Shown: positions 1 through 39,256 of the stretch, in pieces | How the letters are laid out: every line of letters starts with the position of its first letter | How positions within the stretch are numbered: position 1 is the first letter of the stretch | Notes under the pieces: generated by a model | Told to the model about the DNA's origin: nothing | Seen by the model: the letters and a program-made list of their open reading frames with translations, nothing else | Database searches by the model: none | Made by a program: the position numbers and the translations under genes | Source of the DNA: Balneolaceae bacterium | GTDB lineage: Bacteria > Bacteroidota > Rhodothermia > Balneolales > Balneolaceae | DNA: 39,256 nt | Reading direction: 5' to 3' | NCBI GenBank assembly: GCA_020832415.1 | Contig: JAFIES010000001.1 | Span: forward strand, 1-39,256

Positions 1-2780
1 CTGTAATCGCCCCCTGCCGTATCCACAAAGAGTGGGTCTGAATTCAAATTACCTGTGCCGGTGTAACCGTCCTGCACGATGGAGTAGGTTATAGTTGGCG
101 TGGAAGAATCATCAAATATCCCACCACTGGTGTTGCCCCAGATAATACTGTTCGTGACCGTGGGAGAGGAAGATAAGTTGTAGATTCCGTTGAATCCGTT
201 ACCCCGGAAAACGCTGTTCGTTACCTTAGGATTGGAACTGGTCTCGTTATACATACCATCTTGTGAGTTATTTAAAAAGAGGCTGTTCGTTACCGTAGGG
301 GAAGAATTTCCATTGTACATTCCGCCACCCCGTTGGCCATCATTGGCCGTATTCCCCGAAAAAGTGCTGTTGACTACTACAGGAGATGAGGACTGATTGG
401 CCAACCCACCACCACCCAGAAAGGCACTGTTGCCGGTAAAGGTGACGTTGGCAAGGTTGGGATTGCTCTCGCTGGAGTTATTCATCCCGCCACCATATGT
501 CGAGGTGGCGCTGTTGCTGCTGAAGGTGACATTGGACAGTGTAGGAGACGAAGACTGATTAAATATACCACCTCCATGTGCCGCCGAATTCCCAGAAAAG
601 GTGCTGTTCTCTACCATGGGGGAGGAGGAAGATAAATTAATCATCCCGCCGCCGCTGATATTTGCAATATTCTCAGAAAAGGTGCAGTTCGTCACTGAAG
701 GTGATGAAGACTCATTGAACATCCCGCCGCCCCAATTCGCCAAATTTCCCGAAAAGGTGCAATTTGCTACCGTGGGGGAGCCGACGTTGTTGTACATGCC
801 ACCACCGGTGCGGTCGGGGCTAAAATTTCCGGATGTAACATCTGCATTTCCCCCGGTAATGGTAAAACCATCGATCACGGCTGTGGCGTTGGTACCGGAG
901 CCGGTAACGACGGAGTAGGAGTTGCCGGCAAGAGTGCCGCTACCGTCAATATCCCCGCTGAGGATCGTGGGATTATCGTCCCAGTTGCGTGTGCCTATGC
1001 TGCTTTCTTCACCGGCAAACCCGCCGTAGATGGCTACATTGTTTACGAGCTGGAACGTGGCGGCGCGCTCTGCATTGGTTACATTGTCCGGGTCATTCGG
1101 TTCAACCGGTGTATAGATTCCCTGTGCTACCCAGATTTGCAGGGTGCCGTCTTCGCTTTCCCAGTTGGCGCCCGTCCAGGGGAGTGCATATCGCAGTTCG
1201 GGAACGGCGTTGGCCCACGAGTTGCCTGCGCCGGTGTAGCCGGAAACCCCGGTATTCACATTTTGGTCTACATAGAGAATATTACCATCGGGCTGGATCC
1301 CCTCGTTCTCGTAGGCGCCCATGTCAATGCGCTCCATGTTGTCGGGAAATACCCTCGGGTTGCCGGCCAGGTCTATGGGGGTGTTGGATGCGTCAGTAGG
1401 AAACAGGGAGAGATCCGTATCCGGGTTGCCTGCATTGATGGCTGGGCTGAATGCCAGCAGGCGCAGCCCGGCGGGATCACCGGGATCGACAAAAAACGGG
1501 TTGGCATCGATGTTGCCGCCGCCGTCGGTGCCCAATGAACTTTCCCAATCATCTCCGCTGCCGCCGGAATTGGCGATGAGACAGTGGCTGAATGTGGAAG
1601 TGGATCCCAGACCATTTTCTACTGAAGCACTACTTGATGGTTGCAGGGTCGCAGTATTGTTCCAAATAATACAGTTCGTTAGTGTGGAGGAAGATCCAGT
1701 ATCATTGGCAATCCCGCCGCCAACAAAAGCCGAATTCCCCGAAAAGGTGCTGTTCGTTACCACGGGGTTGGAATTATCATAATTGGACATCCCACCGCCA
1801 TTGCCAGCCGTATTCCCCGAAAAGATACTGTTTGTTACCTTGGGAGTGGAAGACTCATTGTACATTCCGCCGCCAAAACCCCCTGCCGTATTCCCCAAAA
1901 AGATGCTGTTCGTTACCGTGGGGTTGGAGTTTGCAAGATTGGACATCCCGCCGCCAAACTGAGTAGCATTATTTCCCGAAAAGGTGCAGTTAGTTACCGT
2001 GGGGGTGGATTCATTACTATACATCCCGCCGCCACTATTGGCCGAATTCTCAGAAAAGGTGCTGTTTGTTACCGTGGGGTTGGAGTTTGCAAGATTGGCC
2101 ATCCCGCCGCCATTCCAAGCGTTATTACCTGAGAAAGTGCAGTTCGTTACCGTGGGGGAGCCGCCGCTGTTATACATCCCGCCGCCGGATCGGTTGAAAT
2201 TGTTATTATCCCCCGTTGCAACATCCGCATTCCCCATGGTGATGGTGAAGCCATCGATAACGGCCGAGGCGTTCGTGCCCGAACCGGTGACGACACTGTA
2301 GCTGTTGCCGGTTAGATTACCGCTCTGGTCAATATCCCCGCTGAGGATCGTGGGATTATCGTCCCAGTTGCGTGCGCCTATGCTGCTTTCTTCACCGGCA
2401 AACCCGCCGTAGATTTCCACGCCATTCACCATCTGGAAGGTGGCATCGCGGTCGGAATCGTCATCGGTAGGCAGATAGGTGCCTGCCGCAACCCAAATTT
2501 GCAGGGTGCCGTCTTCACCTGCATCCCAGTCTTGTGCCCAGGCCAGGGCATCGCGCAGTTCGGGGATGGCGTTGGCCCAGCTGTTGCCGGATTCATTGCC
2601 GCCGGACACATCCTGGTTTATATATAAAATATTGCCGGCGTCAGGGTTAATACCATTTTGTGCCATTGCCGGGCTCAGGCCAACAAGAAACAGGCAGAGG
2701 AAGGGAATTAGAAAACTTCCTTTGGCCAGGCTTTTACAAATTGCAGTTTGCCCTGAATTTGATTTGAATAAATTTTTCAT
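1..2780 (-). CDS. Secreted parallel beta-helix protein with two choice-of-anchor Q modules (partial, continues past left edge)
   Basis: The minus-strand frame is open from an ATG at 2780 to base 1, so the C-terminus is missing. The N-terminus has a basic region, a hydrophobic stretch and a probable signal-peptidase site after A-M-A, so the protein is exported. The body is a long series of repeats of about 20 residues with the consensus GGGMxN-xSSPTVTNSTFSGN, the pattern of Chlamydia polymorphic-outer-membrane and choice-of-anchor Q beta-helix proteins. There are two homologous modules. Each begins with ILY(I/V)(D/N)QxV, then GNSWANA(I/V)PELR, GTLQIWVA, YGGFAGEESSIG and DNPTILSGDID, followed by the repeats and an N/DPxFVD segment. 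The first runs roughly from 2660 to 1310, the second from about 1290 past the edge. A surface or adhesive role is likely for the family. A sorting domain would lie in the missing C-terminus. Confidence 0.88.
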   Translation of the reverse strand, partial: MKNLFKSNSGQTAICKSLAKGSFLIPFLCLFLVGLSPAMAQNGINPDAGNILYINQDVSGGNESGNSWANAIPELRDALAWAQDWDAGEDGTLQIWVAAGTYLPTDDDSDRDATFQMVNGVEIYGGFAGEESSIGARNWDDNPTILSGDIDQSGNLTGNSYSVVTGSGTNASAVIDGFTITMGNADVATGDNNNFNRSGGGMYNSGGSPTVTNCTFSGNNAWNGGGMANLANSNPTVTNSTFSENSANSGGGMYSNESTPTVTNCTFSGNNATQFGGGMSNLANSNPTVTNSIFLGNTAGGFGGGMYNESSTPKVTNSIFSGNTAGNGGGMSNYDNSNPVVTNSTFSGNSAFVGGGIANDTGSSSTLTNCIIWNNTATLQPSSSASVENGLGSTSTFSHCLIANSGGSGDDWESSLGTDGGGNIDANPFFVDPGDPAGLRLLAFSPAINAGNPDTDLSLFPTDASNTPIDLAGNPRVFPDNMERIDMGAYENEGIQPDGNILYVDQNVNTGVSGYTGAGNSWANAVPELRYALPWTGANWESEDGTLQIWVAQGIYTPVEPNDPDNVTNAERAATFQLVNNVAIYGGFAGEESSIGTRNWDDNPTILSGDIDGSGTLAGNSYSVVTGSGTNATAVIDGFTITGGNADVTSGNFSPDRTGGGMYNNVGSPTVANCTFSGNLANWGGGMFNESSSPSVTNCTFSENIANISGGGMINLSSSSPMVENSTFSGNSAAHGGGIFNQSSSPTLSNVTFSSNSATSTYGGGMNNSSESNPNLANVTFTGNSAFLGGGGLANQSSSPVVVNSTFSGNTANDGQRGGGMYNGNSSPTVTNSLFLNNSQDGMYNETSSNPKVTNSVFRGNGFNGIYNLSSSPTVTNSIIWGNTSGGIFDDSSTPTITYSIVQDGYTGTGNLNSDPLFVDTAGGDY

Positions 2781-3573
2781 AGTGGTGAGCGGGTTTGTTT
2801 TACGTTCGGGTAAGACTGAAAGGTGCTGTAACACTATGATTCATCCTTCAGAGCTTTTTTGTGAATTTTAATGGTTTTATGAAACCAACATCATATTAGA
2901 TGTGCTGAATCTATCTTAAAAAAGCTTTAAACATTTGGACTTTTCGCGCAAATGTTAGGACTTTTCGGTCAAAATGTGGCTTTTTGACTGAATAACGGTT
3001 TTCGCTGAGTCGTTTTTCTTCTTCGAAGGGTATTTTAAAACCGTGCGTAGATTGTTCGGTTCAGCAACCTGGCTGAGTGCCCCGATGCTTTTTATCGGGG
3101 TTCCTTGAAGCGTCGCGATACCGCGCAAAAGCATTGAATAAACATGGTACTTCTTCCCCGAAAGCACCTGTAAGCTTATCTGCTCAGATCCCGTAATAGC
3201 ATTTTTGTCCGTACTAAAAGAAATACCATGTTTTACCTCAACCCACAACGCTTGCATGAACTACGCTGCCAGGTTGTTTCATTCAGCGACCTTCAAGAGT
3301 ACCCCCGGTGCTTTTATCGGGGTTCCTTGAAGCGTCGCGATACCGCGCAAAAGCAACGAAGAAACATGGTATTTCTTCCCCGAAAGCACTCTGTAAGCTT
3401 ATCTGCTCAGATCCCGTAATAGCATTTTTGTCCATACTAAAAGAAATACCATGTTTTACCCCAAACCACAACGCTTGCAGGAACTACGCTCCGCTTCGTA
3501 CGCTGCCAGGTTGTTTGATTTAGCGACCTGCAAAGATCAGCAACTCTCCAGCCTCGACGGGTTGAGTATTGAT
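2781..3573. repeat. Gene-free region with a tandemly duplicated ~222-bp intergenic element
   Basis: No convincing gene is present. A unit of about 222 bp occurs twice in direct orientation (about 3050-3271 and 3272-3500), with a partial third start at about 3500-3540. Each unit opens with a hairpin (CCCCGAT, loop, ATCGGGG at 3080-3100; a G-T variant at 3303-3322). It then has the conserved string ggttccttgaagcgtcgcga and a pair of 16-base inverted arms, aaacatggtatttctt and aagaaataccatgttt (3362-3377 with 3441-3456; 3140-3155 with 3218-3233, one mismatch). Short open frames across the unit exist on both strands but follow the repeat, not a gene. The element resembles a non-coding intergenic repeat rather than a coding relic. 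Confidence 0.75.
2931..2979. promoter_or_regulatory. Two-copy 21-bp direct repeat with hairpin upstream of the beta-helix gene
   Basis: The motif ggacttttcg followed by an AAATGT-like box occurs twice with a 21-base period (starts 2937 and 2958). The first copy is framed by ACATTTG (2931-2937) and CAAATGT (2949-2955), which can pair. It lies 150-200 bases upstream of the ATG at 2780. A regulatory role is inferred only from this position and symmetry. Confidence 0.3.
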
Positions 3574-3969
3574 TTACTTACGTATCACACCAATTGCGAA
3601 GAAGATCCATCCCAGAATAAAGAGAAAACCGCCAATCGGTGTAATCATACCCAACCAGGCTGTATCTGTAAGTGTAAGAATATAGAGGCTTCCTGAGAAG
3701 ATGAAAATTCCGGCAATCAGGCAAAATGCACTTCTCGTCAGCCATTTTGAATCTTCATAGTTTGCGGCCACTGCCCCGAGAATCAACAGGCCAAGTGCAT
3801 GGTAGAAATGGTACTGAACGGCTGTCTCATAAACCTTGAACCGATCGGGTGTGAGTGCATCCTGCACAATGTGTGCGCCAAAGGCTCCAAAGGCCACAGC
3901 AAGGGCCATAAAAACTGCACCTGAAATCAGAATGATTTTTGGTGAGAGAAGAGCTCCGTTATCCTTCAA
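3574..3969 (-). CDS. DUF423 family small integral membrane protein
   Basis: The encoded protein of about 131 residues has four hydrophobic segments and the DUF423 signature LAVAFGAFGAHIV near its start, followed by YHFYHALGLLIL and a C-terminal PIGGFLFILGW. Members (E. coli YgdD-like) are inner-membrane proteins of unknown function. The frame stays open upstream to an ATG at 4095, but that part overlaps the Fe-S gene and encodes non-membrane sequence unlike the family. I therefore chose the TTG at 3969, which overlaps the upstream stop by 11 bases and suggests translational coupling. No better ATG exists before the first membrane segment, so the start is uncertain. Confidence 0.8.
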   Translation of the reverse strand: MKDNGALLSPKIILISGAVFMALAVAFGAFGAHIVQDALTPDRFKVYETAVQYHFYHALGLLILGAVAANYEDSKWLTRSAFCLIAGIFIFSGSLYILTLTDTAWLGMITPIGGFLFILGWIFFAIGVIRK

Positions 3970-4666
3970 ATCCGTTCTGTTTGTGTGTTCCGTCGCAGAA
4001 AGGTTTGGTTGTGGAACCGCCGCATCGGCACAGAGCAACCCCTTTACTGGAGGTATGTGCACCGATTGATGCAGACTCCATGGTATAGGTGCCATCCAGA
4101 ATTGCAGGTCCGTTTTTCATCAGTTTGATGATAAGCTTATCGCCATCTAAAGAGTCCGTTTCCGGCATTTTAGAAAGATCAGCTTTAACATCTGCTTTCC
4201 ACTTCATCTGTTGATGAGAATTGTCGCAGGCAGGCTTATTACCTGAGGCCCCGCATCGGCAAAATGCAAACCGGGTATCTTCAAGAATGGTGTTGCCCTC
4301 ATGATCCTGCACTTCAAGATCGCCAAAGAAATAGACCGGCCCATTGGGGCGCAGTACAATACGGTTTTTGGAAGATGGCTTCTCCTCGCGGCTGCTCTTT
4401 TTCATCTCATAATGGAGGGCGCCGGTGGGGCATTTTTCGATGACATCAGCTACTTTTTCCGCAGCTGCTTTTCCGGGCTGTATCCACGGCTTTTTTTCTA
4501 TATCAAAAACTTCCGGCAATCCCCTTACACACTCTCCGGCATGGATGCACCGTTTGAGATCATAGGTTACTTTAATGTCGTCACTTTCGTAGCTGTGAAT
4601 TTTTTCCTGCATAAATCTGTCTGCTTTCTTTACGTTTGTTTGAAAGTAACGCAAATTCACAGTCAT
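3959..4666 (-). CDS. Iron-sulfur protein: N-terminal mono-cluster (Fer4_19-type) domain plus two CDGSH zinc-finger-type domains
   Basis: The 235-residue protein has three parts. The N-terminal third contains CIHAGEC, VRGLPEVFD and CPTGALHY, typical of the divergent 4Fe-4S mono-cluster domain (DUF1271/Fer4_19). Two CDGSH motifs follow: CRCGASGNKPACDNSH, and near the C-terminus CRCGGSTTKPFCDGTH. Each has the three-Cys, one-His arrangement that binds a 2Fe-2S cluster in the mitoNEET family. No signal peptide is visible, so it is probably a cytosolic redox or Fe-S-handling protein with no known substrate. An internal ATG at 4612 is an alternative start that would remove 18 poorly conserved residues; neither has a clear ribosome binding site. 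The DUF423 gene overlaps its 3' end. Confidence 0.9.
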   Translation of the reverse strand: MTVNLRYFQTNVKKADRFMQEKIHSYESDDIKVTYDLKRCIHAGECVRGLPEVFDIEKKPWIQPGKAAAEKVADVIEKCPTGALHYEMKKSSREEKPSSKNRIVLRPNGPVYFFGDLEVQDHEGNTILEDTRFAFCRCGASGNKPACDNSHQQMKWKADVKADLSKMPETDSLDGDKLIIKLMKNGPAILDGTYTMESASIGAHTSSKGVALCRCGGSTTKPFCDGTHKQNGFEG

Positions 4667-4678
4667 TTTAAAACAGAA

Positions 4679-5245
4679 TTACAATCTTCTGATTACCTCT
4701 CCGCAGCGCATCATTCTGTCGCCATGGTATGGATTGGCTATCTGCTCTTCACGGCTCAGCCAGTCTGCAGATCCACCGCGAACCATCGGGCAGCTCTGGT
4801 GATATATTTCATACCCAACCGGGCGAAACAGGTCAACCATTTCAATCATCGCTTCTGAGATATACTCGAAGTGGTAGCGCTGGTCATCTACATCTTCCAG
4901 GGATATCAGCTCCTCACTGCTGTTTACCATCACTTCACTGAAGGATACCCATATCGCTGTAGTCTCTTCATTAAGCCCAATGGGTTCTGTACCGGCCACC
5001 TCATTACGAAATGTTTCTGCGTAAGCTGCAGCTTGTTCGGCATCGGATGCGACAAGTGCATCTTTCAGATCAAAATATCGTTCGAGGACTTTGGCCATCT
5101 GTTCGTTAAACTCGGGCGAGCTCTCTATAAGCTGCATTTGCATCTGCTGCTCGCGCTGCTGTTGCTGTGCCCGTTCCTGTTCAGACGGGCCACATCCCGT
5201 AAAAATAAACATGGCAATAAATACCGGCAGAATATAATTTTTCAT
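4679..5245 (-). CDS. DUF3347-domain lipoprotein
   Basis: The start was set at the ATG at 5245 because it places a lipoprotein signal at the N-terminus: MKNYILPVF, a hydrophobic core and the lipobox F-T-G-C, with Cys at residue 18. An in-frame ATG at 5293 would put 16 polar residues ahead of it. A Q/E-rich stretch follows, then a helical DUF3347 domain: YFDLKDALVASD near the front, YHQSCPMV, ADWLS and NPYHGDRMMRCGEV at the end. DUF3347 is often found with heavy-metal efflux proteins, and the conserved Cys and Met residues could bind copper; that is family-level inference. Its stop is 12 bases before the Fe-S gene, so the three genes 5245-3574 may be one transcript. Confidence 0.85.
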   Translation of the reverse strand: MKNYILPVFIAMFIFTGCGPSEQERAQQQQREQQMQMQLIESSPEFNEQMAKVLERYFDLKDALVASDAEQAAAYAETFRNEVAGTEPIGLNEETTAIWVSFSEVMVNSSEELISLEDVDDQRYHFEYISEAMIEMVDLFRPVGYEIYHQSCPMVRGGSADWLSREEQIANPYHGDRMMRCGEVIRRL

Positions 5246-5293
5246 AGATGATTGTACCTGGTTGATAAATAATTTCTTGATGGAAGATACCAA

Positions 5294-6073
5294 TCTGATA
5301 TCAAAAATTTTGGTTGTTCTGTAAAGTTTTGGCTATATCTGACAGAAACGGAATCTTTGCTCCATTTTAATCAAATCCTGCAGATTTATTCGAAACCTTT
5401 CCCATCAACACCTCGACTGGGTTTTTGGGTTATCCATAGTCTCATGCCTCGGTGCTTTTTGTTTTTGCTCTGCTGTATCCCCGGGTTTCGCTCCATCACG
5501 CATGCGCTGCATATGTGATTCTCGCTGCACCCGGGGCTACAAATATGTCACTCCTCCGGAGTGTTTTGGGTGGATGATTATTCAGAAAATGAGGCTTTTT
5601 GGAAATTTGAAGGGAATTTGAAATTGAAATCCATCAGGTTACAATCGGATCCCGCCGGTGGACGGACAGGCTGTTTGCGCTATTTTAATGGACTCATATA
5701 GAAAAGGCACAAGTGGACACTTGCGCCAGAACAGGGGATTAACCAAACCGGGGTAATCACATTAAGGTAAATCGAAACCGCAATCGCAACCCCGGGATAA
5801 ACGAAACGGCACAAAAAAATCCCGAGGCAATGTTTGCAGAAAAAGCAGCCGGCAGAATCGAAGGGATGAGGCAGGATCGCGGGAATGAATCAGGTTACAA
5901 GCGGATCACACCTGTGGTCAGTCAGGCTCTTTGCGTTATTTGTTGTATTCCTTAGCCATTCAAATCTGTACATTTCTAATTCTCTGAACTTCTTTTTCAA
6001 CAGCTCATCTTTTCGTAATCTTAGGGCTGTACATTTTTCACCCAAAAACTAAGCTGCAACACACTGAATCATC
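5294..6073. repeat. Gene-free region with decayed repeats and hairpins
   Basis: No gene is supported in this 780-base stretch. A 53-base segment beginning atcaggttacaa occurs at 5633-5687 and again, diverged, at 5889-5941. A strong hairpin GGCACAAGTG/CACTTGCGCC, with one mismatched pair, lies at 5706-5727. At about 5480-5566 is a block that starts cccgggtttcgctcc, includes cacccggggctac and ends in the palindrome CACTCCTCCGGAGTG, resembling GC-rich intergenic repeats scattered in Bacteroidota genomes. The last 80 bases are AT-rich and should hold the promoter of the protease gene. Confidence 0.5.
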
Positions 6074-9000
6074 ATGAAAAAACTGATTATATTCATCGCC
6101 ACACTTTTTTTCAGCCTGCCGGTTTTTGCGCAGGATAATCCGCTTTGGATTCGCTATCAATCTATCTCGCCAGATGGCCAGCAGATAGCATTTACGTACA
6201 AGGGCAATTTATACCGTGTTGCAGCAGATGGCGGGCAGGCGCGACAGCTCACATTCCATGAAGCACACGATTTTATGCCGGTCTGGAGCGGAGATGGTGA
6301 ACGGATCGCTTTTGCATCTGACCGTTACGGAAATTTCAACGTTTTTGTGATGGATGCCGATGGCGGCCCGGCTGAACGCCTCACCTACCACTCCGGCGAT
6401 GAATATCCATACAGCTTTTCACATGATGATGAATTTGTGATTTTTGGTGCCGTAAGACAAGATCTTGCTTCTCACAGGCAGTTTCCGGCTGCATCACAAC
6501 CGGAACTTTATAAAGTTCCATCCGAAGGAGGGCGGGTAGATCAAATATTCACCATCCCCGCGGAAGATATTCAGGTGAGCAATGATGGTTCGCAAATGGT
6601 TTATCACGACAAAAAAGGTGGTGAAAATGAGTGGAGAAAGCATCATCGCTCGGCCATTGCGCGCGACATATGGATCTATAACACAGCCGACAACAGCCAC
6701 ACCATGCTTACCACATTCGATGGGGAAAACCGAAATCCTGTATTCTCCGCTGATGAATCACAGATCTACTACCTAAGCGAGGAGAGCGGAAGTTTTAATG
6801 TGCACCGGATGGATCTCTCAGCTCCCGGAGAAAGTGAGCAGGTAACTTTTTTCGAAGACCATCCCGTTCGGTTTCTGAGCCACGCAAACGGAACCCTTGC
6901 TTTTGGATACCGGGGTGAGCTCTACACCATGAAAGAAGGAGAAGAGCCACAAAAAGTTGCCGTTTCCATACGAACCCAGTCAATTTCCAACCCCGATAGC
7001 TTTATCAGCATTAATGGTGGTGTGCAAGAGATGGCCATTTCGCCCAATGGTAAAGAGATTGCTTTTATCGCCCGTGGCGAAGTGTTTGTAACCTCAGCTG
7101 ACGGCTCTCTGACCAAACGAATTACCAACACCCCTCAGCAGGAACGCTTTGTTACGTTCACTCCAGACGGGGATGGAGTTGTATATGCAAGTAAGCGCGA
7201 TGGCCGCTGGAATATTTATAAAACAACCCGGCAGCGGGAAGAAGAGCCTTTCTTCTTTGCCTCTACCCTGCTTAATGAAGAGGTACTTGTTACGGCTGAT
7301 GAGGACAGCTATATGCCATCGTTCTCACCAGACGGCACTAAACTGGCTTATATAGCAGGAAGACGCACCCTGCGCGTGAAAGATCTTGAATCGGGCGATA
7401 CCACAGATCTCCTCACGCCTGATGATCTGTTCCACATGCGAGATGGCGACCAGTATTTCACATGGAGCCCCGACAGTAACTGGCTGCTTGTGGGCTGGCG
7501 TAAACTTCTCCACAACGCAGAGGTTCTGCTGATGGCTGCTGATGGCAGTGAGCGAATCAACCTTACTGAAAGCGGCTACTACGACCTGAACCCAAAGTGG
7601 GTTAATGACGGTAAGCAGATGATCTGGTTTACAAATCGTGATGGCCTACGCAGTTATGCAACAAGCGGGCAAACCGAGCGTGATGTTTACACCATGTTTT
7701 TCTCGCAGGAGGAGTGGGACAAATTCAACCTGAGTGAAGAAGATTACAAACTGATGCAGCAGATCGAAGAGGCACTGAAAAGCGATGACAATGATAACGG
7801 TGATGCCGAAAACGGTGACGAGCCCCTGCAGTTCGACTTCGATGGCATGAAAGACCGAATGGCGCGCCTCACTATTCATTCAAGCACCCTGAGTGATGCG
7901 GTTCTCTCAAAAGATGGAGAAACACTCTACTACCTCTCCAGATTTGAAGACAATTTTAACCTTTGGGAAACGAATCTGCGCACTCGTGAAACCAAAACAA
8001 CGATCCGACTGAACACCGGCCCGGGTGAACTTATGTGGGATAATGATATGGAGAATCTCTACCTGCTGAGCCGCGGTTCCATTTCGAAATTAAATCTATC
8101 TGCCGGCACCTCATCACCGGTGCAAATTCGTGGTGAGATGAAGTACGATGCAGATAAGGAGCGCGAGCAGATGTTTGAGCATGTGTATGTTCGCACCAAA
8201 AATGTATTCTATGAGCCCACCTTCCACGGTAACGACTGGGATGCACTCTATGAAGAGTACAAGCGATTTGTGCCCCACATCGGCAACTCGTATGAATTTG
8301 CTGAAATGATCTCCGAAATGATTGGAGAACTGAATGTATCGCATGCGGGTGCACGCTACAACCGAAGTATTGATAATGCCGATCAAACCGCATCACTCGG
8401 TATATTTATGGATTACAGCCACTCCGGCGATGGTATTCTCATTGAAGAGTTGATCCAGGGAGGTCCGCTTGATAAAGCCGCTTTTAACATCGAACCGGGA
8501 ATGATCATCGAAAAGATCGATGGAGATACCATTTCGGCCGACAGGGATGTCGCCATGTACCTTAACCGAAAAGCAGATCAGTTTGTGCTGCTTGATGTGG
8601 TTAGCGCAGATGGAAATGATCGCAAGCAGATCACCGTAAAACCGATTACACTTGGCCAGGAGCGGCAACTTTTATACCGGCGATTTGTTCGCATCAACGA
8701 GCAAGAGGTGGATGAGCGAAGTAACGGTCGCCTGGGCTATGTTCACATACCGGGAATGGGCGATGGTCCATACAGAAATGTAATCCGCGAAATGCTTGGA
8801 AAGTACAGCGATCGGGAAGCGGTAATTGTAGATGCACGTTTTAATGGCGGTGGTGATCTTGTTGCTGATCTGGCCATGTTCTTCACCGGTGAGTCATTTA
8901 ATACCTACGCCACTGCCGATAAAGATGTTGGTGGGGAACCTACATCACGGTGGACAAAACCCACACTCTCTCTCATCAACGAAGCGATGTACTCCGACGG

Positions 9001-9283
9001 ACACTGCTATGCCAGTGCCTACAGCGAGCTGGGAATTGGCACGACTGTTGGTATGCCGGTACCCGGAACATGCAGTTTTGCTGGATGGGAGATGCTTCCT
9101 GACGGCACCCGATGGGGTATTGTACCGGTAAGTGCCCGCAACATGAGCAATGAGTGGATGGAGAACAATCAGACCGAACCCGATATTAAAGTTCGCAACG
9201 AGCCGGATATTGTAGACAATGGCCGTGATCAGCAGCTTGAACGTGCCATTGAAGAACTTCTGAATCAGGTTACGGAAGAGTAG
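6074..9283 (+). CDS. Tricorn-like protease (PD40 propeller, PDZ, S41 catalytic domain)
   Basis: This 1069-residue protein has a signal peptide ending F-A-Q. Residues about 30-560 are PD40/WD40-like blades (repeated SPDGxxIAF and SxDGxxIxYxS), then an acidic linker near 570-590 and more blades. A C1-type helical region holds S756-H757 (VSH), a PDZ domain lies at about 775-845, and an S41 domain follows. Its nucleophile is S974 in YSDGH, preceded by the substrate-strand motif FNGGGD. E1035 in TEPD matches the fourth catalytic position of tricorn (Ser-His-Ser-Glu tetrad). The size and order match bacterial tricorn homologues, which cleave peptides. The signal peptide suggests a periplasmic location, unlike archaeal tricorn. 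The DDAH gene starts 5 bases after its stop, so the two are co-transcribed. Confidence 0.93.
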   Translation: MKKLIIFIATLFFSLPVFAQDNPLWIRYQSISPDGQQIAFTYKGNLYRVAADGGQARQLTFHEAHDFMPVWSGDGERIAFASDRYGNFNVFVMDADGGPAERLTYHSGDEYPYSFSHDDEFVIFGAVRQDLASHRQFPAASQPELYKVPSEGGRVDQIFTIPAEDIQVSNDGSQMVYHDKKGGENEWRKHHRSAIARDIWIYNTADNSHTMLTTFDGENRNPVFSADESQIYYLSEESGSFNVHRMDLSAPGESEQVTFFEDHPVRFLSHANGTLAFGYRGELYTMKEGEEPQKVAVSIRTQSISNPDSFISINGGVQEMAISPNGKEIAFIARGEVFVTSADGSLTKRITNTPQQERFVTFTPDGDGVVYASKRDGRWNIYKTTRQREEEPFFFASTLLNEEVLVTADEDSYMPSFSPDGTKLAYIAGRRTLRVKDLESGDTTDLLTPDDLFHMRDGDQYFTWSPDSNWLLVGWRKLLHNAEVLLMAADGSERINLTESGYYDLNPKWVNDGKQMIWFTNRDGLRSYATSGQTERDVYTMFFSQEEWDKFNLSEEDYKLMQQIEEALKSDDNDNGDAENGDEPLQFDFDGMKDRMARLTIHSSTLSDAVLSKDGETLYYLSRFEDNFNLWETNLRTRETKTTIRLNTGPGELMWDNDMENLYLLSRGSISKLNLSAGTSSPVQIRGEMKYDADKEREQMFEHVYVRTKNVFYEPTFHGNDWDALYEEYKRFVPHIGNSYEFAEMISEMIGELNVSHAGARYNRSIDNADQTASLGIFMDYSHSGDGILIEELIQGGPLDKAAFNIEPGMIIEKIDGDTISADRDVAMYLNRKADQFVLLDVVSADGNDRKQITVKPITLGQERQLLYRRFVRINEQEVDERSNGRLGYVHIPGMGDGPYRNVIREMLGKYSDREAVIVDARFNGGGDLVADLAMFFTGESFNTYATADKDVGGEPTSRWTKPTLSLINEAMYSDGHCYASAYSELGIGTTVGMPVPGTCSFAGWEMLPDGTRWGIVPVSARNMSNEWMENNQTEPDIKVRNEPDIVDNGRDQQLERAIEELLNQVTEE

Positions 9284-9288
9284 AAATC

Positions 9289-10050
9289 ATGCCAACAGCC
9301 TTAACACGTGCCATTAGTCCTCTGCTTGGTGAGTGCGAACTCACCCATCTTCACCGTGCTGAAATTGATATTAAAAAAGCTCAAAAGCAGCACGGTGATT
9401 ACGAGAAAGCACTCGAAAAAATGGGTTATACCATCCGCAGAGTGGCGGACGCCCCCCATCTGCCGGATGGGGTATTTATTGAGGATACGGCCGTAGTTTT
9501 TCCGGAGCTTAGCATTATTACGCGCCCGGGTGCAGAATCCCGAAGGCCGGAAACAGAAAGTGTGGCTGTAGTCCTTTCGAAGTATCGCAATTTAAAAACA
9601 ATCACCTATCCCGGCACTCTCGACGGAGGTGATGTTCTGACTCTTGGAAACCAGGTGTTTATTGGCATCTCGAAACGCACAAACAGTGAGGCTATTCAAC
9701 AATTCTCTGATTTCCTCAAACCGTATGGCTACTCTGTTAAGGGTGTCCCGGTAACAAAATGCTTGCACCTTAAAACAGCTATCGCTGTGATTGAAGATGA
9801 TCTGCTGCTGATTAACCCGGAATGGATTGACGAGTCTCTGTTCCCTTCCCACCAATACGATTTTGTACATACAACCGAACCCTATGGTGCCAATGTAATT
9901 TGTAAAGATAACCTGGCACTTTGCCCAAAAGCCTTTCCAAAAACTGCAGATTGGCTTAGAAAAAAAGGGTACGATGTTATCCTCATCGATCAGTCTGAAA
10001 TGGCTAAAGCCGAAGCGGGACTCACCTGTTCCAGCATTCTGATTGATTGA
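9289..10050 (+). CDS. Dimethylarginine dimethylaminohydrolase-type amidinohydrolase (DDAH family)
   Basis: The 253-residue protein has the amidinotransferase/DDAH fold signatures in order: FIEDTAVVF near residue 65, LDGGDVL near 108, the catalytic His at H160 in CLHLKTA, and the nucleophilic Cys at C247 in GLTCSSIL. DDAH hydrolyses N-methylated arginines to citrulline and methylamines. Arginine deiminase-like or ornithine-forming activities also occur in the wider family, so the substrate is not certain. It has no signal peptide and is cytosolic. The start ATG follows a purine-rich stretch (ggaagagtagaaatc) that overlaps the protease stop. Coupling to a peptidase could mean both serve arginine and peptide catabolism, which is inference. 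Confidence 0.92.
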   Translation: MPTALTRAISPLLGECELTHLHRAEIDIKKAQKQHGDYEKALEKMGYTIRRVADAPHLPDGVFIEDTAVVFPELSIITRPGAESRRPETESVAVVLSKYRNLKTITYPGTLDGGDVLTLGNQVFIGISKRTNSEAIQQFSDFLKPYGYSVKGVPVTKCLHLKTAIAVIEDDLLLINPEWIDESLFPSHQYDFVHTTEPYGANVICKDNLALCPKAFPKTADWLRKKGYDVILIDQSEMAKAEAGLTCSSILID

Positions 10051-10069
10051 AAAAACATTCTTGCAAAAC

Positions 10070-10113
10070 GTGTTTGTGGTTGAATGCCCCGCAAACTTGC
10101 AGGAATTTTTTTT
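10070..10113 (+). terminator. Probable intrinsic terminator of the protease-DDAH operon
   Basis: Twenty bases after the DDAH stop, CTTGCAA pairs with TTGCAGG and GTTTGtGG pairs with CCcGCAAAC, with a small bulge between the two helices. A run of eight T residues follows at 10106-10113. The placement between convergent genes fits termination of plus-strand transcription. Confidence 0.6.
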
Positions 10114-10153
10114 GACCACTGAAATGCAATAGAACCTGACTAAGACCAGAAAT

Positions 10154-11602
10154 TTATCGCTCTATTTTTGTGTGAATAAATTGTCTGTGGGCTCTCACCT
10201 GGTAAATATTCCCATCTTCATCGCGATCAAATTCCAACGTTTCGCCATCGGAACCATCATCCCGTACCCGAACAAAAACATCACCTTCAAGATGCCTGTA
10301 TAGTGTAAGATTATCACCCGGATTATCCGTTGGAAGTGAAAGCGATGCAAGCTTATCTCCCCAGGGAGTTACATATTGCTCACCATGGTTAAATACAAAA
10401 TACCCGGCATACTCTGACAGGTCCGGCACTCCGTTATCATCTTCCGAGTTCTCATCAGCTGACGATTGCGGTACTTTTGTGAGTATACTATGTATCCCCA
10501 TGGCATATTTGTTAGGATTTACTCCATTTGCATTGATGATTACGGAGTAGGCGCGTTCACTATCCGGATTCAACCGCCAGGTTGATTGAAACCCCGGGCA
10601 ATAGCCACCATGGCTTACCCATTTTGAGCCATCACCACCTCTACTCACAGCAAAACCAAGTCCCCAGGTTGTATCCCATCCGGGATCGGTGTAGTGCACG
10701 TTTTGCATATATCGAAGTGTGGATGGTTTCAGAATATCGGCAGAATCAGAATCAAGAAGCCGAATTTGCCAGCGGGCAAAATCAGCCAGGTCCAGAACGT
10801 TTGATGTGAATCCCGCGGCTGCCATCATGCCATTCGCATTGAAATAGTTGACAGTTTCCCGTGTGCCATCTCGCATCATAGGGCTATAACCCATTGCAAG
10901 TTCGCTGCCGTGCAGCTCTTCCGGCATATACGTTCTGGTATCATTCAGATTGAGAGGCTCAAAAATCACACGATTTACATAATCCTCAAACGGCTCACCG
11001 GAAACTTCTGCCACAATCTCACCCAGCAACATCATACCGAGATTGCTGTACTGAAAGTAGGTTGCAGACGGATAGAGTGTCTCCTGGTTACTGAGCTCAT
11101 CAATAATTACATCTCTTTCCGGGAAATTGTACACAGGGCCAACCCAATACGGCAAATTCCCTTCTCTCGGCAACCCGGCTGAATGGGTAAGCAGTGATCG
11201 AACAGTGATGGGTGCGGTGTCAGAAAATCGCTGCTCAAGATTGTACCACGGCAAAAGGTCTTCGATTCGATCATCAAGGCGAAGTTTCCCATCTTCATAG
11301 AGTGTCATTATCGCGATGGATGTAAAAAGTTTGGAAATGGAGCAGATACTACCGAGAGTTGAAGTGCTGTACGGCAATTCGGTTTCTCTGTTTGCAAGGC
11401 CAAAAGCACCTGACCAGAGCAGCTCATCCCCTTCTACTGCAGATGCAGATATTCCGGGCAGCATGTCGTAATCGGTTTGAGCATCCAGCCAAACCTCAAT
11501 CAGGTTGAATGCCTCAGAGTAGTCTTTTTCTCCACTTTGGGAAAAAAGTGATAGTGGCAGGATGAGTAAAAACGGAATCAGAAAGATCTTTTTCATGAGC
11601 AT
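10154..11602 (-). CDS. Exported serine hydrolase of the class C beta-lactamase/penicillin-binding family
   Basis: The 482-residue protein carries an N-terminal signal peptide (KKIFLIPFLLILPLSLFSQ). The beta-lactamase-family triad motifs are present: S88-x-x-K91 in SISK, Y185-S-N in QYSNLG, and H331-G-G in SHGGYCPG, the counterpart of KTG. The last 100 or so residues, with YAGYF and LTLYRHLEGDVFVRVRDD, form the small beta domain common in these esterase or peptidase homologues. The family includes D-amino peptidases, esterases and beta-lactamases, so the substrate cannot be told. A second ATG two codons downstream (11596) is an equally good start. The gene converges on the DDAH gene. Confidence 0.9.
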   Translation of the reverse strand: MLMKKIFLIPFLLILPLSLFSQSGEKDYSEAFNLIEVWLDAQTDYDMLPGISASAVEGDELLWSGAFGLANRETELPYSTSTLGSICSISKLFTSIAIMTLYEDGKLRLDDRIEDLLPWYNLEQRFSDTAPITVRSLLTHSAGLPREGNLPYWVGPVYNFPERDVIIDELSNQETLYPSATYFQYSNLGMMLLGEIVAEVSGEPFEDYVNRVIFEPLNLNDTRTYMPEELHGSELAMGYSPMMRDGTRETVNYFNANGMMAAAGFTSNVLDLADFARWQIRLLDSDSADILKPSTLRYMQNVHYTDPGWDTTWGLGFAVSRGGDGSKWVSHGGYCPGFQSTWRLNPDSERAYSVIINANGVNPNKYAMGIHSILTKVPQSSADENSEDDNGVPDLSEYAGYFVFNHGEQYVTPWGDKLASLSLPTDNPGDNLTLYRHLEGDVFVRVRDDGSDGETLEFDRDEDGNIYQVRAHRQFIHTKIER

Positions 11603-12133
11603 GATTAGGTTAATTAGCAGATCTTCTATTAATAGCTAAAAACCAAACTTCCCGCAACCATTTGTTTTCGGTTGATTAAAATAACGTGAGTTCGATATAA
11701 ATTCTTTGAATTTGACAATCAAAAAGTCTCCTCCTTTTCAAGGAGGGCTCATTTTTTGAACGCGTTAGCGAATTTAGGGGTGGTTTAAACCAGCTTATGA
11801 ACTAAATTATCAACTTTGTAGTCCTACTCAAAGTACTGTAACCACCCCCGGCCCCTCCTTATGAAGGAGGGGAGCCTCTTTTTCCAAATTCTTATATCGA
11901 ACTCATGTTAAAAAAAACACTAACCCGAAAGGCCGTAACCTAATCAAGTTAGTGCTTAGGATAGTAAGCTCTCACTGATTCATTATTATTGTTTTGTAAC
12001 ATGGCTTGATTTCTCTCTTATTAACTCGACTCTATGCTTACTCTGACTCATTATGCTCATTATGTCAACTTCACATTGGTTACAATGGCTATGCCTGTAA
12101 TCAATGTGTATATACACTTTTCATCAAACTCTT
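11603..12133. other. Gene-free region containing a MITE-like element
   Basis: Nothing coding is supported here. The region holds the inverted-repeat element at 11682-11910 and an AT-rich stretch next to the small exported protein. Confidence 0.5.
11682..11910. mobile_element. MITE-like element with 19-bp terminal inverted repeats
   Basis: The left end taacgtgagttcgatataa (11682-11700) is inverted at the right end as ttatatcgaactcatgtta (11892-11910) with one mismatch. Inside are further complementary blocks: ctcctccttttcaaggaggg and ggggtggtt near the left, aaccaccccc and cccctccttatgaaggagggg near the right. The whole 229 bases could fold into a long cruciform. No transposase frame is present, so it would be a non-autonomous element or a structured intergenic repeat. 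Target duplications were not clear by eye. Confidence 0.65.
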
Positions 12134-12424
12134 TTATAAACCAGCAATTATCTGGTCAATTTTTTTTTCCGGAGCACCTCTCCAAAATCCTTGCGAACCC
12201 CAACCGGCTGATTTGCCGGTTAACTTTTCGCTTACAACATCAACCGACTCTATTTGATACTGATCGATATTTGGAACTGATTCCATTTCTTTCACATCAA
12301 TCTCAGTAAGTAATTGCAGTTGCGCGGGCATTGCTGCTTTATCAGTTGAGGTTAAGAATACAACCACCACAAAAACTGAAAAAATCAGAAGCAAAACTGC
12401 TTTAGCTGATCTACCTGTTTTCAT
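12134..12424 (-). CDS. Small membrane-anchored or exported protein of unknown function
   Basis: I do not recognise this 96-residue protein. The ATG at 12424 was chosen over an in-frame start at 12469 because ACGGAGGATGCAAAC, a good Shine-Dalgarno with normal spacing, precedes it. The N-terminus is basic (MKTGRSAK), then a single hydrophobic helix (AVLLLIFSVFVVVVFL), so it is an inner-membrane anchor or uncleaved signal. The rest is polar and ends with GWGSQGFWRGAPEKK. The frame has normal codon use and a well-formed start, which supports a real gene. It lies downstream of the large hybrid kinase, with palindromic GTTACAT boxes in the 275 bases between. Confidence 0.6.
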   Translation of the reverse strand: MKTGRSAKAVLLLIFSVFVVVVFLTSTDKAAMPAQLQLLTEIDVKEMESVPNIDQYQIESVDVVSEKLTGKSAGWGSQGFWRGAPEKKIDQIIAGL

Positions 12425-12504
12425 GTTTGCATCCTCCGTAGTTATCTGTTCGTTTGTTTCTGTGAACAATCTACAGCGAACCTGTGAAAATGCTTTATGG
12501 CTAC

Positions 12505-12589
12505 GTTACATTGTGTTGTTCTTATGTTACATTTTGGCAATTTTCTGCCTTAAAATGGCTCTTTTGTGGATTTTAGCCATGTAACATAA
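12505..12589. promoter_or_regulatory. Operator-like cluster of GTTACAT boxes
   Basis: TTATGTTACAT (12522-12532) and ATGTAACATAA (12579-12589) form a perfect 11-base inverted repeat with 46 bases between. A third box, GTTACAT, lies at 12505-12511. They are 80-165 bases upstream of the start at 12424. Such spacing fits an AraC-type or dimeric regulator site. The link to the neighbouring hybrid kinases is inference. Confidence 0.4.
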
Positions 12590-12698
12590 AAGAAAATGAA
12601 AAACTTCTTGTCTCTTGATTTTTCATTTTCCGGGAGGATATAATTAGTGTAAGCGGAATAAAACTATTATGAAACAGCAGGCAATATATGGGTAATTT

Positions 12699-15600
12699 TT
12701 AAGCTGCCGTAAGATATTCAGTTGGTGTTTTACTGAATTGTTCACGGAAAGATTTTGAGAATTGGGCCACACTTTTAAACCCTGTTGAGTAGGCAACTTC
12801 ACTCACTGTACCCATATTCTGTTTCAGCAGATCGGCACCACGCTCCAGGCGCATTCGTTTTATCATGGCGCTTGGTGTTTCTCCCGTAAGTTCTTTAAGG
12901 CGCCGGAAGAGGTGCGTTCTGCTTTGAAACATTTTTTCCGCAAGATCTTCAACCGAAAACTCTTCGTTCTGCATATTTTGCTGAACAATTTGCCTTATCT
13001 GCTCAAGGTATTGTTCATCGGCCGATTCCATCTCAACCGTATCAGGATGAATAGATTTTTTCTGATCGGTAATATGCCCGCCCTGCCGTTCGTAATATTT
13101 TTGAAGACGTTTTTGTCGCTCAATCAAATTGTGCACGCGGATGGTTACCTCTTCCATACTGAATGGTTTGGTGAGATAGTCGTCTGCTCCAATTCCGAGT
13201 CCTTCAAGTTTATCCTCAGCTTCTGCGCGTGCTGTGAGTAGTATGATGGGCAGGAAATCTGTTTCAGGTTCATTCCTGAGATTTTTCAATAGCGTAAATC
13301 CATCACCATCGGGCATCATAATATCAGAGATGATCACATCCGGTGGGAAATTCTTAATCTTATCCAGAGCTTTATTACCTGATGCCGCCTCAATCACTCT
13401 GTACTCATCTGAAAAATGATCCCGCAAATAGCTTCTGATATCTATATTATCATCAACTACGAGCAGTGTTTTTCGGTCATCATCTTCATCACGAGTTTGA
13501 TCACCATCGTCAATTACAGTAACCTTGTCGGGCAGCAGGAACTCTTCAAGCCCCGAATCACTCACTTCCAGTTTCAGGTCTGCCAGTTCCTCATCCCGAA
13601 CAATTACCAAAGGAATCCGGACGATGAATGTAGCTCCTTCACCGGGTGTGCTCTCAACCTCAATAGTTCCGGCATGCTGCTCTGTGATCTCTTTTACAAG
13701 GGCGAGGCCAATTCCTGTGCCCGGCTGCATTTCTGATTTTTCAGCCTGATAAAACCGATCAAAAAGGCGCGGTAAATGTTCCGGCGATATTCCCTGCCCG
13801 GTATCTCTCACAGTAATCACAGCAAATTCTCCGCTGCTTTCCAGTGCAAAGATTACTTTCCCGCCTTCGGGAGTGAATTTAAACGCATTTGATAACAGGT
13901 TGGAAATTACTTTTTCAAACTGTTCGGGATCGAATGATGCGATGATTTTCTCATCCGGAATGTTGATTTCGAAAGCGATATTATATCGCTCAGAGGCACC
14001 CACAAAGCGCGATGTAAGGTATCTGAGGTATTGATTTAGCTCGGCAGTATCGGGTTTAAGTTTAAAAAGATTGGCCTCGAAACGAGCCAGGTCCATCAGC
14101 TGTGTAACCAATCTCATGAGGCGTTTGGCATTCCGTGTGGCCATATCAACCTGAGCTTTACCGGCTTCTGTAAGTACTCCATATTTCTCTTTATGAAGAT
14201 TTTCGAGCGGGGCAATCGTAAGGGTTAACGGTGTTCGGAATTCGTGGCTGATATTGGCAAAAAAGCGGCTCTTTTCGGCATCAAGCTGTTGTAGTTTTTC
14301 TGCCTGTGCTTCGGTAATTTTTTTCTCCTCCCGCAGCTCTTCGGTTCGTTTATTTACAACATCCTCAAGATACACTTCGCGTTTTCTCAAATTTCTGAGG
14401 CGGTAACGATCCACCCCATACAGAAAACCTGCAATAAGCAATACATAGAGTGAATACGCCCACCAGGTGTGCCACCACGGTGGTAAAATTGTAAAAGCAT
14501 ACTCCCCGATGTTGCTGATGGAACCATACGTATTCATCGCCCGAACCTGCATCACAAAATCGCCGTGTGGAAGGTTGGTATAATCCCTGAAGGTTTCAGG
14601 TGACCAGCTTGACCAGTTACTATCAAAACCTTCAAGTTTAACCTGATAACGCGTACTGCTTAGATCATCAAAGAAATTTGTTCCATACCTGAACCTGAGT
14701 GCATTGTTTTGATAACTGTATGAAGCGGCCGTGAGTTGCGCCCCTCTGTTTCCACCAAACAGCAGGTCTTCGTTGTTTGAAACTTCTCTTATGAAGGCAT
14801 TAAATTCTATTCCATCAGGATATTGCGAATTACTGTCGAACCGAATTAATCCGTCTGCGATACCAATCCAAATAATGCCGTCATCTTCAGGGTAAATGTA
14901 CTGAATGCCGCCGGACGGAGTCCTGCCCAGAGCTTTTCGATAAAGCGAATCGGGTTGATGGGTTAGAGTTGTGATGTAACCGCTGCCTTTATTCGTGGAA
15001 ACCCAATACCGGCCATCATTTCCGCTAACCAGCCTGCTGAAGCTCATAAGCTCATCAGAGTCGGATGTAATCTCTGTAATATTTGGTGTAAAAGGATTAT
15101 CGGGGTTCCAGGGGTCGCTTGGCCTAAAGAGGCCCGAAGCAGTAAGGATAAATACATTTCCCTCTACAGAGCTTACATTCACGGTATTGCTGTTAAAATA
15201 ATCCTGATTGCTGAACCGCTGAATGATTTGTGCATCAGAAGAGATGTCGGCACGTATCAATCCCTGGAATTCTGTGCCAGCCCAAATTATACCATCATCA
15301 TCCTGCACGAGGCTGTAGACCTGTTCTGTTACTCCGTCCAATTCCAAAATCTTTTCCCATTCACCATTCCGGTGTGTAACAAGCACAATTCCATCCAGGT
15401 GGCCAACAAGATATAGTTCAGGATCAAAATCAGAACGTCTTATAGTAACTGCTTCGAGATCGGGAACCACTATTGTGGTTCCGCTCTTTTCCACTGATAC
15501 CAGCCCTGCACTTGTGGTCAGTAACAATCCATTCTCTGTTTGCAGCAACCTTCTGTTGTTGTTTGTGGTAACGGGTACAGAAACAAGCCTTGCCGGCTCT

Positions 15601-16697
15601 CCATTTTCACCGGGCTGCAAGTAGTTTATCGTTGAGGAAGATGTGGCAAAAATTGTGGCGTTATGGCGCGCAATCCCTTCAACAGATGATGAAATTCCAA
15701 CTGAACGATCGAAATAGGTAACCGGACTTGAGATCTCTATTCTGGAAAGTCCGTTCGTGGTAGTAACCCATAAATTATTGAATCGGTCGGTAAAGACATT
15801 GGAGCTCTGATTGGTTGGAAGCTTTTCCTGGTCATTAAAAATTCTCAATATAGTTCCGGCATAATTGGTCAGATAGACTCCGCTTCTGATGGTTGCGAAT
15901 GCATAACCCACCCCCTTTACTTCCGTTACGTTATAGAGGTCCATCTCCCCAAGAATTGGCGAAATTTCCATTTCAACCGGTTCAAACGTTTCTCCATCGT
16001 AAGAAAAAGTACCATCTCTTGTGGCAACAAATACAGATCCATCGGGTTGCCGGTTCATATACCAAATTGCTCTCTCTTCAAAAAGCTCCCCACCCTCAAC
16101 AAACTCGAATGTACTCCCGTTTAACCGCTTTAAGCCAATTTCAAGATCCACTGCATAAATATCATCTCCAACAGTGTGTATTCGTTCAAATCGCTCCTCC
16201 GGCAAAAGAGTGTGCAGAGAATCGTTTCTGTCGAGGTGAAAAATAGCGGCCCTTGTTCGGAAGAAAATACCATCGGATGTAGCTACAGTTTCCCACACAT
16301 CTTCAAAATTTCTGATCTCTTCAGGTACACGATCAAGAAATGAGACATATTGGGGCTGACCCAGTGAATCTGATTTGATTTCACCTATATCATTTACGGA
16401 TCCCACAAAAATTCGATTATCTGCACCCAAAGCCATTGAACGAACCAAACGTCCACCTGCAACTTCAATCATTTTCCACTCTACACCATCGTACTCTAAG
16501 AGGCCGTTCCCATTTGCGATATAAATAAGGCCCTTATCGTCCTCAAGAGCTTCCCAGTTTTGATTGTGTCCATTATACTCAGATGGCATAAATTGCTGAT
16601 AATAGAATCTGCCTGCTTCAGGATGGAACTGAGCGTAAAGAGCCGAAACCGGCACGCAAATAAATAGAATCAGAAGTGAAATTACATTGCGGCTCAT
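12699..16697 (-). CDS. Hybrid two-component system protein: periplasmic propeller sensor, histidine kinase, receiver, AraC DNA-binding domain
   Basis: This 1332-residue protein has the full HTCS architecture. There is a signal peptide (MSRNVISLLILFICVPVSALYA), then two-component-regulator-propeller blades to about residue 680 and a Y_Y_Y domain near 690-740. One transmembrane helix (about 745-765) and a short coiled coil lead to HisKA with H818 in NISHEFRTPL. HATPase_c follows with NLLSNAFKFTPEGG, DTGQGIS and GTGIGLALV. The receiver has phospho-acceptor D1125 in SDIMMPDGDG, and the last 110 residues are an AraC helix-turn-helix. It should sense a periplasmic ligand and bind DNA itself. HTCS proteins in Bacteroides control polysaccharide loci, but no carbohydrate gene is nearby. 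Its kinase and output halves closely match those of the protein at 22485-24713. Confidence 0.95.
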   Translation of the reverse strand: MSRNVISLLILFICVPVSALYAQFHPEAGRFYYQQFMPSEYNGHNQNWEALEDDKGLIYIANGNGLLEYDGVEWKMIEVAGGRLVRSMALGADNRIFVGSVNDIGEIKSDSLGQPQYVSFLDRVPEEIRNFEDVWETVATSDGIFFRTRAAIFHLDRNDSLHTLLPEERFERIHTVGDDIYAVDLEIGLKRLNGSTFEFVEGGELFEERAIWYMNRQPDGSVFVATRDGTFSYDGETFEPVEMEISPILGEMDLYNVTEVKGVGYAFATIRSGVYLTNYAGTILRIFNDQEKLPTNQSSNVFTDRFNNLWVTTTNGLSRIEISSPVTYFDRSVGISSSVEGIARHNATIFATSSSTINYLQPGENGEPARLVSVPVTTNNNRRLLQTENGLLLTTSAGLVSVEKSGTTIVVPDLEAVTIRRSDFDPELYLVGHLDGIVLVTHRNGEWEKILELDGVTEQVYSLVQDDDGIIWAGTEFQGLIRADISSDAQIIQRFSNQDYFNSNTVNVSSVEGNVFILTASGLFRPSDPWNPDNPFTPNITEITSDSDELMSFSRLVSGNDGRYWVSTNKGSGYITTLTHQPDSLYRKALGRTPSGGIQYIYPEDDGIIWIGIADGLIRFDSNSQYPDGIEFNAFIREVSNNEDLLFGGNRGAQLTAASYSYQNNALRFRYGTNFFDDLSSTRYQVKLEGFDSNWSSWSPETFRDYTNLPHGDFVMQVRAMNTYGSISNIGEYAFTILPPWWHTWWAYSLYVLLIAGFLYGVDRYRLRNLRKREVYLEDVVNKRTEELREEKKITEAQAEKLQQLDAEKSRFFANISHEFRTPLTLTIAPLENLHKEKYGVLTEAGKAQVDMATRNAKRLMRLVTQLMDLARFEANLFKLKPDTAELNQYLRYLTSRFVGASERYNIAFEINIPDEKIIASFDPEQFEKVISNLLSNAFKFTPEGGKVIFALESSGEFAVITVRDTGQGISPEHLPRLFDRFYQAEKSEMQPGTGIGLALVKEITEQHAGTIEVESTPGEGATFIVRIPLVIVRDEELADLKLEVSDSGLEEFLLPDKVTVIDDGDQTRDEDDDRKTLLVVDDNIDIRSYLRDHFSDEYRVIEAASGNKALDKIKNFPPDVIISDIMMPDGDGFTLLKNLRNEPETDFLPIILLTARAEAEDKLEGLGIGADDYLTKPFSMEEVTIRVHNLIERQKRLQKYYERQGGHITDQKKSIHPDTVEMESADEQYLEQIRQIVQQNMQNEEFSVEDLAEKMFQSRTHLFRRLKELTGETPSAMIKRMRLERGADLLKQNMGTVSEVAYSTGFKSVAQFSKSFREQFSKTPTEYLTAA

Positions 16698-16792
16698 TCT
16701 TGGTGTAGTACTAAAGGATTGAATAAACAGATTTCAAAACGCGGTATGGACTGCAAAAATTACAGAGCCGAATAGTAAGACTCTATATAGAT

Positions 16793-16809
16793 ATAGTATT
16801 CAATACTAT
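16793..16809. promoter_or_regulatory. 17-bp palindrome upstream of the large hybrid kinase
   Basis: ATAGTATT-C-AATACTAT is a perfect 8-base inverted repeat about 96-112 bases upstream of the ATG at 16697, inside an AT-rich promoter-like region. It could be an operator. A separate hairpin AACGGCG/CGCCGTT lies at 16861-16888, just after the end of the upstream operon; its T-run is on the plus-strand side. Confidence 0.35.
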
Positions 16810-16973
16810 CAATCAATAAGTTGTTAAAAACTGCTGTTAAAGAAATAATGAATATCACCGAACGGCGAACCTCAGGGAGTCCGCCGTTTTTAAAGTCCGG
16901 CTAACCGCTTATATATTAATCGTTAATTAAAAACGCAGATTGATCGACTCAACTCAAAAAATGGTTGCAGTAA

Positions 16974-17402
16974 TTAGCCTATTACAAAAATTCTCGGGGG
17001 TGAGTCTCCCGTTGCAAAAACAAGATCACTGTGTACAAATATAGCATATGTGTAGGTGCCTACTCGAATATTCCTGCCTACAACAAGATTCAGAATGTTA
17101 CCATCTCGTATGGTTCGGTTTCCGTCGCCAAATAGTGCGTCATCGTCAAACTGAAAAGATAAATCAGACCCTTCGGCAGTCCAGCGGACCCGATCACCCT
17201 TTCTGACAAAAACAGTACCGGTTGATTCATCATCTTTGAGAACTACCTTCCACTCGCCATCTATCTGTTTCACAACCAGCTCATGCAGAGTGGATTGTGC
17301 CTCAGCGGATGGTTCCTGAGCTTCAAAATACCCGCCTGAATTGCCTGATAAAAAAGTCATCCCAAAAAGCATGATGGCTATATGTATACATTTTGTTTTC
17401 AT
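16974..17402 (-). CDS. Small exported cupredoxin-like protein, last gene of the kinase-phosphatase operon
   Basis: The ATG at 17402 was preferred over a start at 17474, which would overlap the kinase gene and lacks a signal. The 142-residue product starts MKTKC and has a hydrophobic stretch typical of an export signal. The mature part is beta-rich: VFVRKGDRVRWTAEGSDLSFQF, IRDGNILNLVV and GTYTYAIFVHS resemble plastocyanin/cupredoxin strands (the V-x-KGD-x-V-x-W pattern). The usual copper ligands (His, Cys, His, Met in the C-terminal loop) are not evident, so copper binding is doubtful. It begins 49 bases after the kinase stop. It may be a periplasmic partner or sensor of the kinase, which spans the membrane; that is inferred from position alone. 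Confidence 0.65.
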   Translation of the reverse strand: MKTKCIHIAIMLFGMTFLSGNSGGYFEAQEPSAEAQSTLHELVVKQIDGEWKVVLKDDESTGTVFVRKGDRVRWTAEGSDLSFQFDDDALFGDGNRTIRDGNILNLVVGRNIRVGTYTYAIFVHSDLVFATGDSPPRIFVIG

Positions 17403-17451
17403 AATTATTCCGTTACGTTGGTTGTTGTTGGTTAATACAAGTTTTTGAAAT

Positions 17452-20082
17452 TCAATTATCCTGAAGCTCACCAAATCTTGGATCTGAAATAAGATTCTGC
17501 AACTCCGGCTGACCTCTTATTTCAGATATGGAATACCCGGCTTCAATTGCTTTTTCTATGTAAATGAGTGCTTCCTCCCTCTCGCCAAGATACTCAAAAG
17601 TCGCTGCAGCAAGGTACATTACCGTTGAATTATCAGGTGCTAATTGAAGTGCCCTGCTGATATACGATCTGGCAGCCTCTTCATTTCCTACTCGAGCATT
17701 ATAACCTGCCAGACTAATGATTGCATCGGCATCATTTTCATTTACTTTTAACGTTTCGTTGGCGGCTTCAATGGCGCGCAGATAAGCATTCCGGGCCTTT
17801 TCGCGCTGACCGGGTGCATAGTAATACGCTGTGGCAAGATTTCCCCATAAGAAATAATGTGTGTCATTAAATTCGAGGGCCGTTTCATAAGCCTTTGCAG
17901 CATCAGCATACAGTCCTTCTGCATAATAGAGTGTTCCAAGATTGGATGCAGCACCAAAGGTCTGTTCAAATTCAAGCGATTTTTCATACATCGCTCTGGC
18001 TTCACTCAGCATGCCTGTAAAGTAGTACATACTGCCAAGGTTCAGGTAACCGCGATAATTATCGGGTGTAAGCTCAATCACACGCCTGAACTGCTCCTTC
18101 GCCTCTTCATATCGTGTATTTCTAAAATAGAATGCACCCAGCGCATTGTACCCGTCCCAGTTGTCTGGCTTGAGCTGTATGGCACGCAGATAGGTTGCTT
18201 CAGCTTCATTGAGATCACCGGAAGATTCATATGCCTGTGCCATCCCTTTATGAGCTTCTGCATTTGTAGGATCGGCAGAAAGTGCGTCTGTAAAGTGCTC
18301 GATCGCTTCTGAATATCTGCCTGTACCGGTTTTTATCATTCCCAAAGTAATGTGAGCCTGCAATAATCGGTTGTTCAGTCTGTAAGCCTCGTTCGCCTGT
18401 TCAGATGCCAGTGTAGCCCAGTTACGGTCAAGCGTATTCTCATACAACCTCCAGTAGGCATGGCCAAGCGCTGCGTGTGCAAGTGCAAATCCGGTATCCA
18501 GTTCTATGGCTTCCTTAAATGCTGTGATGGCCTGTTCAATATTGTCAACCCTTTCGTAGCGCTGCAGATACCCGAGGCCTTTCATATAGAGCTCAAAAGC
18601 TTCGGGTATGGAGGTTTTCCCTTCGTTGATGATACTGATCGATTCAGGATTAAGCTCCAAATTGAGCATGCTCAGAAGGTTTTCAACTGATTTTTCATGC
18701 AACTCTAAGAGATTATTTTCATCCACATCTATTACTACGGAGTTTAGCTGACGAAGATTTCTCGAATCGATGAGTGTAAGAGTTAACCTGAGCCTATTTG
18801 CAAGTGGTTGAAGGCTGCCTGCAATGGCGTAATTCACTTTAAAAAGCTGATACGCCTGCCCGGCGCTCGCTATGTTATAACTGCGCACTTCTCCCGCCGG
18901 CACTACCCATAAATTTCTCTGAAACTGCTCCATTTGCGACAATTGGCTGGTGAGCGTTTCAACAAGGCCATCGGCAAATACCTGTCTGCCCGGGTCCGAT
19001 CCGATATTTGTAAATGGCAGAACTGCAAGATGAACCGTGTCGTCATCGGCAGATGAAAACCACGACTGGTTGGACCCCGGACGCACCAAAACCCATAAAA
19101 TTGCAATAATTAAAACCCCGGCAACTCCTGCCAATATACCTTTTTGCCTCTTATTTACTTTATATACTGTTGGTTTCGTAGCAGAATAATTCCCCGAATA
19201 AAGCATATTGCCAATAGCTTGTAAATCGGACAGAACCTCTGTCATGCTTTGATAGCGTTCATCCACATCTTTAGACAAACAGCGGCTTACAATTTCTTCC
19301 AGTCCATCTAAGAGTTCACCATCAGCACTTTGCAGCGGTGGCGGATCAGAATTGATTATGGAATAGATGATGGAGTGGTCATAATCCCCCCCAAAAGGAA
19401 GTTTACCTGACAGTATCTCATACAGAACCACACCAAACGACCAGATATCGCATCTTGGTTCCGCCGGTTCTCCTCTTACTTGCTCGGGAGACATATATGC
19501 GGTAGTACCAACTGTTGTACCCTCTTTCGTTAGCTGAACGCTATCGGCAATTTTTGCGAGGCCAAAATCAAGCAGTTTAATCTCATTACTGCTGCTTACC
19601 ATAATGTTTGCAGGCTTCACATCACGGTGTGTTATCTCTTTCTTGTGAGCTGCTTCAAGGCCTCTCGCAATTTGAATGGCGTAGCTCAGTACCGCCTTGG
19701 AATGGCTGTATTCCGGCTGATCTGCTGAAGATCCGGCTGCTGAATCGGTTACAATACCGGTTTCCTGAGCTTTAATTTTTTTAATGAATGACTCATGGAG
19801 ATTGGCTCCATCAATGTACTCCATTACAATAAACTGCTTGCCGGCTTCATCCTCTTCAATTCCATACACCTGGCAAATGTTGGGATGATTCATCTGTGCA
19901 ACTGAACGTGCCTCTTGTAAAAACCGGGCCCGGTTCTCTTCACTTACGGGAGTATGATCAGGTACAAACTTAATTGAAACATCCCGATTCAGTTTGGTAT
20001 CCAGAGCTCTGTAGACCACCCCCATGCCACCTTCACCGAGCTTTTCTGTAATTCTATAATGGGAAATGGTTTTATTAATCAT
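17452..20082 (-). CDS. Transmembrane Ser/Thr protein kinase with TolB-like domain and TPR repeats
   Basis: This 876-residue protein opens with a Hanks-type kinase domain: GEGGMGVVY glycine loop, K38 in SIKFV, D154 in HRDVKPAN, DFGLAKI, an activation segment with TTVGTTAYMSPEQ, and subdomain IX DIWSFGVVLYE. All catalytic residues are present. A transmembrane helix lies at about residues 315-335. Next is a FlgO/TolB-amidohydrolase-type N-terminal region (LAVLPFTNIG, FADGLVETLTSQL), as in many CadC- and adenylate-cyclase-like sensors. About eight tetratricopeptide repeats fill residues 480-860. The kinase should be cytosolic with its TPR part outside, unless the topology is reversed. It is preceded by the ABM-like gene (66-base gap) and the phosphatase gene, which likely opposes it. 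Confidence 0.94.
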   Translation of the reverse strand: MINKTISHYRITEKLGEGGMGVVYRALDTKLNRDVSIKFVPDHTPVSEENRARFLQEARSVAQMNHPNICQVYGIEEDEAGKQFIVMEYIDGANLHESFIKKIKAQETGIVTDSAAGSSADQPEYSHSKAVLSYAIQIARGLEAAHKKEITHRDVKPANIMVSSSNEIKLLDFGLAKIADSVQLTKEGTTVGTTAYMSPEQVRGEPAEPRCDIWSFGVVLYEILSGKLPFGGDYDHSIIYSIINSDPPPLQSADGELLDGLEEIVSRCLSKDVDERYQSMTEVLSDLQAIGNMLYSGNYSATKPTVYKVNKRQKGILAGVAGVLIIAILWVLVRPGSNQSWFSSADDDTVHLAVLPFTNIGSDPGRQVFADGLVETLTSQLSQMEQFQRNLWVVPAGEVRSYNIASAGQAYQLFKVNYAIAGSLQPLANRLRLTLTLIDSRNLRQLNSVVIDVDENNLLELHEKSVENLLSMLNLELNPESISIINEGKTSIPEAFELYMKGLGYLQRYERVDNIEQAITAFKEAIELDTGFALAHAALGHAYWRLYENTLDRNWATLASEQANEAYRLNNRLLQAHITLGMIKTGTGRYSEAIEHFTDALSADPTNAEAHKGMAQAYESSGDLNEAEATYLRAIQLKPDNWDGYNALGAFYFRNTRYEEAKEQFRRVIELTPDNYRGYLNLGSMYYFTGMLSEARAMYEKSLEFEQTFGAASNLGTLYYAEGLYADAAKAYETALEFNDTHYFLWGNLATAYYYAPGQREKARNAYLRAIEAANETLKVNENDADAIISLAGYNARVGNEEAARSYISRALQLAPDNSTVMYLAAATFEYLGEREEALIYIEKAIEAGYSISEIRGQPELQNLISDPRFGELQDN

Positions 20083-20148
20083 TGATGCGATTCAATTCTC
20101 TTAGATACTGCCTGATTGTACCATTCTTTAATTTCGGAGGCCATTTCG

Positions 20149-20907
20149 TTACACAAATTTCTTTCCTGTAATCAACTCGAACTTACTTATGCCAATATCC
20201 TGGCTTGTAACTGCACTTTTACTCTTTGAGCGTGATTTAAGCACCATTTTCCATTGATAAAGCCCACCCAGTGTATGATTTGCCTGCTCGAGAAACTGTT
20301 TAAACATTCCATGTTTTTCGTACTTCTCAACGGTTTCTAAATCTTGCCATATTGATAATGAGATCATTTCACCGTCATTCTCTGAGTTATCGAGTAAAAA
20401 TGCGTATCGGCACCCCGGTATTTTCTTCAATTCCGGTAATATCTCTGTGTTATAAATTTTTCTGAACTCTTCTTTAAATCCTTCTTTAACCTTTAAGGAT
20501 AAAATCCTGAGAATGTTACTCTGATTGGTTATTTCATCGGGAAGCGGCTCCGGATTTTCTGCCGTCGGATACAATTTTACACTTGGCTCAATTGGTATCT
20601 CTTTGTACTCAACCATATTGTCATCAGATAGCTGAATTTTCCATTCGCTTTTCTCTTCAAGCAAATGCTGAACTGATTCAAGATTTTTCTGATAACTGCC
20701 TGATGCCTCATAGACCTCTGCATCTTTTTCCGATTGCCAAAGCGTTAATGATATGTACTTAAACTCCTGATCTCTGCTGTGAAGTAATCCTGCAAAAATG
20801 CACCCCGGAACTTTTTCAAGGGATGTTAAGATCTTTTCTGCATACACTTCTCCAAGTAAATATTCACCCTTCTTTTTTACGGTTGCCTCTACCATTCTCA
20901 GATACAT
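20149..20907 (-). CDS. Tandem ABM-like (dimeric alpha-beta barrel) didomain protein
   Basis: The 252-residue protein consists of two related halves. Each has a leading strand (YLRMVEATVK; ILRILSLKVK), a helix, the motif (V/I)PGC(I/R)(F/Y)AxLL, then an acidic loop and (I/M)ISL(T/S)(L/I)WQ, a helix and a WK(I/M) strand. That is the antibiotic-biosynthesis-monooxygenase/heme-degrading (ABM) ferredoxin-like fold, usually a dimer of single domains, here fused. No cofactor is used by classical ABM enzymes, and heme-binding members need His or Asn residues I cannot place. The start is ATG 20907, with GGAGG seven bases upstream; a TTG six bases earlier is unlikely. It sits between a phosphatase (15-base gap) and a kinase, so it may be their substrate or ligand-binding partner. 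Confidence 0.8.
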   Translation of the reverse strand: MYLRMVEATVKKKGEYLLGEVYAEKILTSLEKVPGCIFAGLLHSRDQEFKYISLTLWQSEKDAEVYEASGSYQKNLESVQHLLEEKSEWKIQLSDDNMVEYKEIPIEPSVKLYPTAENPEPLPDEITNQSNILRILSLKVKEGFKEEFRKIYNTEILPELKKIPGCRYAFLLDNSENDGEMISLSIWQDLETVEKYEKHGMFKQFLEQANHTLGGLYQWKMVLKSRSKSKSAVTSQDIGISKFELITGKKFV

Positions 20908-20922
20908 AGCCAAACCTCCGGT

Positions 20923-22251
20923 TTAGTTGTTTACCCGCTTTATAGCCAGTGCTGTAAGATCATCAAACAGTTTTGCATTACCACAGTGTTTCAGGCAGCT
21001 GCCAACTACAGTTTCAATCAATGTATCGGACGTTTCTCCGCTTTGGAGTGAATCTATCAGCAGTTTTTTAAGCCGCTCTTCACCAAACATCTCTTCCTGA
21101 ATATTAGTGGCATCCGTCACACCGTCAGAAAAGACAAACAGAAATTCACCTTCATCAAGTGTAAACCTATCTTCTTCGTACTCCATGCCATCCATCATGC
21201 CAAGTGGCAGCCCGCCGGTTTGCAATCTCTCAAAAGTGCCATCTTTACGCATTAAAAAAGGATAGTCGTGTCCGGCACTTGAATAGCTGATTTCATTGCT
21301 GTTCGTATCGAGTATGGCTATAAACAGGGTGGCAAACTTTTCGGCACTGGTACTCTGATAGAGCTGACTGTTTGCGTGTTTCAGAATTTCGCCGGGCTTT
21401 ATGAGGTGAAATGCTTGTCCGCGTAAAATGGCCTGCAGATTGGTCATCAGCAGGGAGGCAGGCAGCCCTTTGCCGCTTATATCACCCAGGCAAAATACCC
21501 ACCGGTTTTCATCCAGTTTTATATAGTCGAAATAATCACCTCCAACTTCCTGCGCTGTTATATTCTTTCCTGATACAGAATATCCGTGAATAACAGGCGG
21601 CTCTTCAGGCAGCATTTTTTTCTGGATGGATGATGCAAGTTCAAGCTCTCTGCGCATAAACCGATATGCTTGCTCCTCTTCGTACAACCGTGCATTCTCA
21701 ACTACCTGCGCCGATTGTGCCGCGATAATTGCCAGCAACCTTTGATCAGACTCAGAGAAAACTGAATCCGATTCATTCCGTTTATTATAAATCGTTAGAA
21801 TACCGATTAGTTTTGAACGTGCCATCAATGGCGCACTCAAAACCGATTTTATGGTACTGTCCCATTTCACATTTCTGAACCTTTCATCATTTCCCGGTTC
21901 ATTAATCATCAAAGGCTTTTTGTTGATCTGCATCCACCCCAGCAAGTTCTGATTGAGATGCAGAGGAGAGTGCTCGGTTGTACTGATCATGCTTCTTACA
22001 AGCGTTTGCGTAGGATTGGCCTGATTTACATCAATCAAGGTGATGTCGCCCTGTTCGGCCCCTAAAGCACGTATGGATTTGCCAATAATAGAACGCATGA
22101 TTTTTTCACTATCCAGACTACCCCCGATAGCAAGTGCCAGATCGTTCAAAATGGCTAGCTCATCAACAGCTCTTCTAAGGCGGACATTCTCTTCCTGTAG
22201 CTGCTTAAACTTTGCAGCAGACAGATCACTATCAGGATTATTGGATATCAA
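20923..22251 (-). CDS. GAF-domain SpoIIE/PP2C-type serine phosphatase
   Basis: The 442-residue protein starts with a short coiled coil (FKQLQEENVRLRRAVDEL), then a GAF domain (about 35-195) ending in AQSAQVVENARLYEEE. Another helix, ELASSIQKKMLP, leads to the SpoIIE/RsbU-like PP2C domain. Metal-binding residues are visible at GGDYFDY (D239), GDISGKGLPASL, FSDGVTDA and the final DDLTALAI. It is cytosolic and should dephosphorylate Ser/Thr phosphoproteins, with GAF tuning activity. The only in-frame start upstream of the coiled coil is TTG at 22251, following an in-frame stop; the next ATG (codon 53) would cut into the GAF domain. It is the first gene of the operon that continues with the ABM didomain and the Ser/Thr kinase. 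Confidence 0.92.
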   Translation of the reverse strand: MISNNPDSDLSAAKFKQLQEENVRLRRAVDELAILNDLALAIGGSLDSEKIMRSIIGKSIRALGAEQGDITLIDVNQANPTQTLVRSMISTTEHSPLHLNQNLLGWMQINKKPLMINEPGNDERFRNVKWDSTIKSVLSAPLMARSKLIGILTIYNKRNESDSVFSESDQRLLAIIAAQSAQVVENARLYEEEQAYRFMRRELELASSIQKKMLPEEPPVIHGYSVSGKNITAQEVGGDYFDYIKLDENRWVFCLGDISGKGLPASLLMTNLQAILRGQAFHLIKPGEILKHANSQLYQSTSAEKFATLFIAILDTNSNEISYSSAGHDYPFLMRKDGTFERLQTGGLPLGMMDGMEYEEDRFTLDEGEFLFVFSDGVTDATNIQEEMFGEERLKKLLIDSLQSGETSDTLIETVVGSCLKHCGNAKLFDDLTALAIKRVNN

Positions 22252-22344
22252 TGGCTCAACGTGTTTTATTTGTTAAGAAAACGAAGATTCTTTCCATCTG
22301 AAGGCCGGAAAGAATAAAAAATTTAAGTACCCTTATAACTTTTT

Positions 22345-22408
22345 TTCAACTAACCAATATATAGTTAATTAAAGTTGAATAATCCAATATAAACATAAGG
22401 ATTGGATT
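22345..22408. promoter_or_regulatory. Promoter region of the phosphatase-kinase operon with two palindromes
   Basis: TTCAACT (22345-22351) and AGTTGAA (22373-22379) enclose a second TAAC/GTTA pair. Immediately beyond, AATCCAAT (22381-22388) and ATTGGATT (22401-22408) pair. Both lie about 95-155 bases before the phosphatase start in an AT-rich stretch. An operator is plausible; neither hairpin is followed by a T-run on the minus strand. Confidence 0.35.
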
Positions 22409-22484
22409 AGGTTTGTATAATTTTCCCGAATGTTAATATTCAATTTTTTATCAACATTTCGGAAAATTTTTGCATTGGGAAATG

Positions 22485-24713
22485 TCAGGCTGAGTGCCCC
22501 ATAAAGTGTGTTGGCGGCTTGCGGAAATGTTTGCTAAATGACGAAGAAAACTGGGCCACACTTTTAAATCCGGTTGAGTAGGCAATTTCGCTCACGGTGC
22601 CTGCTTTCTGTTTGAGCAGATTCATCCCTCGTTCAAGCCGCATTCGCCTTATCAGTGCACTTGGAGATTCATCGGTAAGATCCCGAAGCCTTCTGAAAAG
22701 CTGTATTCTGCTTTGATACATCTTTTCAGCAAGATCTTCAACTGAAAAAAACTCCTCATGCATGTGCTGTTGAATGACCTGCCTTACCTTCTCCAGATAC
22801 AGATCATCTGTGGATGCCGCTTCAATCACGTCAGGGCTCATGGTTACGCCTGTTGAATTGGTACTGCTATTTTGATTCGCATAGTGCTTTTGCAGACGTT
22901 TTTGCCGCTCAATCAGATTATACACCCTTAATGAAACCTCTTCCATACTAAAAGGTTTTGTAAGATAATCGTCAGCACCGATACCCAATCCTTCGAGTTT
23001 GTCTTCTGCCTCAGCACGGGCAGTAAGCAAAATTACAGGCAGAAAATTAGTTTCTGAATTACTTCGCAAATTTTTCAACAAAGTAAAGCCATCTCCGTCG
23101 GGCATCATCACATCAGAAATAATAAGGTCCGGCAAAAACTTAAGGGTTTTTTTCAGAGCCTTGTTTCCCGATCGCGCTGTAATCACTCTGTACTCATCAG
23201 AAAACTGATTTTCCAGATAGGTGCGAATATCTTTGTTGTCGTCCACAACAAGGATTGTTTTTAGTTCTTCATCAGCTTCCTCATCCGCATCTTCATCCAG
23301 TGAAAATGCTTTTTCGGGCAGAAGAGCTTCTTCAATCCCTTCTTCGCCCGACAAATTAAGTTCAACAACTGCAGATACATCCACATTTTCTAAAGGCAAG
23401 ATGATACTGAATTCAGTTCCCCTACCTGATTTACTTGTAACATCAACCCGCCCCCCATGCTGCTCGGTGATCTCTTTCACAAGGGCAAGCCCAATACCGG
23501 TGCCCGGCTGCATTTCCGATTTTTCGGCCTGATAGAAACGATCAAATAGTCGCGGAAGATGATCCGGGTCTATTCCTTTTCCTGTATCTGTAATCCGGAT
23601 AATGGCTTCTTTTTCATTTTTTTCAAGAGTAACAGAAACATCCCCACCTTCCGGCGTGAATTTAAAAGCGTTAGAAAGCAGATTAGAAATAACTTTTTCG
23701 AACTGCTCCGGGTCAAATTGTGCGATGATTACATCAGAAGGTATGTTGATTGAAAAGTTAATGTTATAGCGTTCTGCAGCACCAACAAATCTCGAAGAGA
23801 TGTGGCGTATATACTGATTTAGGGGAGCATTTTCAGGTTTTAATCTAAACAGGTTTGCCTCAAATCGGGCGAGATCCATCAGCTGGGTAACCAGTCTCAT
23901 CAGCCGTTTTGCATTCCTGGTGGCCATATCAACCTGCGCTTTACCCTCTGTAGTTAGAGTGCCATATTTTGGTTTACTGAGATTCTCGAGTGGCGCTATT
24001 GTGAGGGTGAGAGGGGTTCTGAATTCATGACTGATATTTGCAAAAAACCGGCTTTTCTCAGCATCAAGTTGTTTCAGTTTTTCGGCTTGAGCTTCTGTAA
24101 TTTTTTTCTGCTCCGATAGTTCGTTGTTTTTATTTGTGAGCAATCGCATCGCATTAATCCTTCCGTTTTCGAATACAATGGCAATCACATAAAAAATCAA
24201 TATCAGCCCCACAAATGTGGATAGAACAAAAAACAGCGGGGGCTCATTAAGTGAGCCTTCGGGTGGTGAAAATTCAATCCGTTCAAAATAGTAAAACATT
24301 ACCAGCATGGTTAATTGTCCAAACAGCGTGTACATCCCCATCAACTTTCCTGAAACGAGCAGGGCTACAATAGGCGTAGTTGCCAGCCAGGGAAGAATGA
24401 ACGAGTTAAACCCTTCTGTGTAGTAAATAACCGTACTGATGAGGATAATGGCAGATGTGAAAAAAAGAAATGCGATTTTAATCTGCGAAACTGCATTTCT
24501 GAAAAGAGTGAGGCAAATCAGTGAGATGATGAACAAAGGCACCTGTGATAGCAGACCTCCACTGAAATCTATAAAGAAACTAATTGCGGAGTAGCTGAAT
24601 GTAAATAGCGCAACAACAATATAAACACCAACAGCAAGCCTCGACTTCCGGAGTGTTTCATCATCCCCGCGATATTCATCAGGAATAAAATAATCGATTA
24701 GCTTTGCAAACAT
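22485..24713 (-). CDS. Membrane hybrid histidine kinase with receiver and AraC DNA-binding output
   Basis: The 742-residue protein begins with a six-helix membrane domain (about residues 28-195, after LRKSRLAVGVY) that has no periplasmic sensor. It continues to HisKA with H229 in NISHEFRTPL, HATPase_c (NLLSNAFKFTPEGG, DTGKGID, GTGIGLALV), a receiver with D534 in SDVMMPDGDG, and a C-terminal AraC helix-turn-helix (about 640-742). It is an HTCS-like one-protein signalling chain in which a membrane input replaces the propeller. The kinase-receiver-AraC part is very close to that of the protein at 12699-16697, while the membrane domain matches the separate kinase at 24810-26198. Gene duplication and domain exchange within this locus is the simplest explanation. 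Confidence 0.95.
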   Translation of the reverse strand: MFAKLIDYFIPDEYRGDDETLRKSRLAVGVYIVVALFTFSYSAISFFIDFSGGLLSQVPLFIISLICLTLFRNAVSQIKIAFLFFTSAIILISTVIYYTEGFNSFILPWLATTPIVALLVSGKLMGMYTLFGQLTMLVMFYYFERIEFSPPEGSLNEPPLFFVLSTFVGLILIFYVIAIVFENGRINAMRLLTNKNNELSEQKKITEAQAEKLKQLDAEKSRFFANISHEFRTPLTLTIAPLENLSKPKYGTLTTEGKAQVDMATRNAKRLMRLVTQLMDLARFEANLFRLKPENAPLNQYIRHISSRFVGAAERYNINFSINIPSDVIIAQFDPEQFEKVISNLLSNAFKFTPEGGDVSVTLEKNEKEAIIRITDTGKGIDPDHLPRLFDRFYQAEKSEMQPGTGIGLALVKEITEQHGGRVDVTSKSGRGTEFSIILPLENVDVSAVVELNLSGEEGIEEALLPEKAFSLDEDADEEADEELKTILVVDDNKDIRTYLENQFSDEYRVITARSGNKALKKTLKFLPDLIISDVMMPDGDGFTLLKNLRSNSETNFLPVILLTARAEAEDKLEGLGIGADDYLTKPFSMEEVSLRVYNLIERQKRLQKHYANQNSSTNSTGVTMSPDVIEAASTDDLYLEKVRQVIQQHMHEEFFSVEDLAEKMYQSRIQLFRRLRDLTDESPSALIRRMRLERGMNLLKQKAGTVSEIAYSTGFKSVAQFSSSFSKHFRKPPTHFMGHSA

Positions 24714-24809
24714 AGTTACAGAATAAAATCGCTTACTTTATTAAGTTTATTGTGTAGCTCCAGCCGGGTTTAAATTGGTATCCCGGTAAATAAATAAACC
24801 TACATTGTT

Positions 24810-26198
24810 TTATACTGAAAGAGTAATAATAAATCGGGTACCCGTTTCAACAGTTTCTATTGCAAGCTTACCACCGTGTGCTTTAATAATGTCATTTGTG
24901 ATGGATAATCCAAGCCCTGTTCCCTGAGTTCCTTTCTTTGTGGTAAAAAATGGCTGAAGTATTTTTTCTTTGATCTCGTGAGGAATGCCGGGGCCGTTAT
25001 CCTCGATTTCCAGGATAATCTCTGAACTCTCCCTTTGAGTTCGAATTACAAGCTTTGGCTTATACTCTTCAATATTCAGTTTTTCTCTCATCGCATCAAA
25101 CGCATTATTGCAAATATTCAATATTACGCGCGAAAAATCCTCAGCAACAAGCGGCACTTCGCCAACCTGATCATCCAATTCCAATTGGATGTCAACATTA
25201 ATTGGGTCATTCCCTGCACGCATACCATGAAAAGCTAATTTTACATACTCATTAATAAGATGATTAAGAGGAGTTGGATCCATAGATCCGTCTCCGCCGC
25301 GGGAATGCTGAAGCATTGACATAACTATACCATTAGCCCGCGATCCGTGCTCATGGATTTTACGGAGGTTAGCTTCAATGTCATCGAGGATTTCGAGGAT
25401 GAGATTGGAATCGGGGCTCGATCCAACCTCTTCCCGCACCTCATCAACCATTTCAATACTCACCTCAGAAAAATTATTCATAAAGTTCAGCGGATTTTTT
25501 ATCTCATGGGCAATTCCGGCAGTTAACTGCCCAAGGCTTGCCAGCTTTTCCTGCTGCACGAGTTGTTCCTGTGTGCTTTTTATTTTTTCGATCGCTTCTT
25601 GCAGGTCTTCATTTTTATCTGTCAGCAGGCTCATGGCATTCATCCGGCCATTCTCAAAGACTATAGCCACTGCATAGAAAATTAGTATCAGTCCGGAATA
25701 TGTCGACAAAACATAACTTACAGCCGGCTCAGTAAGAGATCCGGCAGGCTGAGGAACTCCGGTTATTTCAAGCAGATAAAAAACTGACAGCATTGCTAAC
25801 TGACCGGTAAGTGTATAGATACCCATCTTCTTTCCGGATACGAGCAGGGCTACAATAGGTGTGGTAGCCAGCCATGGAATAATAAAAGAGTTGAAGCCTC
25901 CCGTATAGTAGATGGCAGTGGAAATAGAGAGTATGGCCGATGTAAAAAAGATGAACGCAACTACTTTCTCAGAAATGCCTTTTTTAAACATCAGCAGGCA
26001 GAGAATTGAGATAAACATAAGCGGTGCCTGCGACAAAAGCCCACCCTCAAAACTGATAACAATATTGATTACCGAATAACTGAAGGAAAACAGTGTTACA
26101 ATTATGTATACACCTACGGCGAGCCTCGATTTTCTGAGCGTTTCTTTGTCATCGCTGTAAAAATCAGGAATAAAGAAATCGATTAGTTTAGTAAACAT
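24810..26198 (-). CDS. Membrane sensor histidine kinase (HisKA/HATPase)
   Basis: The 462-residue protein shares its first 205 or so residues with the downstream hybrid kinase (MF(A/T)KLID(Y/F)FIPD, then LRKSRLAVGVYI), forming six membrane helices. A coiled coil with the motif KIKSTQEQLVQQEKLASLGQLTAG leads to H231 in IAHEIKNPLNF. The ATPase domain has NNAFDAM, DNGPGIP and GTGLGLSI. No receiver or DNA-binding domain is attached and no separate response regulator gene is in the window. It may cross-talk with the receiver of the adjacent hybrid kinase, 96 bases downstream. This kinase subtype often follows multi-helix inputs in Bacteroidota; the signal is unknown. Confidence 0.94.
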   Translation of the reverse strand: MFTKLIDFFIPDFYSDDKETLRKSRLAVGVYIIVTLFSFSYSVINIVISFEGGLLSQAPLMFISILCLLMFKKGISEKVVAFIFFTSAILSISTAIYYTGGFNSFIIPWLATTPIVALLVSGKKMGIYTLTGQLAMLSVFYLLEITGVPQPAGSLTEPAVSYVLSTYSGLILIFYAVAIVFENGRMNAMSLLTDKNEDLQEAIEKIKSTQEQLVQQEKLASLGQLTAGIAHEIKNPLNFMNNFSEVSIEMVDEVREEVGSSPDSNLILEILDDIEANLRKIHEHGSRANGIVMSMLQHSRGGDGSMDPTPLNHLINEYVKLAFHGMRAGNDPINVDIQLELDDQVGEVPLVAEDFSRVILNICNNAFDAMREKLNIEEYKPKLVIRTQRESSEIILEIEDNGPGIPHEIKEKILQPFFTTKKGTQGTGLGLSITNDIIKAHGGKLAIETVETGTRFIITLSV

Positions 26199-26302
26199 TA
26201 CACGGCAGCCTTAAAATGTTAGAGGCATATTCTAAATACCATCTAAAATAATATTTATGAGTTATCCTTAAATCGATTTTTATAATAATTATAAAGTATA
26301 AT

Positions 26303-26989
26303 TTAACCAATAATATTATAAGCAATATAGTAGGCCACCCATATCCACAATCCCTGTATCAAGCCAAATCCGGCAGCCAGTATATATTTTTTATGGGATT
26401 GAAGTGTGAAAAACAGTGGAAGCACCATACAAATCAGGCCTTCCGCCATTATAATGTAGTAAGGTGTATTGAATATCATCGGGGTACCCTCATAATACCA
26501 CCAACCCGCACCAAATGCCCAGTGTTCAAAAAGCGGAATGAAAAGCAAACCCAGGCACATTGTTGCCAACATGCTAAACCATAATGGTTTATGCCCTGAA
26601 ATAAGCCACCCGAGATAACCCACTTGAATTAGTACCACAGCCCAGGCAAATGGCATGTAGAGTGGCGAACAGGCAATCATAGGCTCATTTACCGGATAGA
26701 TAAGTGTACCTGTTGACTGAACCAGCCAGCAATCGGCCAATAACTCAACAATTCCCGCGATAAGACCAAAAAGAAGCAGTCGATAGAGAAACGTATCTTT
26801 TTTCCAGAATGCAAATGTTGCAATAACAAGATACATTCCAATTGCCAGCGAAAATGCAGAAAACCACCCCGCTTCCGTATAGCTGCTTAATGCAGCAATT
26901 GTGAGAGTGAGTATAATAGTTCCGAAAATGAATGCCGCTTCCTGCGTATTACCTTTGTAGGTTCCGGGTGTATCAATGGCTGATTGCAT
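26303..26989 (-). CDS. Seven-helix integral membrane protein of unknown function
   Basis: The 228-residue protein is almost entirely hydrophobic, with about seven membrane helices. Conserved-looking polar positions inside helices include LLADCWLVQSTGTLIYP, PLYMPFAWAVV and a W-rich loop (FGAGWWYYEGTP). I do not recognise the family with confidence; it has the size and helix pattern of carotenoid-modifying membrane enzymes such as CruF-type hydratases, but I see no decisive motif. It lies 41 bases downstream of the flavoprotein gene on the same strand and may share its pathway. Confidence 0.7.
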   Translation of the reverse strand: MQSAIDTPGTYKGNTQEAAFIFGTIILTLTIAALSSYTEAGWFSAFSLAIGMYLVIATFAFWKKDTFLYRLLLFGLIAGIVELLADCWLVQSTGTLIYPVNEPMIACSPLYMPFAWAVVLIQVGYLGWLISGHKPLWFSMLATMCLGLLFIPLFEHWAFGAGWWYYEGTPMIFNTPYYIIMAEGLICMVLPLFFTLQSHKKYILAAGFGLIQGLWIWVAYYIAYNIIG

Positions 26990-27030
26990 ATTAACAGACC
27001 AAGCGTTGTGTGTTCTAAGTTATGTTTTGG

Positions 27031-28770
27031 CTAACGTTTTCTATTAAATATCCCGACTACTTTTGCAAACAAATGTGTAACAGAGAGCAATAGTTTGGAG
27101 AACAGACCATGCTCATGATGCCAGGGAAGGCCTTTTTCATAACGTTTTTTGTCTGCCCATCTTAGTGGCGAAAGAATAAGCGGTTCATGTAAATCCCAAA
27201 TTTCACACATTTTTTTGTTTGAACCGGACGCCTGAATAATTGCATTTACAGCTTTGCGGGCAGCTTCATTTGCACCCTCCATCGTTGCGAGATCGGTATT
27301 GGTTTTTACGTAATCAGATGCAAGAAAGAGGTTGGGAATATTTGTGTATGGCTCCGGCCGAAGTGACCAGGTATTCACACGATTTACCAGCAGCGGCTCC
27401 CTGTTGCGGGAGTACGATGCATTCCCGGGAGTTTCCGGTTCAGGAAATGGTTTTTCATCAATTTCAATATCACTGTCTAAGAACCAGTCCATCACCATCT
27501 CTTCTTTCAATGGAACAGTGGCGCCGGTATTCAGACTTTTTTTGAGCTGTATCCAAACTTCATCAAAAATCTCCTGTTTTGTGCAATTACATGCGGCTTT
27601 TCCATTCGTTCCTTCAGTGAACCAATCAGATATGTCAACTGAAATAATACCTTTTACTGTACCATCACCATATTTCTCTAAATTCACATCCGGCCAAAAC
27701 TGAGGCTGTGAGATGCAGGTAATTGCCCATTCTGAATCGGAACAGATTACATGCCCGCGGCTTATTTTTACATCCTCGTTCAGATAAACCTGTAAACCGT
27801 TCATCCAGCTTACAGATGGTGCAAGTTTTTTAATGGTTGCCAGTGTTCCATCTGTTTTCAGAAGTTCATTATTGATGAGCGGTGCCATTCTTTCAACAGG
27901 AACAGCAAATATGTAATAATCACCCGTTACTTTAATGGAATCACCATCTTTATTAACGGTAACATAATCGATTTCGCGATTATCCAATTTTATCTCTTCT
28001 ACGGTAGAGCTGAAGTGATACTTCACACCTAGTTTTTCTGTGAGATAGGTATACCATGGAGTAAGCCATGCATCGTTTGTTGGTGCATTTAGCACACGGT
28101 CTACATCTACAAAGGGATTTATCGTATTGTAAATGAGCTGTAAAAAAATATCTCCGCCTGTTTTGGTACTTGCAGTTTTTGCTTTCGCAGCCACAAGAGT
28201 TCGCGTTAACCCCTCAACAAGCAACGTTTGATACGCTTTGCTGAACCGATCAGCCTGGAGATATTCCCACCATCCAAGCCCCTCATACTCATTGATCCGG
28301 CGTTCTTTGCAGCTTGTCATCAATTGCCAAACCCGCTGACCAAAAAATATCTCTTCTTCCCTGGTTAGTCCAAGATCTGACCCAAAAAGATTCTTCACCA
28401 GAAATTCAGCTTCAGCTATATTCTTTGGAAAATGTGCGAGTGTTCGGAAAGGTTTTTTATCATACCTGCCAAGCGTAATTGTTTCTGTTGGCACCAGATT
28501 GTCGAAGGCTGTTTTTTTCCCATCAACAGGTATTCGTTTCATGGTATCCGTTACATGCTTGTAAAATCCGGGGAAAAACCTGAAGCCATGTTCTCCCGGA
28601 AGTGGTTTTCGCCCATCTGTACCTGTTCCCGGTACATCTACACTCCTTGCTTTTCCACCGCAGTAGTGTTCTTTGTGTTCATACACTTCAACAGAAAACC
28701 CCCTTTCACTTAATTCATGAGCAGCACTCATGCCGGCTACACCACCACCTAATACAACTACCTTTTTCAT
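27031..28770 (-). CDS. FAD-dependent oxidoreductase of the phytoene desaturase / hydroxysqualene dehydroxylase-like family
   Basis: The protein (about 579 residues) starts with the dinucleotide-binding motif VVVLGGGVAGMSAAHEL and the acidic strand end EVYEHKEHYCGGKA, typical of amine-oxidase/phytoene-desaturase flavoproteins. GEHGFRFFPGFYKH follows, a motif of the subgroup annotated as hydroxysqualene dehydroxylase or carotenoid desaturase-like. The C-terminal FAD-contact segment is NLFLASDYVKTNTDLATMEGANEAA. The likely substrate is a polyprenoid, but the exact reaction is unknown. A GTG at 28779 is an alternative start adding three residues; ATG 28770 is closer to the beta strand. The polytopic membrane protein downstream is probably co-transcribed. 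Confidence 0.85.
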   Translation of the reverse strand: MKKVVVLGGGVAGMSAAHELSERGFSVEVYEHKEHYCGGKARSVDVPGTGTDGRKPLPGEHGFRFFPGFYKHVTDTMKRIPVDGKKTAFDNLVPTETITLGRYDKKPFRTLAHFPKNIAEAEFLVKNLFGSDLGLTREEEIFFGQRVWQLMTSCKERRINEYEGLGWWEYLQADRFSKAYQTLLVEGLTRTLVAAKAKTASTKTGGDIFLQLIYNTINPFVDVDRVLNAPTNDAWLTPWYTYLTEKLGVKYHFSSTVEEIKLDNREIDYVTVNKDGDSIKVTGDYYIFAVPVERMAPLINNELLKTDGTLATIKKLAPSVSWMNGLQVYLNEDVKISRGHVICSDSEWAITCISQPQFWPDVNLEKYGDGTVKGIISVDISDWFTEGTNGKAACNCTKQEIFDEVWIQLKKSLNTGATVPLKEEMVMDWFLDSDIEIDEKPFPEPETPGNASYSRNREPLLVNRVNTWSLRPEPYTNIPNLFLASDYVKTNTDLATMEGANEAARKAVNAIIQASGSNKKMCEIWDLHEPLILSPLRWADKKRYEKGLPWHHEHGLFSKLLLSVTHLFAKVVGIFNRKR

Positions 28771-29058
28771 TTGAGACACGATTTTATTGAGCTTACAACT
28801 TCCTATCTGTCTTTTATTTAGAGAAGCAGAAAGTACTATTTGCGATAATATAACTTTTAAAGTGCAGTTTTCCTGTTATTTATAGGGAAAGTGTGTTACA
28901 TCTATTTTATGCGGAGAATCTGTTTCTTTTTGCTTAAATGAGCATAAGAAATTGGCACAAAAATATTGCAACAGACAAGATAAGAGCGGTTTTAAGTGTG
29001 TCTGTCCGGTGGTTTTTATCTAAGTGATAAAATCAGGAATGGTACGATTAGCAGTCCA

Positions 29059-29259
29059 TTAATAAATCATGGATTGTAAACGGGGATCACAGGAATGGAT
29101 AAGCTGATCGTACTTTGTGATGTAGTGAATATCCCGGGTGATTTCCCATTCATCATATACAAATTGATTCGACTCTAACATTTCAATAAATCGAAATGAT
29201 TCTTCCGCCGTCATTGGTTCGAAAAAATTTTTTGTTGTATTCAAATTGCCGTTCTCCAT
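29059..29259 (-). CDS. Small hypothetical protein
   Basis: This 66-residue frame is acidic and soluble (EPMTAEESFRFIEMLESNQF, YDEWEITRDIHYITKYDQ). It has plausible protein composition and no overlap with any larger gene. I do not recognise it. No clear Shine-Dalgarno precedes the ATG at 29259, but that is common in this window. Upstream are two ATGCAT-centred AT-rich motifs (29278-29283 and 29307-29312). It stands alone between the flavoprotein gene and the nuclease pair. Chance open reading frame remains possible. Confidence 0.45.
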   Translation of the reverse strand: MENGNLNTTKNFFEPMTAEESFRFIEMLESNQFVYDEWEITRDIHYITKYDQLIHSCDPRLQSMIY

Positions 29260-29518
29260 CGAGATTAAATGAGTTTAATGCATCTAAAATTTTCCATTTA
29301 AACTAAATGCATTCAATTTGTTCCGTCTGTTGATGAAATTTACAGCTTTTCTAAGCTAACTTGAATTCCATTAAATCATTCTAACAGCAATTCTTTTATC
29401 TATTAAATATTCATAAGAATTGTCAATTACACATCATTCTAACATTAAGTGAACCATCTGAAATTAATGAGTTTACATATAGCATCAGATTTTCAATCTT
29501 TTAATAATTCGATATAAA

Positions 29519-30886
29519 TCAAAGATCATAAATCTCAAAAAGATGGGGTATTACTGCTTTCCACCCATATTTATCTTTAAGTTTCAGCCTTAAAGAATCC
29601 AGTGAATGGGGTTCTCCGTGCACCAAAAATATCTGATCAGGACTTTTTTTTAACCCTGACACCCAGTCAATCAGTTCGTTCTGATCAGCGTGACCGGACA
29701 ATCCCTGTAGAATTTCCACCCGTGCTTTTACAGGATAATATTTTCCAAAGAATTTAATCTCAGTGGCTCCTTCCATGAGGCTTCTGCCACGTGTTCCTTC
29801 TGCCTGATATCCGGCAAGAAGAACAGTCGTTTCCGGTTTTGAAATATATATTTGAAGATAGCTGAGCACACGTCCCCCTGTAACCATACCACTGCCGGCA
29901 ATTACAATTTTAGGCTTTGGATCGTCTATAATTTCCCACGTCTCTTTGAAGGATTCAACCATATGCACACGGCTGCACATCTCCTCACACTCCTTTTCAC
30001 TGAGCTTGTGCCAGTCATGATGTTTTCGAAAAATCTCCAGGATATTTGCACCCATCGGTGTATCCAGAATTACAGGAAGATTTTTTGGAAGAGATCCAGA
30101 CTTATGAAGCTGCCACAGCATGTACATTACTAACTGAGCTCTCTCAACTGCAAAGCTTGGGATAATCAGCGTACCATTCTTTTGGATTGTTTCATCGATC
30201 ACTTTTTTTAGTTTCTCAATTGCATGTTCAGATGTGTGGGTGCGATCTCCATATGTGCTCTCAAGAAACAGAACATCTGCTTTTTCAGGTTTTTCAGGAT
30301 GTCTCAATATCGGGTCGTTTTTCCGGCCAATATCACCTGAGAACAGAATACGCTTTCCGGCATAATCGATTTCAATAAACGTTGCTCCCAGGATATGCCC
30401 GCTGTATTGAAACCGCACCTTTATCCCTTTTCCGGCTTCAATCCACTCTCCATCTCCTTTCTTTCTGAACCTGGTTACCGTTTTATCAACATCAACTGAA
30501 TTGTACAGCGGTTTTGCAGGATTGTGCTTTGTGAATTTTTCCTTATTGGCTCTTTCTGCGTCTTCTTCTTGAATTTTTGCACTATCTCTAAGTATCACTT
30601 CGGCAATGTTCAGTGTGGGTTCAGTTCCCCAAATCTCTCCGGAAAAACCCATTTTTATCAGTCTCGGCAAAAATCCACAGTGATCAAGGTGGCCGTGTGT
30701 GAGTAGTATCAGATCTATACCGGATGCCAGAACAGGCAATTGCTGCCAATTTAACTCTCGAAGCTCCTTCACTCCCTGAAACATTCCGCAATCAACCAAT
30801 ATATTCTTGTGTTCCAGTTCAAGCAGATACTTTGAACCTGTTACCGTACCTGCCGCGCCTAAAAAGTGAACTTTCATTTTCTTCAT
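29519..30886 (-). CDS. Metallo-beta-lactamase/beta-CASP RNA-processing exonuclease family protein
   Basis: The 455-residue protein begins with the metallo-beta-lactamase core: T63-H64-G-H66-L-D68-H69, then SGHILGATF and ILFSGDIGR. The beta-CASP region follows, with FLESTYGDRTH, TLIIPSFAVERAQ and VIAGSGMVTGGRVLSYL, and an RMMBL C-terminal motif (GLSGHADQNELIDWV) supplying the last metal ligand. This is the YSH1/CPSF-73-like family of ribonucleases found in bacteria. It is cytosolic, with zinc-dependent RNA cleavage expected. Its start ATG overlaps the stop of the upstream ATP-cone/nuclease gene (ATGA); an internal ATG at 30877 is an alternative. The coupling suggests a shared pathway. Confidence 0.93.
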   Translation of the reverse strand: MKKMKVHFLGAAGTVTGSKYLLELEHKNILVDCGMFQGVKELRELNWQQLPVLASGIDLILLTHGHLDHCGFLPRLIKMGFSGEIWGTEPTLNIAEVILRDSAKIQEEDAERANKEKFTKHNPAKPLYNSVDVDKTVTRFRKKGDGEWIEAGKGIKVRFQYSGHILGATFIEIDYAGKRILFSGDIGRKNDPILRHPEKPEKADVLFLESTYGDRTHTSEHAIEKLKKVIDETIQKNGTLIIPSFAVERAQLVMYMLWQLHKSGSLPKNLPVILDTPMGANILEIFRKHHDWHKLSEKECEEMCSRVHMVESFKETWEIIDDPKPKIVIAGSGMVTGGRVLSYLQIYISKPETTVLLAGYQAEGTRGRSLMEGATEIKFFGKYYPVKARVEILQGLSGHADQNELIDWVSGLKKSPDQIFLVHGEPHSLDSLRLKLKDKYGWKAVIPHLFEIYDL

Positions 30887-31734
30887 AGTTTATAGCTGTT
30901 GCTATTGCATACCTCATTTGCCTCTTTTGCTATTCTGTTTATTCTGCGTTCATCGATTCCGGCTTCATTTAGTACTCTTTTATTCCGGCAAATCTGTTTA
31001 CAGAAAATCACTTTACTGTCCAGAAGTTTTTCTTTATCACCATCTGTAAGAGTGGATAAACAGGTAACAGGGTGCAAACCAAGCCTGCCAATTAAATCTC
31101 TTATTCCATTATTTTCAGGATAGTCCCAGCTAAGCAGTTCCAAACCCACACATTCAGCATACGTTTCCGCATCCGATGTAAAGCGGGTATTTGTAACTAC
31201 CATACCTTTATGAATTTTATTTTCATGGCCGGGAAGACTGGTCCAGTTTCTTTTTATATCGAGAAACCTGGACTGTATGTACAGGGGTACTTGTATATTA
31301 CAACGGTTCTCCTTTTTATTATGAAATTTACATTCTACAAGCAGGTATTCATTCTCCTTTTGAGCAATCACGTCTATTTCATGCTGAACACAATCCCCTT
31401 TCACCGATACACCAACCTCTGTACTATAACCAAAACCGGCAAGCAGTTCGCCTACAAATTGTTCGAATGGAAATCCGGTGGGGCCCAGCTCGAATATGGC
31501 CTCTTTAAGTTTATACCGCCCGGCAGCACGCTGCGATTCGGCCCTAAGCAGGCGAAAAGCCTCCCGATAAATTTTCTGCGTACTGATCTCTTCAACCAGT
31601 TTATCACGAATCGAATGTGCGATGGAGTTAATGACAGTCTCTGATGCTCCGGCATTCTTCAAAGATCGTCTGAGTTTCGTTTCATCAAACGGTTCCAGTT
31701 CACCGGATGCTTTGGTTACATGAACATTCGTCAT
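30883..31734 (-). CDS. ATP-cone domain fused to a Mrr-like PD-(D/E)XK nuclease domain
   Basis: The 283-residue protein starts with an ATP-cone (residues 1-90): VTKASGELEPFD, then the helical segment LRRSLKNAGAS and ISTQKIYREAFRLLR, as in the N-terminus of ribonucleotide reductases and NrdR. A nuclease-like domain follows with ELLAGFGY, D121 in HEIDVIA, and E134-C-K136 in LLVECKFHN, the D...ExK arrangement of Mrr/restriction-endonuclease-like proteins. The C-terminal part has KVIFCKQICRNKRVLNEAGI, rich in Cys. It is cytosolic. Nucleotide binding by the cone could gate cleavage. It is translationally coupled (four-base overlap) to the beta-CASP nuclease. Confidence 0.88.
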   Translation of the reverse strand: MTNVHVTKASGELEPFDETKLRRSLKNAGASETVINSIAHSIRDKLVEEISTQKIYREAFRLLRAESQRAAGRYKLKEAIFELGPTGFPFEQFVGELLAGFGYSTEVGVSVKGDCVQHEIDVIAQKENEYLLVECKFHNKKENRCNIQVPLYIQSRFLDIKRNWTSLPGHENKIHKGMVVTNTRFTSDAETYAECVGLELLSWDYPENNGIRDLIGRLGLHPVTCLSTLTDGDKEKLLDSKVIFCKQICRNKRVLNEAGIDERRINRIAKEANEVCNSNSYKL

Positions 31735-31845
31735 ATTCTGATGGGTAGGTTCCTGAGTGTTTCATAGTAATATACAGTAATCAATGAACGATTGAATCTT
31801 CAAACACAGAAAGTATCTATCCCATTTTTGCCAACTATCAACTGA

Positions 31846-32979
31846 TTATTGGCTTACATAGCGTACCTGTAACTCCTCATCCAGTTCAATCACTGCCATA
31901 CCGATACCAACATCTGTTTCCTGATCCGGCAGAACATATCGCAGATCGCGGATGATCACTTTCCATCCATCATCCAACTTCCGTACTTCATAGGATGGGT
32001 AACGCATCCAGTTGCGAAAACCGCGAATATCGGGAGAGTTAAGGGCTGCCTCCACGATTGAATCAGGCTCTTCGATAGAAATCGGATCACCGCTGAGCTC
32101 AAAACTATCAGGGCGCATCCAGTTTATTCTGAAACGGTAGTAGTGCGTATCCGAAACGGCGATGCCGGTACGAAGAAATATTCGGGCAGGAAGCGGATTG
32201 GCCATCACCTGATAAATTTCGACACCCCTTTCATTAAGCAGGGCATGAGCTTGTGATGCCGTAAGTTTAGCCCCTGTTATCATAAACCCTATATAAAACA
32301 AGAGAAGTGCCAGAAGTGTGATTGCAATGGGCTTTGTGGCGCCGCGATACCGGCCCGACCACCGGACTATGACAATTGCAGAGAGGCCAATCAGCCAGAT
32401 CACTTTCAGTGCAAATGGAACCACGTCAGCGGTGGTAATCAGGGCCGTAACAGCAACACCAAGCACAATCCATCCGCTGATTCCTAACCAGGATTTCGAC
32501 CTTGCCAGTACCACACCAGCTCCGGCAAGCAGCCAGAACCACGGATCTATGATAAATAGGGTGTCACCATAGAACCAGGTATCGTTAAAAGGCATAAGCA
32601 GACGGATACCATAGGTATTCAGCCAATCCAAAAAAGGATGACTCCACACACCAAGAAAGGCGATGCCCAAAAGAAATAAGGGGCGCATTGGTGGCCCCTG
32701 TCGTATGCGATTCTTTCGCCGCATTCGCTTCTCGATTAAACGGTCAACTCCAATCATCAAGCCGGTCAACAGAAAGGGCCAGATCATCAGTGCCAGAATT
32801 CCGTGGGTCCACCCTCTGCGAAACCACAGTGCATAATCTTCACTAATAAACATGGCTAAGGCATCAACATCAGGGATATTCGCACCGATAATCAAGGTGG
32901 CTGTTGCCAGCGCAGTTTTTCGTTTGAGGCCGGCTTCGGCCATGGTAGCGCCGAAGAGTGTATGCGCAAGTGGGTCCAT
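31846..32979 (-). CDS. YdjM/DUF457-type membrane-bound metal-dependent hydrolase
   Basis: The 377-residue protein begins MDPLAHTLFGATMAEAG and continues with ANIPDVDAL, GWTHGILAL and SHPFLDWLNTYG, the conserved His/Asp pattern of the YdjM/YbcI (DUF457, 'LexA-binding inner membrane hydrolase') family. Six or more hydrophobic helices span residues 20-240. The C-terminal 130 residues are polar and beta-rich (YRFRINWMRPDSFEL, YEVRKLDDGWKV), probably periplasmic. E. coli homologues are SOS-regulated; I see no obvious LexA box here and do not claim it. The gene stands alone, with a 110-base gap to the nuclease pair downstream. Confidence 0.88.
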   Translation of the reverse strand: MDPLAHTLFGATMAEAGLKRKTALATATLIIGANIPDVDALAMFISEDYALWFRRGWTHGILALMIWPFLLTGLMIGVDRLIEKRMRRKNRIRQGPPMRPLFLLGIAFLGVWSHPFLDWLNTYGIRLLMPFNDTWFYGDTLFIIDPWFWLLAGAGVVLARSKSWLGISGWIVLGVAVTALITTADVVPFALKVIWLIGLSAIVIVRWSGRYRGATKPIAITLLALLLFYIGFMITGAKLTASQAHALLNERGVEIYQVMANPLPARIFLRTGIAVSDTHYYRFRINWMRPDSFELSGDPISIEEPDSIVEAALNSPDIRGFRNWMRYPSYEVRKLDDGWKVIIRDLRYVLPDQETDVGIGMAVIELDEELQVRYVSQ

Positions 32980-33399
32980 GGATACAGTGATTAACGATGC
33001 TGAATGTTTGATGAACAGGAGAAGAAAGTGTACCTCTTTAATCCTGTAGAAATTTTACAAGAGCAGATCAATGATAGTAATAGAACAGGATTTATAAAAA
33101 AGTCAATTGGTTCAGTTTGTGAGCCCAACCACCCCGACAGTCGACGGGGAGACCACCAAAACGGTACTTCCGTTTTGGTATGAGGGGTGTTCAGAAACTT
33201 GATAAAGAGCTCGGTGTTTAAGTTGGTATTGAATCTCATAGAATACCCCTCCCCACGCGGCGCGCGTGGTACTCTCCGCCAGCTGGCGGAAGATTTATTC
33301 TTTCACTTCTGAAAATAATATTGCCTGATCTTTAGGTGATATGAGGAGCTACCAATACAGGTACACACCGATAACCAATACACCAATAACCAAATCCCA
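32980..33399. repeat. Gene-free region rich in perfect hairpins
   Basis: No gene is supported. Three strong inverted repeats occur: ACCAAAACGG/CCGTTTTGGT (33155-33179, five-base loop), CCACGC/GCGTGG (33253-33269) and the perfect palindrome TCCGCCAGCTGGCGGA (33275-33290). The sequence accaccccgacagtcgacggggagaccacc around 33130 resembles the accacccc blocks of the element at 11682-11910, so this is probably the same class of structured intergenic repeat. Confidence 0.55.
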
Positions 33400-34539
33400 C
33401 TAATTCTCTATTATAAACTCCCTGTAGTTATCTTTAGAAATCACCTCATAGGAGGCATTATCGTAGGTTTCAATCCATGCTTTTGGAGCCTTTGATTTTT
33501 TTGATGGGTTCCACTTAAACTCGAATCCTCGGAGCTTTCCACCACTTTCCTCAATCAGGTCGATCTCTTTTTGATCGTACGTTCGCCAGTAGTAGTAGTT
33601 CGCGGTGTGCCCGGCAAACGCGTTTCTTTTGATGCGCTCGATAAAAAGAAAATTTTCCCATAGCTGACCCACGTCATTCCGCATGTCAGGTGAGTTGAAG
33701 TTGGCAATTACCGCATTCCGAATACCCAGGTCCATGAAATAATACATATTCATTTTTGATACTTCCTTCCTGAGATTTCTGGAAAACCCCCCAAGTGAAA
33801 TCAAGACAAATGATTTTTCAAGCAGGTCGAGATATCTCTGCACGGTTTTATAGTCGAGTCCGATCTGTTTGCCAAGCTCCACTGTAGAAACCTGATTGCC
33901 GACCTGAAATGCCAACAGTTTTAATAAATCCATTACAAACTGAGACCGTTTCAGCAGCTGAAACTCAAGTATATCTTTGATCAGGTATGAGTTTTTTATC
34001 TCTGTGATTCGGTTCTCCTTTTCACTCTTGCTTTTTGAAATGGCCACTTCAGGATAGGAGCCATAAACGAGCAGATCCTCTAATCGCCGCCCCGCCTCAT
34101 AAGATGTACTGTTACGGGCGAATTCCTGAAATGACAGCGGGTAGAGCGTTACCACATTCTTGCGGCCTGTAAGCGGCTCTTCGGTGGTATTTGCCAGATC
34201 AAACGATGAGGAGCCGGTCACGAGTACAAATTTTTCCGGAAAATGATCTACAACTAGCTTCAGTGCTGTTCCAATATTTTCAATTTTTTGCGCCTCATCA
34301 ATCACCAGCAGATCCAGATCATCTACTACGCTCTGAATAACCGGAAGCTCACATTTACCGAAATCAGCCGCAAAGGCGAGATCGTCACCCGTGAAGAATG
34401 CGTGTTTGAGAGATGTTTCAGCAAGCAGCTGTTTAACAAGAGTTGTTTTGCCAACCTGCCTTGCCCCATAAATGATCAGTACCTTTCCTTGTTGGAGGTG
34501 ATTCGACAAATTTATTGATCTATGGCACATGTTTCCCAT
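33400..34539 (-). CDS. AAA ATPase of the AAA_14/DUF4143 family
   Basis: The 379-residue protein has a Walker A at residues 25-32 (GARQVGKT), a Walker B at about 80-86 (LLVIDEAQ), a sensor-1-like VTGSSSFDL and the family motif YPLSFQEF. The C-terminal DUF4143 region includes LLAFQVGNQVSTVELGKQIGLDYKTVQRYLDLLEKSF-type helix-turn-helix sequence and a nuclease-like end: the motif RTYDQKEIDLIEESGGKLRGFEFKW has D and E-x-K residues of the PD-(D/E)XK fold. Such proteins are widespread in bacteria, often in accessory regions, with unclear function. The start ATG at 34539 is preceded by AT-rich hairpins. It appears monocistronic. Confidence 0.92.
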   Translation of the reverse strand: MGNMCHRSINLSNHLQQGKVLIIYGARQVGKTTLVKQLLAETSLKHAFFTGDDLAFAADFGKCELPVIQSVVDDLDLLVIDEAQKIENIGTALKLVVDHFPEKFVLVTGSSSFDLANTTEEPLTGRKNVVTLYPLSFQEFARNSTSYEAGRRLEDLLVYGSYPEVAISKSKSEKENRITEIKNSYLIKDILEFQLLKRSQFVMDLLKLLAFQVGNQVSTVELGKQIGLDYKTVQRYLDLLEKSFVLISLGGFSRNLRKEVSKMNMYYFMDLGIRNAVIANFNSPDMRNDVGQLWENFLFIERIKRNAFAGHTANYYYWRTYDQKEIDLIEESGGKLRGFEFKWNPSKKSKAPKAWIETYDNASYEVISKDNYREFIIEN

Positions 34540-34883
34540 AGCTAAAATTAATCAAATCCTTCAATTCATCAAAATTGAAGTAATATAAATCCTTCAATTA
34601 ATATAAATTAGAGGAATTTAAATCCTCTAATTTATTTAAAATGGATGATCGGTTATAGCGTATTCCTAATCAGGAGTGTGTTGACGGAGCGTTGATTTGG
34701 AATTGAAGCTGCCATCGATCGCCCAAACCCCGCAAACACACCCCTCGCTAACGCGGGTAAAAAGATGAGCCCTCTCCAGAGGGACTTTCTCAACCCAAAC
34801 CAAAACCCATAATCCAATAATAAATTTCCATACGAAGTCCCCCCTCTTTTAGCCGCGCTTTTGCGGGAAAGGGGGTGGGTCCC
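34540..34883. other. Gene-free region with hairpins upstream of the AAA ATPase and a structured repeat
   Basis: Near the ATPase start are the inverted repeats CTTCAATT/AATTGAAG (34559-34580) and AAATTAGAGGA/TCCTCTAATTT (34605-34633), plus a repeated aaatccttcaatt motif. From about 34730 to 34880 is a GC-rich block with CCCTCT/AGAGGG and CCCCC...GGGGG pairings, related in style to the other intergenic repeats. No gene is supported. Confidence 0.5.
34605..34633. promoter_or_regulatory. Perfect 11-bp inverted repeat in the ATPase promoter region
   Basis: AAATTAGAGGA, a seven-base loop and TCCTCTAATTT lie 66-94 bases upstream of the ATPase ATG. A second inverted repeat (34559-34580) lies closer to the gene. 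Autoregulation is possible but is inferred only from symmetry and position. Confidence 0.35.
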
Positions 34884-36935
34884 TCACTCATCCATCTTCA
34901 GCAGCCGCGCATTAATAGCCACAATCACTGTACTGGCCGACATCAGGATTGCTCCGACTGCTGGACTTAAAATCACTCCCCATGTATACAACACACCTGC
35001 CGCCAGCGGAATAGCAACTACATTATAGCCTGTAGCCCAGATCAGGTTTTGAATCATTTTACTGTAGGTGGCTTTTGAGAGCTTGACCAGGTTTACTACA
35101 TCTTTAGGGTTGCTTTTCACCAGTACAATATCGCCGGTTTCCACGGCTACGTCCGATCCGGCGCCGATGGCGATTCCCACATCAGCCTGTGCAAGGGCAG
35201 GTGCATCGTTTACGCCGTCGCCGATCATCGCCACCAGCTTTCCCTGCTGCTGAACCTACTTCACCTTGTCTGCTTTCTCATCCGGCAGAACTTCGGCAAA
35301 CACCTGGTCGATACCCAGCTCTTTCGCGACATAATCAGCTGTTTGTTGGTTATCACCCGTCAACATCACACACTCAAGCCCCATCTCATGGAGCTGCCGG
35401 ATCGCCTGTCGCGACTCCTCCCGGATCTCATCACCCAGTGCAATAGCTCCGCAGAGCTTGTCTTCAATAATCACAAATACTACTGTTTTGCCCTGTGAGG
35501 AGATCTCCTCAACTTGGTCTGCGGGGTACTCCATCTTCTGCTCTCGAACAAAGCCCGGGCTCACCACCTTCACGGCCGTTCCATTCACCACACCCTCAAT
35601 CCCTTTTCCTGTGATGGAGTTGAACTCTTCAGGTTCTGGTATATCATCTCCGGCTTTCTCAAGAATTCCTTTAGCCAGCGGATGCTCGGAGTTGGTTTCA
35701 AGAGAGGCAGCAAATGTCAGAATCTCCTCGTCAGAATACTCATCATTGAAGTTGAGAATGTCGGTCACGGTAAATGTGCCGTGGGTGAGCGTTCCGGTTT
35801 TATCAAAAATGACCGCCTGCAGGTTTCTTGCCTGCTCAAATGCCACACGATTTCGAATCAGAAATCCGTTCGTCGCGGCCAGGCTTGTGGATACCGCCAC
35901 TACCAGCGGAATGGCCAGCCCCAGGGCGTGCGGACAGGCAATGATCATCACCGTTACCGTTCGGTTCATCGTAAAGCTGAGCTCCTGCCCGGTAAAGAGG
36001 GACCACGCCATAAAAGTTAACGCACCGGCCGAGATCGCCACAATGGTTAGCCAGAAGGCCGCGCGATTTGCCAGATCCTGCGTTTTCGATTTACTCTCCT
36101 GAGCCTGCCGAACCAAGTTCATCACCTGCGAGAGGAACGAGTCGTCTCCTGTCTTGTTGATTTCGACCGTAAGCGAGCCTTCTCCATTCACAGATCCGCC
36201 GATCACCTCATCCTCCTTCGCCTTGCTCACCGGCTTCGACTCTCCGGTCAGCATCGCCTCATTCACGCTCGATTCACCTTTCACAACAATTCCGTCCGCC
36301 GGAATTTTTTCACCCGGTTTGATAAGGACTTTATCACCTTTTTGAAGTTCTTCAACGGGCACATCTTCGGTAGATCCATCCTCCTTCACGCGAAGCGCAT
36401 TGCCCGGCAGCAGTTCTGCCAGTTTTTCGAGAGCAGCCGAAGCGCTCATCACCGATCGCATCTCCACCCAGTGACCCAGCAGCATAATGCCGACCAGCGT
36501 AGATAGCTCCCAATAGAGAAGGTGACCCTCAAACCCGAACACAACCGCCGTGCTATACACATAAGCTACGGTAATCGCCAGGGCAATCAGGGTCATCATA
36601 CCCGGCTGTTTTTCCTTCAGTTCATCAATCAGCCCGGAAAGAAACGGCCATCCGCCAAAGAAGTAGACTACGGAAGAGAGGGCAGCCAGAATCCAGGTAT
36701 CGCCCGTAAACCGCCAGTCCACGCCCAGGAAATCCTGGATCATCGGTGAAAGGGCGAGAATGGGAATAGTTAGCGCCAGCACCCACCAGAAGCGGAATTT
36801 AAAATCTTCCACCATCATTTTGTGATGGTCATGGTGGGAGTGATCCTTGTGATCGTGGCTACTGTGATCGTGACTCATCTCTTCTCCTTGATGATGACCG
36901 TGCTTGCCGTGATTGTGGTGTTCATGCTGATTCAT
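34884..36935 (-). pseudogene. copB: CopB-type (CPH) heavy-metal P-type ATPase, interrupted by one in-frame TAG
   Basis: The frame from ATG 36935 encodes a His-rich N-terminus, membrane helices, TGES, C334-P335-H336 (the P1B-3 ion-binding motif of Cu/Ag exporters), the phosphorylation site D378 in DKTGTLT and the SEHPLAKG motif. At codon 560 (35256-35258) a TAG stops it. The same frame continues directly, with [23 protein letters not shown] and the final two helices, to the normal stop at 34884. The sequence around the stop reads K-stop-VQQQG, where GAG (Glu) would be usual, so a single G-to-T change explains it. The upstream product lacks the GDGVND hinge and the last helices and would not work alone. 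Full length would be 683 residues. Readthrough, a split protein or a sequencing error are alternatives to real decay. Confidence 0.88.
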
Positions 36936-37147
36936 GATAACCTGTGAGCTTTCTTTAGTTGTTCTATTAAACTAATGATGCTCAGTCAGATCAGCGTTAT
37001 TGGAGCATCAGGATGTTGTGTAAAATTTTTGGATAGGTGGTCTCTATTTTATAAGTGTAGGATCATAACCACTCACTTACTTTTCAAAAAAGAAGGAAAG
37101 AACCTGTCCTCGCTTTTTTAAAATCAGCTTATTGTTTGGTGAAATAT

Positions 37148-38159
37148 TCACTTTCCTTCTTTCTTTTTCGTTTTTTCTATCAGTTTGTCGAAATCGGACT
37201 CGAATACTTTATCCTGAACAGGCCTGAACTTATCATACTCCTCTTCAGCTAATTTCTTAGCCACATTAGCCGATATTTTCCCCGCATCCTGTAAAATTTC
37301 ATACTCGTTGAATTCCAGGAATCCGTCCAGCCTTTCGATCCAGTCTTCCATGGTCATAGCGTTCTGCCTTTCAGCCTGCGACTCCGCATAATCCAGGTAC
37401 ATGGATACAATCCGATTCAGGGATTTCAGCTCTTTTTCGCTCAGGTAGTTTTTTGCGGTGGTGATATCACCTTTCAGGATCATTCCTTTCGGGGCCCGTT
37501 TCCATGTGGTTAATCCCATATTGGGTTTTTCCGCATCAGCCCGTTTTGCAATCAATTCAGCGGCGGTGTGACCGGTAATCGCCAAGTGTAATTTGTTTTG
37601 AACGGTTTTGTAGAAGGTTTGGGTGATTTCAGAACTTGGGTCGTAGTCTATACTGCATTGTGCATGATGTCTGTAATTTTTTGGTAGAAACGCCGCTCGG
37701 ATGCCCGTATATCCCGGATGCGTTCCAGGAACTCATCGAAATAATCTCTGCCAAAAAGCGTTTTACCTTGCTTAAGGCGTTCATCATCAAGGGCAAATCC
37801 TTTAATTAAAAACTCCTTTAAGGTTTTGGTTGCCCATTTTCTGAAGTGATTAGCTTGTATGGAGTTGACCCGATAACCCACGGAGATAATGGCATCTAAA
37901 TTGTAGAAGTGGGTGAGGTATTTTTTCCCATCTGCGGCAGTTATTCGAATTTTTCGAATAACTGAATCTTCATCCAGTTCGCCTGATTTGAAAATCTCTT
38001 TTAAGTGATAGTTGATCGTTTGTGTTTCAACTCCGAAAAGATCCGCCATTGCTTTTTGAGTAAGCCAAACGGTTTCATCTTCCAGGGCTACTTCAATTCG
38101 AACATCTCCGTCCGGGGCACTGTATAAAAGAAATCCACTATTTTGTTTTCTCCTGCCAT
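37148..38159 (-). pseudogene. RhuM-family protein gene with two apparent single-base deletions
   Basis: The homologous sequence is spread over three pieces. From ATG 38157-38159 one frame reads MAGENKIVDF; then the frame changes near 38135 and LLYSAPDGDVRIEVALEDETVWLTQKAMADLFGV-type sequence continues to a TAG at 37648. After that the frame changes again, and SIDYDPSSEITQTFYKTVQNKLHLAITGHTAAELI runs on to the stop at 37148. Adding one C in TTCTTT near 38135 and one T before ATGCACAATGC near 37668 restores an uninterrupted RhuM protein of about 335 residues. RhuM proteins have an N-terminal DNA-binding-like helix-turn-helix and are accessory genes often near restriction or mobile loci; their function is not settled. 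Confidence 0.82.
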
Positions 38160-38383
38160 CTCCAGTTTCTTTTTTTCAAAAAATGTATTGCCAATTTCTT
38201 GCCCATTTCAAACACGTAAAATCGGTATCATGCGATAAATTAGGTTGCTTTTTTATTGGCTTCGTTCGAAGTATAAGAAATTTAACTAATGGGATAGGTG
38301 AGAAAATAATTAATCTCCCGCATACCAAGATATAGTTGTCCAATTCTTGTCAAATAACAGTAAGTGCATTCTTCCACTTATCA

Positions 38384-39256
38384 TCAAATCGAAGCGAACT
38401 CCACCAGCCGCATCAGCACCGTCCCTTCGCCCCGGATCATAAAACCCGTCTTCCCCGATTCCAACTGATCTGCGTGGGTGTGAACAACAGTCTGCCCGTT
38501 CCGGTAGCCATAATAATGCCCACCGCTTGCGGTAACTCGAAGGGTATACCAGCCCGTGTTGTCAATCTGCCCGGAGCCGAGCACGGTGTCCGAGCTATCG
38601 ATAATTTGTCCCTGGCTAAGTTCACTGCCGCTGAGCCGCAGGTACTGGTAGGTGGATGGATCCTGATAGTGGTGAATCAGTGCGACCTCTCCCTCAAACT
38701 CTTCTGTATTGAGTTCGATGCGGCCGTCCATACTGCTCATGGCCTCGCCATACAAAATGTAGGAAGTTTCATCCGCTGCCTGAAGGTTAAGATGGTGGAT
38801 GCCGTCTGATTGGCCGGCATCTGCGGTGAATTCGGTGCTGCCTTCAATGGTAAACGCTTCAGCCAGTATTTCGTCCGCACCTGCACCCACTCTCCAAATC
38901 CAGGAGCCGTCATCACGCAGTTCCGGGCCGGCCTCTTCCCTGAAGGCAGACAGATCCCGCTCCAGCGTTTCAATCTGCTGCTGAAGTCGATCGATTTCAC
39001 CGATCGCTACGCCATGTTTGTACACCAGTTTGGCACCCAGTTCTCCGGTCTGCCAGAGCATCCCGGTTCCAACAAGAGCAAATATTACAAGCACGGGGAG
39101 CACAAATCCCTTTTCCAGCTGTTTCCACCAGGTCACAAACCGGATGCCAGTGAACACCAGGAAGTAGATCAGCGTATAGAGGGCCCAGTCTTCGTGTGAG
39201 GTAACCACAGGAACGGCATCACCGGTTACAGATACGGTTTCAACAGCCTCTCTGCC
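38384..39256 (-). CDS. Membrane protein with DUF2231-like helices and a C-terminal LamG/jelly-roll-like domain (partial)
   Basis: The frame is open from 38384 to the window edge, so the N-terminus is missing; the GTG at 39208 is probably internal. The visible part starts with two or three hydrophobic helices, then GELGAKLVYKHGVAIGE, which matches the end of DUF2231 membrane domains (GGxLVYxHGVGV). A coiled coil (EIDRLQQQIETLERDLSAF) connects to a beta-rich domain of about 180 residues with WYTLRVTASGGHYYGYRNGQTVV and GKTGFMIRGEGTVLMRLVEFAS, like concanavalin/LamG-type folds that bind sugars or proteins. The second domain is probably periplasmic. The ligand is unknown. Confidence 0.8.
   Translation of the reverse strand, partial: GREAVETVSVTGDAVPVVTSHEDWALYTLIYFLVFTGIRFVTWWKQLEKGFVLPVLVIFALVGTGMLWQTGELGAKLVYKHGVAIGEIDRLQQQIETLERDLSAFREEAGPELRDDGSWIWRVGAGADEILAEAFTIEGSTEFTADAGQSDGIHHLNLQAADETSYILYGEAMSSMDGRIELNTEEFEGEVALIHHYQDPSTYQYLRLSGSELSQGQIIDSSDTVLGSGQIDNTGWYTLRVTASGGHYYGYRNGQTVVHTHADQLESGKTGFMIRGEGTVLMRLVEFASI

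Follow-up and report, generated by a model that had tools for sequence, protein, structure and literature searches.

The adjacent genes for a GAF-SpoIIE phosphatase (PP2C), a tandem-ABM protein, a Hanks-type Ser/Thr kinase and a predicted exported protein, here called CUP, belong to a modular unit, in which the phosphatase and the kinase form the core and the ABM protein is an accessory. With moderate confidence we regard the locus as a membrane-linked Ser/Thr phospho-switch, in which the Hanks kinase would be the writer and would act on a STAS protein, on the ABM protein, or on both. The locus lies in a stretch of 39,256 nucleotides (the whole of the DNA analysed, called the window) belonging to a 3.9 Mb genome (G000). 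Its features, with the genes taken from the list of open reading frames, are as follows:

20923..22251, minus strand: PP2C phosphatase gene, 442 aa
20149..20907, minus strand: tandem-ABM gene, 252 aa
20197..20208, minus strand: codons for residues 234-237 (TSQD), among them Ser235, the candidate phospho-acceptor, located from the alignment of 49 homologs and from pLDDT
17452..20082, minus strand: Hanks-type Ser/Thr kinase gene, 876 aa
16974..17402, minus strand: CUP gene, 142 aa

The original prediction described four same-strand genes separated by 15, 66 and 49 bases, the first two encoding a GAF-SpoIIE phosphatase and a two-domain ABM protein; the open reading frames and their coordinates confirmed the layout, and Pfam the two proteins. 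The starts given for ABM, the kinase and CUP are the ATG codons that their homologs use. The promoter scan of the locus yielded 13 sites against 12.2 in shuffled sequence, which is no excess, and the terminator-like sites (8 against 4.7 in shuffled sequence) were not used as evidence. The operon is flanked by histidine kinase genes (window 12699-16697, 22485-24713 and 24810-26198 (-)), two of which encode hybrid sensor kinases with a receiver, an AraC-type HTH and a closely similar shared core. At least one of the three flanking kinases is kept in the closest relatives, and they are mostly absent in other genera. At the beginning of the window the plus strand (601-2871) holds a run of short overlapping open reading frames, in which no Pfam, Rfam or tRNA match was found; it is possibly a broken gene or a non-coding stretch, and the G+C content is higher (0.53 in positions 1-2000).

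The phosphatase consists of a GAF domain (1e-10) and a SpoIIE domain (1e-49), and is thus a SpoIIE/RsbU-type enzyme with a sensor domain; it is cytosolic and probably the opponent of the operon's kinase. In the kinase Pfam recognised a Pkinase domain (2e-51) and TPRs, and a scan of the sequence found the glycine loop, the Lys, HRDVKPAN, DFG and SPE motifs all in place. There is a single strong transmembrane segment at about residues 318-336, after the cytosolic kinase domain, therefore the TPR region is expected to lie outside the cytoplasm. The extracellular PASTA repeats were not found by Pfam or NCBIfam, the TPR region standing in their place, and the NCBIfam PASTA-kinase model reached 286 of 450 bits, which is below the cut-off. 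The kinase had also been credited with a TolB-like part; the kinase and TPR assignments stood, but no TolB model was among the best 25 matches listed, and the TolB label rests on a reading of the sequence.

CUP had no match in Pfam or NCBIfam, and no member of its family matches Pfam significantly. Its AlphaFold model (pLDDT 84), whose best Foldseek matches were plastocyanin and amicyanin (E 1e-5), together with a signal-like N-terminus, agrees with the earlier description of a cupredoxin-like exported protein as far as predicted fold and export are concerned, and we take CUP to be exported and to have, by prediction, the cupredoxin beta-sandwich. The copper ligands did not hold up: in the loop that would carry type-1 ligands (His, Cys, His, Met), neither Cys nor His nor Met is conserved among 18 homologs, and a conserved FA-x-G-x-SPP motif replaces the Cys-His-Met loop, on which grounds a copper protein was rejected. 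Sequence matches of CUP in the PDB to a mitochondrial transcription factor were judged to be due to chance and discarded.

An argument for a conserved unit comes from the neighbourhoods of tandem-ABM genes in other genomes. A search of 296 genomes of the phylum found a tandem-ABM match in 22, and an alignment-based search of 244 genomes of the class in 41, a patchy distribution. Profiles of the five proteins (PP2C, kinase, CUP, ABM and STAS) served to score the neighbourhoods at 47 tandem-ABM loci from 11 families; these are related sequences, so the locus counts are not independent, and four close relatives obtained from a contig scan, being the same records as L073-L076, were counted once. 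Within 5 kb of the ABM gene and on the same strand there was a PP2C at 40 of the 42 informative loci (95%) and a kinase at 37 of 43 (86%), and every linked PP2C and kinase was co-directional with ABM. By chance a same-strand PP2C or kinase would be expected this close at about 1% of the loci, because a genome has about 8 SpoIIE genes and as many kinase genes (8). The ABM protein is thus not one that occurs mostly without the two enzymes, an outcome under which the original prediction would have failed. In the window's family 17 of 92 genomes carry ABM, all 17 with a window-type PP2C, and the copy adjoining ABM scores at least 495 bits; two genomes of the family have such a PP2C without ABM. 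Where a genome holds several ABM copies (three in G307, two in G211), each has its own adjacent PP2C, and at L031-L034 the ABM and kinase reading frames touch or overlap. The order of the four genes recurs in related genomes, exactly as PP2C-ABM-KIN-CUP at 11 loci, counting the window's own (W), from three families, f1, f2 and f51 (W, L031-L035, L073-L075, L077, L097).

The unit can be taken apart. In the two genomes that have the PP2C but no ABM, one locus (L122) reads PP2C-KIN-CUP with ABM cleanly missing and the other (L123) PP2C-KIN, therefore ABM depends on the PP2C-kinase pair and not the pair on ABM, and ABM cannot be the sole target of the two enzymes. The idea of four genes acting as one system accordingly survives as a conserved unit, but not as an indivisible one. 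CUP belongs to the kinase rather than to ABM: it adjoins a kinase also where the genome has no ABM (L066-L070, L072, L125), and in most of these cases a divergent PP2C is present. At five loci (L037, L042, L081, L083, L094) PP2C and ABM were found with no kinase within about 8 kb, where a kinase may act from elsewhere in the genome; at L041 neither PP2C nor kinase was found near ABM. Several arrangements were recorded alongside. At L038, L043, L046, L047 and L049 the PP2C-ABM pair is accompanied by Hanks kinases of about 700 and 900 aa, two to four in tandem; L038 and L043 also encode a conserved 112-aa protein. One genome of the window's genus has two tandem kinase-CUP pairs (L072 5811-12264), and L069 (1567-9192) holds two related sigma-factor-like genes, ECF-type by sequence, each followed by a kinase, with CUP after the first kinase.

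In a tree of the phosphatases, made by a quick method and having several open forks and three label changes, 38 of the 40 ABM-linked PP2Cs fell in one subfamily, which also contains those included from the ABM-less CUP-kinase loci and stands apart from the remaining PP2Cs that these genomes encode. The two exceptions, both from family f25 (L039, L040), belong to another subfamily and occupy the same position beside ABM. In most cases, therefore, one and the same phosphatase has accompanied ABM, and a different one took its place once; the replacement reads as if the activity itself were required.

The ABM protein has two Pfam ABM matches (1e-20), fits the ABM superfamily profile, and is modelled by AlphaFold (pLDDT 77) as a tandem ABM fold, the two halves being 34% identical to each other. 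Its C-terminal tail carries a [T/S]-S-x-D motif with Ser235 and Asp237. In the alignment Ser235 is kept in 48 of the 49 homologs and residue 237 is acidic in 47, while positions 222-233 are variable; residues 218-235 have pLDDT below 50. A serine conserved in a variable tail has the look of a phospho-acceptor, which makes Ser235 a candidate phosphosite. It could equally be a structural cap, as it precedes the last strand. We infer that the kinase phosphorylates the ABM protein, and STAS is an equally good candidate substrate. Tentatively, and short of an even chance, we propose a previously undescribed signalling system in which ABM acts as a novel kind of phospho-switch partner: its binding would be toggled as the Hanks kinase phosphorylates, and the GAF-PP2C dephosphorylates, the serine of its tail, either alongside STAS or instead of it, and the copper-less CUP would be the kinase's dedicated ligand or sensor.

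The runner-up, on balance rather unlikely, is that STAS is the only phospho-target, in a partner switch where a Hanks kinase takes the place of RsbW, and that ABM, itself unphosphorylated, binds a ligand or a protein and regulates the phosphatase or the kinase. STAS (anti-anti-sigma) proteins are the classical substrates of SpoIIE-type phosphatases (PMC2887360), and a STAS protein of this type lies within 5 kb of ABM at 19 of 35 informative loci (a first pass of the survey had found eight loci with STAS near ABM). Often it is directly beside PP2C (L037, L042, L040, L093), the first two of these being PP2C-ABM loci with no kinase nearby. The phosphorylatable serine (N/D-S-[S/A]) was present in 23 of 23 STAS proteins. 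Two loci (L077, L097) have the five-gene set STAS-PP2C-ABM-KIN-CUP, and L091 the same five genes in another order. The tighter linkage of ABM to PP2C than to the kinase, and the persistence of PP2C-KIN without ABM, favour the same explanation. Against it, many ABM loci, including that of the window, have no STAS nearby, and the conservation of Ser235 would be left unexplained.

The window locus contains no STAS gene, hence no STAS antagonist with a phosphorylatable serine, and no stand-alone HATPase_c_2 gene (the RsbW/SpoIIAB kinase); such genes are found at C37, C44 and C56 of the genome, C37 having the classical STAS-RsbW-PP2C set. STAS is the likely missing part of the window locus, and is probably supplied from contig C56, whose STAS protein is 72-75% identical to those of the ABM loci L091, L096 and L097. 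There (L100, 25-6193) the STAS gene directly precedes a Hanks kinase gene. The genes divergent from this pair encode an RsbW-like ATPase, another STAS protein, an ECF sigma factor and a protein in which the NPSFAELA repeat occurs many times; the ECF sigma factor is apparently placed in a partner-switch setting.

It is improbable that ABM is an enzyme, of monooxygenase or heme-degrading type, and that the operon regulates its catalysis rather than a phosphorylation state. The Pfam assignment itself would fit, as would the Foldseek results: the best matches were two-domain proteins annotated as putative monooxygenases, HmoB and a sulfur oxygenase reductase came lower, and anthrone-oxidase-like proteins also matched. 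W57, W187 and C36 are invariant among the 49 homologs, as is a GC in the first repeat. The positions of Trp and His in the heme-degrading Asn-Trp-His triad of IsdG/HmoB are, however, Tyr and Leu (repeat 2 aligned to IsdI), on which ground heme degradation was rejected, and clustering of the neighbours revealed no recurrent biosynthetic family. In repeat 1 residue 66 is Tyr in 46 of the 49 homologs.

We consider it very improbable that the genes are together through common inheritance of an ordinary operon and that neither ABM nor CUP has a functional tie to the kinase and phosphatase; the closest relatives do keep wider synteny (L027 retains the flanking histidine kinases), but the pairing is seen in 11 families with otherwise different neighbours, and also in paralogous copies of a single genome, where the gene order is rearranged and where another PP2C has been substituted. 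That the locus is an anti-phage defence cassette whose effector is the kinase is scarcely credible, and this reading was rejected: the presence in 41 of 244 class genomes is patchy and the kinase matches PADLOC kinase models, but these matches are confined to the generic kinase domain, PP2C, ABM and CUP gave none, and no system-specific or other defence genes were recognised near the locus.

Returning to the phospho-switch, the transmembrane kinase would be the writer and would read an envelope signal through its extracytoplasmic TPR region, with the exported CUP as a possible partner. The GAF-SpoIIE phosphatase would be the eraser, set by a cytosolic signal via the GAF domain. Between them would stand the soluble targets, the tandem-ABM protein with Ser235 and the STAS protein with its serine, which about half of the relatives have. 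A phosphate on either or both may change their binding partners, and so alter gene expression or another downstream activity. That a Hanks kinase can act on a STAS protein has a precedent in M. tuberculosis, where the anti-anti-sigma protein Rv0516c is phosphorylated by PknD, with a response of the SigF regulon (PMC4601284).

Across 11 families the unit links a kinase with the phosphatase that probably belongs to it, with an exported partner and with two candidate substrates, both soluble, and it offers in each of these substrates, ABM and STAS, one serine to mutate. For many bacterial Hanks kinases we know of no partner. If the proposal is true, it would give a function to the tandem-ABM family, now labelled monooxygenase, and to the Pfam-less CUP family; it also suggests that Hanks kinases can play the writer in STAS-type switches. 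In line with the earlier statement that no described system with this gene order was known, a literature search covering few subscription papers found no description of this kinase-phosphatase-ABM-CUP system.

It is useful to compare the locus with known systems. Partner switching of the SpoIIAB/RsbW type also has a SpoIIE-type PP2C with a sensory domain and a STAS protein with a phosphorylatable serine, the latter shared by about half of the related loci. In our locus, however, the kinase is a membrane Hanks kinase and not an RsbW ATPase, genes for a sigma or anti-sigma factor are absent, STAS is missing from the window copy, and the tandem-ABM protein and CUP are added. The PknD-Rv0516c (OprA)-SigF pathway shares a transmembrane Hanks kinase, an extracytoplasmic sensor and a STAS-type anti-anti-sigma target (PMC4601284). 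PknD has a beta-propeller and the phosphosite in its pathway is Thr2, both unlike the locus described here. To our knowledge, that pathway includes neither an ABM protein nor a CUP. As in the PASTA kinase/PP2C pairs (PknB-PstP, PrkC-PrpC), a Hanks kinase and a PP2C-superfamily phosphatase are encoded together, but here the phosphatase is SpoIIE-type with a GAF domain, and the kinase has a TPR region, not PASTA. The ABM protein shares with the IsdG-HmoB proteins the ferredoxin-like alpha+beta ABM fold and two repeats per chain, and differs from them in the lost heme-degrading Trp and His, the signalling neighbourhood and the conserved serine of the tail. CUP resembles plastocyanin and amicyanin in its predicted fold, but has FA-x-G-x-SPP for their Cys-His-Met loop and no Pfam family. 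Seen against these systems, the locus is the kinase/phosphatase/STAS logic with two uncharacterised conserved components, ABM and CUP.

Follow-up and report, generated by a model that had tools for sequence, protein, structure and literature searches.

A duplicated ABM-domain protein genomically linked to a phosphatase, kinase, and STAS gene cassette in Bacteroidota

The default annotation of an ABM protein is monooxygenase. Partner switching combines a SpoIIE/RsbU-type phosphatase with a STAS antagonist, and its classical kinase is an anti-sigma factor of a fold other than the Hanks type. Work on individual proteins has described several roles. The heme-degrading ABM protein IsdG is described with a catalytic triad of Asn7, Trp67, and His77 (PMC6018153), and another study points to a role of an ABM protein in the fidelity of polyketide synthesis (PMC6689052). 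ArqI (PA0709) of Pseudomonas aeruginosa is reported to influence quorum-signal synthesis and to interact with PqsA (PMC12274486). In Mycobacterium tuberculosis, the Hanks kinase PknD is reported to act on Rv0516c, a STAS-type anti-anti-sigma factor (PMC4601284).

The window analyzed here is a stretch of 39,256 nucleotides from a Balneolaceae bacterium (contig JAFIES010000001.1 of assembly GCA_020832415.1), whose genome comprises 3.9 Mb in 152 contigs. It encodes a protein with two ABM domains, which we call di-ABM (Table 1). The preliminary description had placed this gene between a phosphatase and a kinase, and this is correct: the genes for a GAF-SpoIIE phosphatase and a Ser/Thr kinase with TPR repeats flank it, all three on the minus strand. 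A GGAGG lies 7 nt ahead of the di-ABM ATG, and 66 nt separate di-ABM from the kinase-TPR gene. The gaps and the shared strand suggest that the three genes form one operon. A promoter scan gave 13 matches, against 13.0 expected by chance. A PP2C-type phosphatase and a Ser/Thr kinase are thus encoded together with intact catalytic motifs, and the kinase is of the Hanks type, unlike the anti-sigma factor kinase. The window contains no STAS match, and seven STAS matches lie elsewhere in the same genome. One of them (G000:C56:3153-4339) is followed directly by another Ser/Thr kinase match, and it may be a STAS part of the cassette. The only other ABM match in the genome is a 140-residue frame on contig C110.

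Table 1. Coordinates of the di-ABM gene, its parts, and the flanking genes in the window
Feature	Positions	Strand	Remarks
di-ABM gene	20149..20907	-	252 aa; ATG at 20905-20907, stop at 20149-20151
ABM domain 1, residues 1-93	20629..20907	-	
Inter-domain linker, residues 94-130	20518..20628	-	semi-conserved EYxPVxxEPxV stretch
ABM domain 2, residues 131-223	20239..20517	-	
C-terminal extension, residues 224-252	20152..20238	-	conserved tail TSxDIxISKFxLITGKxF
GAF-SpoIIE (PP2C-type) protein phosphatase	20923..22251	-	metal-binding motifs GGDYFD, GDISGKG, SDGV, DDLT present
Ser/Thr (Hanks-type) protein kinase with TPR repeats	17452..20082	-	HRDVKPAN and DFG present
Gap from SpoIIE stop to di-ABM start, 15 nt	20908..20922	-	contains GGAGG

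Several other features of the window deserve mention. The kinase gene is followed by a gene for a small, probably secreted protein without a Pfam or NCBIfam match (16974-17474, minus strand), and at several loci in Balneolaceae a relative of it adjoins either the kinase gene or di-ABM. Two adjacent histidine kinases (22485-24713 and 24810-26198, minus strand) seem to share ancestry in their N-terminal and kinase regions: each matches the other's relative in locus L004 at 40-42%. Only one of the two carries receiver and AraC-type domains. A protein with ATP-cone and Mrr_cat restriction-type domains is encoded at 30883-31734 (minus strand); its gene shares 4 nt with the ORF at 29519-30886, whose product resembles, by eye, a metallo-beta-lactamase-fold RNA nuclease. 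Finally, the gene at 3959-4666 (minus strand) fuses a Fer4_19 ferredoxin domain to CDGSH iron-binding repeats.

The Pfam ABM profile (PF03992) matches di-ABM twice along its length, with E 1.3e-20 and 73.8 bits (cut-off 23.1), and each domain exceeds the cut-off separately (34.1 bits for domain 1 and 44.5 bits for domain 2). The two halves are 34% identical over 91 ungapped residues (BLAST E 5e-17), and HHalign aligns them over 98 columns with a probability of 99.9. The two fused ABM copies described at first are therefore real, and di-ABM consists of an ABM unit duplicated within one chain, followed by a conserved tail. The motifs first reported for the copies are present, as PGCIFAGLL and PGCRYAFLL and as ISLTLWQ and ISLSIWQ. 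However, their first P and last Q vary in relatives, and the conserved cores are G-C and S-x-T/S-x-W.

The structure model of the whole protein was poor, with a pLDDT of 49, and is too weak to judge domain packing. Its best Foldseek matches were 3f44, 3mcs, 5f9p, and 9kdp, chains of 210-241 residues that aligned along both halves of di-ABM at 10-14% identity. Judged by their length and by this alignment to a low-confidence model, these four are probably tandem ABM chains. ABM proteins had been called normally single-domain and the fused pair unusual, a view that these matches do not support: the PDB already holds apparent tandem ABM chains, so the fusion alone is not new.

A second model, made with both halves stacked as alignment rows, covers domain 2 and the tail; the structural basis for domain 1 is the alignment rows and the poor whole-protein model. 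The mean pLDDT was 72.9, with a core mostly at 76-89 (about 85) and values below 50 from model residue 96 on. The highest VIA Z, 13.7, was reached by 9lmn (rmsd 3.3, 108 aligned) and 3e8o (rmsd 2.5, 100 aligned), followed by LsrG (13.2), PA0709/ArqI (13.2), YgiN (12.3), IsdG (10.9), ActVA-Orf6 (10.8), and MhuD (10.7). Because VIA rows within 1 Z count as tied, no ABM subfamily is singled out. The structure prediction that had been proposed as a check thus matches domain 2 to ABM-type proteins, and domain 2 is predicted to adopt the ferredoxin-like ABM fold. A shared fold shows no function.

Within Bacteroidota, which our family search covered, relatives of di-ABM are patchy. Of 92 genomes from the same family, 17 have one, a count that includes the window's own genome; the G058 copy is split into two pieces. 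At the class level, 40 of 244 genomes gave profile matches at E ≤ 1e-6, some of these being weak or covering the protein in part, and at the phylum level 23 of 395 did so at E ≤ 1e-10. The three sets overlap, and the phylum set was drawn evenly from a larger group. A scan of genome contigs gave relatives in Balneolaceae only, the nearest named ones being MAGs labelled Balneolaceae, and a search of plasmids gave no match.

We aligned 43 family members, three of them without the N terminus. The near-invariant positions are matched in both halves: R4/R134, Y22/Y152, G35-C36/G165-C166, S53/S183, W57/W187, Y66/Y196, and W89-K90/W219-K220. Mean conservation is 2.51 bits in domain 1, 2.46 in domain 2, and 2.45 in the tail, against 2.07 and 1.73 in the linkers. 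Ser235 of the tail is present in 42 of the 43 sequences. In three f42 members, the second domain is without 6, 6, and 8 of the ten hallmarks, and the tail core S-S-E-D is kept; one of the three also has two changed hallmarks in domain 1. In the f42 relative L067, Pfam ABM matches domain 1 but not domain 2. Other variants were seen in single genomes or loci. G225 has a 404-residue frame, and in f19 two di-ABM genes stand in a row (L073:2157-3756) or on either side of a kinase gene (L083:2052-6709). In L042/L094 (G218), di-ABM seemed to be fused to a 760-residue frame; we rejected this fusion because the frame is a long open one in the DNA strand facing an ABC-transporter ORF.

To describe the company of di-ABM across relatives, we scanned 39 loci with profiles in all six frames. 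They come from 36 of the 50 genomes with a match in the class and phylum searches. The window genome and eight near relatives were left out of the counts, as were G206, G223, G224, and G232 (partial or at contig edges) and G129, whose weak ABM match (L099) was dropped before counting. L073 and L083, with two di-ABM genes each, were counted once by the better match. Of the 39 loci, 33 have a GAF-SpoIIE gene at most 7 kb away, in every case on the strand of di-ABM (about 3.3% expected, from 266 matches in 117.8 Mb), and 26 have SpoIIE within 1.5 kb. A kinase lies within 8 kb in 30 loci (about 4.1% expected) and a STAS gene within 8 kb in 19 (about 3.1% expected); the loci are related and not independent events, so we claim no significance for these counts. 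In the nine genomes set aside, that is, the window genome and its eight near relatives, SpoIIE is always beside di-ABM; the G058 locus is split over two contig pieces. Among the six loci that lack SpoIIE, four (G226, G231, G228, and G215) are cut off upstream by a contig edge after 0.6-3.2 kb. The true exceptions are G246, flanked by more than 7 kb of sequence on either side, and G218, where 6.0 kb is available upstream and the N terminus is incomplete. At the G246 locus (L062, 7756-9172 and 2709-3383), di-ABM comes after a Cu/Zn superoxide dismutase gene with SpoIIE not nearby; 4.4-4.8 kb separate it from a STAS match and from a histidine-kinase-type ATPase match.

The SpoIIE link is present in eleven family-level groups of Bacteroidota, with changed gene order. 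Most Balneolales loci have the order SpoIIE, di-ABM, kinase. Of 15 such loci, 13 have gene gaps of 3-22 nt, and 12 have a kinase within 1.5 kb and SpoIIE within 0.2 kb. Five f19 loci have the order SpoIIE, STAS, kinase, di-ABM, and three further loci have SpoIIE, STAS, di-ABM. Outside Balneolales, order and distance vary, the latter up to 5.3 kb. Eight of 20 linked STAS domains carry the phosphosite pattern D-S/T-S/A/T/C-G; by eye, the others read NSSG (eight), NSAG (two), SSAG (one), and NSSA (one). The scan used six signalling profiles and other neighbours were Pfam-annotated in few loci, so a recurring metabolic neighbour could also exist. We conclude that di-ABM is genomically tied to a phosphatase/kinase/STAS cassette.

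As a control, we took single-domain ABM genes from 13 of 25 Balneolaceae genomes without di-ABM. None of the 18 loci had a SpoIIE, GAF, STPK, or STAS match within 1.5 kb, and the one histidine-kinase match was weak (11.6 bits); the control genomes come from one family, so this control is not matched to the phylum-wide set. We also took the reverse view. The 92 Balneolaceae genomes hold 22 near-full-length SpoIIE genes whose products are at least 54% identical to the window's, and di-ABM follows 20 of them. In G073 and G070, SpoIIE runs straight into the kinase gene; the SpoIIE match of G069 is cut by a contig end. Where the listed SpoIIE genes are 47% identical or less, the genome has no di-ABM, or the two genes lie apart, as in G019. 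Because G073 and G070 keep the SpoIIE-kinase pair without di-ABM, di-ABM is accessory to this pair. G075 and G035 have two or three di-ABM genes and an equal number of matching SpoIIE partners. In four of the five paralogous pairs of these genomes, SpoIIE and its di-ABM share their nearest relative, and the correlation of ABM and SpoIIE tree distances is modest, at 0.48.

The preliminary description held that a clear catalytic or heme-binding site matching known enzymes would make di-ABM an ordinary enzyme. We looked for such a heme site by sequence and did not find it. IsdI and IsdG were among the top matches of a profile search among PDB sequences, and the profile alignment places Tyr66 at the Trp position of the triad and Leu76 at the His position; the half-to-half alignment gives Tyr196 and Leu206 as the equivalents in domain 2. 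The Asn position, placed by eye as the HMM alignment starts after it, falls on Glu7 and Ser137. The NCBIfam HmuQ model (NF053649) scored 30.4 bits against an equivalog cut-off of 130. Because the Trp and His are replaced in both domains and HmuQ is far below its cut-off, the canonical heme oxygenase site is absent, and by its residues di-ABM is not predicted to be an IsdG-type heme oxygenase. It may bind heme in another way. ArqI is a reported heme binder even though heme seems too large for its canonical pocket (PMC12274486).

The protein could be an enzyme of another kind, such as a cofactor-independent oxygenase, isomerase, or cyclase. In that case, the cassette would sense its product or substrate, and the operon would regulate or report the chemistry. 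The characterized structural neighbours of the second model (LsrG, SnoaB, ActVA-Orf6, MhuD, and IsdG among them) are consistent with this, as is the superoxide dismutase gene ahead of di-ABM in G246, and the polar and aromatic residues that are near-invariant in both domains could mark a catalytic pocket. However, the recurrent neighbours found with the six profiles are signalling genes, and the IsdG Trp and His are gone. We consider an enzymatic role unlikely.

The tail raises another alternative, that di-ABM is a phospho-substrate or output of the cassette. The kinase would add a phosphate to Ser235 or Thr 234 and SpoIIE would remove it, either alongside a STAS protein or in its place. Ser235 is outside the ABM core and is kept even in the three f42 members with a decayed domain 2; moreover, kinase and SpoIIE genes are close by in most Balneolales loci, and the window has no STAS match. 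But the conservation of this Ser proves nothing alone, as positions 53, 55, 183, and 185 are equally conserved as Ser or Thr. In addition, MAFFT puts the end of the tail over a matching stretch after domain 1, so the tail may belong to the repeat unit and be structural, and its local structure is not confidently predicted. We regard this role as less probable than an enzymatic one. Least probable of these alternatives is that di-ABM is a housekeeping ABM protein, inherited together with the phosphatase gene but without a functional link to it. Its patchy distribution and its absence from the otherwise similar G073 and G070 loci might suggest this; the SpoIIE link across eleven family-level groups with changed gene order and the 18 single-domain loci without such a link argue against it.

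With moderate confidence, we favour di-ABM as a dedicated regulatory or ligand-sensing subunit of the phosphatase/kinase/STAS cassette over a heme enzyme. This reading is the most economical because the signalling company recurs, the IsdG-type site is gone, and the tail outside the fold is kept. The suggestion that di-ABM had become a sensor or an adaptor thus gains from the cassette linkage in eleven family-level groups and its absence from the 18 single-domain ABM loci; its support is genomic context. The cassette would consist of the GAF-SpoIIE phosphatase and the Hanks-type kinase, joined in many relatives by a STAS anti-sigma-factor antagonist, with di-ABM as an accessory subunit. Its two ABM units may pack as an intramolecular pseudo-dimer, and the ABM pocket may bind a small molecule, or the fold may be a mere scaffold. 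We suggest that di-ABM contacts the phosphatase or the kinase, possibly via the conserved tail, and that it adjusts the degree to which the STAS protein or another target is phosphorylated. Linkage is not contact, and we infer the partner, the ligand, and the switched target. A more specific version, which seems to us decidedly improbable, makes di-ABM a third, unnamed component of Bacteroidota switches built from SpoIIE, STAS, and Hanks-type kinase. It would be a small-molecule-sensing ABM pseudo-dimer gated by reversible phosphorylation of the tail Ser, an oxygenase fold turned into a phospho-switch adaptor.

A literature search, with most subscription-journal papers outside its scope, found no paper joining ABM with SpoIIE or placing di-ABM in partner switching. 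A narrow search found none on partner switching with STAS and SpoIIE combined with Bacteroidetes or kinase, and a search on anthrone oxidase and ABM found nothing. The new part is therefore the recurring link of di-ABM to the cassette, which we did not find described in the literature searched. This signalling company in Bacteroidota suggests that the ABM fold has been recruited into signal transduction, as reported for ArqI. If true, di-ABM would add an input or an adaptor to such switches in Bacteroidota. The adjacent GAF-SpoIIE protein is a testable partner, and the tail motif gives a named element.

Compared with the known systems, di-ABM shares the ABM fold (PF03992) with the heme-degrading proteins IsdG, IsdI, MhuD, and HmuQ, but it has two domains per chain, and Tyr and Leu in place of the triad Trp and His. 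Like it, the PDB chains 3f44 and 3mcs (putative monooxygenases), 5f9p (anthrone oxidase-like), and 9kdp (PenE) are apparent tandem ABM proteins. As in partner switching, GAF-SpoIIE and STAS genes share clusters in many di-ABM relatives, here with genes for Hanks-type kinases, and PknD with Rv0516c is a precedent for a Hanks kinase acting on an anti-anti-sigma factor. ArqI has the same ABM fold (8ecp, VIA Z 13.2, rmsd 2.1, 97 aligned), but it is described as a single-domain hexamer encoded in an operon with a glyoxalase gene (PMC12274486). It is nevertheless a precedent for an ABM protein with a regulatory role.
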